NCBI GenBank assembly: GCA_015521115.1
Contig: WAOT01000032.1
Location: forward strand, 1 to 64,000
DNA: 64,000 bases
Reading direction: 5' to 3'
Origin: Desulfurococcales archaeon
Lineage (GTDB): Archaea > Thermoproteota > Thermoprotei_A > Sulfolobales > Acidilobaceae
Position 1 is the first letter of the stretch. Every line of letters begins with the position of its first letter. The position numbers were made by a program, and so were the translations under genes. The notes beneath the pieces were generated by a model. The model was not told the origin of the DNA. It did no database searches and was given only the letters and a program-made list of their open reading frames with translations. This document shows, in pieces, positions 1 to 64,000 of this stretch.

Positions 1-3
1 GAA

Positions 4-267
4 TTGAATATCATTATAGAACAATTGAAAAAATCATATACATATGAATTATGTAAAAAAACTATAAAAATATTAAAACAGCTTTTTAATAATTTATATA
101 ATGAAAAAGATGAAAATAGTATAATTAATGTATTAGAAAAAATAAGAATAAGAGAACCATTAATAATAGTTATACTATTAAAAACAATACAAGAAACAGT
201 GCGGGACGCGCCCGAAGTAGACAAAAACAAGCAGAACCCAAGAACCTATAAGACAAATAATCTCTAA
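4..267 (+). CDS. AT-rich hypothetical ORF at the left edge
   Basis: I do not recognise this 87-residue ORF. Its first two thirds are very AT-rich and encode a Lys/Asn/Ile-rich, probably helical stretch. The composition changes abruptly near base 200 to the GC-richer DNA of the rest of the window, and the last 25 residues are polar and look non-structured. A TTG start is used if the ORF begins here, but it lies within 3 bases of the window edge, so the gene could start further left. It may be the 3' part of an AT-rich accessory gene or simply non-coding AT-rich DNA. Confidence 0.25.
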   Translation: MNIIIEQLKKSYTYELCKKTIKILKQLFNNLYNEKDENSIINVLEKIRIREPLIIVILLKTIQETVRDAPEVDKNKQNPRTYKTNNL

Positions 268-494
268 TTATATCTTGTTATCTCTTTTCTCGCATTTTCT
301 CTAAAACTGGAAATCAAGTTCCCTCAATAGGCAAACCCACAAGCCTCTCCTTCAACTCAGTGGCCAACCTATGGAGAAACCTTTTCTCTTCCTCGCCATG
401 CCTAAGTTTAGGCGTCATTTCGTGAATATACGAGGGCTTATATCGCACCTTGGTAGGCCTAACCAGGGTGAAGCGGTACAAGATGAGGTGATGG

Positions 495-1418
495 ATGTTT
501 GTGTCGATACTTGAGGATATTTCTAAGCTGAAGCGGGTCGTTGGAAACACGCCTATGAAGTGCTCCTGGACTGAGGGCGTGAGGGTATGCATTAAGCTTG
601 AGTACTCGAACCCCACAGGTAGCCACAAGGATAGGATAGCGTTGGCGATGATCGAGAGGGCTGCTAGGGAGAGACTCTTAGACCGTGGGGGGTGCGTGGC
701 AGAGGCTAGTAGCGGGAACACTGCTGTGAGTGTTGCATGGGCTTCGGGCCTCCTCGGAGTTAGGAGCGTCCTCTACGTTGAGAAGGAGAGCAGCCCTCTT
801 AAGAAAGCTATGATAAAGCTCATGGGCGGCCGGTTAGTCGAGATTGGGGACGAGGGCCTCGACATCTATAGAGTTGTAGAGGAGTCTGAGGAGATGGGAT
901 GCATATTCCTTGACCAGCTCAGAAACCCTGCGAACCCAGAAGCACACTACTATGAAACAGCCCATGAAATACTAGTGCAGACAGGCCACCGAATAGACGC
1001 ACTCGTAATGGGTGTAGGTACTGGCGGCACAATTATGGGAGTAGGGACGAGGCTGAAAGAAGAGCTAGGCAACACTCTAATTATCGGGGTCACGCCCAGA
1101 GGGAGCCCCCTAGACCCTAGAGGGCCGGGGAGCACACCCTCGAGAATAGAGGGGCTAGCATCAAGAACCATACCCCCACTAACAGGCTGGAGGAGCAACG
1201 TAATAGACAGGATAGAGCCTGCCAGTGAAGAAGATGCCAGGAGCGGTGTAAGGGGGCTTGCGAAGGAGATAGGTATACTTGCAGGCCTATCGACGGGAGC
1301 CGCTTACTATGCGTTTAAGAAGCTCCTAAAAGAGGGGATGTTCAGCGTTGGAGACACAGTTGTCTTAATTGCCGCCGACCATATAACTAGGTATCCCGAC
1401 ATCCTTACTAGGCTCTAA
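495..1418 (+). CDS. Cysteine synthase-like PLP enzyme (fold type II)
   Basis: This 307-residue protein has the length of a cysteine synthase and should catalyse a PLP-dependent beta-replacement, probably forming cysteine from O-acetylserine or O-phosphoserine. The cofactor lysine is K45 in NPTGSHKDR. A Ser-Ser-Gly-Asn-Thr loop near residue 92 would bind the substrate carboxylate, and the glycine-rich GTGGT phosphate-binding loop lies near residue 176. The C-terminal GLSTGAA motif matches cysteine synthases. The NPTGS-x-K motif is closer to threonine synthase than to the usual NPGGSVKDR, so the exact substrate is uncertain. The ATG at 495 follows a GAGGTG ribosome-binding site at 485-490. The gene stands alone, so the context gives no further hint. 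Confidence 0.8.
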   Translation: MFVSILEDISKLKRVVGNTPMKCSWTEGVRVCIKLEYSNPTGSHKDRIALAMIERAARERLLDRGGCVAEASSGNTAVSVAWASGLLGVRSVLYVEKESSPLKKAMIKLMGGRLVEIGDEGLDIYRVVEESEEMGCIFLDQLRNPANPEAHYYETAHEILVQTGHRIDALVMGVGTGGTIMGVGTRLKEELGNTLIIGVTPRGSPLDPRGPGSTPSRIEGLASRTIPPLTGWRSNVIDRIEPASEEDARSGVRGLAKEIGILAGLSTGAAYYAFKKLLKEGMFSVGDTVVLIAADHITRYPDILTRL

Positions 1419-1526
1419 GACCCCCCAGCACTTTTCTAATTAGACCCCACTCTGAAGCGCGGAACCCCTATATGGATAATGCTAATAGAATATGGTTAGC
1501 GAGGGAAAAGAGGGGACGCGGCTTCT

Positions 1527-2633
1527 CTACCTCTCTCTCTTGCCCTCGATGAACTCGTGGAACCACTGTAGGGCTATCTCATCGCTGGGGGCCTGGACTG
1601 GGGGGTGCTTGAAGAAGGGTGCTGACACGCTTATGAGCGGCCCACCCACTCCCCTGTCTAGAGCGACTTTTGTCCCCCTTATGGCGTCTATCATGGCCCC
1701 GGCGAACATGCTCTTATCGTCCACCGTCAGCTTCGCCTCAATAGTTACTGGGAACCCTCCGAAGGCCGTCCCCTTAAGGTAGATGTAAGCGATCTTAGTG
1801 TTTCCTAGGAATGGTACATAGTCGCTCGGCCCGATCCGTACTTTGCCCTGCTTCCATAGCTCATCTCCATATGGGAGCACGCTTGTCACAGCGCTTGTCT
1901 TGCTTATCCTCTTACTCTTGAGCCTCTCCTCCACTAGCATATTCTCGAAGTCCGTGTTACCCCCGATGTTCAGCTGGTAGGTCTCTTCCACCTTAACACC
2001 CCTCATGTGCATTAGCCTCACGAGGGTTCTGTGTAGAACCGTTGCTCCGAGCTGTCCCTTGATATCATCTCCTGTTACCGGTATACCCTTCTCCTGGAAC
2101 TTCTGGGGCCAGCCCTCCTGGGTGTCGCTTGCTATGAATACGGGCATCCCGTTTATGAAGGCTACTCCCGCCTCTAGAGCGGCTTGCGCATAGAACCGTG
2201 TGGCCTTCTCACTCCCCACGGGGAGGAAGTTTATCAGTATCTCAGCCCCCGAACTCTTGAGCACGTCTACTACCTCTCCAAGGCCCACTTCGTAGTCGAT
2301 AGGGTTGAACTTCTCCCTCATGTGCGGTGCAACACCGTCCAAGACGGGGCCTGGGCTCACTGTTACGCCTAGTCTGTCCGGTATGGGGGCGAACTTGGGT
2401 GTTACGTTGGGCGGCTCAAAGATCGCCTGGGCTAGGTCTTTACCTACCTTATTCTTCGACACGTCGAAGGCAGCTACCCACTCTATATCACCGATGTGGT
2501 AACCCCCCAATTTGACCTTGGTCACACCAGGTACCAGCTGGTCTTCCTCTGCATCCTTGTAGTAGTAGACTCCTTGTACCAGGGCTGACGCACAGTTTCC
2601 GACTCCGACTATAGCCGCTTTTATCTTAGGCAT
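1527..2633 (-). CDS. ino1: myo-Inositol-1-phosphate synthase
   Basis: This 368-residue protein belongs to the archaeal/actinobacterial form of inositol-1-phosphate synthase, which converts glucose-6-phosphate to L-myo-inositol-1-phosphate using NAD+. An N-terminal Rossmann motif ([11 protein letters not shown], residues 10-20) and the central SDTQEGWP...GDDIKGQ region, which holds the family's conserved active-site residues, are intact. In hyperthermophiles the product feeds inositol phospholipids and the thermoprotectant di-myo-inositol phosphate. An archaetidylinositol-phosphate synthase gene 4 kb away could use the same product. The gene is divergent from a PadR-type regulator across a 95-bp intergenic region with repeats, which suggests local control. 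The ATG start sits only a few bases from a likely transcription start. Confidence 0.93.
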
Positions 2634-2644
2634 ATTTCACACCC

Positions 2645-2690
2645 GCAAATATTCCCGGCGATAGAATATTCGCCACGGCAAATATAAGTG
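2645..2690. promoter_or_regulatory. Divergent ino1/padR promoter region with repeats
   Basis: The octamer GCAAATAT occurs twice (2645-2652 and 2678-2685). A 7-bp inverted repeat AATATTC/GAATATT lies at 2648-2654 and 2664-2670, and GGCGA/TCGCC pair across 2657-2661 and 2670-2674. The left-facing AT box near 2664-2670 would place the ino1 start of transcription close to its ATG. The right-facing box at 2680-2687 fits the padR gene. The repeats therefore overlap both putative TATA boxes, as expected for an operator. The repeats are visible in the sequence; the binding protein is inferred from position. Confidence 0.5.
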
Positions 2691-2728
2691 TTTCACATCG
2701 CCCAGCATGGGAGGTGGAGGGGTGTAAC

Positions 2729-3070
2729 ATGGACGCGAAAACCCCTAGGCCGCTAGCTAGGCTACGCAGGAAGACAACCATTGAGAACCTATGGCTCTAC
2801 GTCATAGCCGCCCTCCTCTCCGAGGGAGAGACCTACGCTTATAGGGTGAGAAAGGTAGTCGAGGAGAAGTTCGGTTTCAAGCCCTCAACAGTCACATTAT
2901 ATACTGTAATTTACAGGTTGGAGAAGGAGGGGCTCCTAGAGAGAGACCCTACAGGGGTTTATAGGGTCACGGAGAGGGGGGTCGAGGCCTTTAAAGAGGG
3001 AGTAGACTATCTTCAGGAGACTGTTTCTAAGTTAAGAAGAGTTGCATGGGGCGGCTCGCATGGTCCGTGA
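2729..3070 (+). CDS. PadR-like winged-helix transcriptional regulator
   Basis: This protein of about 113 residues has the PadR winged-helix layout: an N-terminal helix pair (LWLYVIAALLSEGETYAYR), a recognition helix around the TVTLYTVIYRLEKEGLL segment, a beta-wing (VYRVTERG) and a short C-terminal dimerisation helix. PadR proteins are usually repressors of one or a few neighbouring genes. I chose the ATG at 2729 because a GGAGGGGTG ribosome-binding site lies just upstream; an in-frame GTG at 2714 would add five residues. The gene is divergent from ino1, and repeats overlap both promoters, so control of ino1 and of itself is the simplest inference. No ligand can be predicted. Confidence 0.8.
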   Translation: MDAKTPRPLARLRRKTTIENLWLYVIAALLSEGETYAYRVRKVVEEKFGFKPSTVTLYTVIYRLEKEGLLERDPTGVYRVTERGVEAFKEGVDYLQETVSKLRRVAWGGSHGP

Positions 3071-3165
3071 ACCTCTCATCGGCCCGCCCTCGGCTAGGGG
3101 GGCCATCCCGTTTAACCCAGCGTAGCTCACTGCCGCCCTATTATTGGCTAGGGAAATATGGGGGG

Positions 3166-5871
3166 TTATTCCTTACGGGCTTTTGCCTCTCTTATTATCC
3201 TCCTGAGGACGTACTGGAGTATCCCGCCATGCTTGTAGTACTCTACTTCTATGGGTGTATCCAGCCTTGCCTTGACTTTGAACTCGATCACCCTCCCGTC
3301 CTTCTTCCTTGCCCTCACGGTCAGGATCTTTCCTGGGTAGAGTCCCTCTGAGATACCTATGATGTCGTACTCCTCACTACCGTCGAGTCCTAGCTTTTCG
3401 GCATTCTCTCCGGGCATGAACTCGAGCGGGAGTATTCCCATTCCTACTAGGTTGCTCCTATGTATTCTCTCGAAGCTCTCTGCAATGACCGCCTTCACGC
3501 CGAGTAGTGCGGGGCCTTTGGCTGCCCAGTCTCTACTGCTTCCTGCTCCGTACTGCTTCCCGCCTATGACTATTACTGGGATACCCATCTCCTTGTATTT
3601 CATGGCGGCGTCGAACACGTGCATTACCTCTCCCGTCGGCCAGAATATGGTCCACCCGCCTTCCTTGTCTGGGACTAGCTTGTTCCTGAACCTGGGGTTG
3701 TCGAACGTGCACCTCATCATTACTTCGTGGTTGCCCCTCCTGCTTCCGCACGTGTTGAACTCGTGTGGTTTGACACCGTGTGCCTCTAGGTACTCCGCTG
3801 CTTTAGTCCCTGGCAGGATCCTGCCTGCCGGGCTTATGTGGTCTGTGGTCGTCCTATCGGGTGCCCATACTAGTACCCTAGCACCTATGATGTCCTGGGG
3901 CTCCGGTGGCTCGAGTGGCATGCCCTCGAAGAATGGCGGCTTCTTAATGTATGTGCTCTTGGGATCCCAGGGATATGTCGGTGAGTCTAGTTCAGGTAGG
4001 CTGTTCCAGTGCTCGTCCCCCGTCCATATGTCTGCGTATTTCTTCTTGAAGACCTCGGGATCCATTATCTTCTCTATCGCCTTCTTCACCTCTTCCTGGC
4101 TTGGCCATATGTCCCTTAGGTATACCGGGTTCCCGTTAGGGTCGTATGCTATGGGCTCGTTGTAGAAGTCTATGTCTATGCGGCCGGCTAGGGCGTATGC
4201 TACAACAAGTGGTGGGCTGGCGAGGAAGTTGCCCCTAGCTAGCGGGTGTATTCTGCCGCTGAAGTTCCTGTTACCGCTTAGTACTGTGGCTGTCCATAGG
4301 TCGTTCTCCTTGATGGCCTTCTCGATCTCAGGCCTTAGAGGCCCACTGTTTCCTATACATACCGTACAGCCGAATCCCGTCACGTGGTATCTGAGGGCCT
4401 CGAGGAATGGTAGGAGGCCTAGCTTCTCCCAGTACTCCGGCACAACCCTGCTCCCCGGAGCGTTGCTCGTCTTCACCCACGGCCTCGTTTTTAGGCCGAG
4501 CTCTACTGCCTTCTTAGCCACAAGGCCTGCAGCCACCATGAGGGACGGGTTGCTCGTGTTTGTACAGCTTGTTATCGCTGCAAGTACTACGCTACCGTCC
4601 CCTATCTCGGCCTTCTCCCCTTCGATCTCTACCACCACCTTTTTCCGTGGAGCACTCTTCCTATACTCGTCTATCACCCTGGATACCCTATTCTTGGCCT
4701 CCCGGAGCGGTATCCTGTCCTCTGGATGGCTTGGGCCTGCGATGCTTGGTTCGACATCGTTCATGTCGATCTCAACTATCTGGGTATAGTATGGCTGAGG
4801 CGCCTCTAGGTCGTACCATATCTTGTTCGCCTTCAGGTATCTCTCAACGAACTTCACATACTCCGGGTCTCTCCCGGTGAGGAGGAGAAACTTCATAGTC
4901 TCCTCATCCGGAGGGAAGAAGCCCATTGTTGCACCATACTCGGGGCTCATGTTCGCTACTGTGGCCCTATCGGGGACTGCTAGCTTCTTAACTCCTGGGC
5001 CGAAGTACTCGACAAACTTACCCACAACCCCGACTTTCCTCAGCTTCTCAGTTATATACAGTACTAGGTCTGTGGCAGTAGCTCCCTCTGGCAGCTCTCC
5101 GACTAGTTTTACGCCGACTACCTCCGGTAGGAGCATGTAGTATGGCTGGCCTAGCAGAGTTGCCTCCGCCTCGATGCCACCTACACCCCAGCCTAGAACG
5201 CCTAGACCGTTTATCATTGTAGTGTGGGAGTCTGTTCCGAGGACGCTGTCGGGATAGGCTAGTAGCTCCTTCCCTGTGTCCCTAAGCCAGACTACCTTCG
5301 CTAGATACTCCAGGTTAACTTGGTGTATGATGCCCTTACCTGGAGGTGCGACCTTGAAGTTCTTGAACGCCTTCTGAGCCCATTTGAGGAGGGTGTACCT
5401 CTCAGCGTTCCTCTCATACTCCTTCTTCATGTTCCATAGGAGGGCGTAGCTGGTGCCAAAGTAGTCGACTTGAACGCTGTGGTCAATTATTAGGTGTACT
5501 GGTATGACCGGGTTGAGCAGCGTAGGGTCGATTCCAAACTCTTTGAGGGCGTCCCTCATAGCCGCTATGTCGACTACTGCGGGGACTCCTGTGAAGTCCT
5601 GCATTATTATCCTTGTAGGGTGAAGCGGTATGTCCTTCTTACCGGCGTACTCCTTCCATCTCGCAGCCGCTTTGACTTCCTCGTCTCTTACAACGAAACC
5701 GTCATAGTTCCTTACAAGGTTTTCTAGTACGATCCTTATCGATATGGGGAGCTCTTCTAGCTTTCCAAGTCCTAGCTCGTCGATCTTTGTTATATCATAA
5801 TATGTTGCCTCCCCATTTGGGGTTAGGATCTTAGACCTCATCTGACGTAGTGCTTCTGCAATGTCTCCCAT
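3166..5871 (-). CDS. acnA: Aconitate hydratase, AcnA/IRP type
   Basis: This 901-residue aconitase interconverts citrate and isocitrate in the cytoplasm. The three ligands of the catalytic 4Fe-4S cluster are C436 (in TSCTNTS) and C502 and C505 (in GCTVCIGNSG). The substrate-binding motif TDSHTTM is near residue 213, and the C-terminal swivelling domain carries GSSRDWAAKG. The length matches the AcnA family. It is monocistronic, with 175 bp separating it from aIF1 downstream. A perfect 14-bp palindrome lies about 52 bp upstream of the start. The enzyme fits either an oxidative or a reductive TCA-type segment; no other cycle genes are in the window. Confidence 0.96.
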   Translation of the reverse strand: MGDIAEALRQMRSKILTPNGEATYYDITKIDELGLGKLEELPISIRIVLENLVRNYDGFVVRDEEVKAAARWKEYAGKKDIPLHPTRIIMQDFTGVPAVVDIAAMRDALKEFGIDPTLLNPVIPVHLIIDHSVQVDYFGTSYALLWNMKKEYERNAERYTLLKWAQKAFKNFKVAPPGKGIIHQVNLEYLAKVVWLRDTGKELLAYPDSVLGTDSHTTMINGLGVLGWGVGGIEAEATLLGQPYYMLLPEVVGVKLVGELPEGATATDLVLYITEKLRKVGVVGKFVEYFGPGVKKLAVPDRATVANMSPEYGATMGFFPPDEETMKFLLLTGRDPEYVKFVERYLKANKIWYDLEAPQPYYTQIVEIDMNDVEPSIAGPSHPEDRIPLREAKNRVSRVIDEYRKSAPRKKVVVEIEGEKAEIGDGSVVLAAITSCTNTSNPSLMVAAGLVAKKAVELGLKTRPWVKTSNAPGSRVVPEYWEKLGLLPFLEALRYHVTGFGCTVCIGNSGPLRPEIEKAIKENDLWTATVLSGNRNFSGRIHPLARGNFLASPPLVVAYALAGRIDIDFYNEPIAYDPNGNPVYLRDIWPSQEEVKKAIEKIMDPEVFKKKYADIWTGDEHWNSLPELDSPTYPWDPKSTYIKKPPFFEGMPLEPPEPQDIIGARVLVWAPDRTTTDHISPAGRILPGTKAAEYLEAHGVKPHEFNTCGSRRGNHEVMMRCTFDNPRFRNKLVPDKEGGWTIFWPTGEVMHVFDAAMKYKEMGIPVIVIGGKQYGAGSSRDWAAKGPALLGVKAVIAESFERIHRSNLVGMGILPLEFMPGENAEKLGLDGSEEYDIIGISEGLYPGKILTVRARKKDGRVIEFKVKARLDTPIEVEYYKHGGILQYVLRRIIREAKARKE

Positions 5872-5922
5872 GACTCGTGCACCGAGGAGAGGCGTCCCCC
5901 GTCGGAGGGAAAAAGGTAGACC

Positions 5923-5936
5923 ATATACCGGTATAT
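5923..5936. promoter_or_regulatory. 14-bp perfect palindrome upstream of acnA
   Basis: ATATACCGGTATAT is perfectly self-complementary and contains two TATA-like halves. It lies 52 bp before the aconitase ATG. The half nearer the gene could serve as its TATA box, and the symmetric form could be an operator or a bidirectional promoter core. There is no gene on the other side facing away, since aIF1 lies downstream on the same strand, so an operator is the more attractive reading. Confidence 0.4.
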
Positions 5937-6046
5937 ACTACGTGTAGGTGGCCTGTTTTTGCCTAACTAGAATACTACTGGTTTGAAAGCATACAAAAAG
6001 TTTTTGTGTTTCTCATTAGTTTTTGTTATTGCCTATTCTTTCATCG

Positions 6047-6352
6047 CTACTCTATTATTGTAATATTCTCCTCCGGGAATCCCATCTCAACTAGGAGCTT
6101 CTTCACCCTCCTCCTATGATCTCCTTGCAGCTCTATCCTACCGTTCTTTGCTGTACCTCCTGTTGCAAGTTTGTGTTTTAGCTGTGAGGCTATCTTCTTT
6201 AGGTCGAATTCTTTTTCGTTTATACCTTCTATTATTGTTACGCCCCTGCCGAACTTCCTTTTTTCATATCTTATCTTGATTATCTGCTCCTCTACTGAGA
6301 GCTGCTCGCAGATCTCTGGGGGCAGGCCTCCGCACATTGAGGAGTCCGTCAT
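6047..6352 (-). CDS. Translation initiation factor aIF1 (SUI1 family)
   Basis: This 101-residue protein carries the SUI1 fold: the [13 protein letters not shown] beta-hairpin loop, the central basic helix ([16 protein letters not shown]) and the C-terminal [18 protein letters not shown] segment typical of eIF1/aIF1. It acts at the small ribosomal subunit P site in start-codon selection. The open frame extends 56 codons further upstream, but that part overlaps the phosphatidyltransferase gene and lacks family similarity, so I chose the ATG at 6352. A second ATG 15 bp downstream is possible. Two cysteines near the N-terminus ([12 protein letters not shown]) resemble the residual zinc-binding N-terminus of archaeal homologues. 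Confidence 0.9.
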
Positions 6353-6423
6353 GGCTGGGTCGCTCACCCTTTTCCTCCCACTATGCTCGACTACACTGGT
6401 TTGCTTTCGGGGAGTATTATATC

Positions 6424-7110
6424 TTACCTGTCTTCGTCCTCTCTGAACACGTATCCCGGTATCCAACCAAGGAGAGCGTAGAGAAGTGCTGAGAACACAA
6501 GTATAACGCCCAAGCCCCATCCTATGAGGCCTTTGTAGGGGATGAGGGCGATTACTGCCAGGATTACTAGTCTAGGGATGAGGGCCGGGCTTGGACTACC
6601 CTTCCTCCCCCGGCCTGGGAGCTTACGGGGGTATCTTACTGGCAGTATTGAGAGGGCTGCTAAGAGTAGGAGCAAGAGGGGGTTAACTCTGACCTCGCCT
6701 ATTATCGAGCCCACCATTAGAAGCGTGTGAGTGAAGAGCGGTGCCCCGGGGAAATGTGTCAACGAAGCCACCCTCCGATACGCTAATCTGTAGAAGGAGT
6801 AGGGTATCATGGTTGCAGCGTATATGCCTAGAAACATTTTCTCCGTGGTGCTGAACGTGCCAGCCCAGAAGACGGTGAAGAGGGTCAGGGGAGCAATTAT
6901 CTGTGAGAACCGGTCTAACGACCTATCCAATAGCTGGCCACGGGGATCTGGGGAATCGTAGCGCCTAGCCACCCACCCGTCGAGAACGTCTGCTATGTAT
7001 GACGCTATCAGAACACGCAACCCTAGCACAGGTTTACCTAGTAGTGCGAGTACTAGGCTTAGGCTAGCTAGCGCGCCACCTGTTAGGGTTACTATATCGG
7101 CTTTCCTCAC
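6424..7110 (-). CDS. CDP-alcohol phosphatidyltransferase, probable archaetidylinositol-phosphate synthase
   Basis: This 228-residue membrane protein contains the complete CDP-alcohol phosphotransferase motif, DxxDGxxARx8GxxxDxxxD, starting at [10 protein letters not shown] (about residues 41-50) and ending in the RSLD aspartate. Five or six hydrophobic segments follow. The length and motif fit archaetidylinositol-phosphate synthase, which joins CDP-archaeol and inositol-1-phosphate; the inositol-phosphate synthase gene at 1527-2633 would supply the second substrate. The start overlaps the stop of the geranylgeranyl reductase gene by 4 bp (ATGA), so the two are translationally coupled. A transfer to serine or glycerol phosphate instead cannot be excluded from the motif alone. 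Confidence 0.82.
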
Positions 7111-8279
7111 AGTAATGCACCAGCCAGGATCTTGAGCGTTACGAGAGGGTTCGTTATTAGCATTCTCACACCCATTTTCAATGTCCTAAACGGCTGCTCT
7201 TTGAAGACATGGCGTACGAGACCCCTATGGTCATCATAGTCTACAGGATCCTCAACGCCAACCTCCAAGCCTGCAATTGAAGCATGCCTCACTAGTAAAG
7301 CCAGTACAGCCGGGTCTAGGAGGTGCTTAGCCAAGTGATACTGTCGTGCCAGTAGCCGGTGTACGTCCTTGTATGCTTGCAAAAACGCCTCATTCAAGTC
7401 TAGCCCCGTGGAGAGTTTGAAGTCTAGCTTACTGGCGAGGAGTGCATTAGGGAATAGTCCTCCACCGGTAAGGGGCTTGTTGAGAGCTGCAGCGTCACCC
7501 ACAACTCCAACATTGAACGGTAGTTTTCTAGGGTCTAGGGGTGGGCCATGAATGACCCTGCCACCATATATCCTTGTACTCCTGGCCAGGCCCTTTTCCG
7601 AGGCTATGCTAGTGATGGCTTGCCTGACCTCCCCCGGCTTCCACCCCAGAGCCCCGACGACAGTATAGCCTTCAAGGCTGAAGGCCCAGGCATAGGGCAC
7701 ACTGTGTAGCTCTGGATTAATAATTACCTCGATGCCATCTCCAATGGCATCCACCTTGTAGTCGGTGTTTAACCCTAAACTGGTCAGCGGCTCGTGGACT
7801 ACACCGACTAGTTTCCTTAGATTCCCGTGGAGCCCCTCGGCGAGTACCACATAGTCGTATTCTCTCCTCTCTCCTCTAACGATTAACGAAACACCATCAC
7901 TCGCATGTTTCAACGTAGTAACAGGCGATTCAAATCTCAATGACACACCATAGGATCTTAGTTCCTCGGCCAGAAGGTTTTCGAGTCTGACCCTATCAAG
8001 CCGGGCAACCCCCTTAACTCTGATCACGAGCTCGTGGCCTTCAGCCCGGAAGATGACCTTATCGAACACTCCTTCTATCGATTCTTTTGCGGGATCCCCG
8101 ATTAGTTCTACAGTTCTCGTGGACACTAATCCTGTGCAGTGGGGTGGATATCCTACCCTGCTGTGTTCCTCGTAGAGGGTTACATTGAACCCCCTCTTAG
8201 CTAATGTGCGTGCTGTGATTAGCCCCGCAAAGCCTCCCCCTACTACTGCTACCTCCAATACTGCACCCTCAGCATGCAC
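7107..8279 (-). CDS. Geranylgeranyl reductase family FAD oxidoreductase
   Basis: This 390-residue flavoprotein has an N-terminal dinucleotide-binding motif (VVGGGFAGL), the conserved PPHCTGLVS segment near residue 46, the PYAWAF motif and the FAD-contacting GDAAALNKPLTGGG sequence near residue 250. These are hallmarks of the digeranylgeranylglycerophospholipid reductases that saturate the isoprenoid chains of archaeal membrane lipids. Coupling to the phosphatidyltransferase gene downstream supports a role in lipid synthesis. The GTG at 8279 is used because the upstream TTTAAA box would place transcription about 15 bp before it; an in-frame TTG at 8258 is the alternative. Confidence 0.88.
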   Translation of the reverse strand: MHAEGAVLEVAVVGGGFAGLITARTLAKRGFNVTLYEEHSRVGYPPHCTGLVSTRTVELIGDPAKESIEGVFDKVIFRAEGHELVIRVKGVARLDRVRLENLLAEELRSYGVSLRFESPVTTLKHASDGVSLIVRGERREYDYVVLAEGLHGNLRKLVGVVHEPLTSLGLNTDYKVDAIGDGIEVIINPELHSVPYAWAFSLEGYTVVGALGWKPGEVRQAITSIASEKGLARSTRIYGGRVIHGPPLDPRKLPFNVGVVGDAAALNKPLTGGGLFPNALLASKLDFKLSTGLDLNEAFLQAYKDVHRLLARQYHLAKHLLDPAVLALLVRHASIAGLEVGVEDPVDYDDHRGLVRHVFKEQPFRTLKMGVRMLITNPLVTLKILAGALL

Positions 8280-8284
8280 TCCAC

Positions 8285-8319
8285 GGGATCCCGCTAGGCC
8301 CTTAGGGATCCTGTTTAAA
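8285..8319. promoter_or_regulatory. Shared divergent promoter region (reductase / rpoP)
   Basis: A symmetric TTTAAA box at 8314-8319 is placed at a reasonable distance from both divergent genes, about 35 bp before the reductase start and 53 bp before rpoP, so one box could serve both directions. The palindrome GGGATCCC at 8285-8292 is repeated as GGGATCC at 8305-8311, about 20 bp (two helical turns) apart. These are visible in the sequence; function as an operator is inference. Confidence 0.4.
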
Positions 8320-8371
8320 GCAAATTAGGTTGCAAGACTTCTCATGTCAGGGGAGCCTTGGGGTGCGATTG

Positions 8372-8602
8372 ATGAGTGAGTGGGACGAGTTCGAGTTTGA
8401 GAGTAGGAGTGAGGAAGAGAAGACACTCCCCTACGGCATCCAACCCAGAGAGGTGTACTATGTGTGCCTCTTCTGCGGTAACATCATGAGTAAGAGCGAG
8501 CTAGACCAGCAGGGGGATATAATCTGCTCTCGCTGCGGTGGGAGGATCTTCCTAAAGCTAAGAACACCCGCGCTAAAACCTAGACGGGTCTACGCTATCT
8601 AA
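8372..8602 (+). CDS. rpoP: RNA polymerase subunit P (Rpb12/RpoP)
   Basis: The C-terminal 45 residues form the RpoP zinc ribbon: two CxxC pairs (CLFC and CSRC) separated by about 17 residues, followed by the basic tail KLRTPALKPRRVYAI that ends in the typical RVKAI-like motif. The protein bridges subunits D and B in the archaeal polymerase. The N-terminal 30 residues are acidic and extend beyond most homologues, which are nearer 45-50 residues. The ATG at 8372 follows a GGTG sequence; the frame is open further upstream but without a convincing start. It lies 8 bp from the convergent agmatinase-like gene. Confidence 0.85.
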   Translation: MSEWDEFEFESRSEEEKTLPYGIQPREVYYVCLFCGNIMSKSELDQQGDIICSRCGGRIFLKLRTPALKPRRVYAI

Positions 8603-8610
8603 CGCCCCCA

Positions 8611-9525
8611 TTACCTCTCCATCGTTTTCGAGTATACTAGCAGTATAATCTCTTGGAGGAGTCTGGCCGCAACAATGCTAGTCACTCCTGAGGGATCCAC
8701 TAGAGGGTTTACTTCTACAAGGTCTGCCCCTACTAACCTGCTGTCAATGGTCTCTTCCAGGACTCGGAGGATCTCTCCCACGCTCAGTCCTAAGGGTTCG
8801 GGTGTCCCAGTGCCGGGGGCGTAAGAGGGGTCAAGTGCGTCTATGTCGAGGCTAACATATACGTGTTCGCAATCGGATAGCTTTGACGCTACGAGGGCTC
8901 CAATGTTCCTTGCCCCCATCCGTACTATTGTCTGCGGAGGGATCACTTCGACGCCTCTTTCTGCCGCATACTTTATCTCCTCCCTTGCATAAGCCCTAGC
9001 CCCCACAATGACCGTCTTGTCGGGGCCTAGGTATTCCATAGCTCTTCTTATGGAGGAGGCATGAGAGAAGCGGTAGCCTAGGTATTCGTCTCTTAGGTCT
9101 AGGTGGGCATCGAATACTAGGAGGCAGGGTCTAATACCTGCTTCTGCAAGCCCCTTGGCTATGCCAGCAGTTATCGTGTGTTCCCCGCCTATCGAGAGGA
9201 TCCTCTTTTCATCACCTATCAAGTCCTTGACTACGAGTGAGAGCCTTTCTAGGGTTTCCTCGGCGTTCCCGTGGACAACGGCGAGATCTCCTGCGTCATG
9301 TAGCGGTGTGTCCTCTATGAATAGTTGAAGGCCTACGAGACTGTTCGACTCTATGTTGAGTGAGGCCTCCCTGACCTTTAATGGGGCAAACCTCGATCCC
9401 GGACGGTAACTGCTTGTTGAATCGAAGGGGACGCCGACAACGACGAACTCCGCTTCATCATACTTTCTCTGTACACCGCCGAAGGCTAGTAGGGGCTCTG
9501 TCATGTAAAGCTGCCTGTGGCTCAC
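8611..9525 (-). CDS. speB: Agmatinase/arginase family ureohydrolase
   Basis: This 304-residue protein has all three manganese-binding motifs of the ureohydrolase family: GGEH (near residue 113), DAHLDLRD (near residue 139) and SLDIDALDPS (near residue 224). It should hydrolyse a guanidino substrate, most likely agmatine to putrescine and urea, which in archaea feeds polyamine synthesis. Agmatinase and arginase cannot be separated with certainty from motifs. The GTG at 9525 sits just after a GGAGAGGA sequence; the ATG at 9504 is an alternative. No other polyamine gene is adjacent. Confidence 0.85.
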   Translation of the reverse strand: MSHRQLYMTEPLLAFGGVQRKYDEAEFVVVGVPFDSTSSYRPGSRFAPLKVREASLNIESNSLVGLQLFIEDTPLHDAGDLAVVHGNAEETLERLSLVVKDLIGDEKRILSIGGEHTITAGIAKGLAEAGIRPCLLVFDAHLDLRDEYLGYRFSHASSIRRAMEYLGPDKTVIVGARAYAREEIKYAAERGVEVIPPQTIVRMGARNIGALVASKLSDCEHVYVSLDIDALDPSYAPGTGTPEPLGLSVGEILRVLEETIDSRLVGADLVEVNPLVDPSGVTSIVAARLLQEIILLVYSKTMER

Positions 9526-9623
9526 TCCTCTCCACCATCTGGTAGTAGGCGGGTATCTGCTAACTTTTATCCTCCCGTTTCACATATACCCGGAGGGCTC
9601 CTATGTAGGGTGGGTGTTAGGCT

Positions 9624-11375
9624 GTGTCGGAGGACAAGTATAGGGCTGTTATGGAGCTTGCCAAAAGGAGAGGCTTCTTCTGGCCGAGCTACGAGATCTA
9701 TGGCGGTGTAGCCGGCTTCTATGATCTCGGCCCCTACGGTGTCCTCCTCAAGAACAGGATCATGGATAAGTGGAGGAAGTTCTTCGTCAGAGACCACAGC
9801 AACTACGTCGTTGAGATAGAGTCACCCATGATCGGCCCCTCAAAAGTGTACGAGGCGAGCGGACATGTCGAGAACTTCACCGACCCGATAGTCACGTGCA
9901 AGAAGTGCGGGAGAAAGTTTAGAGCGGATCATCTGATCAAAGAAGTGCTAGGAATAGACGTTGAGGGCCTGAGTCCGGAGGAGATGACCAAGATTATCAG
10001 AGAAAACGGGATCCGGTGCCCTGTGTGTGGGGGAGAGCTGGGGGAGGTTAAGACTTTCAACCTCCTCTTCAGAACACAGATAGGCCCCTACGAGGGCAAC
10101 ATAGGCTACCTCCGCCCCGAGCTCGCCCAGGGGATGTTTGTCGCGTTCAAAAGGGTCTTGGACGCTATGAGGAACAGGATCCCATTAGGTATAGCCCAGG
10201 CCGGGCGTGTGGGGAGGAACGAGATCAGCCCCAGACAGGCCATGATGAGGCTGCGCGAGTTCACTATAATGGAGATGGAGTACTTTATAGACCCGGAGGA
10301 TGAGGAGGGTTCATGCCCCTTCTACCATAGGCACGAAGATACCAGGATAAGGATCGTGACGTGGAAGGAGAAAGAGGAGGGCGTCGAACCCTATTGGGTT
10401 AAAGTCTCTGAGGCAGTGGACGAGGGGCTAATAGTCCATAGGTGCCTCGCCTATTGGATGGCTGTTGCACAGTCCTTCATGGAGTCTCTCGGGATCCCAA
10501 GCGTAGAGATGTACTTCGAGGAGAAGTCGCCCCAGGAGAGGGCCCACTATTCTTCTCAGACCTTCGACCAGCTGGTAAGGGTTTCTCGCTGGGGGTGGGT
10601 GGAGGTCTCAGGCCACAGCTACAGGGGCGACTACGACCTCAGCCGCCACATGAAGTATAGCGGTGCAGACCTGACAGTGTTCAAGCCCTACGAGAAGCCC
10701 GTCATCGAAGAGAGGACGTACTACATAGTGGATAGGTCTTTCATCGGTAGGACTTTCCGTTCAAAGGCTAAAGAGGTATTCAAGATGCTAGAAGGAGTGA
10801 GCCAAGACGAGCTCAGGAGGGCGTATGAGGAGGGGAGGCCCCTAATAGTCGGAGAGTACAATATACCTCCCGAGGCCATTAAGGTCGTGAAGAGGAAGGA
10901 GAAGATAACCGGTAAAAAGTTCGTACCGCACGTTGTGGAGCCCTCATTTGGTATTGAGCGGGTACTCTATGTAACATTTGAACACGCCTATAGGCTCAAG
11001 GAGGGTAGGGTCGTGCTCTCTCTACCAAGAGATATAGCTCCTGTACAGGTCGCAGTCCTCCCTCTCATTGAAAAGGATGACAAGCTCAGGAGTAAGGCTA
11101 AGGAAGTGTATGATATGTTGAGGCAGGCCGACTTCTACGCAGTCTATGACGAGAGTGGCAGCATTGGTAGGAGGTACGCCCGCTATGACGAGATCGGTGT
11201 GCCCGCAGCCGTCACAATCGACTATGAGACACTCGAGGACGATACTGTTACGGTCAGGGACAGAGACACGTGGAAGCAGGCGAGGGTTCCGACGGATAAA
11301 CTCGTAGAGGCCCTACGAAGGTTCATATACTACAAGGCCGACATAGCGAGTATTGGGAAGCTCGTAGAGGCGTAG
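9624..11375 (+). CDS. glyS: Glycyl-tRNA synthetase
   Basis: This 583-residue class II synthetase is of the archaeal/eukaryotic homodimeric type. Motif 1 is around KNRIMDKWRKFF, motif 2 around the GIAQAGRVGRNEISPR region, and motif 3 in EPSFGIERVLY. An inserted zinc-binding element with CKKCG and CPVCGG lies at about residues 92-140, and a C-terminal anticodon-binding domain begins around residue 470. The GTG start at 9624 matches the family N-terminus. The following gene starts 18 bp downstream, so the two are probably cotranscribed. Confidence 0.96.
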   Translation: MSEDKYRAVMELAKRRGFFWPSYEIYGGVAGFYDLGPYGVLLKNRIMDKWRKFFVRDHSNYVVEIESPMIGPSKVYEASGHVENFTDPIVTCKKCGRKFRADHLIKEVLGIDVEGLSPEEMTKIIRENGIRCPVCGGELGEVKTFNLLFRTQIGPYEGNIGYLRPELAQGMFVAFKRVLDAMRNRIPLGIAQAGRVGRNEISPRQAMMRLREFTIMEMEYFIDPEDEEGSCPFYHRHEDTRIRIVTWKEKEEGVEPYWVKVSEAVDEGLIVHRCLAYWMAVAQSFMESLGIPSVEMYFEEKSPQERAHYSSQTFDQLVRVSRWGWVEVSGHSYRGDYDLSRHMKYSGADLTVFKPYEKPVIEERTYYIVDRSFIGRTFRSKAKEVFKMLEGVSQDELRRAYEEGRPLIVGEYNIPPEAIKVVKRKEKITGKKFVPHVVEPSFGIERVLYVTFEHAYRLKEGRVVLSLPRDIAPVQVAVLPLIEKDDKLRSKAKEVYDMLRQADFYAVYDESGSIGRRYARYDEIGVPAAVTIDYETLEDDTVTVRDRDTWKQARVPTDKLVEALRRFIYYKADIASIGKLVEA

Positions 11376-11393
11376 AGGGGAGGGTGGTAAAGG

Positions 11394-11804
11394 ATGAGCG
11401 AGGAGGTAAAGGAGACCAGAGAAGAGGCCCCTGAAATAGAGAAGCCGGATGTTAGCAAGCTTCTCGCGGCGATCCCTCCAGCTTCGGCCCTGAAAGCCAG
11501 GCAGAAGAGGTTCACTGAGAGGAGGATCAGGCTCCGCTACGATGACTCGCTAAATGCCGATGAAGCTAAGATCAACCCAAGGCTAGCAAAGGAGCTAGGC
11601 ATAACAGATAAGCTCGAGATAACCGTGGCCGGAAGGCATAGGTTTGCGTTTAAGGCGATAATAGACGAGGATATCCCCGAGAACGTAGTCCACGTCAACC
11701 CAGACCTAATGGAGGAGCACGGAATAGCTGACAACAGCATTGCCACGGTCAGAGCCTATAGAGGCAGTGAAAGGCTTGGTGTGAACCTAGGGGTTAGGAG
11801 CTAA
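11394..11804 (+). CDS. Conserved-looking protein with ADC-like double-psi barrel signature
   Basis: I cannot name this 136-residue protein. The N-terminal 30 residues are charged and probably disordered. Residues 50-125 contain the pattern NPRLAKELGI..DKLEITVAGRHRFAFKA followed by NPDLMEEHGIADNSIATV, which resembles the repeated halves of the double-psi beta barrels seen in aspartate decarboxylase-like and molybdopterin-dinucleotide-binding domains. None of the cofactor enzymes is nearby, so the barrel may serve in nucleic-acid or protein binding. It follows glyS by 18 bp with a good ribosome-binding site, which suggests a link to translation. Confidence 0.7.
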   Translation: MSEEVKETREEAPEIEKPDVSKLLAAIPPASALKARQKRFTERRIRLRYDDSLNADEAKINPRLAKELGITDKLEITVAGRHRFAFKAIIDEDIPENVVHVNPDLMEEHGIADNSIATVRAYRGSERLGVNLGVRS

Positions 11805-11886
11805 CAGGCCTCACACGGAAAAATTATACCCTCCAAACCGCATCCGCCTCTTTCTAGAGGACTAACGAGAGCTGGTGAATAGGGTT

Positions 11887-12321
11887 ATGCTGACGGGTCG
11901 TGAAAAGATAGAGGGAGCAGTTGACCAGATATCAATGAACTTAATACAGCTGGTTAAGCTCAATGAGGAGCTTGCAAACTATAAAGTAGCAGATCCGAAC
12001 GTGCTAGACATTAGGAAAGATGCCCGGCTTGCAGAATTGCTGGACGCTGCCGTTCTTCTCAGGGAGAAGATCCTTGAGATCTTGAATGAGATAGAGCCCC
12101 TTGTACATGATGAGGGGATCGTGGCCTCAGCAGAGAGCGCGATCGACGATCTAAGGACGCTCGCTGAGTACTATGTTTATGCAGGAGTTAAGGCGGATAG
12201 AAGGATCGCGGAGAAGTATAGGGGCCTCATAGTAGTGGGCGGGGTCGAGGGCTCAATAGCGGATCTGTACAATGCCTTCCGCAGGATACTTGACGTCCTG
12301 GGGGAGCACGGTACCCCCTAG
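11887..12321 (+). CDS. Helical protein of unknown function
   Basis: This protein of about 144 residues is not recognised. It is predicted to be almost entirely alpha-helical with heptad-like leucine spacing (for example LVKLNEELANYKVADPNVL and LLREKILEILNEIEPLV). A glycine/valine stretch (GLIVVGGVEGS) precedes a last helix. The ATG at 11887 is 8 bp after a GGTGA; a GTG at 11875 would add four residues. A TATA-like AAAAATTATA near 11820 could drive it independently of glyS. It precedes another helical, PhoU-like gene, and the two may be distantly related or act together. Confidence 0.65.
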   Translation: MLTGREKIEGAVDQISMNLIQLVKLNEELANYKVADPNVLDIRKDARLAELLDAAVLLREKILEILNEIEPLVHDEGIVASAESAIDDLRTLAEYYVYAGVKADRRIAEKYRGLIVVGGVEGSIADLYNAFRRILDVLGEHGTP

Positions 12322-12413
12322 GGCACAATGGCTTTATAGGGTCACAGCGGGCACCTCGATAGGGACGGTACGCTGACCAGCACAGGAGCTAGGCAGTAGC
12401 AAGGTGGTAGAAT

Positions 12414-13112
12414 ATGCTGTCCGGCACGGGCAACATAAGTATAGTTACGTTATTAGAACAGCTGATCTACATTGCGGAAGAGGCCAGTAACGCCCTAAAC
12501 AGGTTAGTTATGATAATCCCCGAAAACGGCGATTTCCCCGAGCCAGAGGTTGTTGATAAGTTCCTAAGGCAGGATGTTAGAATAGCGAAGAATAAGATAG
12601 ATGACACGGTAGAGAAAATCCTCGAATACCTTGCCTCCTCACGTCTCGAGCTAGTAGATAGAAAGGAGTTCTACATAAACGTAGCACTAAGGTATCGGGA
12701 CATAATGGACTACCTAAGCCACACAGCGCACAGGCTACTTCTACTCAGTAAGAGGATCCAAGGGAACGGCACGAATGCCGCCCTAAACAGCAAGATTAGA
12801 AAGATGGCTGCCACGGGTAATGATATACTCTCACGCTTAACCCTCAGCATCAGGGGTCTACTGAGCGCTGAGACTGGTACCGAGGAGGCGGTGAAACAGG
12901 TGGAGAGCCTACTCTCAAAGGTTAAACTTCTAGAGCAGACAGCTGACGAGCTATACGTAGACCTGCTCGAGAACATCATAGACGCCTACGGTGATAACCT
13001 AGTCGCCTACACCCTATACAGGGAGGTAATAGACAGGCTAGAAGACCTCGTTGACGCCAGCCTAAGCCAGGCAACGGATATCCTAATACTCGCAAAGAGC
13101 ACAATATCATAG
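12414..13112 (+). CDS. DUF47/PhoU-like helical protein
   Basis: This 232-residue protein shows the layout of the DUF47/PhoU-like family: a long six-helix bundle with repeated Glu/Asp-rich helices (KIDDTVEKILEYLASS, and near the C-terminus the segment around LLEQTADELYVDLLEN and DRLEDLVDAS). Family members often regulate or accompany Pit-type phosphate transporters, but no transporter is encoded here, so the role is unclear. A TATA-like CTTTATAGGG at 12333-12342 and an AAGGTGG before the ATG support the start. The splicing endonuclease gene starts 19 bp downstream. Confidence 0.6.
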   Translation: MLSGTGNISIVTLLEQLIYIAEEASNALNRLVMIIPENGDFPEPEVVDKFLRQDVRIAKNKIDDTVEKILEYLASSRLELVDRKEFYINVALRYRDIMDYLSHTAHRLLLLSKRIQGNGTNAALNSKIRKMAATGNDILSRLTLSIRGLLSAETGTEEAVKQVESLLSKVKLLEQTADELYVDLLENIIDAYGDNLVAYTLYREVIDRLEDLVDASLSQATDILILAKSTIS

Positions 13113-13131
13113 GCTAGAGGGTCAACAGCCA

Positions 13132-13683
13132 ATGGCGCGCAACCCGCCCTATAGGGCTGTCCTACTGGCTAACACAGTCATTGTCCCCGACCTCAACGAC
13201 TCGAAGAAACTATTTGAGAAGTTCTACGGGAAACCCGTTGGAACGGAGAAACCAAAACCGGGTGACGTGGAGACACCGCTAGTCTTAGACCCCTTAGAGA
13301 CCTTCTATCTAGCAAAACAGGGCGTGATCGAGGTATACGATAAACATGGACAGAGACTCTCGAGGGAAGAACTCGAGAAGTGGGCAGAGTCGAGGCTGCC
13401 TAGGTTTAAGCACCTGTACAAGGTCTATGAGAGCCTCCGCATGATGGGATTCGTGGTGAGGCCGGGGCTAAAGTTCGGTGCAGACTTCACAGTATACAGG
13501 AGGGGGCCAGGGCTCGAGCACTCCCTTTTCATAGTAAACGTGTACCCGCTACAAGAGAGCATAGACCCTGTAGAGCTCGTCAAAGCGGGCAGGCTTAGTC
13601 ATAGTGTTAGGAAGACGTTCGTCCTCGCATCCCTGGAAGGGGGGGAGCCCGTATACCTTATGTTTAAATGGTTTAAGCCCTAG
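13132..13683 (+). CDS. endA: tRNA-splicing endonuclease, catalytic subunit
   Basis: This 183-residue protein cleaves bulge-helix-bulge introns of archaeal pre-tRNA and pre-rRNA. The catalytic triad is recognisable as Y122 (in FTVYRRGPG), H130 (in LEHS) and K161 (in SVRKTFVLA). The N-terminal domain (residues 1-85) and C-terminal nuclease domain match the catalytic subunit length. Crenarchaeal enzymes need a second, structural subunit, which I do not see in this window. Two tRNA genes here (Thr and Lys) carry introns with plausible bulge-helix-bulge junctions that would be its substrates. Confidence 0.93.
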   Translation: MARNPPYRAVLLANTVIVPDLNDSKKLFEKFYGKPVGTEKPKPGDVETPLVLDPLETFYLAKQGVIEVYDKHGQRLSREELEKWAESRLPRFKHLYKVYESLRMMGFVVRPGLKFGADFTVYRRGPGLEHSLFIVNVYPLQESIDPVELVKAGRLSHSVRKTFVLASLEGGEPVYLMFKWFKP

Positions 13684-13736
13684 TCCTCCTTGTAGAGCAA
13701 GTAGGCGCGAGGTTACACCTCCTATGACGCCAACGG

Positions 13737-14141
13737 ATGGGGTGCGCGGAGGTGTATGAACGTCGCAGAGGAAGGGGGCCCAGAGGGCCTAGAAGGCCTA
13801 GAGGCCCCAGTGAGTACCGGGGACACAGGGAGCTAAGGCCAAGACCGCTTGGAGACAAGTGTAACCCCCTCTGCCCCTTCTTCCGCTGCACAAAGAACGC
13901 GCTTAGGATTAAGACCGAATACTTTAGAGGCAGGCCTATGAAAGTGGCATATTGCGAGTGGATAGGCGACAAATGTATAGGGGCGAGCTGCAAGTTCGCT
14001 GCTTGCGAGAGGAACGCTATGCTGCCGGACGGCAGGTGCTCCTTCGCTATAAGGAGGAGAGCCCCACAGAAGGACTTCGAGGAGGAGCTCCTAGAGATGG
14101 AGAAAGACGAGGCAAAGTTCAAGTTCAAGGACTTCTACTAG
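13737..14141 (+). CDS. RG-rich protein with eight-cysteine module
   Basis: I do not recognise this 134-residue protein. Residues 8-37 are rich in Arg, Gly and Pro, resembling RNA-binding RGG tails. Residues 42-101 contain eight cysteines (C42, C46, C51, C73, C80, C85, C90, C101) with CxxxCx4C and Cx6Cx4Cx4C spacing that could bind two zinc ions or an iron-sulfur cluster. The C-terminus is an acidic/basic helix ending in KFKFKDFY. It lies 53 bp after the tRNA endonuclease gene, and its end overlaps the convergent ubiX gene by 17 bp. An RNA-related role is inferred only from composition and neighbour. Confidence 0.7.
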   Translation: MGCAEVYERRRGRGPRGPRRPRGPSEYRGHRELRPRPLGDKCNPLCPFFRCTKNALRIKTEYFRGRPMKVAYCEWIGDKCIGASCKFAACERNAMLPDGRCSFAIRRRAPQKDFEEELLEMEKDEAKFKFKDFY

Positions 14142-14706
14142 CCCACCTCCTATAGAGTGAGTTCTCTATACCCGCAGCATCAAGTATTTTACCTGCAAGG
14201 AAGTCGACCACGTCGTCCAGGCTCCTAGGCTTGTGATAGAACCCAACACAGAGCGGGACAACCCTAGCACCCATCTCGGCCAGGGCTAGGATATTACGCA
14301 GCTCCGCAACACCAAGGGGCGTCTCTCGAGGGGCTACGACGAGTGTCCCTCCGAGGCGTAGAACTGCAAGGGCGGCCCTGGTTACTAGGTTATCACTTAT
14401 CCCTAACGCTATCTTAGCCACTGTCTTCATGCTTGCAGGGGCGACTATGAACGTTGAAGGCACACTACTCGAGCTCGCGAGCGGGCTGGTGTAGTCGTCC
14501 TCATCGTAAACGTTTCCCGTCTGGGAGAGCTTCTCCTTAAATAGTCCTGGTTCTATCTCGTCCTCGTATTCGGCGACTTTCATGGCGCCTCTTGTAACAA
14601 CTATTTCCAGGGAGTATCCTAGGCCCGAGAGATACTCTGCTACTCGAACTCCAACTCTAACCCCACTAGCACCTGTTATAGCTAGCCCGATCTTCTCCTT
14701 GTTCAA
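14125..14706 (-). CDS. ubiX: UbiX-like flavin prenyltransferase
   Basis: This protein of about 193 residues has the UbiX/Pad1 flavoprotein pattern: GLAITGASGVRVGVRV at the N-terminus, the VAPASMKTVAKIALGISDNL segment and the VVAPRETPL motif. UbiX transfers a dimethylallyl group to FMN to make prenyl-FMN for UbiD-type decarboxylases. In the archaeal mevalonate pathway a UbiD-like anhydromevalonate-phosphate decarboxylase needs this cofactor; no ubiD gene is in the window. The TTG at 14706 overlaps the macrodomain stop as TTGA and follows a GGGTGG site, so I prefer it to the longer TTG at 14730. Its 3' end overlaps the convergent gene by 17 bp. Confidence 0.88.
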   Translation of the reverse strand: MNKEKIGLAITGASGVRVGVRVAEYLSGLGYSLEIVVTRGAMKVAEYEDEIEPGLFKEKLSQTGNVYDEDDYTSPLASSSSVPSTFIVAPASMKTVAKIALGISDNLVTRAALAVLRLGGTLVVAPRETPLGVAELRNILALAEMGARVVPLCVGFYHKPRSLDDVVDFLAGKILDAAGIENSLYRRWASRSP

Positions 14707-15272
14707 GCGAATTCCACCCTTCCAGGGCAATCGGTTAACGTGGTATTAAGGGCCTCGGTTACACCCTCGAGCATCTCCCTATACGCTCTCTCGCCATACG
14801 CTACTAGTACGACCGTCTTAACGCATTTAGGGGTGTGCGACATTATTATCCTAGTCATCTCTCTGGCAACATCCCTAACACTAAGCCCACCTACACCAGC
14901 GCCCATCGCTGGGAATGCGACACTCTCTAGGCACTCCTGCTCCGCTGCTTCCAATGCAGCCTTAGTGGCCTTCGCAGCGTTCTCAATTGGGATTCTCATT
15001 GCAGGTCGCTCCATTGTCGGCGCATGAATGACACGTTTGGCTGGTAGTCTTCCAGCGGTTGTTGAAACCGCCTTGCCCACGGGTACTGGGGCATGCTTCA
15101 TGGCCTCCCTTTCTATCTCCTCTCCGCCGCGCCTCTTGATAGCTCCAGCGACTCCTCCGCCCATTATCATGAGACTGTTCGCAGCGTTCACGATCGCATC
15201 GACCTTCAGCCTTGTTATATCCCCTTCAACTACTACTAGCTCGATACCGTTGTTTAGCCTCGCGCACTTCAT
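14703..15272 (-). CDS. Macrodomain protein (ADP-ribose-binding phosphatase/hydrolase type)
   Basis: This 189-residue protein is a single macrodomain. The signature VEGDITRLKVDAIVNAANS near the N-terminus, the glycine loop MGGGVAGAI, and the distal FPAMGAGVGG loop form the ADP-ribose pocket. Related archaeal proteins bind ADP-ribose and can remove ADP-ribose-1''-phosphate, a by-product of tRNA splicing, or mono-ADP-ribose from proteins. The ATG at 15272 is preceded at ideal distance by GGAGGTGA, so I prefer it to the GTG at 15281. It is coupled to ubiX by a 4-bp overlap and follows the cyclo-ligase gene by 5 bp. Confidence 0.92.
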   Translation of the reverse strand: MKCARLNNGIELVVVEGDITRLKVDAIVNAANSLMIMGGGVAGAIKRRGGEEIEREAMKHAPVPVGKAVSTTAGRLPAKRVIHAPTMERPAMRIPIENAAKATKAALEAAEQECLESVAFPAMGAGVGGLSVRDVAREMTRIIMSHTPKCVKTVVLVAYGERAYREMLEGVTEALNTTLTDCPGRVEFA

Positions 15273-15277
15273 CCTGC

Positions 15278-16033
15278 TCACCTCCTATAGTATTTGTTGA
15301 GGGCCTCTCTAAGTAAAGGTATCTCCCTAACCTTATCGGGGGTTAGAGCTTCAAGGACTAGTCCCTTGGGTCTTCTATGGCTAGTGCTACACCTGAAAAC
15401 CCTTCTCGGCGTTGCAACAATGTCTAAGGGTAGGTCGTTAGGCTTAGGCGGGATCCTCTCAACTATTTGTAACTCTGAGACTGTTGTCGCTACAGGCGTC
15501 TTCTCCCCGGCTTTCCCCGTCAGGTATAGCATTGCGTATTCCAGGTCACCATACCCCTCCCCCTTACCTAGCCTGTTGCACTCGTGGTCAACCGCTACGC
15601 TACCCTCCACTATGAGGTCGATCTCAGGTAGCTCCTCCTCTATCTTGGCAAGCGTTGGAAGTAGGCGGCCATACCGGAAGGCACCCCGTATTGTTGAAGC
15701 CTCCCTGTACTTATCCCTAGGGATAAGTCTAGGATCAAGAACCAAGAAGCCCCTCCTTATCCGGGGGGTTGGCATTACCAGGAGTTTACCCTCCATTAAA
15801 GCCCTGAACCTAACATGCCTCTGCGGGCTATCAGGGTTCACTTTTAGAGTGCGAGCCCTACGCCATTCTGCGGTCTCGGCGAGTTTTTCTGCTGCCTCCT
15901 TAGCCCCCCTAAAGTTAGGTATTCTCCCCTTAACGGGGAATGGGGGAAGCGCTTCACCCTTCTCCACGAGGAGCCTCCACACCCTCTCCCTTATTATGGC
16001 CCTTAAACCGTCGATATCGGCATGCTCCCCCAT
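15278..16033 (-). CDS. 5-Formyltetrahydrofolate cyclo-ligase family protein
   Basis: This 251-residue protein carries the family's nucleotide-binding motif GKGEGYGDLEYAML near residue 157, followed by the beta-strand segment PVATTVSELQIV. Canonical members convert 5-formyl-THF to 5,10-methenyl-THF with ATP. Archaeal versions are longer at the N-terminus than the ~190-residue bacterial enzymes, as here, and their true pterin substrate is less certain. Its start overlaps the MTHFR-like stop by one base (TAATG), so both genes are coupled in a one-carbon metabolism pair. Confidence 0.85.
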   Translation of the reverse strand: MGEHADIDGLRAIIRERVWRLLVEKGEALPPFPVKGRIPNFRGAKEAAEKLAETAEWRRARTLKVNPDSPQRHVRFRALMEGKLLVMPTPRIRRGFLVLDPRLIPRDKYREASTIRGAFRYGRLLPTLAKIEEELPEIDLIVEGSVAVDHECNRLGKGEGYGDLEYAMLYLTGKAGEKTPVATTVSELQIVERIPPKPNDLPLDIVATPRRVFRCSTSHRRPKGLVLEALTPDKVREIPLLREALNKYYRR

Positions 16034-16782
16034 TACACTTTCCCCGGTTTAATCCAGCCGTCTAAGAGTCTTATCAGCCTCTCACTCATGAGTAAATGAC
16101 TGTCTCCGGGTGTCGAGAGGATGACCCTCTCTACCCCCACGGTCTCAGCCCATTCTAGCATGCGGGGAAGTTCTTGGAGGGGGATGGCGGGTATGTTGTT
16201 TTCTTGCAGGTACCTCCTATTCCTCTCCGACTCGACCACTACATAGAGCCCTAGTACGCTATTGGGAGAGACCTCGCTTAGCAGTCCCAGGACTCTCTCC
16301 ACTCTAGACTGGGTCTCATGGGAGAGTCGAGTCACGTAGTAAGCGCTCGCGTGGGACTGTGCCCTTTTAATTATCTCCATGTCACTCTTCCTTGGCGATA
16401 TGAGCAGGCCGGCCTCTGCGCCATACCCTTTAGCGTATGTTACTGCTTCTTCGGGTGCCCAATGGCCTGTGCATATTGTCCCCTGGGTTGGCGGGTCTCC
16501 TCTTAATAGTATGATCTTATTTACGCCTACATATGTCAAGGTCTTTATAATTGATTTCAGTGACACAATATTATGGTCTATCACCCTGAGGTGGACAATC
16601 ACATCGGCCCTAAACCGCTCTCTAGCATAGACTCCTAGGATAGGGCTGGACGTCGAGGGCTTCCCTAGGGGTATGTCGGGGATGTCTATTCTCCCGTAAA
16701 TCGCTGAGAGGCTCCCTAGCCTATCAATAATCTCCTCCCCCGAACGGCTTGGCTCCAGCTCTGCATAGATTTCCAGCCTCAA
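16033..16782 (-). CDS. Methylenetetrahydrofolate reductase-like protein
   Basis: This 249-residue protein looks like a short TIM-barrel member of the MetF family. A DIPLGKPS segment early in the barrel, a helix after RVIDHN, and the characteristic LLRGDPP motif near residue 93 are visible. The family reduces methylene-THF (or another pterin) with flavin. The protein is shorter than bacterial MetF at about 290 residues, and I do not see a clear flavin-binding C-terminus, so it may need a partner. A TTG start follows GGGGTGAACGG. It is directly coupled to the cyclo-ligase-like gene and 11 bp from the UbiA gene. Confidence 0.72.
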   Translation of the reverse strand: MRLEIYAELEPSRSGEEIIDRLGSLSAIYGRIDIPDIPLGKPSTSSPILGVYARERFRADVIVHLRVIDHNIVSLKSIIKTLTYVGVNKIILLRGDPPTQGTICTGHWAPEEAVTYAKGYGAEAGLLISPRKSDMEIIKRAQSHASAYYVTRLSHETQSRVERVLGLLSEVSPNSVLGLYVVVESERNRRYLQENNIPAIPLQELPRMLEWAETVGVERVILSTPGDSHLLMSERLIRLLDGWIKPGKV

Positions 16783-16793
16783 CCGTTCACCCC

Positions 16794-17747
16794 CTAGACC
16801 ATTGACGCCATGAATATTATTAGGCCTAGGAGCATAGCTTTCAGTACCGTGTTCTTGTGGCGTAACGCCACCTTCTTTCTCGGCATCCTCAACAGCTCCA
16901 ACGAGGAGTAGGCCAGGATTACATCAACTACCACAACCCCTCCAAGATATATAATGGGGTGCCTGGTAAGTCCCCTAAGGTATGGGAGGGGGCTTAGGAG
17001 TATAGCTGATAGGTATAAGAGTGACGCTACGGCTGCCGCTGTTTTTCTACCGTAGAGTATTGGCAGAGTCCTTGCACCCTTAACCATGTCTCCCTCGACG
17101 TCTGCTATGTCCTTGGCGATCTCCCTGCCAAGAACTGTTAAGAAGACCATACCCCAGAACACTATTACTGAAGGGTTCGCCTCATCTACCATTGTGAACG
17201 CGTAGAGGAATGGTAGGCTTGTTGTGAAGGCGACCGCCACATTTCCTGCAAACCCCGATAGCTTAAGCTTAAGGTCATACAGTGCTGCTATCACAGCCGC
17301 GAGGGCGGCCAGGACGAGGGAATCAATGCCTGTCATTGTAGAGAGGGATAGCCCAACCGCTAGAAGGAGCCAGTAGCAAAGTATTGCACTGCGCACGCTA
17401 ATCATGCCGGAGGGTAATGGGCGGTGGGGAGCATTTACTCTATCAATCTCGATGTCGGCTATGTCGTTTAACACCATGCTTGAAGCAGATATTGCGAAAC
17501 CTACTGTGAACCCGGAGAGTATGGATAAGAGGTCAAGCTCTACAATTCTACCGCTAGTGGCCAAGAATACTCCCACTATGACCGCAAACCCTACCATTAA
17601 GCTGTTAATAGGCCTCATCAGTCTCAAGCATGCTACTAACTGTTTCTTCGCCAAGCTCTTCACCTTAACCTTGTAGAGGCCTCCCGGCTCTGTAATCAGC
17701 CGCTCACTCTCGCCTAACTTATTTACTTCCCGGCCGGCACGGGACAT
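16794..17747 (-). CDS. UbiA-family prenyltransferase, probable DGGGP synthase
   Basis: This integral membrane protein of up to 317 residues has both aspartate-rich motifs of the UbiA family: NDIADIEIDRVN (first) and DIADVEGDMVKGART (second), with about nine hydrophobic segments. With the archaeal context it is probably digeranylgeranylglyceryl-phosphate synthase, which adds the second C20 chain to the membrane-lipid precursor. The start is uncertain. An AAATTTTAAG box lies directly before the ATG at 17747, which would place transcription inside the gene, so the GTG at 17663 (289 residues, beginning just before the first membrane helix) may be the real start. It heads the minus-strand run down to ubiX. 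Confidence 0.87.
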   Translation of the reverse strand: MSRAGREVNKLGESERLITEPGGLYKVKVKSLAKKQLVACLRLMRPINSLMVGFAVIVGVFLATSGRIVELDLLSILSGFTVGFAISASSMVLNDIADIEIDRVNAPHRPLPSGMISVRSAILCYWLLLAVGLSLSTMTGIDSLVLAALAAVIAALYDLKLKLSGFAGNVAVAFTTSLPFLYAFTMVDEANPSVIVFWGMVFLTVLGREIAKDIADVEGDMVKGARTLPILYGRKTAAAVASLLYLSAILLSPLPYLRGLTRHPIIYLGGVVVVDVILAYSSLELLRMPRKKVALRHKNTVLKAMLLGLIIFMASMV

Positions 17748-17772
17748 CTTAAAATTTGGGTTCCATAGGGGG

Positions 17773-19437
17773 ATGAGCGTGGAGGGGCCTGAGAGGGGTG
17801 CCGCGGAGAACGAGTGTAAGGAGCCTGTACACTGGCTTGACAAGCTGGCTTCAGATGTCGAGGAGTTCCTTAAGGGGCGCGGGAAGAGTGTATACGTGTT
17901 CAACGGGGGTTTAAGCGTCTCGGGCCTGCAACATATTGGGAGGCTTAGAGGAGAGATCCTGATACCCGAAGCAGTTAGGCGGGTTCTAGAGAGTAGGGGG
18001 TACAAGATTAGGCAGCTGATAACAATCTACACCCAGGACCCATGGAAGGGGAAGAGGGCTCAGAGGGAGCAGTTTAGCGACCCACAGGAAGCCCGTAAGT
18101 ACATCGGTTGGCCCCTCATAAGGGTACCAGACCCGAAGGGCTGCCATGATAACTGGGTTGAGCATTACTGGGCCGATTTCGGCCCTTACCTCCCCGAGTT
18201 TACTGACGGCAAAATAGAAGCCGTGACGACTACTGAACTCTATAAGGGGGTTCTGAGGGATTTCATACTTAAAGAAATACTTCCTAAAAGAAAAATTATA
18301 AGAGATATAATTAACAAGTATAGAGGTAGGAAGCCCTACCCTGAGAACTGGATCCCGGTTGAGCCCATCTGCCAGAAGTGCGGGAGGATTGACACAACAG
18401 TAGCCCTCGAGATAAAGGACGGAAAAGTTAGGTATAGATGTAGGAACTGCGGATATGAGGGGTGGAGGGATCTATCGGAGGGCAAGCTCAACTGGAGGCT
18501 CGAGTGGGCCTCCATCTGGAGGGTATTGGACGTCGACTTCGAGCCCTACGGTAAAGACCATGCTACTCCAGGGGGCAGCAGGGATAGCTGTGTTGATCTT
18601 GCTAGGAACGCACTCGGATTTGAACCTCCCACGGGAGAGTGGTACGAGTGGGTTTCCATACGAGAGAAAGGTAGAAGCGCCGACATGTCCAGTAGTGGTT
18701 TCACAGGGATCACGCCGAGGGAATGGCTCGAGGTCGCACACCCCCAGATACTAAGGTTCCTCTACTTCTACACCCACCCCCATAAGAAGGTCGTCGTGGA
18801 TCTGAATAGCATCCCAAACTATTATGACCAGTATTACAGGGCAGAGCGGGTTTACTTCGGCCTTGAGGAAGTAGAAGACTGCTGGGAGCGGGAGTATCTG
18901 CGGAGAACATACGAGCTGAGCCATCCTAGAGATCCTCCTAGTAGCCTCCCAATACAGGTACCATACCTACACGCATCCATCCTAGCACAGCTCCTGGGCC
19001 CGGAGAATTTGGAGGCAGCCATTGAGAGGCTGAGGAGGACGGGCCACGTTAAAGGAAGTATGGACAGCTACAGCCGGCTATGGCTGGAGGGCCTCCTGAA
19101 GAAATCATATACCTGGGTAATGAAGTACGGCCCCGAACAGGCCCGTGTAGAGATACTAGAGGAGCTAGACCCCAACCTGCTAGCCTCCCTACGGTATAGG
19201 GATATACTATGCAGGTTAGCGACTATGTTAGAGGGTTTGGAGGAGTGGAACGAGAACCTCATAAAAGACACAATGATAGAGGCGACACGAGACCTTACCG
19301 GGAGGGAGAGAAGAGAGTTTTACAAAGAGTTCTACAAGTTGTTCACAGGAAAACCCTATGGGCCAAGGGCGGCACCACTCCTCTCACTACTCCCCAAAGA
19401 ATTCGTAGTAACTAGGCTAAGTCAAGCGTGCAAGTAG
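17773..19437 (+). CDS. lysS: Class I lysyl-tRNA synthetase
   Basis: This 554-residue enzyme charges tRNA-Lys and is of the archaeal class I type. The HIGH-like motif is HIGR (residues 54-57), and the KMSKS counterpart is ADMSSSGFTG near residue 298. A zinc ribbon with CQKC and CRNC lies at about residues 197-223. The C-terminal helical domain is complete. The ATG follows GGGGG at short spacing. It is divergent from the UbiA gene across about 25 bp (or about 110 bp if the shorter UbiA start is used). A tRNA-Lys gene is found at 43027-43138. Confidence 0.96.
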   Translation: MSVEGPERGAAENECKEPVHWLDKLASDVEEFLKGRGKSVYVFNGGLSVSGLQHIGRLRGEILIPEAVRRVLESRGYKIRQLITIYTQDPWKGKRAQREQFSDPQEARKYIGWPLIRVPDPKGCHDNWVEHYWADFGPYLPEFTDGKIEAVTTTELYKGVLRDFILKEILPKRKIIRDIINKYRGRKPYPENWIPVEPICQKCGRIDTTVALEIKDGKVRYRCRNCGYEGWRDLSEGKLNWRLEWASIWRVLDVDFEPYGKDHATPGGSRDSCVDLARNALGFEPPTGEWYEWVSIREKGRSADMSSSGFTGITPREWLEVAHPQILRFLYFYTHPHKKVVVDLNSIPNYYDQYYRAERVYFGLEEVEDCWEREYLRRTYELSHPRDPPSSLPIQVPYLHASILAQLLGPENLEAAIERLRRTGHVKGSMDSYSRLWLEGLLKKSYTWVMKYGPEQARVEILEELDPNLLASLRYRDILCRLATMLEGLEEWNENLIKDTMIEATRDLTGRERREFYKEFYKLFTGKPYGPRAAPLLSLLPKEFVVTRLSQACK

Positions 19438-19548
19438 CTCTCTTCACCCGGTCTCCCCGCACTCCTAACTACTTGTGGCTCGTATTTAGAACCGTTGTGT
19501 AGGGGCTCTCCAGGCCCCAGGCTCTTATAGGCTTCAAGTCTGTTTGGG

Positions 19549-20340
19549 CTAGAGGCTCATTGGTGCTAGTAGATATCTGACCCATGCCTCACCGGGGGCG
19601 GGGAGTCTAAAGACCATCTCGAGGGGCTTGTCTGTCGAGAACTTTATGTCGACTACGTCTGCGATCTTGGTCAGGTTCAAGACGTTCTTGAGGTAGCTCA
19701 CCTCGTATGCACTCCTACTGGGCTGTTTCACCTCTAAGTATGTGAGTGCGGCTGAGTCCCTTGAGAACACTGTCCTAGCCCTGGCCCCCTCTCCTCTGGC
19801 CTTTATAATAAGGGCGTCCTCGTTCGCCTCGAATTCGGCAACGTCTCCTATAACCTCCACATCCCTTAGCGCCTTCTTGAGAGGGTCGCTTGTCACTGAG
19901 GCCTCAACGTCGAATTCGAGCTTGATCTCTCCGGGTATATCGAGGATTACCTCTATGTTGGGGACTAGGAACTTTTTCACGACAGTACTATCGATCACTA
20001 TCAGAACCCTGTCGTCACTAGCAGTGAACGTCAGTGGCTCGCCCTTCTTGCTCTTCTTAAGCATTGATGCTAGGCTTGACAGCTGTAGGCCTAGATAGGC
20101 CTCCTCTCTGTCCTCTGAGAGGTAGAAGTCTAAGAATGAATCCCTAGAGAAGAAGAGCTCTATAAGGGCTAGTTTTGAGGCGTCCATACCGATAGCTTTA
20201 ACGCCCTCCTGGGTGACGGTGAACCTGATCTCATCCATGATCTTGGCAAGGCTCTCCACTATCTCCCTAAAGCTCTTGGCATCAGCGAACTGGAACTTTG
20301 CCACAGGGTTTTCTATCTCCTGTTCCAACGTCCTGGCCAT
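19549..20340 (-). CDS. pcn: DNA sliding clamp PCNA
   Basis: This protein of about 263 residues has the two-domain PCNA fold. Typical elements are QFADAKSFREIVESL at the N-terminus, GVKAIGMDASKLALIEL, the interdomain segment around FLVPNIEVILDIP, and the C-terminal YLLAPM strand. It encircles DNA and tethers polymerases, ligase and nucleases. Crenarchaea often encode three paralogues that form heterotrimers; only one is here. A TATA-like TATTAATAG at 20380-20388 predicts transcription starting near 20355, so I chose the ATG at 20340, which has a GTGGAG site, rather than the ATG at 20355. Confidence 0.95.
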   Translation of the reverse strand: MARTLEQEIENPVAKFQFADAKSFREIVESLAKIMDEIRFTVTQEGVKAIGMDASKLALIELFFSRDSFLDFYLSEDREEAYLGLQLSSLASMLKKSKKGEPLTFTASDDRVLIVIDSTVVKKFLVPNIEVILDIPGEIKLEFDVEASVTSDPLKKALRDVEVIGDVAEFEANEDALIIKARGEGARARTVFSRDSAALTYLEVKQPSRSAYEVSYLKNVLNLTKIADVVDIKFSTDKPLEMVFRLPAPGEAWVRYLLAPMSL

Positions 20341-20379
20341 ATCCCGCTCCACCATATTGTTAATGCCTACGCGTGAGAG

Positions 20380-20389
20380 TATTAATAGG
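20380..20389 (-). promoter_or_regulatory. Putative TATA box of pcn
   Basis: On the minus strand this reads CCTATTAATA. It is centred about 30-40 bp before the two candidate PCNA starts, the usual spacing for an archaeal TATA box with a very short leader. Confidence 0.4.
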
Positions 20390-20462
20390 GGAGGGCTAAA
20401 GCGTATGAGGGCCCAGCGAAGCCCTTAATTTACTGGCCGATGAAGACTACGCCATCGCTCGA

Positions 20463-20501
20463 GCCGGCAGCCCTTTGAGGTGACAGCATTGGGCTGCCGG
20501 C
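20463..20501. repeat. 11-bp perfect stem-loop between pcn and the adenosyltransferase gene
   Basis: GCCGGCAGCCC (20463-20473) and GGGCTGCCGGC (20491-20501) are exact reverse complements with a 17-base loop between them. The stem is almost pure GC and would be stable at very high temperature. It lies 31 bp beyond the adenosyltransferase stop and 123 bp before pcn, both on the minus strand. It could be a terminator, an mRNA stability element or part of a small RNA. No T-run follows it, and C/D or ACA box sequences are not clear. Confidence 0.6.
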
Positions 20502-20531
20502 GGATGAGAGGTGCCCGTCCCCAGTGAGGCC

Positions 20532-21071
20532 TTAACGGACGTAGCGGATCTTACCCCTCTCCGCCTCCACCTTTAATGCAGCTGCGAATAGTGTATCGCT
20601 AAGCCGGTTGAGGACTTGACCTAGGTACGCGGTATTATCATCCTTCTCAAGGGCTCCAGAGTCTAGGGCGGAGAAGAACCTGCGCTCAGCCCTTCTAACT
20701 GCGACGCGCGCTAAGTGGATCATTGAGGACTCCTTAGTGCTCCCGGGGAGGACGAAGCCTTTGAGCTCGATACCCTCCATGAATTTATCGGATAACGCCT
20801 CTAGGCGTCGAACCTCATCTCCTTTCAAGGTCTTCTTACCGGAGAGCGAGAACCCCACATTGAATATTATGCGTTGGGCCTCCTCTAGGAAGTCCCTGAT
20901 CTCCTCGTCACAGACTTCCTCGCAGAAAGCCCAAGCAGCCCCCAAGGCGGTCGCCGCCTCGTCAAGGGCTCCTACAAGCTCTATTAGTACACTAGACTTC
21001 GGAACCCTCCCGCCCGCGGCTAGGCAGAAGGTTTCACCTTTATCCCCGGTTCTAGTGTATAGTCTTGTCAT
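20532..21071 (-). CDS. PduO-type cob(I)alamin adenosyltransferase
   Basis: This 179-residue protein starts with the TRLYTRTGDKGET nucleotide-binding motif of the PduO family and contains the substrate-site segments VALDE-like LVGALDEAATALGAA and the C-terminal RRAER...LNRLSDTLFAAA. It transfers the adenosyl group of ATP to cob(I)alamin to make coenzyme B12. I chose the ATG at 21071 because a TATA-like ATTATATTC near 21105 would start transcription near 21080. The gene implies B12-dependent enzymes elsewhere in the genome; none is in this window. Confidence 0.92.
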   Translation of the reverse strand: MTRLYTRTGDKGETFCLAAGGRVPKSSVLIELVGALDEAATALGAAWAFCEEVCDEEIRDFLEEAQRIIFNVGFSLSGKKTLKGDEVRRLEALSDKFMEGIELKGFVLPGSTKESSMIHLARVAVRRAERRFFSALDSGALEKDDNTAYLGQVLNRLSDTLFAAALKVEAERGKIRYVR

Positions 21072-21123
21072 ACTAAGCACACCCATTGAGGAGTATTTGT
21101 GACTGAATATAATAGTGGTGTCC

Positions 21124-21232
21124 TGGAGCCGCCGGCGGGATTCGAACCCGCGACCACCGGCTTTCCCGCGACTTCGGCGTCCTATCCTGACCGCTACGAG
21201 GCCGGCGCTCTGCCGGGCTGAGCTACGGCGGC
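21124..21232 (-). tRNA. tRNA-Thr (anticodon CGT) with a 32-nt intron
   Basis: The minus strand folds into a full cloverleaf: acceptor GCCGCCG/CGGCGGC, D stem GCTC/GAGC, anticodon stem CCGGC/GCCGG, T arm GCGGG-TTCGAAT-CCCGC, U73 and an encoded CCA. The anticodon loop CT-CGT-A is interrupted after position 37 by 21163-21194. Loop bases CTCG can pair with CGGG near the intron end, leaving TAG and AAA bulges, which is an acceptable bulge-helix-bulge for the splicing endonuclease. U73 is common in archaeal tRNA-Thr. It lies 35 bp downstream of the HARP gene on the same strand. Confidence 0.92.
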
Positions 21233-21267
21233 GCCCGTTATATTCCGCAGGAGATACCTGGCGGATT

Positions 21268-21912
21268 TTATTGTTTCTCCGCTCCCTCCACCCTCCTAAC
21301 GCCCCTTATCATTCTCTCTAGCATGTATACGAAGTCCTCTGGGTCTAAGACTATTATGCCGAGCTGCTCGCTCAGCTTTTTAATGCCTAGGTCGCTTGTC
21401 ACTATGATAGCTTTTAGCTCTAGGGCTAGTAGTATTGTATCTAGGTCTTCCACGCTATCCACTAGGCCCTTCCTCGTCGCCTCACGATACCTCTCACGGA
21501 GATCTTTAACCGTTTCACCAAGACACTCCTCGTTCCCAACACACTCTCTAGCGGCCTTCTTGACAGCGGCCTCGGCCACTCTCAGCCCTTTATAGAGCCT
21601 CCTCCGTATGTCCGAGACATACTCGGAGAACACCCTTGCCGGGATCTTCATTGAGAGCTTATCGGGTGCCTTCACCGTTATCCACGCCATGAGCTCTTTC
21701 ACCGCATCCAAACTCACATCCTGTCCGAGCAGTATTCGGCGGAGCTCGCTTGAGGTGCTGGGTGTCATGTAGAACCTGGAGTTCAGGGTCAGTCTTGCTT
21801 CCATCAGTAGCCTAGCTACTCTCCTCACTACTTCCTCCATGTTCTTAGCTTTGAACAGCTTCTTTAGCCTCGCCTCGGTCAGGGCTGTCGTGTCCAGTAT
21901 AAAGGTCTCCAC
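21268..21912 (-). CDS. HARP-type protein-only RNase P / RNA ligase partner (PIN domain)
   Basis: This 214-residue protein matches the HARP family (homologues of the Aquifex protein-only RNase P, also annotated as RNA ligase partner). The N-terminal FILDTTALTEARLKKLF carries the first PIN aspartate. A helical insertion around residues 100-140 and the acidic DSVEDLDTILLALEL...VTSDLGIKKL half complete the metallonuclease centre. HARPs remove 5' leaders from tRNA precursors in vitro; in archaea they coexist with RNA-based RNase P and their role is unsettled. The GTG start gives the usual family length. A tRNA-Thr gene begins 35 bp after the stop. Confidence 0.85.
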   Translation of the reverse strand: METFILDTTALTEARLKKLFKAKNMEEVVRRVARLLMEARLTLNSRFYMTPSTSSELRRILLGQDVSLDAVKELMAWITVKAPDKLSMKIPARVFSEYVSDIRRRLYKGLRVAEAAVKKAARECVGNEECLGETVKDLRERYREATRKGLVDSVEDLDTILLALELKAIIVTSDLGIKKLSEQLGIIVLDPEDFVYMLERMIRGVRRVEGAEKQ

Positions 21913-21992
21913 ACACTATCACCAGTCATTCCTAGCAGTCCGCCATGATATATCTGGGCCGGCGGAGAAAAGAGTATCGCATCGGCCCTTGG

Positions 21993-22376
21993 TTACGCGA
22001 GGCGTGTCAACATACTCCTCGAACCGAGTATGCTTAGGGTCTTAGAGGAGATGATCTTCTCAAGCCGGCTTATATCCTGAGGTGAGAGGAGCTCCTTGTC
22101 TGAGAGCCACCTCAAGGTTACTTCGAGGCTCTTCGATATATCCTCCATTATGACCTCCTTGATACGGAGGAGCTCAGCCTCCATTGCCACTTCGAGTGCC
22201 CTGCATATTACCTCATCGCTAGGGTGCGTTTTACCTTTCATATACTTGAGCACGGCGGGGGGTGTAATGCCTAGGAGCCTGGCTAGCTCCCTCCGGCTTC
22301 TAGTCTCTGCCAGTATCTCTATTATGCGGCTCCTAGCTGTCTTGCTTAGGGCGTGACACATTGGCTGGAGATCCAT
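21993..22376 (-). CDS. Helix-turn-helix transcriptional regulator
   Basis: This 127-residue protein has an N-terminal helix-turn-helix: KTARSRIIEILAETRSRRELARLLGITPPAVLKYMKG, where RELARLLGITPPAVLKYM is the two-helix core. The rest is helical and possibly a dimerisation region. It has no recognisable ligand domain. It lies between the aminotransferase and HARP genes on the same strand, 80 bp from the latter. Its target cannot be read from the sequence. Confidence 0.72.
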   Translation of the reverse strand: MDLQPMCHALSKTARSRIIEILAETRSRRELARLLGITPPAVLKYMKGKTHPSDEVICRALEVAMEAELLRIKEVIMEDISKSLEVTLRWLSDKELLSPQDISRLEKIISSKTLSILGSRSMLTRLA

Positions 22377-22469
22377 ACTCGCACACCTGCAGTGGCATAT
22401 AGGCAGGTTCGGTGTTGTGTCCGAAAATGGTAGAGTATGTGATAGGGGCCTATAAGGGGATAAGGGGGA

Positions 22470-23699
22470 TTAGGAGGCTCTGGCCTCAACCATTGCGGCC
22501 CTGACAGTTGCGGCTATCCTCCTAACACCCTCTCTTATCTGCTCCTCGCTCGGGTAGCTGAAGTTTAGCCTCATAGAGTGCTTCCCCTTATCAGGGTTTA
22601 CGAAGAAGCTCTTTCCTGGCACATAGGCTACTCCCCGCTCTAGGGCCTTTAAGAGTAGCTCAGAGGTGTCTATGCTTCTGTCGTTAAGGAATACCATAGT
22701 GAAGAAGCCTCCTATAGGCTCTATCCATGTCGCAAGGTCGCTCATCTCATCCTTTAAGGCCTCCAACATGGCGTTCCGCTTCTTCGCATAGAGTTTCTTC
22801 GCCTTGCCCAGGGTCTTCCTCACAACTCCCCTCTTGAGGGCCTCCTCAGCTATATACTGTGGGAGTGTAGCAGTGTGGAGGTCGACCGCCTGCTTTGCGA
22901 GTTCGAGTAGTGCGATTATGCTCTTATCAGCTACAACCCATCCAAGCCTAAGGCCTGGGGCCATTATTTTGCTGAAGGTTGAGACGTAGAGGACTCTCCC
23001 ATTAGGGTCTAGGGTTTTGAGGTAGTCGAACTTCTCTTCTTCGAAGAGGAAGAAGCTATAGGGGTCGTCTTCTACCACTAGGAAGTCGTATTCTTCTGCT
23101 AATTTTAGGAGCTTCTTTCTCCTATCGTTGGTCATTGTGACTCCACTGGGGTTTTGCGCTGTCGGCACGCTGTAGACAATTTTTGGCCTCAAGCCCTTCG
23201 CGTCGAGCTCTACTAGTTTTTCCTCGAGCAGGTCTACTCTCATACCATCGTGGTCGATAGGTATGCCTATTAGGTTGGCATCGTACTGCCGGAAGACGTT
23301 TAAGGCAGCCAGATATGTCGGCTCCTCGACTATGACTATGTCTCCTGGGTCGATGAAGACCCTACCGATTAAGTAGAGCGCCTCCTGGCTACCTGTTGTT
23401 ACAATTATGTCATCAGTATCCTTAACTTTAATGCCATGGCTCCTTGTGAACTCCCGGAGCTCCTCCCTAAATGTTGTTACACCGAGTGTAGGACTGTACT
23501 GCAGTGCCTTATCGCCCTTCTCTAATATGACCTCTCTGGCGATCTCTGCTAGATCTTCTACGTCGAAAATTTGGGGGTCGGGCAGGCCTCCGGCCAAGCT
23601 GATTATATCCTTACCCTCTGTGAGCTTTAGGAGCTCTCTTATTTCAGAAGCCTTGAACTTTTGGAGTCTCTTTGCCGCGAACCTCTTTCCGTCCACCAT
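22470..23699 (-). CDS. PLP-dependent aminotransferase, class I/II (2-aminoadipate/aromatic type)
   Basis: This 409-residue enzyme is a fold type I aminotransferase. The cofactor lysine is in STFSKIMAPGLRLGW near residue 245. The PTAQNPSG motif near residue 185, the VEDDPYSFF aspartate/tyrosine pair, and the C-terminal MRLNFSYP arginine are all present. The N-terminus (DIISLAGGLPDPQIF) is typical of the LysN/aromatic aminotransferase and MocR catalytic-domain group. Substrates could be 2-aminoadipate, aromatic or branched amino acids. A GTG and an ATG are adjacent at the start; I took the ATG at 23699. Confidence 0.88.
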   Translation of the reverse strand: MVDGKRFAAKRLQKFKASEIRELLKLTEGKDIISLAGGLPDPQIFDVEDLAEIAREVILEKGDKALQYSPTLGVTTFREELREFTRSHGIKVKDTDDIIVTTGSQEALYLIGRVFIDPGDIVIVEEPTYLAALNVFRQYDANLIGIPIDHDGMRVDLLEEKLVELDAKGLRPKIVYSVPTAQNPSGVTMTNDRRKKLLKLAEEYDFLVVEDDPYSFFLFEEEKFDYLKTLDPNGRVLYVSTFSKIMAPGLRLGWVVADKSIIALLELAKQAVDLHTATLPQYIAEEALKRGVVRKTLGKAKKLYAKKRNAMLEALKDEMSDLATWIEPIGGFFTMVFLNDRSIDTSELLLKALERGVAYVPGKSFFVNPDKGKHSMRLNFSYPSEEQIREGVRRIAATVRAAMVEARAS

Positions 23700-23802
23700 C
23701 ACAAGCCGCCTCTCTCAAAGACTTGGGTTGTGGATCCCGCGACATTAAGTCTGTTCGGATTCTAATATAATGTTCTATGCGGTTTGTAAGGACGCTGGGC
23801 TG

Positions 23803-24855
23803 CTAGAGGAGGAAGAATTTCTTTGATAGCCCGAGGGTTGAATCAGTTTTGCTCATACTTTTCTCGGGATCTGGCTCAATCCCTGTTAATGCCCTGATAG
23901 CATCGATATTCTCGGGAACGACTATTGACTCCTGGTGCACTGCTTGGAAGAGCATTAGCTCGTCTTTTTCGACATGGACGCTATCTTCAAACACGACCAG
24001 CTCTGGTATATCGTTTCTGGGGCGGAGATCTCTTGCTACCTCTATTAGCTGTGCTGTCCCTTTAATCCCTGTGACAGCACTCTTGACGAGCACTATTCTC
24101 CTTGCATCCTCTAACACCCTGAGTATATCTTCACGAGTAACCCCTCCTTCCGAGAAGCGTACAGCGACATGGTGCACGTGCATTAGTGTAGTTGGAACTA
24201 CTACTGCTGCAGTCACAATATCGAGCCATGGTACTACAGTCTTGACATCGAGGGCGTGGTGGGATGGTAGGCGTGGCGGGTTTAGGTTTATACTGTTTAT
24301 GGGGCCCTTCTTCACCTCCCTAGGGTCTGCGGCTCTTCTTATGAGGACTGCCCTGACCCGTGATATTTTGAAGTGATTGCCTAGGGTACATATCAGCCTT
24401 AGGAGTCCAGTCGTGTTACAAGACACTACTCTAGCACTAGCCTTATTGAGTGCCTCTTTATAGTTGCAGAGAGAGCTGAACGACACCTCTGCTACATCAG
24501 GCTTCTCTCCCCCCTGGAAAATCTGCTTTACGTGCGGGAACCTCGTATAGATCTGCTTGTTCTTAGCCCCCATCCCGCCGGGGGTGGCATCTACCACGAC
24601 GTCTACATTTTCAAGTAGCTCTTCGAGTGTGCCGCTAACCTGTATACCTGTAATTTCAAACTTATCGATATCGTCCTGTGTAGGTACGTAGAGGTTGAAA
24701 CCCTTCTTGAGCGCTAATAGTGCCCCATAATCGGGGCTCTTCTTAACGACCCCCACAACATCCATGTCATCCTGAAGCCTAATGGCGTCCGCAACACGCT
24801 TACCTATGGTTCCATAGCCGTTTACGGCCACACGGATCTTTCCCACCACCTCCAT
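23803..24855 (-). CDS. gap: Type II glyceraldehyde-3-phosphate dehydrogenase
   Basis: This protein of about 350 residues is the archaeal phosphorylating GAPDH. The N-terminal IRVAVNGYGTIGKRVADA binds NAD(P), and the catalytic cysteine is C146 in VVSCNTTGLLR. The RRAADPREVKKGPINS and PSHHALDVKTV segments are family hallmarks. I placed the start at the ATG at 24855, which follows GGGGTG and matches homologues; the frame is open 14 codons further to a TTG. In many Crenarchaeota gap and pgk are adjacent; here they are separated by a divergently transcribed surface-protein gene. Confidence 0.95.
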   Translation of the reverse strand: MEVVGKIRVAVNGYGTIGKRVADAIRLQDDMDVVGVVKKSPDYGALLALKKGFNLYVPTQDDIDKFEITGIQVSGTLEELLENVDVVVDATPGGMGAKNKQIYTRFPHVKQIFQGGEKPDVAEVSFSSLCNYKEALNKASARVVSCNTTGLLRLICTLGNHFKISRVRAVLIRRAADPREVKKGPINSINLNPPRLPSHHALDVKTVVPWLDIVTAAVVVPTTLMHVHHVAVRFSEGGVTREDILRVLEDARRIVLVKSAVTGIKGTAQLIEVARDLRPRNDIPELVVFEDSVHVEKDELMLFQAVHQESIVVPENIDAIRALTGIEPDPEKSMSKTDSTLGLSKKFFLL

Positions 24856-24897
24856 ACACCCCGTGAACTTGTAGTAGAGGGGTACCTCCTTTTTCAA

Positions 24898-25058
24898 ACT
24901 ATCTCTGATTCGACACCATACTATCCCCTCCTACATGGAATGATAGTTATCTAAGATATGTTTAATAATACGTTTAAATTATTATTTACTTATATTATTT
25001 TATTTTTCAATTATCTTTATAACCATTCAATAACGTTAACCAATAGCGGTGTTGCTGG
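24898..25058. promoter_or_regulatory. AT-rich divergent intergenic region (gap / propeller protein)
   Basis: The 161-bp interval is among the most AT-rich DNA in the window, especially 24950-25035. A CTTTATAA box near 25014-25021 is well placed for the rightward propeller gene at 25059. On the other strand several TATA-like sequences precede gap, and I cannot choose one. The composition contrasts with the flanking coding DNA and may mark an insertion junction. Confidence 0.5.
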
Positions 25059-27995
25059 ATGGCTATATGCCGATCCCAGTATACACGGGTTATCAGCTAT
25101 TTATCAATATTGATAATAGTAATATCATTATTATATGTTACCCCTGATTATCTTGTTGCTCATGCATACCTTAGCCCTCAGCCTCCAGGCGAGATAGTGA
25201 AAACCCGCCTCATTGGAGGACACTTAGGGAGCGTGGCATGGAGTCCTGACGGCACCATGATAGCAGTAGGCGGGTATAGTATAAACCTTGGAGGTAGGGT
25301 TGTGCTCTTCAGTGTGAATGGTAGCATCGTGTGGATTAAGACGGTTTCCGCAGCCTCAATTCTCAGTCTAGCTTGGAGCCCGGACGGTTCAAAAATAGTC
25401 GCAGGAGGAGGTGACTGGAGGGTTACTGTTCTTGCCCGAAACGGCTCAGTTCTCTGGAGTGAGAATTTAGGCGAGGTCGTATACTCTGTGGCGTGGAGCC
25501 CAGATGGGTCAAAAATAGTAGCCGGAACTATTCATGGAAGGGTCGTAGAGTTCGACAGTGAAGGCAACATCCTATGGAGTACGCAGGTTGAGGAGGGTGC
25601 AGCATATTCGGTTGCTTGGAGCCCGAACAGCTCTAGGATAGCTGTTGGCTCCGGATGGAGCGATGACCAGGGATACCACGGGTTCCTAACCATCCTTGAT
25701 GATGGCGGAGATGTAATATGGGAGGAGGTTCTTAATGGAACAATACTTAGCGTGTCATGGAGCCCTGATGGGAGCAAGATCGCCGTAGGCATGTCTTGGA
25801 ATGATGGCGAGCAGGATCACGGTTATGTCCAAGTGTTCAGTAGTAATGGGTCTCTCCTCTGGAGCAGCAACGACTTCGGGGCTACCGTATATTCGGTATC
25901 ATACCACACTCGTAACGAGAGTATAGCTGTGGGCCTAGGATGGGGAGGCTACAATAGTTACAGTGGGGCTGTGATCCTCCTCGACCCAAACGGTAATGCA
26001 CTGTGGACTAAGTTCTTCTATAGCCCGGTAGCTAGTATCTCATGGAGCCCGAGTGGAACTGAGATAGCGGTTGGCCTCAGATACAGCAATGTTTCCGTGT
26101 TCTCATATCAGGGAGGCCTGATACTGGAGACCCAGGATCTAGGCGGGCAAGTGATAGCATTAGCCTGGAGCCCGGACGGGTCATGGATTGCGATGAACGG
26201 GGAAGCATCGGGCCGCATCGTCCTGCTCGACCCCCAGACCATGGTGATGAGGAGGATCGCAGGCATAGGAGGTGATGCGTTAGCATTAGCGTGGAGCCCG
26301 GACGGCTCGAAAATCGTGGTTGCTGCGGGCTTCGCTAACACGGTAATTAGCGTTGTCGACACGTACGGTAACATGTATTGGTCGCACACTATTGTGGGTA
26401 GAGCGACTAGCGTCTCATGGAGCGGGGATGGGAGTAAAATTTCTCTCACTACATACTGGAGTGGCTACCAAGGCGAACAAAGTGTCGTCGAAGTCTACGC
26501 GCCTAATGGCACCCTCTTGTGGAATACCACGTTCCAAAAGCGTGTATTGAGCTCTTCATGGAGCCCTGACGGTGAGAGGCTAGCTGTCGGATACGGCTCC
26601 GGAGCCCACGGAAGACTAGTGGTACTCGGCTCGGATAGATATCAGGTCTGGAAGAGTGGAGATATCGGGCCGGTAAGGAGCGTATCATGGAGCCCTGACG
26701 GGAAGAGATTGGCAGCAGTTGTTGATGTAGAAGACGAGTATGGGCGGTTCCATGGCTGGGTCTATGTCTATGCTAGGAACGGCACACTATTATGGAAGAG
26801 ACACGTGGGAGACTACTTTATTTATGAGGTTGAGTGGAGCCCTGACGGGGGCCTGCTAGCTCTCACAGGAGACACTAACGTTATCCTGTATTACATGAAC
26901 GGCAGCAAGCTATGCGGTACTTCCCCCCTTGGGGGCTCTGTTACAAGCATAGCGTGGAGCCCTGACGGGAAAAGCCTCGTTGTTGGAGTTAGTTTCGGAG
27001 GCATAGCTATCGTCAACTGGACGCAGTGCCCGGTCGGAACAATAAGGATCCACGGTATACCTAGCTCCCTCATAGATATCTCGGGTGTTGGAGGCGCCGG
27101 CAGCTACATCATACCTTCAAACGGCACCCTCCTACTCTATGCATCCCCGGGGGAGTACATGATCAACTACTCCCTCCCACGACCGGCAGGATTTGTAGGT
27201 AACTCCTCAGCACTTAATGGCTTATTAAATATCACTCTCCAGTCAGACGAAGACGAGGAAATCAGCCTACCCGGATATTATAGCCTCCTAGGGAGGATTA
27301 AGCTCACGTCGCCTGTTGGGGGGAGCGTGATCATACAATGGAGTGGAGGAGTAGCGAACATATCGCTACATCTAGGTGAAGAGAGAACCCTATACGCAGC
27401 TCCCGGAGGCTACATTATACACTACACCATAGCGAAGCCGCCTCTCTATGTGGGCAGTATTGAAGACCTAAGCGGGAACATTAGCCTCACGGTATCGTCT
27501 GGTAGGCTGTATAGCTTAGAGCTGCCCTCCTACGATGATATCCTAGGCCTACTCTCAATTTCGGGGCCCGCTGGTAGCACGATAACAGTTAGGGGAAGAA
27601 CCCATTATGCAAACTTTACTATGCCGTCAACGGGTAACATTACAATATGGCTTGCACCGGGTAACTATTCTGTGATAATTTATTACAGTAACTCGAAGAT
27701 AACTAGAAATATAACAGTATCAAAAGGAGAGAGTGTAACCTTGAACTACTCACCCACAGAGTTTGTTACACCGTCAAAGAACGCCACATCAACCACTACT
27801 TACACTACTAGTACTAGTAGTAATATTCCTAGTGAGACGGGTGAGATTAGTAGCCAACAAAATACCCGTTCAGTACAGAATACTACCGGGGGGAGAGCCC
27901 CTCAGAGGCCTTCCGGTACCCTAACCTGGATCCTCATAGTTGTCTCCACAGTATTAGTGTCCATAATATTAATTATAAAATATAGAAAGATTTAG
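25059..27995 (+). CDS. Large surface protein: two seven-bladed propellers, beta-sandwich repeats, C-terminal anchor
   Basis: This 978-residue protein starts with a signal peptide or signal anchor (hydrophobic residues 11-27). From about residue 58 to 650 it has 14 copies of a WSPDG-centred repeat spaced 40-50 residues; copies 4, 6, 7 and 10 deviate. Fourteen blades fit two seven-bladed WD40/PD40-like propellers. About three PEGA-like beta-sandwich repeats follow (roughly residues 670-910), then a Thr/Ser-rich, N-glycosylation-rich stalk and a C-terminal membrane helix with a basic RKI end. It is therefore predicted to sit outside the membrane. No enzymatic motif was found. It lies between gap and pgk, opposite to both, and its stop abuts the pgk stop with no spacer. 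Confidence 0.85.
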   Translation: MAICRSQYTRVISYLSILIIVISLLYVTPDYLVAHAYLSPQPPGEIVKTRLIGGHLGSVAWSPDGTMIAVGGYSINLGGRVVLFSVNGSIVWIKTVSAASILSLAWSPDGSKIVAGGGDWRVTVLARNGSVLWSENLGEVVYSVAWSPDGSKIVAGTIHGRVVEFDSEGNILWSTQVEEGAAYSVAWSPNSSRIAVGSGWSDDQGYHGFLTILDDGGDVIWEEVLNGTILSVSWSPDGSKIAVGMSWNDGEQDHGYVQVFSSNGSLLWSSNDFGATVYSVSYHTRNESIAVGLGWGGYNSYSGAVILLDPNGNALWTKFFYSPVASISWSPSGTEIAVGLRYSNVSVFSYQGGLILETQDLGGQVIALAWSPDGSWIAMNGEASGRIVLLDPQTMVMRRIAGIGGDALALAWSPDGSKIVVAAGFANTVISVVDTYGNMYWSHTIVGRATSVSWSGDGSKISLTTYWSGYQGEQSVVEVYAPNGTLLWNTTFQKRVLSSSWSPDGERLAVGYGSGAHGRLVVLGSDRYQVWKSGDIGPVRSVSWSPDGKRLAAVVDVEDEYGRFHGWVYVYARNGTLLWKRHVGDYFIYEVEWSPDGGLLALTGDTNVILYYMNGSKLCGTSPLGGSVTSIAWSPDGKSLVVGVSFGGIAIVNWTQCPVGTIRIHGIPSSLIDISGVGGAGSYIIPSNGTLLLYASPGEYMINYSLPRPAGFVGNSSALNGLLNITLQSDEDEEISLPGYYSLLGRIKLTSPVGGSVIIQWSGGVANISLHLGEERTLYAAPGGYIIHYTIAKPPLYVGSIEDLSGNISLTVSSGRLYSLELPSYDDILGLLSISGPAGSTITVRGRTHYANFTMPSTGNITIWLAPGNYSVIIYYSNSKITRNITVSKGESVTLNYSPTEFVTPSKNATSTTTYTTSTSSNIPSETGEISSQQNTRSVQNTTGGRAPQRPSGTLTWILIVVSTVLVSIILIIKYRKI

Positions 27996-29249
27996 TTATT
28001 TACCCCTATCTTTTAACCTATCTTTTGAGGGGCTTATGAGTGCTTCAAGTCCTGGAAGTATCCTGCCTGAGAGGAAGTAGAGGAGTGCCCCACCGCCCGT
28101 GCTCACGTGACCCACCCTCTCCTTCAACTCATCGGGTAGTTCCGATAGGATTGCGTTGAAGTGGCCTCCTCCGAAGATCGTGTAGGCCTTGGTTGAGGAG
28201 AGTGCGAACTCGACAAGCTGCCTGGTACCCCTCCTGAACCTTGGGTCTTCAATTACCCCTGCCGGCCCTCTCATTACGATCACTTTGGCGCGTGCCATTT
28301 TGTAGCTGTAGTATTCTATTGTCGAGGGGCCTATGTCCTTTGGCGCGCCTATGATCTCGTGAGCCATTACTACCTCGGTGCTACTATCTACTTCTGCAAC
28401 GAAATCCAGCGGCACCCTTATAATGTTGGACTCCGCTATGAGTTTTCTGGCGAGGTTGAGGGTCTTTTCATCGACTTTCTTCTCTATTATCTTTGATGCT
28501 TCTCCCACGTTAATCCCCGATACCATTAGGAAGAGGAGGCCTACAAGGCCAGTAGTTAGTATCTCGTCTGCCGCTCCACTAGTTACAAGGTAGCTTATGA
28601 TCTTAACGGTATCCTTAAGCTTGGCACCTCCCAGTACGAAGACCTTGGGGGATTCCTCTACTGAGAGAGCCCTGCTAAGGGCCTTGATCTCCTTCTCTAG
28701 CAGGCGTCCGGCGGCGCTTGGGAGAAGCCGGGGAATACCCGCTACTGTGACCTGACTTCTATGTGAGACTGCGAAAGCATCGTTTACGTAGATATCCCCC
28801 ATGGACGCGAGCTCACGTGCTAGTATGGTTTTTACTAGTTCCTCAGGAGGGGCCTCGCGTGACTCCTCCGAGTAGAGGCGAGTATTGTCGAGCAAGAGTA
28901 CCTGGCCCGGCCTGAGGGAGTTAACTGCTTTTTTAGCCGCCGGCCCGATTAGATCCGGGACAAACCCTACATCACCGCCGAGGAGTTCGGATAACTTCTT
29001 GGCGTGTGCCTCAAGTCTAGTAAAGTCGCTGCCGAAGGGCCTCCCTTGGTGGGCTAATATCACTATTTTGGCGTTCCTCTCCATTAGCTCCCTTATTGTA
29101 GGTATGTGTGCTTTAAAGCGTGTGTCGTCAAGTATCTCCCCGTTGCCCCCGATAGGAGAGTTAATGTCGACCCTCAAAAGAACCGTTTTACCCTCAACGT
29201 CTACGTCCGAAAGGGTGGGTATCCTCCGGCCCAGGTAGGATAGCGACAA
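27996..29249 (-). CDS. pgk: Phosphoglycerate kinase
   Basis: This 417-residue enzyme transfers the acyl phosphate of 1,3-bisphosphoglycerate to ADP. The N-terminal domain has LLRVDINSPI and the basic substrate residues in HQGRP and DNTRLYSEE. The C-terminal nucleotide domain has VLGGAKLKDT and the FGGGHFNA/STGGGALLYFL loops. The start is a TTG directly abutting a GGAGG sequence with no spacer; no ATG or GTG fits better, so the initiation context is unusual. It would normally be beside gap. Confidence 0.95.
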   Translation of the reverse strand: MSLSYLGRRIPTLSDVDVEGKTVLLRVDINSPIGGNGEILDDTRFKAHIPTIRELMERNAKIVILAHQGRPFGSDFTRLEAHAKKLSELLGGDVGFVPDLIGPAAKKAVNSLRPGQVLLLDNTRLYSEESREAPPEELVKTILARELASMGDIYVNDAFAVSHRSQVTVAGIPRLLPSAAGRLLEKEIKALSRALSVEESPKVFVLGGAKLKDTVKIISYLVTSGAADEILTTGLVGLLFLMVSGINVGEASKIIEKKVDEKTLNLARKLIAESNIIRVPLDFVAEVDSSTEVVMAHEIIGAPKDIGPSTIEYYSYKMARAKVIVMRGPAGVIEDPRFRRGTRQLVEFALSSTKAYTIFGGGHFNAILSELPDELKERVGHVSTGGGALLYFLSGRILPGLEALISPSKDRLKDRGK

Positions 29250-29310
29250 CCTCCTATCCCTGCAGTAGAAGGGCGTAGGGCTCAGCTATATAGACTCTCC
29301 CACGAGAACC

Positions 29311-30015
29311 ATGGCACATACAGGTGTCACAGGGTTGCAGGGTGCTGGCGCCGGAGACAGTATACTAGTGGAGTGGTTTGGACACTCCTATGTTAGGCTT
29401 ACATATCCCAGTGGATTCAGGCTGGTAATAGACCCCCACGACGGCGGTAGCCTCAACCTGCCTGAGTTTAGAGTTGAGGCTGATGCACTCCTAATTACTC
29501 ATGACCACTACGACCATAACGCTGTAGAAATGGTGGACGCACCAAAAGGCGCGGTCTACAAATCGCTTCGCGGTAAGGTAAACCTTGGCCAGGTTAAGGT
29601 GGTGGGGTACAGGAGCTTCCATGACAAGAGCCAAGGCAGCATTAGGGGGGAGAACACGGTCTACATTATTGAAGGCCCACTAAGGGCTGCACACCTGGGC
29701 GACCTAGGGCACAAGCCCGGAACAGAACTACTTGATGCCCTTCAAGGTATCGACCTGCTCATAATACCAGTGGGAGGGGTCTACACTATTGACGCATACG
29801 AAGCCTGGGAGATAGTAGAGTCTGTAAAGCCTAGACTAGTCCTTCCAATCCACTACTGGATACCTCGAAGCACCGTGCCTTTAGATCCGCTCGAGGTCTT
29901 CCTTAACATATCCAAGGCTAGGAGGCTAAGAGTCGAGGGCAACTCTATCAAGGTGGCCAAGACAAGCCTACCCGAGAAAACAACAATTCTAGTAATGCAG
30001 CTCCCATACGGCTGA
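29311..30015 (+). CDS. Metallo-beta-lactamase-fold hydrolase (UPF0173/UlaG-like)
   Basis: This 234-residue protein has the metal motif THDHYDHN near residue 67, further metal ligands in HLGDLGH and a C-terminal PIHYW. The short, compact fold without extra domains resembles the UPF0173/UlaG group of metal-dependent hydrolases, whose substrates in archaea are unknown. Its ATG lies 61 bp from the divergent pgk start. A tRNA-Ser gene on the other strand follows 20 bp after the stop. Confidence 0.82.
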   Translation: MAHTGVTGLQGAGAGDSILVEWFGHSYVRLTYPSGFRLVIDPHDGGSLNLPEFRVEADALLITHDHYDHNAVEMVDAPKGAVYKSLRGKVNLGQVKVVGYRSFHDKSQGSIRGENTVYIIEGPLRAAHLGDLGHKPGTELLDALQGIDLLIIPVGGVYTIDAYEAWEIVESVKPRLVLPIHYWIPRSTVPLDPLEVFLNISKARRLRVEGNSIKVAKTSLPEKTTILVMQLPYG

Positions 30016-30035
30016 GGGGTCTAGAAGCCTTTTGG

Positions 30036-30124
30036 TGGCGCCGGGGGCGGGATTCGAACCCGCGCCCCCCGTGAGGGGGAACGGGTCTCCAGCCCGTCCC
30101 CTTGGTCCGCTCGGGCACCCCGGC
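30036..30124 (-). tRNA. tRNA-Ser (anticodon GGA)
   Basis: The minus strand folds into a class II tRNA: acceptor GCCGGGG/CCCCGGC, G73 and encoded CCA, anticodon stem ACGGG/CCCGT with loop CT-GGA-GA, a long variable arm rich in C/G as expected for serine, and T arm GCGGG-TTCGAAT-CCCGC. No intron is present. The gene overlaps no convincing protein gene. Confidence 0.95.
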
Positions 30125-30211
30125 GCTCGCGCGCCTGAACCCAGATCAGGTATCTCTCGATTGGAGGGAAATAAGATTAGACTTCACCCGAGGAAGGGGC
30201 TGGAAGCCTGT

Positions 30212-30592
30212 TTAGCCCTTCTGCCTTCTCCTACGCCTGCGCGTCTCCTGCTGTGGTCTTGGCCGTGAGGCTGATATTGGTGCTGTCCTCTGCTTAAGCT
30301 CGATTCTGACGTCGTCTGGTACCTGAATTCTTATTAGTTTTCTCATTACTCTTTCATCGGCATCTATATCTATTAGACGCTTGTGTATTGTGAGCTCCCA
30401 GTGCTCCCAGTATTTGCTCCCCTCACCGTGTGGCAGCCTGAATATGGGTACTACGAGCCTCTTTGTGGGTAGGGGTACCGGGCCTCTGACGTTTACCCCG
30501 CTCTTCTCCGCTATTTCCTTTATTTTCCTTGCTACCTCGTCTAGGTGTTTCACGTTGGTGCTTTGGAGCCATATCCTAATTCTAAACGACAT
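30212..30592 (-). CDS. rps10: Ribosomal protein uS10
   Basis: This protein of 126 residues begins [18 protein letters not shown] and carries the uS10 core ([22 protein letters not shown] and the [14 protein letters not shown] segment). A C-terminal arginine-rich extension of about 20 residues goes beyond most homologues. The ATG at 30592 follows GGAGGAG; the longer frame to 30661 is not needed. It is the last gene of the informational cluster and has its own TATA-like box, so it can be transcribed apart from tuf. Confidence 0.95.
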
Positions 30593-30629
30593 CTCCTCCC
30601 ATCCCCTCCCCTGTCTTGGAGCATAGCCG

Positions 30630-30639
30630 GTATATATTA
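30630..30639 (-). promoter_or_regulatory. Putative TATA box of rps10
   Basis: The minus strand reads TAATATATAC. It is centred about 42 bp before the rps10 ATG, giving a leader of about 15 bases with the GGAGGAG ribosome-binding site included. Confidence 0.45.
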
Positions 30640-30747
30640 GTTCCCGGGGAGGGAGCGACACCTTGTCTTATATGAGTATAAATTAACAGGATGTCAATAC
30701 TATTCTTATTTTAAATTTTAGGGTGAGAAGTGGTGGGGAGAAAGGGT

Positions 30748-32064
30748 TTACCTCTTAGTCCTTATCTCGACCTTTGCTGGTTTGACGTCGGTGACTATGC
30801 CGATGCCTATTGTCCTGTTCATGTCCCTCATTGCGAACCTTCCTAGCTGTGGGAACTCGCTGAACTTCTCTATTACCATCGGCTTTATGGGCTTGAACCT
30901 CACTATTGCTACGTGGCCTGCCTTCAGGAAGGCGGGCTTCTCCTCCACCACCTTACCTGTCCTGGGGTCTAGCCTCGCTAGTATCTCGGTCATCCTGCAG
31001 CTCACGCTGGCTGTGTGGGCGTGGATTACTGGCGTGTAGCCTGGTGCGATGGCGCTTGGGTGCCAGATTACGAACACCCTGGCGGTGAACTCCTCTGCTA
31101 CGGTCGGTGGGTTGTCTAGGTGGCCTGCTACGTCTCCTCTCTTGATGTCCCTGACGCTGACACCTCTTACCGCGAAGCCTATGTTGTCTCCTGGCTCAGC
31201 CTTCTCGAGATCCTGGTAGTGCATCTGTATGCTCCTTACCTCTCCCACTACACCCGGTGGCATGAAGACTACCTTGTCGCCGACCCTTAGTACTCCAGTC
31301 TCTACTCTTCCTACGGGGACTGTACCTGCTCCGGGGATGCTGTAGACGTGCTGGATGGGTATCCTGAGTGGCTTGTCGATAGGCTTCTTAGGCGGCTGGA
31401 GCTGGTCTAGGGCCTCTACTAGTGTTGGGCCGTTGTACCAGGGCATGTTTAGGCTCCTCTCGATCAGGTTGTCTCCCTTCCAGGCGCTGACGGGTATGAA
31501 GGGTATCTTGTCGGGGTTGTATCCGATGCTCTTCATGAACTTCTTCAGGATCGATACTATCTGCTCGTACCTCTTCTGGCTGTAGTTGACGTCTGGGGCG
31601 TCCATCTTGTTCACTGCAACTATGATCTGCTCGATACCCATGGTCTTTGCTAGCAGTAGGTGCTCTGTGGTCTGACCCTCCCTGCTCATTCCAGCCTCGA
31701 ACTCTCCCTTCCTAGCCGACACTACTAGTATGGCGGCGTCGGCCTGGCTGGCGCCGGTGATCATGTTCTTCACGAAGTCCCTGTGGCCTGGGGCGTCAAT
31801 GACGGTGAAGACGTACTTCTTTGTCTCGAACTTCATGAAGGTGAGGTCAATGGTTATTCCTCTGTCCCTCTCCTCCTTCATCTTGTCAAGTATCCAGGCA
31901 AACTTGAAGCTCTCCTTACCCTTCGCCCTTGCCTGCTCCTCGAGCTCTTTTAGCTTCTTCTCGTCGATTAGACCTAGACGGTATAGTAGGTGGCCTACTA
32001 GGGTGCTCTTACCGTGATCCACGTGACCTATTACTACTAGGTTAAGGTGGGGCTTCTCCGGCAT
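30748..32064 (-). CDS. tuf: Elongation factor 1-alpha (aEF1A)
   Basis: This protein of 438 residues delivers aminoacyl-tRNA to the ribosome. The GTPase motifs are GHVDHGKST near the N-terminus, DAPGHRDF and NKMD, and the beta-barrel domains 2 and 3 are complete. The ATG at 32064 gives the normal archaeal N-terminus MPEKPHLNLVVIGH and follows GAGGTGA at 8 bp; a GTG at 32076 would add four residues. It is part of the rps12-rps7-tuf-rps10 block typical of archaea. Confidence 0.97.
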   Translation of the reverse strand: MPEKPHLNLVVIGHVDHGKSTLVGHLLYRLGLIDEKKLKELEEQARAKGKESFKFAWILDKMKEERDRGITIDLTFMKFETKKYVFTVIDAPGHRDFVKNMITGASQADAAILVVSARKGEFEAGMSREGQTTEHLLLAKTMGIEQIIVAVNKMDAPDVNYSQKRYEQIVSILKKFMKSIGYNPDKIPFIPVSAWKGDNLIERSLNMPWYNGPTLVEALDQLQPPKKPIDKPLRIPIQHVYSIPGAGTVPVGRVETGVLRVGDKVVFMPPGVVGEVRSIQMHYQDLEKAEPGDNIGFAVRGVSVRDIKRGDVAGHLDNPPTVAEEFTARVFVIWHPSAIAPGYTPVIHAHTASVSCRMTEILARLDPRTGKVVEEKPAFLKAGHVAIVRFKPIKPMVIEKFSEFPQLGRFAMRDMNRTIGIGIVTDVKPAKVEIRTKR

Positions 32065-32128
32065 TCTTTCACTCACCTCTCCACTTAGTTTCTATTCGAT
32101 GTCCGACACCCATTAGCGGAGATTGGGG

Positions 32129-32138
32129 CTTAAAAAGG
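32129..32138 (-). promoter_or_regulatory. Putative TATA box of tuf
   Basis: The minus strand reads CCTTTTTAAG, about 70 bp before the tuf ATG, in the rps7-tuf gap. It suggests that tuf has its own promoter in addition to read-through from the upstream genes. Confidence 0.4.
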
Positions 32139-32175
32139 CAACTGTTCTGCATGAGGATGGGAAAGGAGGGGAACG

Positions 32176-32787
32176 TTACCTGCTGCTTAGGGCTATCCTC
32201 TCGATCTCCTCCTTCTGCCTCACAGCATAGCTTCCCGGGTCTCCCCTGCTCGCCAATATGATCTCCTGGGCGAGGCACTCCTCTATGGGTTTGGGGTTAT
32301 TGAAAGCACACTGGCGGGCCCCCTCTACTATGTGGCGTAGGGCTAAGTCCACCCTCCTCTGGGGGGACACGTCTACTGAGACCCTGTAGGTTATGCCACC
32401 GAACACTATCCTCGTCGTCTCCTCCCTGGGAGCAGCGTTCTCTATGGCCCTGACGAGAACCTGTATCGGGTTCTCTCCAGTCTCGAAGAAAATAATGTCA
32501 AAGGCCGTCTTTACGATGTTATAGGCAAGGTGCTTCTTTCCACCGTTCCTCGCGGGCCTCATGAGCTGGTTCATGAGCCTCTCGACTATTGGAACCTGGC
32601 TTTTCATGAACTTCCTATGCTCATGCCTCCCACCTGTGTGTGGGAGCCATATTGGTCTGAGGGATATGTACCTCTTCAGCCCAGGGTCTCTAACCTCTAC
32701 TCCAACCCAGCTCCACTTGCCGAAGAGCCTTATCGCGTCAGCCTTCACCTCGAGATCCTCTGGCAGCCTGAACTCTTCCTCAGCCAA
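32176..32787 (-). CDS. rps7: Ribosomal protein uS7
   Basis: This 203-residue protein has the archaeal uS7 features: [23 protein letters not shown] at the N-terminal side, the helical [25 protein letters not shown] core, the [17 protein letters not shown] segment and the C-terminal arm ending in [12 protein letters not shown]. It initiates assembly of the small-subunit head. The start is TTG, with GTGTGCAGTAG just before it. Between it and rps12 lies the opposite-strand DUF151 gene, an interruption of the usual rps12-rps7 order. Confidence 0.95.
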
Positions 32788-32975
32788 CTACTGCACACCC
32801 CCATGGGACAGCGCAGGTTCCCCGCCTATATACCCTCCCCCGGGAGTTTACCGGTACGACGCTATTAATGTTTACTTGGGGGTATACGTGGGGTGCTTAT
32901 AGGGGAGAAGACCCCGGCAAACCTTAAGAGGTTTGGACGATAGCGGGGGATAAAGGGGCTTTGGACGCCCCAGTC

Positions 32976-33512
32976 ATGGAGAGGCGTAGAGGGTTGAAGA
33001 CCATAAGCGGGGGGAGGCTCTATAGGGTGCTGAGAGTCTATCCCTTCCAGGAGATAGTAGAGGATAAGACGACCGGGATAGGGGCGCTACTCTTCGGGCT
33101 CCGACTGCAGCTTGAAGGTGGAAAACACTTGACACTAGTCAACATACCCCCAGAGATCGCAGTCACTATCGATAGGCTGAACAGGGGCGAGGCCCCTCCG
33201 GAGAGGCAAAGCCTATACGATATCCTAGCTAATAACGAGAAGTTCAGGGAGGTGTTCTATGACATACTGGACAAGGTTATAGTCGACGAGATAAACATTT
33301 CATCAGGACTGTACAGTGCTAAGGCTGTATTCAGGAGTGAGGGGTTAACCCTTCAAGTTAAGATGATACCAAGCCATGCCATATTCTTGGCACTTGTACT
33401 TGATAAGCCAATATACGTAGCTGAAAACCTCGTAAAACTCGAGGAGGAGGAGTTTGAGGACGATTTTGACGATGATGATGAAGAAGACGAGGACGATTAC
33501 ATCAAATTCTGA
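32976..33512 (+). CDS. DUF151/bifunctional-nuclease family protein with acidic tail
   Basis: This protein of 178-183 residues contains a DUF151 (bifunctional nuclease) domain. The signature is VKMIPSHAIFLALVLDKPIYVAENLV at about residues 129-155, preceded by the SLYDILANNEKFREV helix and a two-stranded AKAVFRSEGLTLQVK hairpin. DUF151 proteins have reported nuclease activity in plants and bacteria, with poorly known archaeal function. The last 22 residues are almost all Asp/Glu, which is unusual and could mimic nucleic acid or bind a basic ribosomal partner. It lies between rps7 and rps12 on the opposite strand. The TTG at 32961 is an alternative start. Confidence 0.75.
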   Translation: MERRRGLKTISGGRLYRVLRVYPFQEIVEDKTTGIGALLFGLRLQLEGGKHLTLVNIPPEIAVTIDRLNRGEAPPERQSLYDILANNEKFREVFYDILDKVIVDEINISSGLYSAKAVFRSEGLTLQVKMIPSHAIFLALVLDKPIYVAENLVKLEEEEFEDDFDDDDEEDEDDYIKF

Positions 33513-33589
33513 GAACGGTATGGATCCACTGTGGCAGTTCTACCCCCGCTCACTAATAATTAACACGCACTCCTCAACCAATCACTAGT

Positions 33590-33623
33590 CTACATATGCT
33601 AGCTATGTAGTTGAACACGTGTT
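33590..33623. repeat. Two adjacent palindromes in a convergent intergenic region
   Basis: CTACATA (33590-33596) and TATGTAG (33604-33610) are inverted copies around TGCTAGC, whose GCTAGC part is itself palindromic. Four bases later AACACGTGTT (33614-33623) is a perfect 10-bp palindrome. They lie between the convergent ends of the DUF151 gene and rps12, where a bidirectional terminator or a protein-binding site is plausible. No function can be read directly. Confidence 0.5.
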
Positions 33624-33683
33624 AGTACTGCGGAACGCGTATAGGACGTAAAAGGTAGGGATGATTAGATCCTAGAACCCAGC

Positions 33684-34127
33684 TCATCTTCTGGGTTTCT
33701 GCTTCTTACCTTCCCATAAGGCCTTCAGGGATACTCCGTTCACCATCACAACTCTGTACCTGACCCCTGGGATGTCACCCATTGACCTACCTCTTGGGCC
33801 GCCGATACCCTCAATTATTACCTCGTCGTGCTCGTCTATGTATAGGATTCCTCCGTCCCTGGGGACGAATGCTGTCACCACCTTCTTGTTCTTGACTAGC
33901 TGTACTCTAACACACTTTCTGAGGGCAGAGTTTGGCTGTCTAGCCTCGACTCCTACCTTCTCGAGTACTATGCCTCTCGCCATGGGTGCCCCTTCTAGGG
34001 GGTCATACTTTTTCTTTAGGCCTAGCATCCTCCTCTTGAACTCCCTCTGGCTCCAGCGGAATTTCATCCTCTTCCTCCTGAGCTTACGTGCTGCGAAGAG
34101 TCCTGCGGGGGCTTTCTTCCCTGTCAT
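33684..34127 (-). CDS. rps12: Ribosomal protein uS12
   Basis: This 147-residue protein has the highly conserved decoding-centre loops [16 protein letters not shown] and the segment around [16 protein letters not shown] and [18 protein letters not shown]. The ATG at 34127 gives the usual archaeal N-terminus ([12 protein letters not shown]); a GTG at 34190 would add 21 residues with no family support. It follows nusA by 73 bp on the same strand. Confidence 0.96.
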
Positions 34128-34200
34128 TCCTATTCTTCCCTCCACTCTCCACCGAGTGTTTTCTTCTGGGGGCTTAAAAGGGATACTCACTGTGCGGGTC

Positions 34201-34638
34201 TTAGCTGATGATTACCTTGTCTATCCCGTATAGCGTCTTCAAGATCTTCCTCGCCCTCTCTATGTTCCTCCCTCCCCTTCCTATGGCCTTGCCCTTATCG
34301 GCCTCCTCAACTTTGACTATGAGCCGCTTCTCCTTGTTCTTCTCGATGCTCTTGATGCTGATTATCCTTGCACCCATTAACAGTTTTGAGAGGAACTCCT
34401 CTAGGGTCATGTCTGGGCGGTAGGGGACTATCTCGACCTGTTTTCCAAACATTTTAGAAAGCATCTTCACATTGATCCCCCTTTTTCCTATAGCTTTCCC
34501 TATGTCTGCGGGGTTTACCAAGAAGTAGAGCTTGTTGTTTTCCACATCCTCTATACACCTGTATGCTACTGCTCCCGTGAACTCTTGGAAAATTGAGAGG
34601 AGCCTCCATTCTTCGATCGTTATTCTGTCCTCCGGCAT
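34201..34638 (-). CDS. nusA: NusA-like KH-domain transcription factor
   Basis: This 145-residue archaeal NusA consists of two KH domains, with the GXXG loops visible as GKRG (residues 51-54) and GRGG near residue 121. It lacks the N-terminal polymerase-binding and S1 domains of bacterial NusA, as is normal in archaea. Its position between rpl30e and rps12 is standard. It is presumed to bind RNA during elongation or termination. Confidence 0.93.
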
Positions 34639-34665
34639 TGCTTACACCGTGTGGAAGGGCGGTGC

Positions 34666-36293
<1,628 letters not shown>

Positions 36294-36300
36294 TCACCCC

Positions 36301-38982
36301 CTACCTGTGATTCGTGGACTCACGGATCTCACCGTACATCTCAATGAGCCTGTCCACGTTCACAGCCTTCCCGTGGTATGTTGCCATCGGGTCTGCACCG
36401 TCCTCACCGTAGCGTACCTGGACTAGGTGTCCGTAGCTGTCTCTCACTGTCCCGTCATATGCCACGTAGAGATCCTGCTCCGCGTTCATTAGCCTCCTCT
36501 GCATGTAACCGCTCTGCGAGGTCTTTACCGCTGTGTCCACTAGACCCTCCCTGCCCGCTGCTGCGTGGAAGAACACCTCTGTAGGCCTGAGGCCATAGCG
36601 GAAGTTTCCTTTCACGAAGCCCTTCGCTTCGGGGCTTAGGTCGCCGGGTTTGAAGTGGGCTAGTGTTCGGGTTCTGAAGCCTCTCGATACCCGTTTTCCT
36701 CTCACTACCTGTTGGCCTAGGAGTGCTACCATCTGGGTTATGTTGACTTCACTGCCTCTGGCTCCTGTTTTGGCCATAACGAATACGTCGTTGAATGGAT
36801 CCATATACTTTGTCGCGGTCTTGCCCGCCTCAGAGAAGAGCGAGTTGAGCCTCCCGATGATCTTCTGCTCAAGCGTCTCCTCTAATGTCCTACCAGGTAT
36901 TGGCTCCAGCCTGCCCGCCCTATAGTCGCTTATTAGCTTCTCGATCTCTGTCTTAGCCTCCCGTATTAGCTTCTGTATCTCCTCTCTCGCCTCTCTGGGT
37001 ATGTCTATGTCTGAGAGGCTGATGGTCAGGCCTCTCAGGTCTAGCATTCTGATGAACATCTTATACATGGTGTCTAGGAGTTCTCTCGCTTTTGCGTCAC
37101 CATACTCTAAAGCTATTTTGTGGAGGACGTTCTCGGGCACCTCTGCCCCTATCGCCGCCTTGTCGAAGACTCCTATCAGCAGCTTGCCCCTGTTAATCGC
37201 TATGTAAGAGTCGTGGAGACAGTCTATGCTGTCACAGGCGAGTGGGCCGCTGTTGATCTTAGCCCTCCCCGTGTAGTTGAAGTCGTCGGGCAAGAATAGG
37301 CTGACGATCTGCTTGCCGGTCCAGAGCTTCCTTGGCGCGAGTATTGCTGGCTCGGGGAGCTCTCCCTTGTAGCCTGCAGCCCCTAGGAGGTCGATAACCT
37401 CTTTCTCGGTGAGAAGCCTGTTCTTGACTGTTAGCAGGTAGGCACCGCTCACATAGTCCTGTCTCCCTCCAATTATTGGCCCCCCATATCTAGGTGTTCT
37501 GATATGCTTCTCTACTAGGAGTAGCTCTTCGGCCTCAGCCCTGGCCTCCTGGCTTCTCATTAGGTGCAGGTTCATCTCGTCCCCGTCGAAGTCTGCGTTG
37601 TAGGGCGGACACACTAGTGGGTTGAGCCTGAACGTCTTGTATGGCATGACTCTTACCTTGTGAGCTAGTATTGACATCCTGTGGAGGCTGGGCTGCCTGT
37701 TGAATAGTACGACATCGCCGTCAATCATGTGCCTCTCAACAATATCTCCTACCTCGAGGCTCTCGGCCAGCTGCTTATAGTTCCTCTGGAAGCGGAGGTC
37801 TATCTGCTTACCTGTTCTCTTCTTGTAGACGAATGTCGCCCCCGGCCACTTGTATGGGCCGTTTAGGACGTAGCGCCTCGCCTCCTCGATATTATAAGGC
37901 GTTACTCGCATTGGGAATGTGAGTACCTTAGCTACCTCAACGGGGACTCCAACCTCGTTAATGCCGATATTGGGGTCTGGGCTTATGACTGTTCTAGAGG
38001 AGAAGTTCACCCTCTTACCGGAGAGGTTACCTCTTAGACGTCCCTCCTTCCCCTTCAGCCTCTGCGCAAGGGTCTTCATCATCCTCTGGCTCTTATGTGT
38101 GAGTGGGTAGATGTTTGGCAGCTCGTTATCTATGTAGGCTGCTATGACGAACTGTAGAGCTAGCCACGCGTCTTCGATCATTGTCTCAGGAGCGCTAGAC
38201 TCTATGAGGTTGCTCAGCCTCTTGTTCTGGCGTATTATCTCTACGAGTGCGTGTGTTAGGTCGTCCTCCGATTTAAGACCGGTCTCGAGCGTTATCGGGG
38301 GTCTGACTGCAAGTGGTGGGACGGGTAGCGTCGATATAACGGCCCACTCTGGCCTGTTCTTCTCTGGATCCATGCCGAGTAGCTCGAGCTCGTCGTCCCT
38401 GATCGCCTCCAGCCTCTCTCGGATATCGATCGGTGTTAGCCTCGTCTCACCCTCAGGCCTCTCCTCGTAGAAGAGTATCGGCCTGATGTATCTTATCTTG
38501 AACTGCCTGCTCTTACAGTGGGGGCATTCCATTGTCGCCGCTGCCTCTTTCCTTACCTCCTTTAGGAAGGCCTCTGCTAGGAGCGGCCACCTCTTCTTCA
38601 GCTTCTTCAGTATAATCTTGTACCTGTCTATCTTTTCCTGGGGAAGTAGTAGTCTTCCACACACCCTGCAAGTGGCCTGGAGCATATAGTATATGTGGTC
38701 GCTATAGTAGGGTACAATCACAGGCCTGGCCAGCTCAAGCCTTCCAAAGTGGCCTGGACAGTGCTCCCTCGTGTTACCACATACCGGACAGATCTCGCCT
38801 GGCTCAATAGCGCCGAAGTGGGGGTCTCGTGGGCCTCCTGGTACGGGGGATCCATCGCTCTCGTATAGCTCTGGTCTTGTGATCGTTACTCTGGCCATCT
38901 TGTTTATCTCTCTAGGTGGTAGCATTCTCATGACTATGCTCTTTATAATGTAGTCCTCTCTATCCTCTCCAATGTACACCAT
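36301..38982 (-). CDS. rpoA1: RNA polymerase subunit A'
   Basis: This 893-residue protein carries the clamp zinc motif CPVCGNTREHCPGHFG near residue 57 and a second zinc site (CRVC...CPHC). The catalytic magnesium loop NADFDGDEMN is near residue 460, and the bridge-helix beginning near GLRPTEVFFHAAAGREGL is at the C-terminal end. The ATG at 38982 follows a GGAGAGGTGG sequence. The split between A' and A'' is a normal archaeal trait. Confidence 0.97.
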   Translation of the reverse strand: MVYIGEDREDYIIKSIVMRMLPPREINKMARVTITRPELYESDGSPVPGGPRDPHFGAIEPGEICPVCGNTREHCPGHFGRLELARPVIVPYYSDHIYYMLQATCRVCGRLLLPQEKIDRYKIILKKLKKRWPLLAEAFLKEVRKEAAATMECPHCKSRQFKIRYIRPILFYEERPEGETRLTPIDIRERLEAIRDDELELLGMDPEKNRPEWAVISTLPVPPLAVRPPITLETGLKSEDDLTHALVEIIRQNKRLSNLIESSAPETMIEDAWLALQFVIAAYIDNELPNIYPLTHKSQRMMKTLAQRLKGKEGRLRGNLSGKRVNFSSRTVISPDPNIGINEVGVPVEVAKVLTFPMRVTPYNIEEARRYVLNGPYKWPGATFVYKKRTGKQIDLRFQRNYKQLAESLEVGDIVERHMIDGDVVLFNRQPSLHRMSILAHKVRVMPYKTFRLNPLVCPPYNADFDGDEMNLHLMRSQEARAEAEELLLVEKHIRTPRYGGPIIGGRQDYVSGAYLLTVKNRLLTEKEVIDLLGAAGYKGELPEPAILAPRKLWTGKQIVSLFLPDDFNYTGRAKINSGPLACDSIDCLHDSYIAINRGKLLIGVFDKAAIGAEVPENVLHKIALEYGDAKARELLDTMYKMFIRMLDLRGLTISLSDIDIPREAREEIQKLIREAKTEIEKLISDYRAGRLEPIPGRTLEETLEQKIIGRLNSLFSEAGKTATKYMDPFNDVFVMAKTGARGSEVNITQMVALLGQQVVRGKRVSRGFRTRTLAHFKPGDLSPEAKGFVKGNFRYGLRPTEVFFHAAAGREGLVDTAVKTSQSGYMQRRLMNAEQDLYVAYDGTVRDSYGHLVQVRYGEDGADPMATYHGKAVNVDRLIEMYGEIRESTNHR

Positions 38983-38999
38983 GCCCTACCACCTCTCCC

Positions 39000-41900
39000 T
39001 TACTCTTCCGAGTCACCCCTACTCTCAGCCTTCAAGCCGGGCTTGGCCTCCTCCTGCGTTCTCCTCCCGTTCCCCGTGGAGGGGGTTGGGGAAATGATTG
39101 ACCTCTCCAAGATCTTCTCGAGTATTTGGATCCTCTCTGCGACCTTAATCTCGGGCTTGATCATCATGCTAGTTATCTCCTGGAGGAGTAGCTTGAAGGC
39201 GTATGGGACTTTTACGGGCCTGACGTCTCCCTCCTCACCATGTATTGGGCATTCGAACACCCTCTTCCTCCTGTTATACCATGATATGTGGCCACACCTG
39301 TTACAGACGTACATAGTGTAGTAGTCGCTGTTGTAGAGCATCCTATCCCTTAGGAGGGCGACAGCCCCATGGCCTACGAGGCAGTCTCTCTCCATCTCTC
39401 CGAACCTTAGTCCTCCCTGTCTCGCCTTACCCTCAGTGGGCTGCCTGGTTAGGAGTTGAACCTTACCTGTTGCCCTGGCATGCATCTTATCTGCTACCAT
39501 ATGGTATAGCCTCTGGTAGAACACCACACCTATGGCCACAGGCCTCTCAATTATCCTCCCTGTCCTCCCGTCGTACATTACCTCCCTAGCGTTGGGGTCG
39601 TATCCGGCCTTTAACAGCTCTATCCTAATGTTTTCAATGTCCTCTTTGTAGAAGGGTGTGCCGTCAATATACCTTGCCTTAAGAGCCCCCAGCTTTCCAG
39701 CGATTGTCTCGAGCAGCTGTCCCACGGTCATTCTAGACGGGATGGCGTGCGGGTTTAGTATGACGTCGGGCGTTATCCCGTCCTCTGTGTATGGCATATC
39801 GTATCGTGGGAGGAGCATTCCTATTACTCCCTTCTGTCCGTGCCTGCTGGCGAACTTGTCTCCTATCTCGGGGATCCTAAGGTCTCTTACTCTCACTTTC
39901 ACAAGCTTGTTCCTATCTATTGTCTGGGTTAGGAAGACTGCGTCGACTACACCCTTCTCTCCAAACCTCATCTGTATGCTCGTGTCTCTCTTCACTAACC
40001 CGGAGTGGGCCAGTACCCTATCCTCTCCAAGGAACCTTGGAGGGCTCTCCCTGCCGACAAGTATGTCTCCGCCACTCACCTCTTCTTCCGGCTCGACTAT
40101 TCCGTCGGGGCCAAGCTTCGTATAGTACCTGTCACCCTTGTGATCGTAGAGGCTTGGAGCGGGTACTGTTATCCGATCCCTAGCACCGCCCGGATATACG
40201 TTCTCGACAGCTGTGTATGTCCTGAAGAAGTATGCCCTTGCCAGGCCCAGGTCAATGGAGCTCTTGTTGAAGACCAGTGCGTCCTCAATGTTGTAGCCTG
40301 TAGTGGCCATTAGGGCCACGACCATGTTCTGACCGGCGGGTCTTGCGTTGTAGCCTATGATCTCAAGCATCCTAGTCTGGACTAGAGGCTTCTGAGGGTA
40401 GTGTAGTATGTATGAGTGGCTGCTTGGTCTGAACATGTAGTTGAGAGCGTAGAGCCCAAGCGCCTGCTTTGCCATAGCGGCCTGGTAGGTGTTTCTCGGG
40501 CTCTGGTTGTGCTCTAGGTACGGTATAGTGGCAGCCGCAACGCCCACTATTCCAGGTACCCATAGCTCTAGGTGGGTGTGCTCGGGGGTCACATCCCAGG
40601 GGTACTCCGCTATGTAGGCGTTCTCCTCCTCGTCTGGGTCGAGGAACTCTATGACCCCCTCCCTGACCAGGTCGAGGAATGAGATCTCCCCCCTCTTGAG
40701 CTTCTCGACATGCTCCTTAGTTAGCTTGGGCTTCCCGTTCTCCACTACTATGACGGGCCTCATAAGCCTGTCTGCGTCAGTGTTGACGTATAGCTCGTTG
40801 ATGTACTCATCCACTAGGTGGGCTACGCTGATCTCGAAGCTTATCTCGCCCCTGCGTCTCAGCTCCCTAATCTTCCTGGCCAGCTCTGCCCCGTTCTCGT
40901 GGTATCCTATGGGGCGCCCGTTTAGGAAGACCTTAGTACCCTCAAGCATGATCTCCGGGGGCTCATCCTTCTCCACGGCCTCCCTGACTAGGTCGTCTAT
41001 AGGTATGACGCCGAGGTCGTATAGGAGCTTCTCAACCTTCTCCTCGTCCACCCCGACCGATATGTAAGCCATTAGGGCAAGGTTCTTGACAAGACCACAG
41101 TTAATGCCCTCCGGTGTCTCGAAGGGGCATAGCCTACCCCAGTGTGTTCCGTGGAGGTCTCTCGCCTCAAAGTGAACCTGGCCTCTGCTGAGTGGTGATA
41201 TGACCCTCCTCAAGTGGCTTAGTAGGCTTATCCAGTTAGTCCTATCAAGGGCCTGGCTGACTCCTGTCCTCTCCCTACCCCAGTTACCAGTGGCTAGAGC
41301 ACTCCTGATCCTCTCTGTGAGTATGTCGCTCCTAACTAGGTGCCTTAGCCTTATCCTGCTGGGGAGGCCCTGGGCTATCATTTTTTCAAGTGTGTTCTGC
41401 ATTGACTGGATAAGGGCGTTGAAACCGTCTCTAAACACTTCTGCTATTAGGTCTCCGGCTAGTCTGAGCCTCTTATTAGCATAGTGATCCTTGTCATCCT
41501 CCTTCCTAAGCCCCAGGTAGAGCTGTAGCACCCTATTCGCCATCTCAGCTAGGAAGTACCCCTTCTTTCTCCTGTCCTCCGGCCTGTTGCCTAGGTGTGG
41601 TAGGAAGTGGTTGTCTAGGAACTCCTCAGCCCTCCTAATCCTGACCTCTCTCGGCTGGCCAACCGCTAGCCTATTCCCTATATACTCGAGGGCCTGCTCC
41701 CTCGTCTCAGCTATGAACTTCACCTTCTGGAAGCTTGGCATGAGATGGAGCTGTATCTCCGGATCCGCTGAGACCGCATAAGAGATTTCAGGATCCGTCT
41801 CGAATCCGAGGGCTCTCATGAGGACGACAAAAGGTATCCTATGGCTTATCCTCGATATGCTAACTTCGAGGCTGCCATCGTTCATCCTATCAACAATAAT

Positions 41901-42581
41901 CTGCCTACGTATGCCTAGAACTGTAGAGACGACTTTCGCAGAGTGTGTTATCCTCGCCGTGCTAGCTGTCGAGCGCCCAACGATTATCCTGTTCACTGCC
42001 AGATCTTCCTGTATGACGACAACCTTTTCGCTACCATTGATTATGAAGTACCCCCCAGGGTCGTAAGGATCCTCTCCCGCCTCTATGAGCTCCTCTGGTG
42101 TCATCTTTGAGAGGGGATCTATCTTTGACTTTATCATTACTGGGATCTCTCCTATCTTGACATCCTCCTCTTGAACGACTTCACCGTTAATGATAAGCCT
42201 CATAGTGACCATTAGTGGCGCCATGTAAGACACGTTCCTAATCCTCGCCTCAATAGGGAGAATTGCGTGAGAGCCTCCATAAGCCTCTTTAACTTTTGGA
42301 TGCCCGATCTTGACCTCTCCTATCTCAACCTTGACCTCGGGCCGCAGACCCAAAGGAAGGGGCAGCGTCCTCCTGCTATAACGGGCTCTCCTACGGCTTG
42401 GCACGGGATGAACCTCTTTAACGCTGCCAATTATGTTCTTTATACCGTTCTCTATGAAGTTGTTGAACGAGTCGAGGTGCTGTCTGGAGAGTCCCATCTC
42501 CTTAATGAACGAGCTGAACACAGTCCAGAGATCCTCCTTGTCGAGGGCCCCATCTATATCGGAAACTCTAGTCAGCGACAC
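39000..42581 (-). CDS. rpoB: RNA polymerase subunit B (undivided)
   Basis: This 1193-residue subunit is not split into B' and B'' as it is in many Euryarchaeota. It contains the fork and hybrid-binding region around HGTHWGRLCPFETPEGINCGL, the catalytic-side RHGQKGVIGMLLP motif, and the C-terminal clamp zinc site (CNRCGHISWYNRRKRVFECPIHGE). The GTG start and 15-bp distance to rpoH indicate one operon. The C-terminal 40 residues are a variable tail. Confidence 0.97.
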   Translation of the reverse strand: MSLTRVSDIDGALDKEDLWTVFSSFIKEMGLSRQHLDSFNNFIENGIKNIIGSVKEVHPVPSRRRARYSRRTLPLPLGLRPEVKVEIGEVKIGHPKVKEAYGGSHAILPIEARIRNVSYMAPLMVTMRLIINGEVVQEEDVKIGEIPVMIKSKIDPLSKMTPEELIEAGEDPYDPGGYFIINGSEKVVVIQEDLAVNRIIVGRSTASTARITHSAKVVSTVLGIRRQIIVDRMNDGSLEVSISRISHRIPFVVLMRALGFETDPEISYAVSADPEIQLHLMPSFQKVKFIAETREQALEYIGNRLAVGQPREVRIRRAEEFLDNHFLPHLGNRPEDRRKKGYFLAEMANRVLQLYLGLRKEDDKDHYANKRLRLAGDLIAEVFRDGFNALIQSMQNTLEKMIAQGLPSRIRLRHLVRSDILTERIRSALATGNWGRERTGVSQALDRTNWISLLSHLRRVISPLSRGQVHFEARDLHGTHWGRLCPFETPEGINCGLVKNLALMAYISVGVDEEKVEKLLYDLGVIPIDDLVREAVEKDEPPEIMLEGTKVFLNGRPIGYHENGAELARKIRELRRRGEISFEISVAHLVDEYINELYVNTDADRLMRPVIVVENGKPKLTKEHVEKLKRGEISFLDLVREGVIEFLDPDEEENAYIAEYPWDVTPEHTHLELWVPGIVGVAAATIPYLEHNQSPRNTYQAAMAKQALGLYALNYMFRPSSHSYILHYPQKPLVQTRMLEIIGYNARPAGQNMVVALMATTGYNIEDALVFNKSSIDLGLARAYFFRTYTAVENVYPGGARDRITVPAPSLYDHKGDRYYTKLGPDGIVEPEEEVSGGDILVGRESPPRFLGEDRVLAHSGLVKRDTSIQMRFGEKGVVDAVFLTQTIDRNKLVKVRVRDLRIPEIGDKFASRHGQKGVIGMLLPRYDMPYTEDGITPDVILNPHAIPSRMTVGQLLETIAGKLGALKARYIDGTPFYKEDIENIRIELLKAGYDPNAREVMYDGRTGRIIERPVAIGVVFYQRLYHMVADKMHARATGKVQLLTRQPTEGKARQGGLRFGEMERDCLVGHGAVALLRDRMLYNSDYYTMYVCNRCGHISWYNRRKRVFECPIHGEEGDVRPVKVPYAFKLLLQEITSMMIKPEIKVAERIQILEKILERSIISPTPSTGNGRRTQEEAKPGLKAESRGDSEE

Positions 42582-42595
42582 GACACACCCTCCCC

Positions 42596-42862
42596 CTAGA
42601 AGACGACGACAATCCTATAATATGTGGCCTCCCCTGCCGTGGGAGAGCGCCTCTTTATCTCTATGATATCCCCGGGCTTAGCCCCGAGAAGGCGGACGAC
42701 GGGGTCATTAATACTAATCCTTGGAAGCTGGTGAGGTTTAACTCCTAGCCTCTTCAACACTTCGACAGCCTCCTCGAAACTTAGTACCCTGTGCTGGGGC
42801 ACAAGCTCGTGCTCCAGTATCCTATAGTCTATCCTCTTCTTAGACCTAGTCTTAGAGGGCAA
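42596..42862 (-). CDS. rpoH: RNA polymerase subunit H (Rpb5-like)
   Basis: This 88-residue protein matches the archaeal RpoH with [32 protein letters not shown] and the C-terminal [34 protein letters not shown]. It assists downstream DNA contacts. A TTG start is used because no ATG or GTG is available in frame. It is the first gene of the rpoH-rpoB-rpoA1-rpoA2 operon. Confidence 0.93.
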
Positions 42863-42930
42863 CTCTACACTAACCCCCCGAGGGCAGCTCCTGGGGGTTG
42901 GTGTCCCGAGGACGCCTAATAGCCTTACCC

Positions 42931-42940
42931 TTCATAAAGA
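42931..42940 (-). promoter_or_regulatory. Putative TATA box of the rpoH-rpoB operon
   Basis: The minus strand reads TCTTTATGAA. With normal spacing it gives a transcription start near 42907 and a leader of about 45 bases before the rpoH TTG. A small inverted repeat AAGTGG/CCACTT lies just upstream (42950-42955 and 42962-42967). Confidence 0.45.
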
Positions 42941-43026
42941 GGGGGCCTAAAGTGGGCGTGACCACTTCCCAGGGAGGAAAAGTATTAAGCTCCCCAATAC
43001 ATGAGGAAACGTAACGGCAACCGTGA

Positions 43027-43138
43027 GGGCCCGTAGCTTAGCCAGGCAGAGCGGCGGGCTTTTAACCCCAGGCCCGTAGAGGGGCTCTGGGCGGAGGAAA
43101 CCCGTAGGTCCCGGGTTCAAATCCCGGCGGGCCCGCCA
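43027..43138 (+). tRNA. tRNA-Lys (anticodon TTT) with a 35-nt intron
   Basis: The cloverleaf is complete: acceptor GGGCCCG/CGGGCCC, D stem GCTT/GAGC, anticodon stem GCGGG/CCCGT, T arm CCGGG-TTCAAAT-CCCGG, G73 and encoded CCA. The anticodon loop CT-TTT-A is interrupted after position 37 by 43065-43099. Loop bases CTTT pair with GAGG near the intron end, leaving TAA and AAA bulges, and the intron itself folds on CCCAG/CTGGG and GCCC/GGGC. This is a good bulge-helix-bulge substrate. Confidence 0.94.
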
Positions 43139-43175
43139 CACCCCAAGGAGAGGAGAACGGGCTCCTATCCACTAA

Positions 43176-43268
43176 CACCCTACTACAATGCTACCGGGTG
43201 CCTTCGAATAGTTTGAGCCGAGCGACCCGGTGTTTGGGTTAAGAGTATTTCGATAGCTCACGGCTCGG
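43176..43268. other. Interleaved inverted repeats; candidate structured RNA or operator array
   Basis: This intergenic stretch contains CACCC/GGGTG (43176-43180, 43196-43200), ACCGGGT/ACCCGGT (43193-43199, 43225-43231) and GAGCCG/CGGCTC (43215-43220, 43261-43266). The last two pairs are interleaved in the order A-B-A'-B', which is a pseudoknot topology. The near repeat TTCGA(A)TAG occurs twice. No ORF with coding character covers it. It lies 38 bp after tRNA-Lys and 58 bp before the FAD synthetase gene. Confidence 0.35.
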
Positions 43269-43325
43269 ACAGTAGAGGTCAACTCATTATAATTTCGCTT
43301 AACATCTCATGGCCTGGTGTAAGGT

Positions 43326-44066
43326 TTGGGAGTATGCGAGAGGGCTGAAAAGTATGCGAGGAACCTGCTGAAAGTCGTCAAAGAGGTGGAAAAGACTGAG
43401 CTTGCTTCTGAGAGAGTTGACATTAGTGGGCTCTTGGATGCTGCCAGGAGGTATGCTGAGGACACATTCTATTTTATTGATAAGGGCGACTGTCAAACGG
43501 CGCTAGTCTCAGCCTCATACGCTGAGGGGCTACTCGACGCCCTCAAGTACCTGGGGTTCATAGAACTGGAATGGCCCTCTCCAAGGGAGGAGTTGGAGAG
43601 GAAAGTCTTCGTGGGAGGTACGTTCGACATACTCCACCCAGGGCATATCGACCTACTGGAGTTCGCTAGCCACTACGGTAAGCTCTACGTTGTTGTAGCA
43701 CGAGACTCCAACGTCTTGAAGAATAAGGGTAAGAAGCCGATCCTCAACGAGGCTAGCAGGCTAAGAATAGTCTCGTCGATAAGGTACGTATACAAGGCTA
43801 GACTTGGCGACGAGAAGGACATATTTAAACCCGTAAGGGATATCAGGCCGGACGTCATAGTCCTAGGCCCTGATCAGCCATTCGAACCTGAGAAGCTACG
43901 TTCCCTCCTTAAGGAGATGCTAGGCAAGGATGTCGAGGTTATTAGGTACTCTGAGAAGAGGGAGTTCGAGAAGGGTATGAGGGGGAGCCGCGATATAGTT
44001 AGGAGAATCTGCTGTAGAAGCTACTGTCACCACATCTCCTGTGAAGAGGAAGTGAGCGAGGGGTAA
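43326..44066 (+). CDS. DUF357-FAD synthetase (nucleotidyltransferase) fusion
   Basis: This 246-residue protein is a fusion. Residues 5-82 form a DUF357 helical domain (ARRYAEDTFYFIDKGD...ASYAEGLLDALKYLGF). Residues 90-225 are a cytidylyltransferase-like nucleotidyltransferase with VGGTFDILHPGHIDLLEFA (HxGH motif) as in archaeal FAD synthetases that adenylylate FMN. The C-terminus (CCRSYCHHISCEEEV) is an unusual cysteine-rich extension that overlaps the endonuclease V gene on the other strand by 68 bp. No ATG fits, so a TTG at 43326 is used. The substrate could also be another nucleotide or alcohol phosphate. Confidence 0.82.
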   Translation: MGVCERAEKYARNLLKVVKEVEKTELASERVDISGLLDAARRYAEDTFYFIDKGDCQTALVSASYAEGLLDALKYLGFIELEWPSPREELERKVFVGGTFDILHPGHIDLLEFASHYGKLYVVVARDSNVLKNKGKKPILNEASRLRIVSSIRYVYKARLGDEKDIFKPVRDIRPDVIVLGPDQPFEPEKLRSLLKEMLGKDVEVIRYSEKREFEKGMRGSRDIVRRICCRSYCHHISCEEEVSEG

Positions 44067-44748
44067 GGCTGGTTCTGATCTCCTTAGAGATCCTATCCGC
44101 GACTCTCGTCGGCTCGGGGAGGCGGCCCCTCCTAAGCATTGAGCGTATTAGTGCGGAGCTCGTTTTCACTGAGAGCCTATGCCCTGGGCTGACGTATATC
44201 TTGGACTTTCCGCTCCTCGTGATAATGGCCGCAATCTTATTCCCATTCTCGTCAACAAGGTAAGTGCCGTCCGGGTAAGTCACTTCTCTCCCGTAGAGTC
44301 GTTTCTTCGCTACACCAATGCTGGGAATATCGAAGACAACGCCCACATGGGTTGCTATGCCGGCCCTCCGGGGATGAGCTATCCCATGGCCGTCGACCAC
44401 GAGCAGGTCGGGCTTGATCCTAGAGGATAACCGGGTTAGTGCTGGAGCGAGGACTGCCATCTCCCTGAAGGCTAGGAGGCCTGGTATGTATGGGACACAC
44501 ACTTTATTTATGAAGACCTCGCAGTCTACGAGTTTCATTGAAGGGTAGGAGAGTGCTGCCACCACCCCATATCCTATAGAGCCCTCCTCAGACCTTCTGT
44601 ATGCAACGTCGAGGCCTGCCACTATGCGGACGGGCTCATACATGTCCTCTATTACTGCATGCTGTGCTATCCACCTTTGGGCTCTATACGCTTTAGAGGG
44701 GGTGAAACGCCTCTTTATTTCATTGCAAATATCTTCCGGGCTAGTCAT
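43999..44748 (-). CDS. nfi: Endonuclease V
   Basis: This 249-residue nuclease cleaves DNA or RNA near deoxyinosine or inosine. The metal aspartate lies in VAGLDVAYR near residue 48. The PYIPGLLAFREM segment and the DGHGIAHPRRAGIATHVGV catalytic block are typical. The C-terminal 25 residues overlap the convergent FAD synthetase gene and may be dispensable. The ATG at 44748 is 25 bp from the next gene's stop, so it is probably transcribed with the proteasome gene. Confidence 0.93.
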   Translation of the reverse strand: MTSPEDICNEIKRRFTPSKAYRAQRWIAQHAVIEDMYEPVRIVAGLDVAYRRSEEGSIGYGVVAALSYPSMKLVDCEVFINKVCVPYIPGLLAFREMAVLAPALTRLSSRIKPDLLVVDGHGIAHPRRAGIATHVGVVFDIPSIGVAKKRLYGREVTYPDGTYLVDENGNKIAAIITRSGKSKIYVSPGHRLSVKTSSALIRSMLRRGRLPEPTRVADRISKEIRTSLTPRSLPLHRRCGDSSFYSRFS

Positions 44749-44773
44749 TGCTGCTACGTGTAGTTGTGGATCC

Positions 44774-45385
44774 TCACTCTGTGACCACTTTCACTCTTAT
44801 CGTCTTCTCCTTTACACCCTCAGGGGTTATTGCAACAACGTCTATGCCGTCGCCTGTGCTCGGGTCTCTTTCCATAGATATTCTCATGGCCTTCGCCGCG
44901 AGATCCATTGCCTCCTCCACGCTCATATCCTCCCTATAGTTCTCCTCCAGATATCCCAGTGCGAGTGTTGCCCCGCTCCCTACGGCTGCGAACGGCTCTT
45001 CCGTTATTGAGCCCAGAGCATCTAAGACGTAGAGGCGTGGAACATTGTTGACATCTAAACCTGCTACTAGAGCCTCCACCATGAATGGGACTGCCTTGTA
45101 AGAGTATAGGAGGAGCGATAGTCTCTTAGCCATCGCGTAAACAGGGGGTTTGTGGCCTATGACGTGTTCCATGTACCTGAACTCGGCCTCGAGTATCCTG
45201 TAGATACCCCTTAGGTCGCCGTACAGCCCGGAGAACGCTATTGCTATCTTATTGTCTAGGAGGAACACCTTCTTAGCGTTCCTACTCATTATGAATACTC
45301 CATACGACATCCTCCTATCACTAGCAACCACTACCGAGTCCTTTAGCTTAATTCCCAGCGCTGTAGCCCCGAAGTATAATGACAT
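44774..45385 (-). CDS. psmB: Proteasome beta subunit lacking the catalytic threonine
   Basis: This 203-residue protein has the complete beta-subunit fold with DSVVVASDRRM, GLYGDLRGIYRILEAE and the C-terminal DPSTGDGIDVVAITPEG. Aligned to the active paralogue, the residues G-TTTVG are replaced by G-ATALG, so the catalytic Thr1 is Ala7 here and there is no removable propeptide. Asp17 and Lys33 equivalents are kept. It is therefore probably a structural or regulatory beta subunit; crenarchaea often have two beta subunits of which one is active. A GTG at 45391 would add two residues. Confidence 0.93.
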   Translation of the reverse strand: MSLYFGATALGIKLKDSVVVASDRRMSYGVFIMSRNAKKVFLLDNKIAIAFSGLYGDLRGIYRILEAEFRYMEHVIGHKPPVYAMAKRLSLLLYSYKAVPFMVEALVAGLDVNNVPRLYVLDALGSITEEPFAAVGSGATLALGYLEENYREDMSVEEAMDLAAKAMRISMERDPSTGDGIDVVAITPEGVKEKTIRVKVVTE

Positions 45386-45553
45386 CTCCACCGCCTCCGG
45401 TGCAAGAGTAATCCCGCTACCGCTTAAATGTTGGCCTCATTAGATCCCTCCCCTATTAGAGATCCGGTAAACCCCCACCCACGCAGGGTAAGCGTGTAGC
45501 AGGATAGCTGATACGACTATCTAAGCGCTCGGATATCTAACCGGTGCACGGAT

Positions 45554-46069
45554 TTGAGGGGTCTCAGATGCCCAGACTGTGGCTCGGAGAGGATCACGCT
45601 AACCCCTGAAGGGCTCCTAGTGTGCAGTGAGTGTGGTAGAGTTTTGGGCGTAATGCTGGAGGACAGAGTAGCTATAAGGGGCAGGAGGGAGCGGGCATCG
45701 AGACCCCCTGCTAGGCAGTGGCGCGTATACCCGAGCAGCCGGAAGACCCTGAGAGCCCCACGAAAAGGGGTAAATCTAAGAGTTGAGAGGGCTGACCCAA
45801 TCGATGAGACTATAGCCAGGAGGCTGAGGAGAAGTATGGGACTAAGCACTAGAAAGAGCGCAACACTACTCGCACTTGCAAGGTTCATAGTGCTAACAGC
45901 GAGGAAATATCCAGTAAAAGAGGCTCTAGCAGAAGCAAGCCGCCGGTATGGGGTGTCAGTTAGACTGTTAAGATCACTAGCCCGAAGATATAGGGGCCTG
46001 ATAGCAGACCTTCAGGGCTGGGTAGTAGAGGAGTGGAGGAGAGCGTACAGGCAGGCCAGGGATATGTGA
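45554..46069 (+). CDS. Short TFIIB-like zinc-ribbon protein
   Basis: This 171-residue protein starts with a TFIIB-type zinc ribbon (CPDCG...CSECG, residues 6-28). A basic linker (RRERASRPPARQWRVYPS) follows, then about 90 residues of helices that may correspond to a single degenerate cyclin-like repeat, ending in YGVSVRLLRSLARRYRG. Full TFB has two repeats and about 300 residues, so this is not a normal TFB; it could be a TFB-like modulator or an unrelated DNA-binding protein. The start is TTG. The stop overlaps the NOG1 start by 4 bp, so the two are translationally coupled. Confidence 0.7.
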   Translation: MRGLRCPDCGSERITLTPEGLLVCSECGRVLGVMLEDRVAIRGRRERASRPPARQWRVYPSSRKTLRAPRKGVNLRVERADPIDETIARRLRRSMGLSTRKSATLLALARFIVLTARKYPVKEALAEASRRYGVSVRLLRSLARRYRGLIADLQGWVVEEWRRAYRQARDM

Positions 46070-47094
46070 GAGACCCGCCAGCGGTAGCCAAGAAGATCCA
46101 CGTACCCACATACGCTGAGATACTCGAGAAGATCAAGAGCAGGTATCCTAGAGGGGGCAGGAAACCCGTAGACAGGGAGCTAGCCCGTCTCCAGGCAACC
46201 TACGATATTATGATGAGTAAAACCGGCTTCATACGGGATCTAGTAAAGCTCGTCGACGGCCTCCACCCATTCTACTGGAGGCTCGTAGAGATAGACTTCG
46301 ACAGGAAGAAGATACATGAGTCCATAAAATGTGTGAGCAGGGCCAGGAAACTCGCCAGCAAATTCTACGAGAAATACCGCATACTGATACTCGCCTCAGA
46401 GTCGCGGCGGGAGCTCCAAAAAGTCTCGACAGAGGCTAGGGGAAGGATCCTCTCCACCCTACGGAAGTGCAGGAAAGGGCTGGAATACCTTAGAAACCTA
46501 GTAGTATTCATACAACACCTTCCATCAATAGACGCCAGCCTCCCCACAATAATAGTAGCGGGAGCCCCAAGCACTGGGAAGTCAACCCTCGTACGAAACG
46601 TATCCAGGGCCCAAACAAAGGTCGCCGCCTACCCCTTCACCACAACACACATACACATAGGCCACCTCCCCATCGAGCTAGAGGACGGGAGCACCGTGAA
46701 AGTCCAGGTAATAGACACGCCAGGACTTCTCGACAGACCACCACAGCAGATGAACTCTGTGGAGAGGAGGGCTGTGGCAGCCCTTAGGGAGCTAGAGGGT
46801 GTTATTCTCTTCTTAATCGACGTAAGCCCCGACAGGTACATGGACGTGGATAGGCAGATCAAACTCCTAACAATGATCATGAACGAGCACGCAGCGGGCA
46901 AGAAGATCGTAATAGGCATAAACAAGATCGACCAGGCCGAGGAGGGAGCACTACAAGAGGCGAGAAGAATAGCTAAAAAGATGAAGGAGAGTGGTGCTAT
47001 AGCTAGTGTCTATGAGTTGAGTGCTGTGGATCCCCTAGTGGCAAGGCAAACTGCTGAGAGAATAGCAAGAGAACTTCTACTAGAGCGGGTATAG
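46066..47094 (+). CDS. NOG1-family GTPase
   Basis: This 342-residue GTPase resembles archaeal NOG1, a factor in large-subunit ribosome assembly. An N-terminal helical domain (residues 1-150) precedes the G domain with the P-loop GAPSTGKST, the DTPGLLD Walker B-like motif and NKID. The conserved AAYPFTTTHIHIG switch is also visible. I chose the GTG at 46066, overlapping the previous stop as GTGA, over the GTG at 46033. The protein lacks the long eukaryotic C-terminus. It is convergent with rtcA, 3 bp apart. Confidence 0.92.
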   Translation: MRDPPAVAKKIHVPTYAEILEKIKSRYPRGGRKPVDRELARLQATYDIMMSKTGFIRDLVKLVDGLHPFYWRLVEIDFDRKKIHESIKCVSRARKLASKFYEKYRILILASESRRELQKVSTEARGRILSTLRKCRKGLEYLRNLVVFIQHLPSIDASLPTIIVAGAPSTGKSTLVRNVSRAQTKVAAYPFTTTHIHIGHLPIELEDGSTVKVQVIDTPGLLDRPPQQMNSVERRAVAALRELEGVILFLIDVSPDRYMDVDRQIKLLTMIMNEHAAGKKIVIGINKIDQAEEGALQEARRIAKKMKESGAIASVYELSAVDPLVARQTAERIARELLLERV

Positions 47095-47097
47095 GGT

Positions 47098-48174
47098 TCA
47101 CCTAGTCAGCCCTATCCCCCTAATTCTAGCTCTAAAGGGCCTGCCCGCCTCCCCTTCAACGGCTATGTCCGCCTCGGGAACCATGATCTCCAAGAGCTGA
47201 AATACTGTTCTAGCATGGTTTGTCAGCATGGCACCAGTATACTCAGACACCCCCCGAGCCAGAGCCATATAGACTGGGAGCATGTCGGATGCATGCCTAT
47301 CAACTGCGGCACCCGTCTTAACGTCTTCGATAAGCTTTGAGGCTGCCTCCCTACCCACAATCTCAGCCCTCTTCCCACGTTCACCAACACTGTCACTCCC
47401 CATAATACTACGCTCAAAAATAGCCCATACCGCTATGCCGCTGCCAGGGCCGAGGTGGGGGTCGCTCCCTCTCTCGTAGTACTCTAGCTTTATCCTAGGC
47501 TCAACCCCTAACACCCTCTTGATAAGCTCTGCAGCAGAGCGTGCCTGCCTCTCGGCGACGTGAGAAGGCAGTCTCACACAGTGGCTTATCCCCTCAACCC
47601 CCACAAGGTTGCCTCTCTCAACTAGGTTAACAGGCTCTAACACTCCGGGCGGGTCGGGTATGTCTACCTCTACAATTCCCCCTCCCTTCGGGTAGTGGCC
47701 TCTCCTGATCACGTTCACCTGGAAGTTGTAGCCCGTCATTGACACGAGCTTGCGGAAGACGAATCTCATGTAGTCTATTGTTGGGGCCATCTTAACGTCG
47801 GTGCCTCCAATGATCTTAAGCTTTACAGGGCCGTCGGCGAAGGCCAGGGCTGGAAGGAGGGCTTGAAGGAGGAGTGATATGCTGCCCGCCGTCCCTATGT
47901 TGAAAGTGTATGTTCCCCCTCTCACTCTCCCCGGCCAGAACTCAAGCTCCATACTACCTACTCTGAGACCCCTTGCCTCTCCACCCGTTAATTCAACTAG
48001 AGCCTTAACAGCAGTTAGATGCTGGGGTCTTAGGCCTGGGTTCTTCCTCTTTGCCCTTATGTTGATGACTTTTACGGGTATACCTAGAACTGCTGCTATT
48101 GAGACGGCAGTCCTCAGTATCTGCCCTCCACCCTCACCCATAGACCCATCTATTAAGAGGGGCTTAACCATCAA
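47098..48174 (-). CDS. rtcA: RNA 3'-terminal phosphate cyclase
   Basis: This 358-residue enzyme converts RNA 3'-phosphate to 2',3'-cyclic phosphate using ATP. The DGSMGEGGGQILRTAVS motif is at the N-terminus, and the adenylated histidine is H294 in VDRHASDMLP. The length and the internal insertion match archaeal RtcA. Two ATGs are adjacent at the start. Its start overlaps the end of the NMNAT gene by 11 bp, so they form one transcript. Confidence 0.95.
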   Translation of the reverse strand: MMVKPLLIDGSMGEGGGQILRTAVSIAAVLGIPVKVINIRAKRKNPGLRPQHLTAVKALVELTGGEARGLRVGSMELEFWPGRVRGGTYTFNIGTAGSISLLLQALLPALAFADGPVKLKIIGGTDVKMAPTIDYMRFVFRKLVSMTGYNFQVNVIRRGHYPKGGGIVEVDIPDPPGVLEPVNLVERGNLVGVEGISHCVRLPSHVAERQARSAAELIKRVLGVEPRIKLEYYERGSDPHLGPGSGIAVWAIFERSIMGSDSVGERGKRAEIVGREAASKLIEDVKTGAAVDRHASDMLPVYMALARGVSEYTGAMLTNHARTVFQLLEIMVPEADIAVEGEAGRPFRARIRGIGLTR

Positions 48175-48694
48175 TCATCAGCCTCCTCAGCCTCTCCTCA
48201 AAGCCCATCTCTTCGAGATCTTTCCTAATCTCCTCGGGGACACAGTCTACCCATGAGGGGTCGGATTTGAGGATCTTTTCCCGTATCACAGTACCGCTGC
48301 ATTCTGCCCTATTGAAGAGTTGGGGCCTAATAGCCGCTAGGCCCATGTCTTCGAAGAGCATTAGGACTAACTGGTTTCCTGATACTACACCGTCAAACGG
48401 TGGTAGGAGCATCTTGAGGTACTGAACCCATACCTTGTTCATCGCAATGTCTGCTACTGGCACGATCTTTATCCTCTCACAGTACTCCTCTCCAAGCCTC
48501 GAGCGGAGTAGTTTCTCGAGCAACACGTACCTCTCGCCCGCGGTTAACGGGTTCTTGAGGGAGAAGCTATCCTGTGCTGAGCCTATCACTATTATGACCT
48601 CATCGGCCAGACTGAGCGCGTGCTTTATAGTATGCAAGTGGCCCTCGTGCGGAGGCTGGAAGCGGCCTGGAACTACTAACCGTCTATATCCCAC
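48164..48694 (-). CDS. Nicotinamide-nucleotide adenylyltransferase
   Basis: This protein of about 176 residues makes NAD from NMN and ATP. The archaeal signature GRFQPPHEGHLHTIKHAL near residue 9 includes the catalytic HxxH-type pair, and the CSGTVIREK motif near residue 140 binds phosphate. The frame is open another 40 codons upstream, but the family starts at about YRRLVVPGRFQPP, so I chose the GTG at 48694, which follows a GGGGTG. The usual name for the archaeal gene is nadM, but I leave the symbol open. Confidence 0.93.
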   Translation of the reverse strand: MGYRRLVVPGRFQPPHEGHLHTIKHALSLADEVIIVIGSAQDSFSLKNPLTAGERYVLLEKLLRSRLGEEYCERIKIVPVADIAMNKVWVQYLKMLLPPFDGVVSGNQLVLMLFEDMGLAAIRPQLFNRAECSGTVIREKILKSDPSWVDCVPEEIRKDLEEMGFEERLRRLMIDG

Positions 48695-48791
48695 TTCGCC
48701 CACCCCATACACCGGAACCCCTAGTTGCCTGGGGGAGACTAAATCATTGGCTCGAAGCGAGCAGGTGGCTAACGGGTTGAACGGGCATCCA

Positions 48792-49781
48792 ATGATAGAA
48801 AAAGTCCTCAGCACCTCGCAGAAGGTCAGCGCTGAGGCGAGGCGGTTAGCACAACGGTACGGATACCTCCCTTACATGGTAGAGCGCTACATCGACATGC
48901 TGGGACTGCAGGGTGCGGAGAGGCTGCTTGAAGCAAACGAGAGACCCCTCCCCCAATACCTGCGGTGCAACGACTACCTCATCGACTGCGAGCTGCTCGT
49001 GAAAAGGTTAGAGGAGAAAGGGTTTGAGCTGGAGTACACGCCGCAATTCTCGCCCTACGCTTACAAGATCGTTAATGCCCCGATAAGGCCGGGTGCGACA
49101 CACGAATACCTCCAAGGCTACTACTATTTGCAAGGGCCCGCCTCAATGGCTATAGTTCACTCTTTAGACCCCAAACAGGGAGAGCTAATCATAGACATGG
49201 CCGCCGCACCTGGGGGGAAGGCCACACAAATACTCCAAATAACGAGAGATAGATCCACGCTTATCGCTGTAGAAAAGAATAGGAGGAGAATGAGGGCTCT
49301 CCGGGCAAACATGCAGAGAATGAGATTTGAGAATTACATCCTAGTGAGAGCGGACTCGACAAGCCTAAACCTCCCCGCCTCATTCGATCGTGTACTCCTA
49401 GATGCACCGAGCACCGGGGAGGGAACCATAAGGAAGGATCCCTCCCGTAAGACCTCGCGGAGACCGGAAGACCTACTCTACATACACAAGCTACAGGTCA
49501 AGCTCCTCGAAAAAGCAGTAGAAATTGCAAAGCCAGGTTCGACTATAGTCTATGCGGCCTGCACGCTTGCTCCAGAAGAGGGTGAGATGGTCATAGATTA
49601 CATCCTAGACAAGATAGGCGGTCTAGAGGTCGAGGATCATGGAACTATAGCCAGCCCCGCACTAGGAGAATTTTTCGGTATAAAATTCAAGGAAGAGGTC
49701 AAGAGGTGCGGCCGCTTCTGGCCCCATATACATGATTCGGAGGGGTTCTTCCTGTGCAGGTTAAGAAAACTCCGAGACTAA
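48792..49781 (+). CDS. NSUN/RsmF-type RNA (cytosine-5) methyltransferase
   Basis: This protein of 329 residues is an SAM-dependent RNA m5C methyltransferase. The SAM motif is DMAAAPGGKATQI near residue 137, the acidic residue motif is around VEKNRRRM and RADS, motif IV reads DAPSTGEGTI, and the catalytic motif VI is AACTLAPEEGE with the conserved cysteine. The second conserved cysteine of motif IV (normally DAPC) is serine here. The C-terminus contains the CGRFWPHIHDSEGFFLCRL segment. The PUA-domain gene downstream overlaps it by 28 bp, so the two probably act together. Confidence 0.92.
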   Translation: MIEKVLSTSQKVSAEARRLAQRYGYLPYMVERYIDMLGLQGAERLLEANERPLPQYLRCNDYLIDCELLVKRLEEKGFELEYTPQFSPYAYKIVNAPIRPGATHEYLQGYYYLQGPASMAIVHSLDPKQGELIIDMAAAPGGKATQILQITRDRSTLIAVEKNRRRMRALRANMQRMRFENYILVRADSTSLNLPASFDRVLLDAPSTGEGTIRKDPSRKTSRRPEDLLYIHKLQVKLLEKAVEIAKPGSTIVYAACTLAPEEGEMVIDYILDKIGGLEVEDHGTIASPALGEFFGIKFKEEVKRCGRFWPHIHDSEGFFLCRLRKLRD

Positions 49782-50299
49782 TCCCAGCACCCGACTGGGC
49801 AGTTAGAAGCATTGAGAGCTTCTGCTCCGCCCTAGGTGCTAGGTTGGAGGAGTGCGCGCCCTACCCTATCTATACCCTGGAAGTTCCAGGGGGCCCCTAT
49901 GTAGAAGCCTTCTCGCCGCCCCCAACTGCAGCCAAGGCCGCTCATGAGCTATTCAACAACGTAATATATAGTATTGGGGGTTACCTCGGAAATATCGACA
50001 GAGAGACACACCACTTCAACCCCAGTCTCCCACTAGCCCACAGGATAGCTAGGCTATGCGGAACCGTTAGGTGCTGCATTCTTGACGAGAGAGGGGAGAG
50101 AAAATTCCTCTACGGCAAGCCCGTCACGGGAGAATACATAGTGAGTGGCCCCTGCACCCCAGGCCCCTGCGTTGTAGTTAACCGGATAGGTGAGGCGTTG
50201 GGGTGGGGGTCGATACGGGTTAAATCTAAAAGGAGATGCACACCTCACACACTCCAGCCGGTCAAAGACCTGGGATGGTACCTTAGGAGAGGAGGATGA
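49754..50299 (+). CDS. NIP7-like PUA-domain protein
   Basis: This 181-residue protein has an alpha/beta N-terminal domain (residues 1-105) and a C-terminal PUA-like domain with FLYGKPVTGEYIVSGP and CVVVNRIGEALGWGSI, the layout of the ribosome-biogenesis protein NIP7. A GTG start overlaps the end of the methyltransferase gene by 28 bp, which suggests cotranslation. It may guide or stimulate the neighbouring m5C methyltransferase, or function in large-subunit assembly. NIP7 is the best but not certain assignment. Confidence 0.65.
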   Translation: MQVKKTPRLIPAPDWAVRSIESFCSALGARLEECAPYPIYTLEVPGGPYVEAFSPPPTAAKAAHELFNNVIYSIGGYLGNIDRETHHFNPSLPLAHRIARLCGTVRCCILDERGERKFLYGKPVTGEYIVSGPCTPGPCVVVNRIGEALGWGSIRVKSKRRCTPHTLQPVKDLGWYLRRGG

Positions 50300-50302
50300 G
50301 AC

Positions 50303-51067
50303 ATGCCCCTAAAAGAGGGTAGCCTAGTACTGCTCGAATACACCATAAAGGTGGTCGAGGACGGTAGGGAGAGGATCGTTGACACTACGAGCGAGGAGGT
50401 CGCTAAGAAGGCAGGCATCTACGACCCCGAGAGAAGGTACGGGGATTACCCGGTAATAGTAGGTAAAAGCGCACTCCTCGAGGCAGTAGAGGAAGCACTA
50501 AAAGATATGAATGAGGGTGAAACCCGTGAGATAACTGCGCCGCCCGAGAAGGCTTATGGCCCATACAACGAGAAGCTCGTAATAAAAGTACCGATTAAGA
50601 GACTGCTTAGCCAGGGTATAAGGCCCCATGTGGGGATGGAGCTCGAAGTAGGGGGCCGGAAAGGACGGATAGTGCGGCTCACGCAGAGGTTTGCCTACAT
50701 AGACTTAAACCATCCACTAGCGGGAAAGACCCTCAAGATCACCCTAACAGTTAAGAAAGTAATTGAAGAGGATGATGAAAAGGCGAAGTATCTAGCCTTC
50801 CGCTGGTTCGGAGTCAGCACCGAGAGAGTCGAAGTTTCTAAAGAGGATGAGAGACTAGTCATCAAGTTACCCCCAGAGACCTTAACAATAAAGGATCTAG
50901 AGGTCATAGTTACAAGATTCCTCCAAGACATCTATACAATGACAAATGCCAAGGGTGTCAGACTCGTAGTGGACGTCGAGTTCAAGCGAGAAGAGCCTAA
51001 AGAGGAGGGAGAAGGAGAGGCTGAAGAGAAAAGTGAGGAACAGACAGCTGAAGATAAGGAGGGCTAG
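50303..51067 (+). CDS. SlyD-like FKBP prolyl isomerase with C-terminal extension
   Basis: This 254-residue protein contains an FKBP domain split by an insert-in-flap (IF) domain, as in SlyD: EGSLVLLEYTIKV at the start, EALKDMNEGETREI, the IF domain about residues 95-135 and the closing LAGKTLKITLTVKKV strand. About 70 residues of an additional archaeal C-terminal domain follow, ending in an acidic tail. It isomerises prolyl bonds and chaperones nascent proteins. It starts 3 bp after the NIP7-like gene stop and belongs to the same operon. Confidence 0.9.
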   Translation: MPLKEGSLVLLEYTIKVVEDGRERIVDTTSEEVAKKAGIYDPERRYGDYPVIVGKSALLEAVEEALKDMNEGETREITAPPEKAYGPYNEKLVIKVPIKRLLSQGIRPHVGMELEVGGRKGRIVRLTQRFAYIDLNHPLAGKTLKITLTVKKVIEEDDEKAKYLAFRWFGVSTERVEVSKEDERLVIKLPPETLTIKDLEVIVTRFLQDIYTMTNAKGVRLVVDVEFKREEPKEEGEGEAEEKSEEQTAEDKEG

Positions 51068-51074
51068 ATAAAAC

Positions 51075-52136
51075 TCAATCAATAACACCCGTCACCTTAG
51101 CTAGCCTCTCAGCCGCACTCCTCGTTAACCCCCTTTCCCCAAGTATCGTATACCTCTCAGGCCGGATCCTAGCAGCCAAGACTAGAGCCTCAACTATATC
51201 CTCGGGCGTAACACCTAGCTCCTTAGCAGTCGTGGGAGCCCCAACATATCTGAGCCTCTTCCTAACCTCACGCCATTTGATCCCGTGGAGGTAGCCCATC
51301 ATGATCGTGCCAACGGCGACTGCCTCGCCATGGAGGGGAGGATTCTTAGCGACAATTGTAAGGGCGTGGGCGAACAAGTGTTCTGAGCCGCTTGCAGGTC
51401 TAGTGCTACCTGCTATTCCCATGGCCACGCCACTGCTGACAAGTGCTTCAAGTAGGACACGATACCCTTCGAGGGTTCCAAGAGCTATCTCCCTGTAGTA
51501 GGATAGGACGTGTTTTGCGCTCAGCAGTGCTAGACTGGCACTATACTCGCCATAGTACTCTCCTTTGAGCTTATGTGCTAGCCTCCAGTCCCTGACGCTA
51601 GTGAACTTCCCCACTAGGTCGCCGAAGCCTGCTATGTTGTACCTGCGTGGGGCCCTCATGATGATGTCGACATCGATATAGATCATGTCGGGCATCTTGG
51701 CCTTCCTCGATATGGGCTTCTCAAAACCCTTCAGGCTAGCAAAAGGGCTCGTAATACCGTCGTGGCTCGCAACCGTAGGATAACTAACCCACCTCAAACC
51801 CAAGACGTGGGCGGAGAACTTGGCAAGATCTATCGATCTCCCCCCACCAAGACCTATGAGTACATCGACCCTGTCGGCCGAGAGCTCCTCTACTAAACGC
51901 TCGGCGGTCTCAACGCTAGCGTCCTTTACAGTCACGGCATCAACGGTTACGCCTGAGTCCTCAAGGGCCTCCTTGACCCTAGGGAACACTAACGTTCTAA
52001 CCGTTGAACCAGTCACGACAACAACATAATGATTACTCCCAAACACTCTAGTAAAGTGTTCACCGAACCTCTCTGTAATGTTCGACCCGACAATAACGCT
52101 TCTAGGCAGTTCGATTATGTGCTCGCCCACGTTCAT
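51075..52136 (-). CDS. egsA: sn-Glycerol-1-phosphate dehydrogenase
   Basis: This protein of 353 residues makes sn-glycerol-1-phosphate from dihydroxyacetone phosphate, the stereospecific first step of archaeal lipid synthesis. The NAD(P) loop IGLGGGRSIDLAKF lies near residue 95. The zinc ligands are probably the Asp in FGDLVGKF, the His in SEHLFAHA and the His in LHGEAVAVG. A TTTAACAC box near 52170 would start transcription just before the ATG at 52136, so I prefer that to the ATG at 52160. It is convergent with the FKBP gene, 7 bp apart. Confidence 0.95.
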   Translation of the reverse strand: MNVGEHIIELPRSVIVGSNITERFGEHFTRVFGSNHYVVVVTGSTVRTLVFPRVKEALEDSGVTVDAVTVKDASVETAERLVEELSADRVDVLIGLGGGRSIDLAKFSAHVLGLRWVSYPTVASHDGITSPFASLKGFEKPISRKAKMPDMIYIDVDIIMRAPRRYNIAGFGDLVGKFTSVRDWRLAHKLKGEYYGEYSASLALLSAKHVLSYYREIALGTLEGYRVLLEALVSSGVAMGIAGSTRPASGSEHLFAHALTIVAKNPPLHGEAVAVGTIMMGYLHGIKWREVRKRLRYVGAPTTAKELGVTPEDIVEALVLAARIRPERYTILGERGLTRSAAERLAKVTGVID

Positions 52137-52249
52137 ACTCTTAACACCGCTCCACTCCATACTACAGTGTTAAACCTTGAGGGATTGGGAGGGCGTCAGA
52201 AGTTAAACCTATTACTCCACCACTAGTACCCTGGGGAGTAACGGTAAAG

Positions 52250-52891
52250 GTGATAGCATTGTTACCGGCAGGCCGCATAGGCGATGACAAACTCGCCAGA
52301 GCACTCCATGGAACCACAACGGTCGGGCTCATAGCTGGAGACTACGTAGTACTAGCAGCTGACAAGAGGGCCACAGCGGGAACCCTAATAGCTAGTAGGC
52401 GCGTGAAGAAGATCGTTAAGATAACAGACTACAGTGCGATGACTATCTCTGGCCTTGTGGCTGACGCCCAGAACCTTGCTGATATAGTAAGAGAGGAGAG
52501 CAGATACTATGCGCTAATGACTGGAGTCCGCCTATCGGTTAAGGGCATAGCAACTCTCCTAGCAAACATACTGTTCTCTAGCAAGTTCTTCCCGTACATA
52601 GTCCAGCTCATAGTAGGAGGATACGATGTCAAGCCCAGAATATACGTTCTCGACCTCTACGGGAGCATAACAGAGGAGAAATATGCGGCGACAGGGTCAG
52701 GCTCACCTGTAGCGTACGGTGTCCTAGAGGAAATGTACAGGGACGACCTAACCCTAGACGAGGCAATAGACATAGCTAGGAAGGCAATACGAACCGCCAT
52801 ACTCAGAGACTCAGCGACAGGAGACGGGATAGACGTGGTGATTATCGGTAAGGACAAGTATGAGGAGAAGTTTATCCCCTTCACCCGCTAA
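52250..52891 (+). CDS. psmB: Proteasome beta subunit, catalytically active type
   Basis: This 213-residue precursor has a 21-residue propeptide ending in G21, followed by TTTVGL, so T22 becomes the N-terminal catalytic threonine after processing. D17 and K33 of the mature protein are present (AADKRAT and VKKIVKI). The GSGSPVAYGVLEEMY and DSATGDGIDVVII segments complete the fold. The start is GTG. It pairs with the Thr1-less beta subunit at 44774-45385. An FttA gene follows 199 bp downstream, a neighbourhood common in archaea. Confidence 0.95.
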   Translation: MIALLPAGRIGDDKLARALHGTTTVGLIAGDYVVLAADKRATAGTLIASRRVKKIVKITDYSAMTISGLVADAQNLADIVREESRYYALMTGVRLSVKGIATLLANILFSSKFFPYIVQLIVGGYDVKPRIYVLDLYGSITEEKYAATGSGSPVAYGVLEEMYRDDLTLDEAIDIARKAIRTAILRDSATGDGIDVVIIGKDKYEEKFIPFTR

Positions 52892-53090
52892 ACCTCCAGG
52901 CACACGATAATGTACGTATACATTTATATACTCCCGCCTACTAGGGGGTAAACGGCTTAGACGAATACCCCCAAGTCCAGCCGGGGGCTCCTCGGTTCGA
53001 TGAGAGGGATTACAGCTCCTAGCCCCCTCGAGGCCAGAATGAAGCCGAGGATGAGTAAGAGGGTTAAGAACCAGGTGGAGGTGGTGAGGT

Positions 53091-55088
53091 TTGAGCACAA
53101 AGAACAGCCACAACAAGGGGCTTTCACGGAAGCAGATAATCATAACCCTATGGCAAGCGTTGAAGGACGCAGGGATAGCTTCCATAGAATTTGAAGGCCC
53201 AGAAATAGCTGTATACGTGAACAACCCGAAGTATATCCTAGAGAATGAGAGAGTAGTGGCAGACCTAGCTAAGACGATCAGAAAACGGATAGTCGTCAGA
53301 GCTAAGAACAGGAAGAGTAGGGAGGAGACTATCAAGTTCATAATGGAAGTTATCCCCCGAGAGGCGGGAGTCTCCCCTAGCGACATTGAGTTCGACGATG
53401 TCCTAGGGGAAGTAAAGGTTCTAGTAGCCCACCCCGAGAAAATAGGAGTAAACCTCAGAAAACTGCAGAACCTCATACTGGCGGAGACAGGATGGAGAAT
53501 ACACATAATCAAGAAACCGCTCCTAACAAGCAGGATACTTGCCAGCGTGATAAGGCACTACTTGGAGAAGTCCTCAGAGAGGAGGAAGGCTCTGAGAAGT
53601 ATTGGAGAAAGAGTATTCCGAGACATGGTCGTGGGAACCCGGTATGTAAGGGTTATAGGTCTAGGCAGCTTTGGCGAGGTCGGTAGGAGTGCTATACTAG
53701 TTGACACCGGGGAGTCTAAGATCCTCCTCGACGCTGGCGCGAGCCCCACAGGCCTAGGGCCTGAGGCCTTCCCCTACTTCTACACGTCAGAGTTCAGGAT
53801 TGAGGATCTCGACGCGGTAGTAATCACGCACGCCCACCTAGATCATATAGGAATGCTCCCACTGCTATTCAAGTATGGCTATAGAGGACCCGTCTACATG
53901 ACTGAGCCCACAAGGGACATAGCTATCCTCGTTTTACAGGACTACATCGAGCTCGCACGCAGGGAGGGCAGAGACCCGCCCTACACTTTGAAGGACATTG
54001 AGACGATGCTTAACTACACGATTACGGTGCCATACAATACTGTAACCGATGTAGCCCCCGACACGAAACTCACATTCTCCAACGCGGGACACATACTCGG
54101 GAGTGCAGTCGCCCACCTACACATCGGGCAGGGCCTCTTCAACATACTATACACGGGAGACATCAAGTACTATCGCATGAAGGGGGACAAGGGCACGAGA
54201 CTCCTACCCACAGCGGCCTACCAGTTCCATAGGGTTGAAGCCCTCATCATAGAATCAACCTATGGAGCCGTGGACACTCAGAGCAGGGAGGAGGCTGAGA
54301 AGGAGCTCATAGAGATGGTCAACAAGGTGCACAAGCGGGGCGGTAAGCTCCTCATACCAGTAATGGCTGTGGGCAGAGGACAGGAGATCTTGGCAGTGCT
54401 GAACAGGGCGTACAAGGAGGGTAGGATCCCACCTATCAACATATACGTTGACGGCATGGTATACGAGGTCACAGCAATATACACAGCATACATCAACCTC
54501 TTAGCGAAGCCAATAAGAGAGGCGATAGAGAGGGGTGAGAACCCGTTCATATCTGATATCACGATATACGTCAACGACGTTGCCAAACGTGAGGAAGCAA
54601 TAAACACGCCTGAGCCCGCCATAATACTTGCGACAAGCGGCATGATGCAGGGGGGCCCAATAATAGAGTACTTCAAAGCACTGGCAGAGGATCCTAAGAA
54701 CGCCCTAGCCTTCGTGAGCTACCAGGCACCCGGAACCCTAGGAAGGAGGCTGGTAGAGGGAGAGAGGGAGATAATATTCGAGGAGAACGGCCACCTAAGG
54801 CCCGTCAGAGTAAAGCTGGAGGTTAAACGGATCGAGGGCTTCACGGGGCACGCGACAAGGAGCGAGCTCCTGATGTATCTACGCCACCTAAAGCCGAAGC
54901 CCAGAACCATAATATTCAACCACGGGGAGTACAACGCCCTGACGAGTCTGGCGTTAACTGTTAAGAGGCAGTGGGAGAGGCTGGGCTTCAAGAGCCCGCC
55001 TGAAATACTCATACCCGAAAACCTGGAGGCTATCCGACTATACCCTAGATACTATAAGAAGAACCTATCACTCACGTACAGCGGTTAA
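53091..55088 (+). CDS. fttA: Beta-CASP ribonuclease aCPSF1/FttA
   Basis: This 665-residue protein is the archaeal CPSF73-like factor that cleaves transcripts 3' ends and terminates transcription. Two N-terminal KH domains (residues 20-150) precede the metallo-beta-lactamase core with the THAHLDHIG metal motif near residue 250. The beta-CASP domain follows (SGMMQGGP, and the HATRSELL and FNHGEYNAL motifs near the end). The TTG start follows a GGTGAGGT sequence at good spacing. FttA is normally a homodimer and associates with the polymerase and the stalk. Confidence 0.96.
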   Translation: MSTKNSHNKGLSRKQIIITLWQALKDAGIASIEFEGPEIAVYVNNPKYILENERVVADLAKTIRKRIVVRAKNRKSREETIKFIMEVIPREAGVSPSDIEFDDVLGEVKVLVAHPEKIGVNLRKLQNLILAETGWRIHIIKKPLLTSRILASVIRHYLEKSSERRKALRSIGERVFRDMVVGTRYVRVIGLGSFGEVGRSAILVDTGESKILLDAGASPTGLGPEAFPYFYTSEFRIEDLDAVVITHAHLDHIGMLPLLFKYGYRGPVYMTEPTRDIAILVLQDYIELARREGRDPPYTLKDIETMLNYTITVPYNTVTDVAPDTKLTFSNAGHILGSAVAHLHIGQGLFNILYTGDIKYYRMKGDKGTRLLPTAAYQFHRVEALIIESTYGAVDTQSREEAEKELIEMVNKVHKRGGKLLIPVMAVGRGQEILAVLNRAYKEGRIPPINIYVDGMVYEVTAIYTAYINLLAKPIREAIERGENPFISDITIYVNDVAKREEAINTPEPAIILATSGMMQGGPIIEYFKALAEDPKNALAFVSYQAPGTLGRRLVEGEREIIFEENGHLRPVRVKLEVKRIEGFTGHATRSELLMYLRHLKPKPRTIIFNHGEYNALTSLALTVKRQWERLGFKSPPEILIPENLEAIRLYPRYYKKNLSLTYSG

Positions 55089-55093
55089 CCGTG

Positions 55094-55612
55094 TTAGAGG
55101 AGGGCTTTAGACGCCTCCCAAACATCGTCGCCGGGATGGTGTAGATTCTTTATAGCCTTACCCCTCCTCTCACCCGCAAGCCTCTCCATGATCTCCTCCG
55201 AGCTCATGACTGCCCTCCCCACAGCGACAGCAACCCCTGACTCGGCATCAACCACCGCGACTATGCTCCCCTTGTCAAACGTTGAGACCTCAACTATACC
55301 GGGTACCATGAGGTCGGCCCCACGACTGACTGCCCTCGTAGCGCCCCGGTCTACTTTAACCCATGGTAGCCACGAGTAGCCCCTCTTGATTAAGTATATA
55401 AGAGTTGGAATTAGGTCTCCCTGGGGGTCTCTATAGAAGGCGGGTATCCCGTCTATCACGAAGAACTCTATGCGGCCCACTTTAGCGTATTCTATTGATC
55501 CTACGGGGTCTAAATTAAAGTGTGGGTAATGAGTCTCTAGCTCCTTCCGCAGTCTCTTTGCTTCCTTCTTCGAAAGCCTGTATCTTTTGGAGACTGTGAA
55601 GCTTCTCTTCAC
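55094..55612 (-). CDS. MCT1-like PUA-domain RNA-binding protein
   Basis: This 172-residue protein has an N-terminal alpha/beta domain (FTVSKRYRLSKKEAKRLRKELE) followed by a C-terminal PUA domain (RGATRAVSRGADLMVPGIVEV... VAVGRAVMSSEEI). This arrangement resembles the archaeal MCT-1/Tma20 relatives that bind ribosomes or initiator tRNA. The GTG start follows GGGAGGAG. It is divergent from the Lsm gene across 132 bp and convergent with fttA, 5 bp apart. Confidence 0.85.
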   Translation of the reverse strand: MKRSFTVSKRYRLSKKEAKRLRKELETHYPHFNLDPVGSIEYAKVGRIEFFVIDGIPAFYRDPQGDLIPTLIYLIKRGYSWLPWVKVDRGATRAVSRGADLMVPGIVEVSTFDKGSIVAVVDAESGVAVAVGRAVMSSEEIMERLAGERRGKAIKNLHHPGDDVWEASKALL

Positions 55613-55744
55613 ACTCCTCCCCCACTATGGGCGTCTTCTCCCGGCCTAAGAAATATAAAACCGGTCTGCCCCGGGGGTTGATTGGCGTGAGGTCTGCCGA
55701 ACAACATGTCACGCCAGCACACATAGGCTGTGGAGGTGGTACTA

Positions 55745-55984
55745 ATGGCAGTACAGACGGGTGGTACGTTCAGGGTGCTCCAGGAGTTCCTCGATAAAGA
55801 GGTATTCATAAAGTTAAAGGGCGGGAGGATGCTCACAGGCGTTCTAGAGTCATACGATGGCCACCTAAACATACTACTCAAGAACGCTAAAGAGATCCTT
55901 CCGGAGGAGGGCAACAGGAAAAGAAACCTCGGAACCGTACTGATCAGGGGAGATAACGTTATAGTAGTCAGCCCAGTATACTAG
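55745..55984 (+). CDS. Sm-like archaeal protein (Lsm)
   Basis: This 79-residue protein has Sm motif 1 (VFIKLKGGRMLTGVLESYDGHLNILL) and Sm motif 2 (GTVLIRGDNVIVVSP), so it should form a ring that binds U-rich RNA. A GGAGGTGG ribosome-binding site precedes the ATG at 55745; a GTG at 55730 would add five residues. The eL37 gene starts 17 bp downstream, the usual archaeal pair. Confidence 0.95.
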   Translation: MAVQTGGTFRVLQEFLDKEVFIKLKGGRMLTGVLESYDGHLNILLKNAKEILPEEGNRKRNLGTVLIRGDNVIVVSPVY

Positions 55985-56001
55985 GCCGGAGGGTGTAGGA
56001 A

Positions 56002-56190
56002 ATGGGTAAAGGGACTCCAAGCTTCGGGAAACACGGTAGGAGTAAGACGCACATCGTATGCCGCAGGTGTGGGAGGAGGGCGTTCAACGTAGCAAAAGGC
56101 TACTGTGCAGCCTGCGGCTTCGGGAGGAGTAGGAGGATAAGAAGGTATAGCTGGCAGAACAAGAAGGTAAACAGGGTTAGGATCGTGTGA
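56002..56190 (+). CDS. rpl37e: Ribosomal protein eL37
   Basis: This 62-residue protein has the eL37 zinc finger ([22 protein letters not shown]) with four cysteines, between a basic N-terminal [16 protein letters not shown] and a C-terminal [16 protein letters not shown]. It is cotranscribed with the Lsm gene. Confidence 0.97.
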
Positions 56191-56301
56191 GCCCCACATA
56201 GCACCCTTACTATATATCTTCTACCGCAAAACTAGCCCCTACTATACGAGAGACTAATTAATTCCTCGGCCCTCCACGCTATCCCCTAGCGGGTGCAGCT
56301 A

Positions 56302-57444
56302 ATGGAACTAGAATTTCCTCCGGCATATATGGACGTTTTCCGGGGTAACCTGAAGAAGCTCTCCAAACTGCTTGATGAGGAGTTCGACACCCTAGTGCTC
56401 TTCAATACTTCAAACATAACGTACATAACAGGCCTCCAGGCGCCGAGTGGAGCGGCTATTCTATCAAGAGAGTGCCCCCCTGCTCTGGCAGTACCATTAC
56501 TAGACTATCAAAGAGTTTCTGATCACGCCCTCCGCGAGTTTGAGGTATACATAGCGTTCCGTGGGGGAGAGGAGTCAATAGAGGCTGAGGTTCCAAAGAG
56601 CAGGGTTATAAAGGGGGGCGTCGTCGACGCCGTGAAGGAGATCCTCAGGAAATGTGGAGCAAAGCGTGTAGGGGCAGATCTCTCAGCGGCACCCCATAGT
56701 ATTGCAAAGCAAGCCATAGAAAAGGCTGGTGCTGAAGATGTAACTCAAAGGCTTTACAAGATAAGGGCTATAAAAGACCCTAGGGAGGTAGAGCTAATCG
56801 AGGAAGCAGCTAAGATCGCTGAGGCGGCCTTCTCCGCAGCACTCTCCAAGCTCTTGGAAGGCGTGAGCGAGCTAGAACTCGCAGGACTCATCCACTACGA
56901 GATGAGGAAGAGGGGTGCATGGTACGAGGCGTTCCCAACCATCGTCGCCTTCTACTCCAACACAGCATACCCCCACCACACCCCAGGTAGTGTAAGACTA
57001 GGCAAGGAGGGCCCGGTGCTTATCGACTGGGGAGCGGTAACACGTGGGTACAGGAGTGACATGACGAGAACCTTATGGCATGGTACTCCAGCAGGCCTCT
57101 TCAAGAAGCACCTAGAAGCCGTTGCAAGAGCACAGGCTGAGGCCATTGACACTATCCATGCAGGAGTAGAGGCCTGGGAAGTGGACAGAGCTGCACGGAG
57201 GGTTCTAGAAAAGGAGGGCCTCGCAAGATACTTCATACACGGCCTAGGCCACGGAGTAGGCATCGACGTCCACGAGGAACCATACCTCAGGCCGGGCTCT
57301 AAGACGGTGCTCGAGAAGGGTATGGTAGTCACCGTCGAGCCCGGAATATACCTGCCCGGGATGCACGGAATTAGGATCGAAGACCTCGCCCTAGTGACAC
57401 CCTCAGGGGCTAGGCTGCTCACAAGGCTACCCAGAATATTGTAG
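56302..57444 (+). CDS. pepQ: Xaa-Pro aminopeptidase/dipeptidase (M24 family)
   Basis: This protein of 380 residues has the creatinase-like N-terminal domain and the pita-bread metallopeptidase domain. The metal ligands are the two Asp in IDWGAVTRGYRSDMTRT, His in HGLGHGVG, Glu in VTVEPGIY and Glu in RIEDLALV. It should release the residue before proline from dipeptides or short peptides. The ATG at 56302 is preceded by an in-frame GTG at 56293. A tRNA-Leu gene on the other strand follows. Confidence 0.9.
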   Translation: MELEFPPAYMDVFRGNLKKLSKLLDEEFDTLVLFNTSNITYITGLQAPSGAAILSRECPPALAVPLLDYQRVSDHALREFEVYIAFRGGEESIEAEVPKSRVIKGGVVDAVKEILRKCGAKRVGADLSAAPHSIAKQAIEKAGAEDVTQRLYKIRAIKDPREVELIEEAAKIAEAAFSAALSKLLEGVSELELAGLIHYEMRKRGAWYEAFPTIVAFYSNTAYPHHTPGSVRLGKEGPVLIDWGAVTRGYRSDMTRTLWHGTPAGLFKKHLEAVARAQAEAIDTIHAGVEAWEVDRAARRVLEKEGLARYFIHGLGHGVGIDVHEEPYLRPGSKTVLEKGMVVTVEPGIYLPGMHGIRIEDLALVTPSGARLLTRLPRIL

Positions 57445-57536
57445 GCCGGTCCTGAGACCCGTTCCTCCTCAGCCCCCCACCAATTCCTGGAGGGGTCAGC
57501 GCAGAGCGCCTGTCATCCCGGCCTGTTCTACTGAGG

Positions 57537-57624
57537 TGGTGCGGGGGGTGGGATTTGAACCCACGCAGGCCTACGCCAACGGGTCTTAAGCCCGCCCCCT
57601 TAGGCCAGGCTCGGGCACCCCCGC
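57537..57624 (-). tRNA. tRNA-Leu (anticodon TAA)
   Basis: The minus strand folds as a class II tRNA: acceptor GCGGGGG/CCCCCGC, A73 and encoded CCA, anticodon stem GCGGG/CCCGT with loop CT-TAA-GA, a long variable arm (TGGCGTAGGCCTGC region) and T arm GTGGG-TTCAAAT-CCCAC. No intron is present. It lies between the prolidase and acyl-CoA dehydrogenase genes. Confidence 0.95.
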
Positions 57625-57730
57625 ACCCTATTGCCCCGATCATTATGTATTCATTCCACGGGTGTTAAGGGTTTAAAGAGGCACTGCCCGCGGGAGTATT
57701 TGAAGTACATTAACCCGGAACCCTCCTAAA

Positions 57731-58801
57731 ATGTCATCTAGCGGTGCCGAGGTGGGTGTAATGGTCTTCTGGAGTCAATGTGAGGAGCTCGATGGGACTG
57801 TAAAGAGTGTTTTGGAGCCTGTTGCCGCTGATATTGACAGGGAGAACATTATCCCTGAAGATGTCCTCAACCAACTCTTCGACGTCGGAGTCTTCGACCT
57901 GGGGGACAGCCTGGGCGACCTCCTATGTAAGGTTAGAGTGGTGGCCCGATACTCTCCTGCAGTAGCGCACACCTTGCTCGTCCATGCTGGCTCGTGGCTT
58001 GCACTCGGTAGGCCTGAGCTTGGCCGTGGGGAGATCCTTGCACTCAGCATAACCGAGCCTGGAGGAGGCACGGATTTACGGGCATCTCTCAAGACGAAGG
58101 CTGAGAGGGAAGGCGAGGCATGGTATATTACGGGGACTAAGATCTTCACTAGTAACGCCCCATACGCTTCAGACTATGTTGTGCTCGCAGTTGGGCCGGC
58201 GGGCCCCTCACTCTACAGGGTGTCCCGGAGCGGTAATGTTAAGTATGAGCTCCTCGACCTCATAGGCTTAAGGGGTACTGGCGCTAGCATTGTCCACTAC
58301 GAGAGGGCCGGGGGGCAGCCAGTAGGCACTCCAGGTAAGGGTATCAAGGAGGCGCTCAAAGGAATAAACCTGGGGAGGCTCGGATATGGTGCCATAGCAC
58401 TAGGCATAATTGACGCCAGCCTAAGGATCATAGTCGAGAAAGCCTCCAGCACGGTAATCTTCGGCAGAGAGCTACTAACCTATCAGGGTATCAAGTGGAG
58501 GATCGCAGATATACACATGAAGGCGAGAGCCCTCGAGGACTTGATAGAGGCCATAGTGTCCAGGGCCGGGGACACGTGGATAGTAGACCCCGAGAGGGCG
58601 GCTATAGTCAAGGTCATGGGTGCAGAGGCGGCGCAGAAGGCCTCCTGGGCGGCAGTTCAGATAATGGGCGGTAGGGGGCTAGCAAGATGGAGTAAACCGG
58701 AGAGGCTTCAGAGGGATGCTAGGGCCCTCGACATAGGCGAGGGGGCACGGGAGGTTCTACTAGACTATATCGCCTCCCAGGCCGTTAAGGCTTACACGTA
58801 A
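57731..58801 (+). CDS. Acyl-CoA dehydrogenase family protein
   Basis: This 356-residue flavoprotein has SITEPGGGTDLRASLKTKA as the FAD/substrate loop near residue 104, the TGTKIFTSNAPYASDYVVLA strand, GKGIKEALKGINLGRLGYGAIALG and the C-terminal QRDARALDIGEGAREVLLDYIA with a glutamate at the position of the catalytic base. It is shorter than typical enzymes (about 380 residues), mostly in the N-terminal helical domain. The acyl chain length cannot be deduced. An acetyl-CoA synthetase gene is 3 kb away. Confidence 0.87.
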   Translation: MSSSGAEVGVMVFWSQCEELDGTVKSVLEPVAADIDRENIIPEDVLNQLFDVGVFDLGDSLGDLLCKVRVVARYSPAVAHTLLVHAGSWLALGRPELGRGEILALSITEPGGGTDLRASLKTKAEREGEAWYITGTKIFTSNAPYASDYVVLAVGPAGPSLYRVSRSGNVKYELLDLIGLRGTGASIVHYERAGGQPVGTPGKGIKEALKGINLGRLGYGAIALGIIDASLRIIVEKASSTVIFGRELLTYQGIKWRIADIHMKARALEDLIEAIVSRAGDTWIVDPERAAIVKVMGAEAAQKASWAAVQIMGGRGLARWSKPERLQRDARALDIGEGAREVLLDYIASQAVKAYT

Positions 58802-58859
58802 ACATCTTATCAACGCTATTTAGCCTCCCCAACGTCTGGAAAAGGGGCGGGTAGCAGAA

Positions 58860-59966
58860 ATGGCTAGGAACACCGCCTTAGCCTTAGCAGTCGCCATAAT
58901 TGTAATAGTTGGGGCGGCCGCTGGAATATACATGTACCTCACAAAGCCTCAGAGCGGGGGAGAGCAATTTAACGAGTCCGCTAACCTCCTCGGCACTCCG
59001 GTAACCACGAACTACACTCTCCCACTAGGCCCCGGTAGTAGTATAGGGATGAAAATGGAGACCCTCCTATATGCCGGCCCCCCGGAAGAGGAAGCGAACT
59101 ACACGAACAGGATGGTGTCAAACTCGACCGTAGTAGTCAAAAACTTCTGGAAGTGGCCCTTCATCAACGTCACCATGATAGATGAGACAGGTAACGAGAG
59201 CAATCAGACGATAGCCTTCACCCTGATCGAGATCCCCGAGGAGATCCTGGGAGATAGTAGAGTATCACTGCCCATGGCCATACCCTTCATAAACGAGGGG
59301 CTATGCATAAACCTCAGCCTCGCCTCGTCCAGTAGCTCCTACTATACTTACACCGGGCACGTGATACTATACGGGTATAACGTTTCCGTGAGGGTGACAT
59401 ACGATGCACAGGGGATACTCCTCAACGCCACATACAACATCAGAAGCATAGCCCCGGTCAAGGGGAACATAACGAACCTTACAAGCACATTAGAGAGGGT
59501 AAACCTAACTGATAAGGGTGACATGAACGTAGAGGGGGCCTGGCCTTGTAAGCCGCCCCTAGCCGGTGACCTCTGGTTCGTGTGGGAGGGCGTCTATAAG
59601 CTGGACGGGTGCAAGTTAGAGGAGGTATCCCTCAACCAGCTCGACTCAGCCCTGAAGAATAAGTCCATAGTATTCTTCCTATACAAGCTCTGCCCCCACT
59701 GTCTGAGGGACTGGCCTAATATTACCGTCGCCTTGGGCAACACTTGCAGGGATCAGAAAGTCGACATATACCTTGTTATCATAGGGAGGTTTATGAACGC
59801 AACAACATACCAGTACGTGCACACGATAATGACAAACAACGGGCTAACAGGATACCCAGCTATAGCGTATTTCGAAGGCGGCTATGCGAGGGCAAAGATC
59901 CTGGGTGAGAGGACAGCACAGGAGATATACGAGTTCATTAAGACCGCTGAAGGAGGGAATAAATAA
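58860..59966 (+). CDS. Membrane-anchored extracellular protein with thioredoxin-like domain
   Basis: This 368-residue protein begins with an uncleaved signal anchor (hydrophobic residues 6-26), then about 210 residues of a beta-rich, glycosylation-site-rich region without a recognised domain. Residues 255-360 are thioredoxin-like: FLYKLCPHCLRDWP contains a CPHC redox pair (C279 and C282 by approximate count), and GYPAIAYF carries the cis-proline. It is likely an extracellular or pseudoperiplasmic thiol-disulfide protein. Its gene ends 5 bp from the convergent xerA stop. Confidence 0.8.
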   Translation: MARNTALALAVAIIVIVGAAAGIYMYLTKPQSGGEQFNESANLLGTPVTTNYTLPLGPGSSIGMKMETLLYAGPPEEEANYTNRMVSNSTVVVKNFWKWPFINVTMIDETGNESNQTIAFTLIEIPEEILGDSRVSLPMAIPFINEGLCINLSLASSSSSYYTYTGHVILYGYNVSVRVTYDAQGILLNATYNIRSIAPVKGNITNLTSTLERVNLTDKGDMNVEGAWPCKPPLAGDLWFVWEGVYKLDGCKLEEVSLNQLDSALKNKSIVFFLYKLCPHCLRDWPNITVALGNTCRDQKVDIYLVIIGRFMNATTYQYVHTIMTNNGLTGYPAIAYFEGGYARAKILGERTAQEIYEFIKTAEGGNK

Positions 59967-59971
59967 CACCG

Positions 59972-60907
59972 CTAATAGACGCTGCCCCAGACGCTTCTAC
60001 CCCATACAGGCCTTTTTCTCTCGCCTCCAAACCCCTCAGTGAATACGGGTTCGCTTGTCAACGCTTCAGGGCGGCCTATAAACTTCTGATAGTATTCCCT
60101 CCTAATGTCTTCAGTCACCAAGTGGAGGTACCTCTGCGTGATCCTTATGTTAGAGTGCCCTAGCAGCCTTTGGAGTGCTGGGAGGCTCATACCCCTCCTG
60201 AGGGCTTCAGTGGCGAAAGTGTGGCGGAGGACGTGGGGCCTCACCCTCCTCGGGTCTAATCCCGCTCTCACTGCGAGTTTCTTAAGCCTCTTGTAGACGG
60301 CCTGGTAGGTTAGGGGTATGAGCCTATCGCGAGGCCTGGCCCGGTCAATATGTGCGAGATATACCTCAAGGGCCCTCTCGGTTAGGGGCCCGTAGAAGAC
60401 GATCCTCTCCTTACCATACTTACCTCTCACCCTGATAGTTCTCGCCCTCGGGTCTATGTCGGCTATCCTAATTCCCAGGAGCTCCCCGACTCTGACCCCG
60501 GTCTCAACTAGGATCGCCACTATGAGGAGGTCTAGTACGTCCTTTGACGCCTCGAGGAGCCTCACGATCTCCTCATCCGAGAGAACAGTCTCTAGCTCAC
60601 CGTTGTCCCTCCTGGGAACGGGGATCTCCCCTTCAACTCCTAACCATTTGAGGAACTTCCTAACGAATATGGCGTAGTAGTGGATCGTGTTCCTAGTGTT
60701 ACCGCCCCTAGGCCTCCTCAACCCCCTCTTTACCTTGTTAAGCCACAGAGTATAGTGGTCGACGCTGACTGAGTTGGCGGGTGTCTCCGGGCCTATAGTC
60801 TCTATGAAACTCTGTAGCGCGGCCCTATATGCTCGGACGGTCTTCATACTGGCCCCAGCGGCTTCTAGGGATTCTAGGAACACTTCCACTGCTTCGGCAA
60901 CAGTCAT
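59972..60907 (-). CDS. xerA: Tyrosine recombinase XerA
   Basis: This protein of about 311 residues is a chromosome-dimer-resolution recombinase or related integrase. The SAM-like N-terminal domain is residues 1-90. Catalytic residues are R139, K163, H225 and R228 in the HVLRHTFAT motif, H251 in LLGHSNI, and the nucleophile Y260 in TQRYLH. The ATG at 60907 is used because an AATATATAC box at 60967-60975 predicts transcription near 60942. The frame is open another 69 codons upstream without family similarity. No dif site was recognised nearby. Confidence 0.93.
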   Translation of the reverse strand: MTVAEAVEVFLESLEAAGASMKTVRAYRAALQSFIETIGPETPANSVSVDHYTLWLNKVKRGLRRPRGGNTRNTIHYYAIFVRKFLKWLGVEGEIPVPRRDNGELETVLSDEEIVRLLEASKDVLDLLIVAILVETGVRVGELLGIRIADIDPRARTIRVRGKYGKERIVFYGPLTERALEVYLAHIDRARPRDRLIPLTYQAVYKRLKKLAVRAGLDPRRVRPHVLRHTFATEALRRGMSLPALQRLLGHSNIRITQRYLHLVTEDIRREYYQKFIGRPEALTSEPVFTEGFGGERKRPVWGRSVWGSVY

Positions 60908-61055
60908 TCTACGCACATACTTGGGGGGCGGCAGAAGCTTTAGCCCTGACACGTACTGCACCCATAGTATATATTGAGTCCTTGTCAGCCGGGTGTAGTG
61001 GGACACCCCAGGTAACACGGGAATAACACCCCACAGACTGGAGGCGGTGTAGACT

Positions 61056-61760
61056 GTGTCGGAGGGTAACACCAAAGGACTTGGCAGCATGTGGAAAGAG
61101 ATAGTGACCAGCATCGAGGAGCTGACAATAGCTGGCTGCTATGAGAAGGTGAACAGGGTCATTAGCCTGGGGCTAGTGAGCCGGTTGAGGAGGAAGACGG
61201 CGAGCATAGTCGAAGGCGATGTACTCCTTGATGCCGGGTGTGGGCCTGGAACATCTACTGACGCAGTTAGGCAGGCCCACGAACACTCGAGGCTGGTAAT
61301 GTTAGACCCTTCAGGGCTAATGCTCTCCTCGGCATGGGGGAGGCATAGATCCCCGCAGACGCTAGCCGTGCTAGGCCGTTTCGAGAGGCTCCCCCTCCGG
61401 GATGAGAGCGTGCAAGGTATAGTGGCGATGTTCAGTTTCAGGGACGCGGTAAACTATAAGGAAGCTATTGAGGAGTTCGCGAGGGTTCTAGCCCCTGGAG
61501 GTAGAGTTGCTATCCTCGACTTTTACAGGCCTGGGAGGCTGTGGAAGATACTGCTTAAGACATATCTAGCGGTAATGGTTCCGGTGGCCGTTGTACTCTC
61601 CCGCTGCTGGGGGCGCCTAGGAATGTATAGGGGTTTCCTTGATACTATAGACAGGATGCTGACCCGGGACGAGATCGAGGCCTTTTTCGGTAAGCACTTC
61701 AAGCGTGTTGAGATAAGGAATGTTGTACCAGGTCTGGGGATAATCGTTGCAGAGAAATAA
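61056..61760 (+). CDS. Class I SAM-dependent methyltransferase (UbiE/MenG-like)
   Basis: This 234-residue protein has SAM motif I DAGCGPGTSTDAVRQA near residue 59, an acidic motif II in VMLDPSGLML, and the LAPGGRVAILDFYRPG motif III region. The layout without a fused domain resembles the UbiE/MenG quinone methyltransferase family. Quinone methylation would fit a respiratory hyperthermophile, but the substrate is not proven. The GTG at 61056 may be replaced by the ATG at 61089. It is divergent from xerA. Confidence 0.8.
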   Translation: MSEGNTKGLGSMWKEIVTSIEELTIAGCYEKVNRVISLGLVSRLRRKTASIVEGDVLLDAGCGPGTSTDAVRQAHEHSRLVMLDPSGLMLSSAWGRHRSPQTLAVLGRFERLPLRDESVQGIVAMFSFRDAVNYKEAIEEFARVLAPGGRVAILDFYRPGRLWKILLKTYLAVMVPVAVVLSRCWGRLGMYRGFLDTIDRMLTRDEIEAFFGKHFKRVEIRNVVPGLGIIVAEK

Positions 61761-61800
61761 TTAGTGGCGGGGGCTCCTATAGCTGGTCTGGATGGGTTCT

Positions 61801-63774
61801 CTAGCTCTCTTTCAGCATGCTTTTGAGAACCTCTACGGCCTCTTTAACATAGTCCACAGCCTCCGGGTTCTCCATGACCTCGGGCTTGCCCACGCTCATG
61901 CCCCTCAGGAGGCCCCTCACAATCCTCCTCATTATCTTGCCGCTCCTCGTCCTTGGTAGGTCTTTCACCTGGAGTATGGCGTATGGTTTGAAGGGCTTGC
62001 CTAGAGTGTTGGCTACCCTCTCCTTTAGCTCCTCTATTTCATCCTGTGAGAGCTGTTTTCGGGCGACAACAAAGCATGCAACGACCTCGCCCTTCACTGG
62101 GTGTGGGGCTCCAATGCATGCCGACTCAACGATGAGTGGGTGGGCGTTTAGCACAGCCTCTATCTCAGCGGGGCCGATCCTCTTCCCTGCGACTTTGATA
62201 ACGTCGTCCGCTCTCCCAAGGATGAACCAGAACCCGTCCTCATCTATTAGCGCTAGATCCCCGTGGTACCATATTCCCGGGAACCTAGACCAGTACGTCT
62301 CAATATACCTCTCGGGCTCCCCCCAGAGGCCTCTAGTCATGCTGGGCGTGGGCTTCTTAACGACAAGGTATCCCGGCCTCCCACGCACTGGCTTACCGTC
62401 ATCATCTAGCACGTCAGCGTCCATGCCAAGACCTGGGCCCCACAGTGTGCTGGGCTTTAGGGGTACCACGGGGCTTGGGAGGAGGATGCACCCGAAGATC
62501 TCCGTGCCGCCGCTGAGGTTTATGAAGGGGGCCTTCCACCCTCCCACCTCCTCCATCACCCATATCCAAGTGTCGGGGTCGATAGGCTCTCCCGTGTTTC
62601 CGAGGATCCTAACCGTTTCAACACCGTACTCCTCCCTAACCTTGGGTGTGAGCCTCTTCAGGAGCCTTGCGACTGTCGCTGCGAAGCCAAACTGGGTCAC
62701 CCTGAACTCTTTGATCAGGCTCCACACCCTGTCGCGGCTCGGATAGTCGATAGCTCCCTCGACCACGAGGTGCATGGAGCCGAGGAACTGTGCTCCAAAG
62801 ACCTGCCACGGGCCCATCATCCATCCAAGATCCGTTATCCACCAGAGCCTATCCCTACCACCAGTCCATGCAGGTTTAGTGTCCAAATTGAAGTAGTGCT
62901 CCTTAGCGGGTTGGAGTAGGGCGCCTGCATGGCTTATCACAGCACCTTTGGGCCTCCCCGTTGTACCGCTTGTGAAGAGTAGCAGGGCGGGGTGTTCGGG
63001 GTCTAGTTCCTCCGCGGGTCTACTACCGGACTTCCCCCTCACAGCGTCACTGTATGTGATAACTCTCTCGTCCTCAACAGTTAACGGCTCACCCTCCCTC
63101 TGGTATGCGACAATGACCTCCACACTCTCCCCACCCATCCTCACAGCCTCAAGGGCACGGCCGAGGAGGTCGATGCGCTTACCCCTCCTGTAGTAGTAGT
63201 CGCCCGTTACTAGGATCTTGGCCTTCGAGAGTGAGAGCCTCTCTGCCACGGCCGGCGGGGCGAACCCCGAGAATATGGGACTCGCGATAGCCCCCACCCT
63301 AACGGAGGCTAGCATAGCTACTATGGACTCGGGTATCATAGGCGCGTATATCGCTACAACGTCCCCAGGCTTAACACCGACTTCATCGAGGAAGCGTGAG
63401 AAGCGTATCACCTCGTCCAGGAGATCCCCATACGTGAGTCTCCTCACATCACCTTTCTCGCCGACAAACGTGAAGGCCTCCCTCTCGGCATACCCCATCC
63501 TCACTATCCTGTCGAGAACGTTGTACGCCGCGTTAATCAGGCCTCCCCGATACCACTTAGCCCACTCAGGCCCCTTGGATAAGTCGACTACCTCCCGCGG
63601 CTCCCGGAACCACTCTACACCGAGCCAGTCAGGCAGGTTACCCCAGAACCATACATGATCTCTGGTCGATGCGCGGACAAAGTCCTTGTAGTCCTTAAAC
63701 CCTTTCTCCTCCATGAAAGCCTTAACGTTAGAGAAGTCCACGACATCCCGAGGAGGGTGCCACACCTTCAACAC
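61801..63774 (-). CDS. acs: Acetyl-CoA synthetase (AMP-forming)
   Basis: This 657-residue adenylate-forming enzyme activates acetate or a short acyl acid to acyl-CoA. The P-loop LLFTSGTTGRPKG lies near residue 266, the hinge region YHGDLALIDEDGFWFILGRADDVIKVAGKRIGP near residue 520, and the C-terminal acetylatable lysine motif RTRSGKIMRR near residue 611. The N-terminal acetyl-CoA synthetase-specific domain is present, so a general fatty acyl ligase is less likely. The GTG start follows GTGGAGT. It may partner the acyl-CoA dehydrogenase gene upstream. Confidence 0.93.
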   Translation of the reverse strand: MLKVWHPPRDVVDFSNVKAFMEEKGFKDYKDFVRASTRDHVWFWGNLPDWLGVEWFREPREVVDLSKGPEWAKWYRGGLINAAYNVLDRIVRMGYAEREAFTFVGEKGDVRRLTYGDLLDEVIRFSRFLDEVGVKPGDVVAIYAPMIPESIVAMLASVRVGAIASPIFSGFAPPAVAERLSLSKAKILVTGDYYYRRGKRIDLLGRALEAVRMGGESVEVIVAYQREGEPLTVEDERVITYSDAVRGKSGSRPAEELDPEHPALLLFTSGTTGRPKGAVISHAGALLQPAKEHYFNLDTKPAWTGGRDRLWWITDLGWMMGPWQVFGAQFLGSMHLVVEGAIDYPSRDRVWSLIKEFRVTQFGFAATVARLLKRLTPKVREEYGVETVRILGNTGEPIDPDTWIWVMEEVGGWKAPFINLSGGTEIFGCILLPSPVVPLKPSTLWGPGLGMDADVLDDDGKPVRGRPGYLVVKKPTPSMTRGLWGEPERYIETYWSRFPGIWYHGDLALIDEDGFWFILGRADDVIKVAGKRIGPAEIEAVLNAHPLIVESACIGAPHPVKGEVVACFVVARKQLSQDEIEELKERVANTLGKPFKPYAILQVKDLPRTRSGKIMRRIVRGLLRGMSVGKPEVMENPEAVDYVKEAVEVLKSMLKES

Positions 63775-63889
63775 TCCACACCCAAAAAATCGTATGTCTT
63801 TAGTCAGTATTTATTGGAGCTAAATTTCCCCGTTATTGTCTGGCGATGATGAGTGGTGACGGCAGCCAACCGGGGTTCCATTGAAGCCC

Positions 63890-64000
63890 ATGGGATGGGC
63901 GTATGTCACCCTCGCTGAGCCTAGAATAGCGTTTTGGGATCCGGATTCACTTAGTGTACCGCCTAAGCCTCCCCCTCGCCATGAGAGTGAGCCACTCAGC
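63890..64000 (+). CDS. Partial protein gene running off the right edge
   Basis: From an ATG at 63890 (or a TTG at 63881) the frame stays open to the last base, giving at least 37 residues: a hydrophobic/aromatic beginning (GWAYVTLAEPRIAFWDPD) followed by a proline-rich and then charged stretch. The upstream stop at 63857-63859 defines the left limit. I do not recognise the family. A TATA-like TATTTATT near 63808-63815 could belong to this gene or to acs. It is supported only by its open frame and plausible composition. Confidence 0.4.
   Translation, partial: MGWAYVTLAEPRIAFWDPDSLSVPPKPPPRHESEPLS

Follow-up and report, generated by a model that had tools for sequence, protein, structure and literature searches.

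A predicted surface protein with two WD40 propellers in a Desulfurococcales archaeon and its apparent kinship with propeller receptor kinases

Results and discussion

The 64,000-nucleotide stretch analysed here (the window) contains a complete, open reading frame (25059-27995, forward strand, ATG start) for a protein of 978 aa, and fold prediction supports two seven-bladed WD40 propellers in its single chain. Homology shows that this protein descends from the propeller receptor kinases of its lineage or shares its ectodomain with them. It has the ectodomain modules and the membrane helix of the receptor-kinase group of this order but not the cytoplasmic kinase, and we lean towards regarding it as a putative kinase-less surface receptor for recognition or adhesion.

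Architecture of the protein

All features of the gene lie on the forward strand. A possible archaeal TATA box (TTTATAA, 25016-25022) can be read ca. 37 nt before the ATG. The N-terminal signal or anchor segment (residues 1-37, 25059-25169) includes a hydrophobic helix in the model (residues 2-25), and both the export signal and the C-terminal membrane anchor are present as judged from hydrophobicity and predicted helices. Propeller 1 (residues 46-357, 25194-26129) would comprise an N-terminal closing strand and blades 1-7, and propeller 2 (residues 358-655, 26130-27023) blades 8-14, the exact ring boundary being our estimate.

The initial annotation claimed exactly 14 WSPDG-type blades at regular spacing, fitting two complete seven-bladed propellers, and for this protein the count holds and the double ring is supported. 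A regular expression finds 14 blade motifs with W/Y at residues 61 to 633, spaced 40-49 aa apart, and a family-built blade HMM recovers exactly 14 blades and none further (residues 49-655, 28-59 bits each). This HMM was seeded partly with blades of the protein itself, and independent support comes from Pfam (PF00400, WD40, E 1e-30; WD40-propeller models down to 4e-42) and from the fold prediction. The tryptophan is kept in 13 of the 14 blades, blade 6 being degenerate (SYHTRNES). An AlphaFold2 model of the full chain, based on ten aligned sequences, has good confidence across most of the propeller region, while a second model, restricted to residues 40-660 and based on 14 aligned sequences, reaches a pLDDT of 84 and a pTM of 0.63 and shows 56 strands, i.e., 14 four-stranded blades, together with a strand N-terminal to blade 1 that is able to close the ring as in WD40 proteins. 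The alignment rows used for the models are mostly many-blade proteins, which could bias them toward a double-ring solution.

Foldseek comparison of residues 40-660 against the PDB placed 2ymu first (E 1.5e-40, TM 0.70 by query; 0.70/0.74), and the best matches over more than 600 columns were double seven-bladed propellers (2ymu, Aip1), with Aip1 (1nr0, TM 0.67) and the Utp21 tandem WD domain (4nsx) also ranking high. Over the full length the rmsd is 5-7 Å, which a different angle between the two rings would lead one to expect. We deduce the 7+7 split from the number of strands together with the matches to double-ring templates. By sequence, too, 2ymu is the best PDB match (E 7e-38, 25% identity). 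Membership of the WD40 superfamily is indicated by repeats of ca. 40-50 aa and, in the prediction, by closed rings of four-stranded blades. An origin of the 14 blades by duplication of a whole propeller was considered and is unproven, blades i and i+7 being weakly more alike (p about 0.05).

The propellers are followed by three beta-sandwich repeats of ca. 80 aa (27033-27263, E 1.9e-26; 27267-27518, E 3.6e-30; 27522-27743, E 5.8e-21), the E-values being those of a repeat-family profile (A2) that includes the protein's own three repeats among its rows. The repeat is carried by 15 of the 229 genomes of the class searched, all 15 belonging to the same order. For repeats 1 and 2 the model has low confidence (pLDDT mostly 23-49). 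The three sandwiches and the Thr/Ser-rich stretch of the initial annotation were recovered, but its label "PEGA-like" was not: Pfam PEGA (PF08308) has no match in the 978 aa, although it matches three other frames of the same genome (C39, C40, C48), and PEGA membership was rejected as the profile cut-off is not reached. Across the sandwich family, the PEGA model matches one of nine repeats (E 0.0024) and CarboxypepD_reg two of nine (best 0.0018), and among PDB sequences the best match, too faint to be decisive, is filamin (E 0.004). So, judging by these profiles, the repeats are a lineage-restricted PEGA/Ig-like sandwich that bears only a resemblance to PEGA. The frames with real PEGA matches are large (C39, 1947 aa; C40, 844 aa; C48, 1683 aa) and possibly encode other surface proteins.

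Beyond the sandwiches, composition and low pLDDT delimit a flexible stalk (ca. residues 899-956, 27753-27923) that is 43% Ser+Thr (26% T, 17% S), and the ectodomain as a whole holds 25 N-glycosylation sequons. The C-terminal membrane helix of the initial annotation is borne out by a predicted helix (ca. residues 956-974, 27924-27980; model helix 954-977), after which a cytoplasmic tail of only ca. 5 residues ends in KYRKI.

Genome context

The gene sits between gap (archaeal glyceraldehyde-3-phosphate dehydrogenase, 23803-24897) and pgk (phosphoglycerate kinase, 27996-29249), identified by Pfam and related loci and both encoded on the opposite (reverse) strand, the pgk stop codon abutting its own. 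Among 29 related loci, 27 have gap following pgk, the aligned ends lying no more than 92 nt apart (in the remaining two, gap falls outside the sequence stretch compared), so the gene looks like a lineage-specific insertion. Both flanks are 64-70% identical to those of congeners, and a chimeric contig is therefore unlikely. GC and GC3 (0.50 and 0.52) are close to those of gap (0.49 and 0.54), i.e., there is no sign of foreign composition. No full-length counterpart or ortholog was found in four congeneric genomes (three of them 77-92% complete), which indicates that the protein is not a conserved component, and a search of 24700-28200 for target-site repeats flanking the insertion found none besides the blade repeats. 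At this locus (23803-29249), the pgk-gap pair is split by the inserted gene, and pgk has ca. 13 extra C-terminal residues that are unaligned in relatives. The source organism is an archaeon with an EF-1alpha close to that of 3wxm (Aeropyrum pernix). Elsewhere in the window, ARAGORN reports a tRNA-Pro of 69 nt (43070-43138); its anticodon, AGG, is unusual in archaea, and the call may be false.

Relatives with and without a kinase

The source genome also encodes a 1368-aa protein (C58) that combines 8 blades and 7 sandwich matches with a signal helix, a membrane helix and a Pkinase domain (E 8.9e-53). Similar receptor kinases occur in four other genomes, G002 (L125), G011 (L123), G032 (L122) and G065 (L197, L198), their kinase domains being recognised by Pfam at E 2.5e-29 to 3.3e-25. 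The region from residue 656 to 952 of the 978-aa protein aligns with the juxtamembrane part of L197 (1765 aa, G065) at 35% over 311 columns, and with the kinase ectodomains of L117, L122 and L123 at 27-31%. Within the 978 aa, Pfam gives no Pkinase match. The source genome has six Pkinase matches, four of them fused to a propeller (L117, L118, L119, L120; C58, C29, C53), and three of these four (L118, L119, L120) are WD40-kinases without signal or membrane helix. Such cytosolic paralogs are the only anchorless homologues found, and as they likewise have no signal segment, the topology of the 978-aa protein is not contradicted by them.

Membrane-anchored relatives devoid of a kinase are frequent (L124, L127, L128, L131, L132, L200, L201, L205, L207). 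Exactly 14 blades is no constant of the family: relatives have 2-3, 7, 8 or 14-15, most of them 7-8, and L132 has 14-15. Two small relatives (L128:4083-5138 and L124:5908-7212, both on the forward strand) are complete and have, besides a signal helix and a membrane helix, only 3 blades and 2 sandwiches; they may assemble as oligomers, since three blades cannot close a ring. A 543-aa ORF (L134, G038:C3) combines a signal helix, 2 blades, too few for a propeller, and a membrane helix with a kinase catalytic motif. In a scan of the contig collection, most hits were multi-WD40 proteins of bacteria, and none was a close relative.

Proposed function

That the protein sits at the cell surface, binds through its propeller faces and cannot signal autonomously is our inference. 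The product would be a type I membrane protein in which the N-terminal signal is followed by the two propellers outside the cell, by a spacer through the envelope made up of the three sandwiches and the Ser/Thr stalk, which is probably glycosylated, and by a single membrane helix that anchors the whole with almost no cytoplasmic tail. A partner outside the cell or in the S-layer may be bound by the propeller faces, the protein acting as an adhesion or recognition receptor; such a receptor could not signal alone, and any signal would have to go via another protein, e.g., a kinase-bearing paralog. The initial annotation suggested adhesion, S-layer interaction or ligand sensing; the recurrence in relatives of the unit of propeller, sandwich and membrane helix as the ectodomain of receptor-type kinases narrows these suggestions and favours recognition or sensing over an S-layer building block. 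Counting against a recognition receptor are that no kinase gene adjoins, the neighbours being pgk and gap, that none of the four congeneric genomes yielded an ortholog, and that sandwich repeats 1 and 2 are modelled with low confidence.

The protein might instead act as a co-receptor or decoy, pairing or competing with a kinase-bearing paralog (e.g., the 1368-aa C58) through propellers or sandwiches and so tuning its signalling. We hold this to be a tentative alternative: its ectodomain and juxtamembrane module have homologues in a kinase that the same genome encodes, and most Pkinase matches of that genome (4/6) are fused to propellers, but the gene is not linked to the kinase paralog and the blade numbers are unequal (8 in C58 vs 14). 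A purely structural surface or S-layer-associated protein, serving as stalk or wall component and specific for no ligand, would accord with the known archaeal surface-layer propeller proteins (1l0q matches at E 6e-14) and with the Ser/Thr stalk and C-terminal helix that are usual in archaeal surface proteins. However, the protein's sporadic presence (the congeners searched gave no ortholog) and the sharing of its ectodomain with kinases speak against a general wall component, and we regard this role as unlikely. It is highly improbable that the gene is a receptor kinase truncated by accident and now decaying, as the absence of the kinase and a gene end falling exactly at the pgk stop codon might suggest, for the frame is complete, its membrane helix and stop are normal, it holds no kinase remnant and its GC3 resembles that of its neighbours. 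Kinase-less relatives are, moreover, common in other genomes, so that the kinase-less form appears to be a regular one and not simply a broken gene.

Going beyond the recognition receptor that we prefer, the protein could belong, as a partner without a kinase, to an archaeal receptor-kinase system not yet described, in which ectodomains vary (2-3, 7, 8 or 14 blades, 2-11 sandwiches) and ligand specificity is changed by gain and loss of blades and sandwiches, a proposal that we consider rather doubtful at present.

Comparison with known systems

Extracellular beta-propellers on a membrane helix are found in the PknD-type sensor kinases of Mycobacterium, which resemble the 978-aa protein in this respect but are bacterial, bear a kinase and have an NHL-type six-bladed propeller. 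Closer in phylogeny, the surface-layer proteins of Methanosarcina (1l0q), which Jing et al. reportedly described in 2002 as having YVTN propeller and PKD domains, similarly join an extracellular archaeal propeller to a beta-sandwich, yet their propeller is of the YVTN type, their sandwiches are PKD domains and they are not known to form a double WD40 ring. The eukaryotic Aip1 (1nr0) likewise has two seven-bladed WD40 rings per chain (17% identity), but is a cytosolic actin regulator without a membrane anchor. Like our protein, 2ymu (Nostoc Npun_R6612) has 14 contiguous WD40 blades in two seven-bladed rings, and PMC5587647 reports that this 14-repeat protein forms two WD40 domains; as solved, 2ymu consists of the propeller pair only, whereas in the 978-aa protein such a pair is accompanied by a signal segment, a stalk of sandwiches and a membrane helix. 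Within the same order, L117, L122, L123, L125, L197 and L198 share with it the signal, WD40 propeller, sandwich repeat and membrane helix, but have one 7-8-blade propeller and a cytoplasmic kinase in place of two propellers and none.

Prokaryotic WD40-kinase fusions have been reported (PMC2877116, PMC5587647). Taken singly, double WD40 propellers, surface propellers of archaea and fusions of WD40 repeats to kinases are known, and what is new is their combination with the sandwich repeat and the pairing of kinase-less and kinase-bearing forms; in the openly licensed literature searched, we found no description of the propeller-sandwich-membrane architecture in archaea, with or without a kinase.

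A double propeller on a stalk is by itself unsurprising, and the wider family of archaeal propeller receptor kinases is the better lead. The 978-aa protein ties archaeal surface propellers to a membrane receptor kinase family in relatives of Aeropyrum-like hyperthermophiles, a group in which signal reception is little described, and its genome offers a testable pair in which these ectodomain modules occur both joined to a kinase and free of one.
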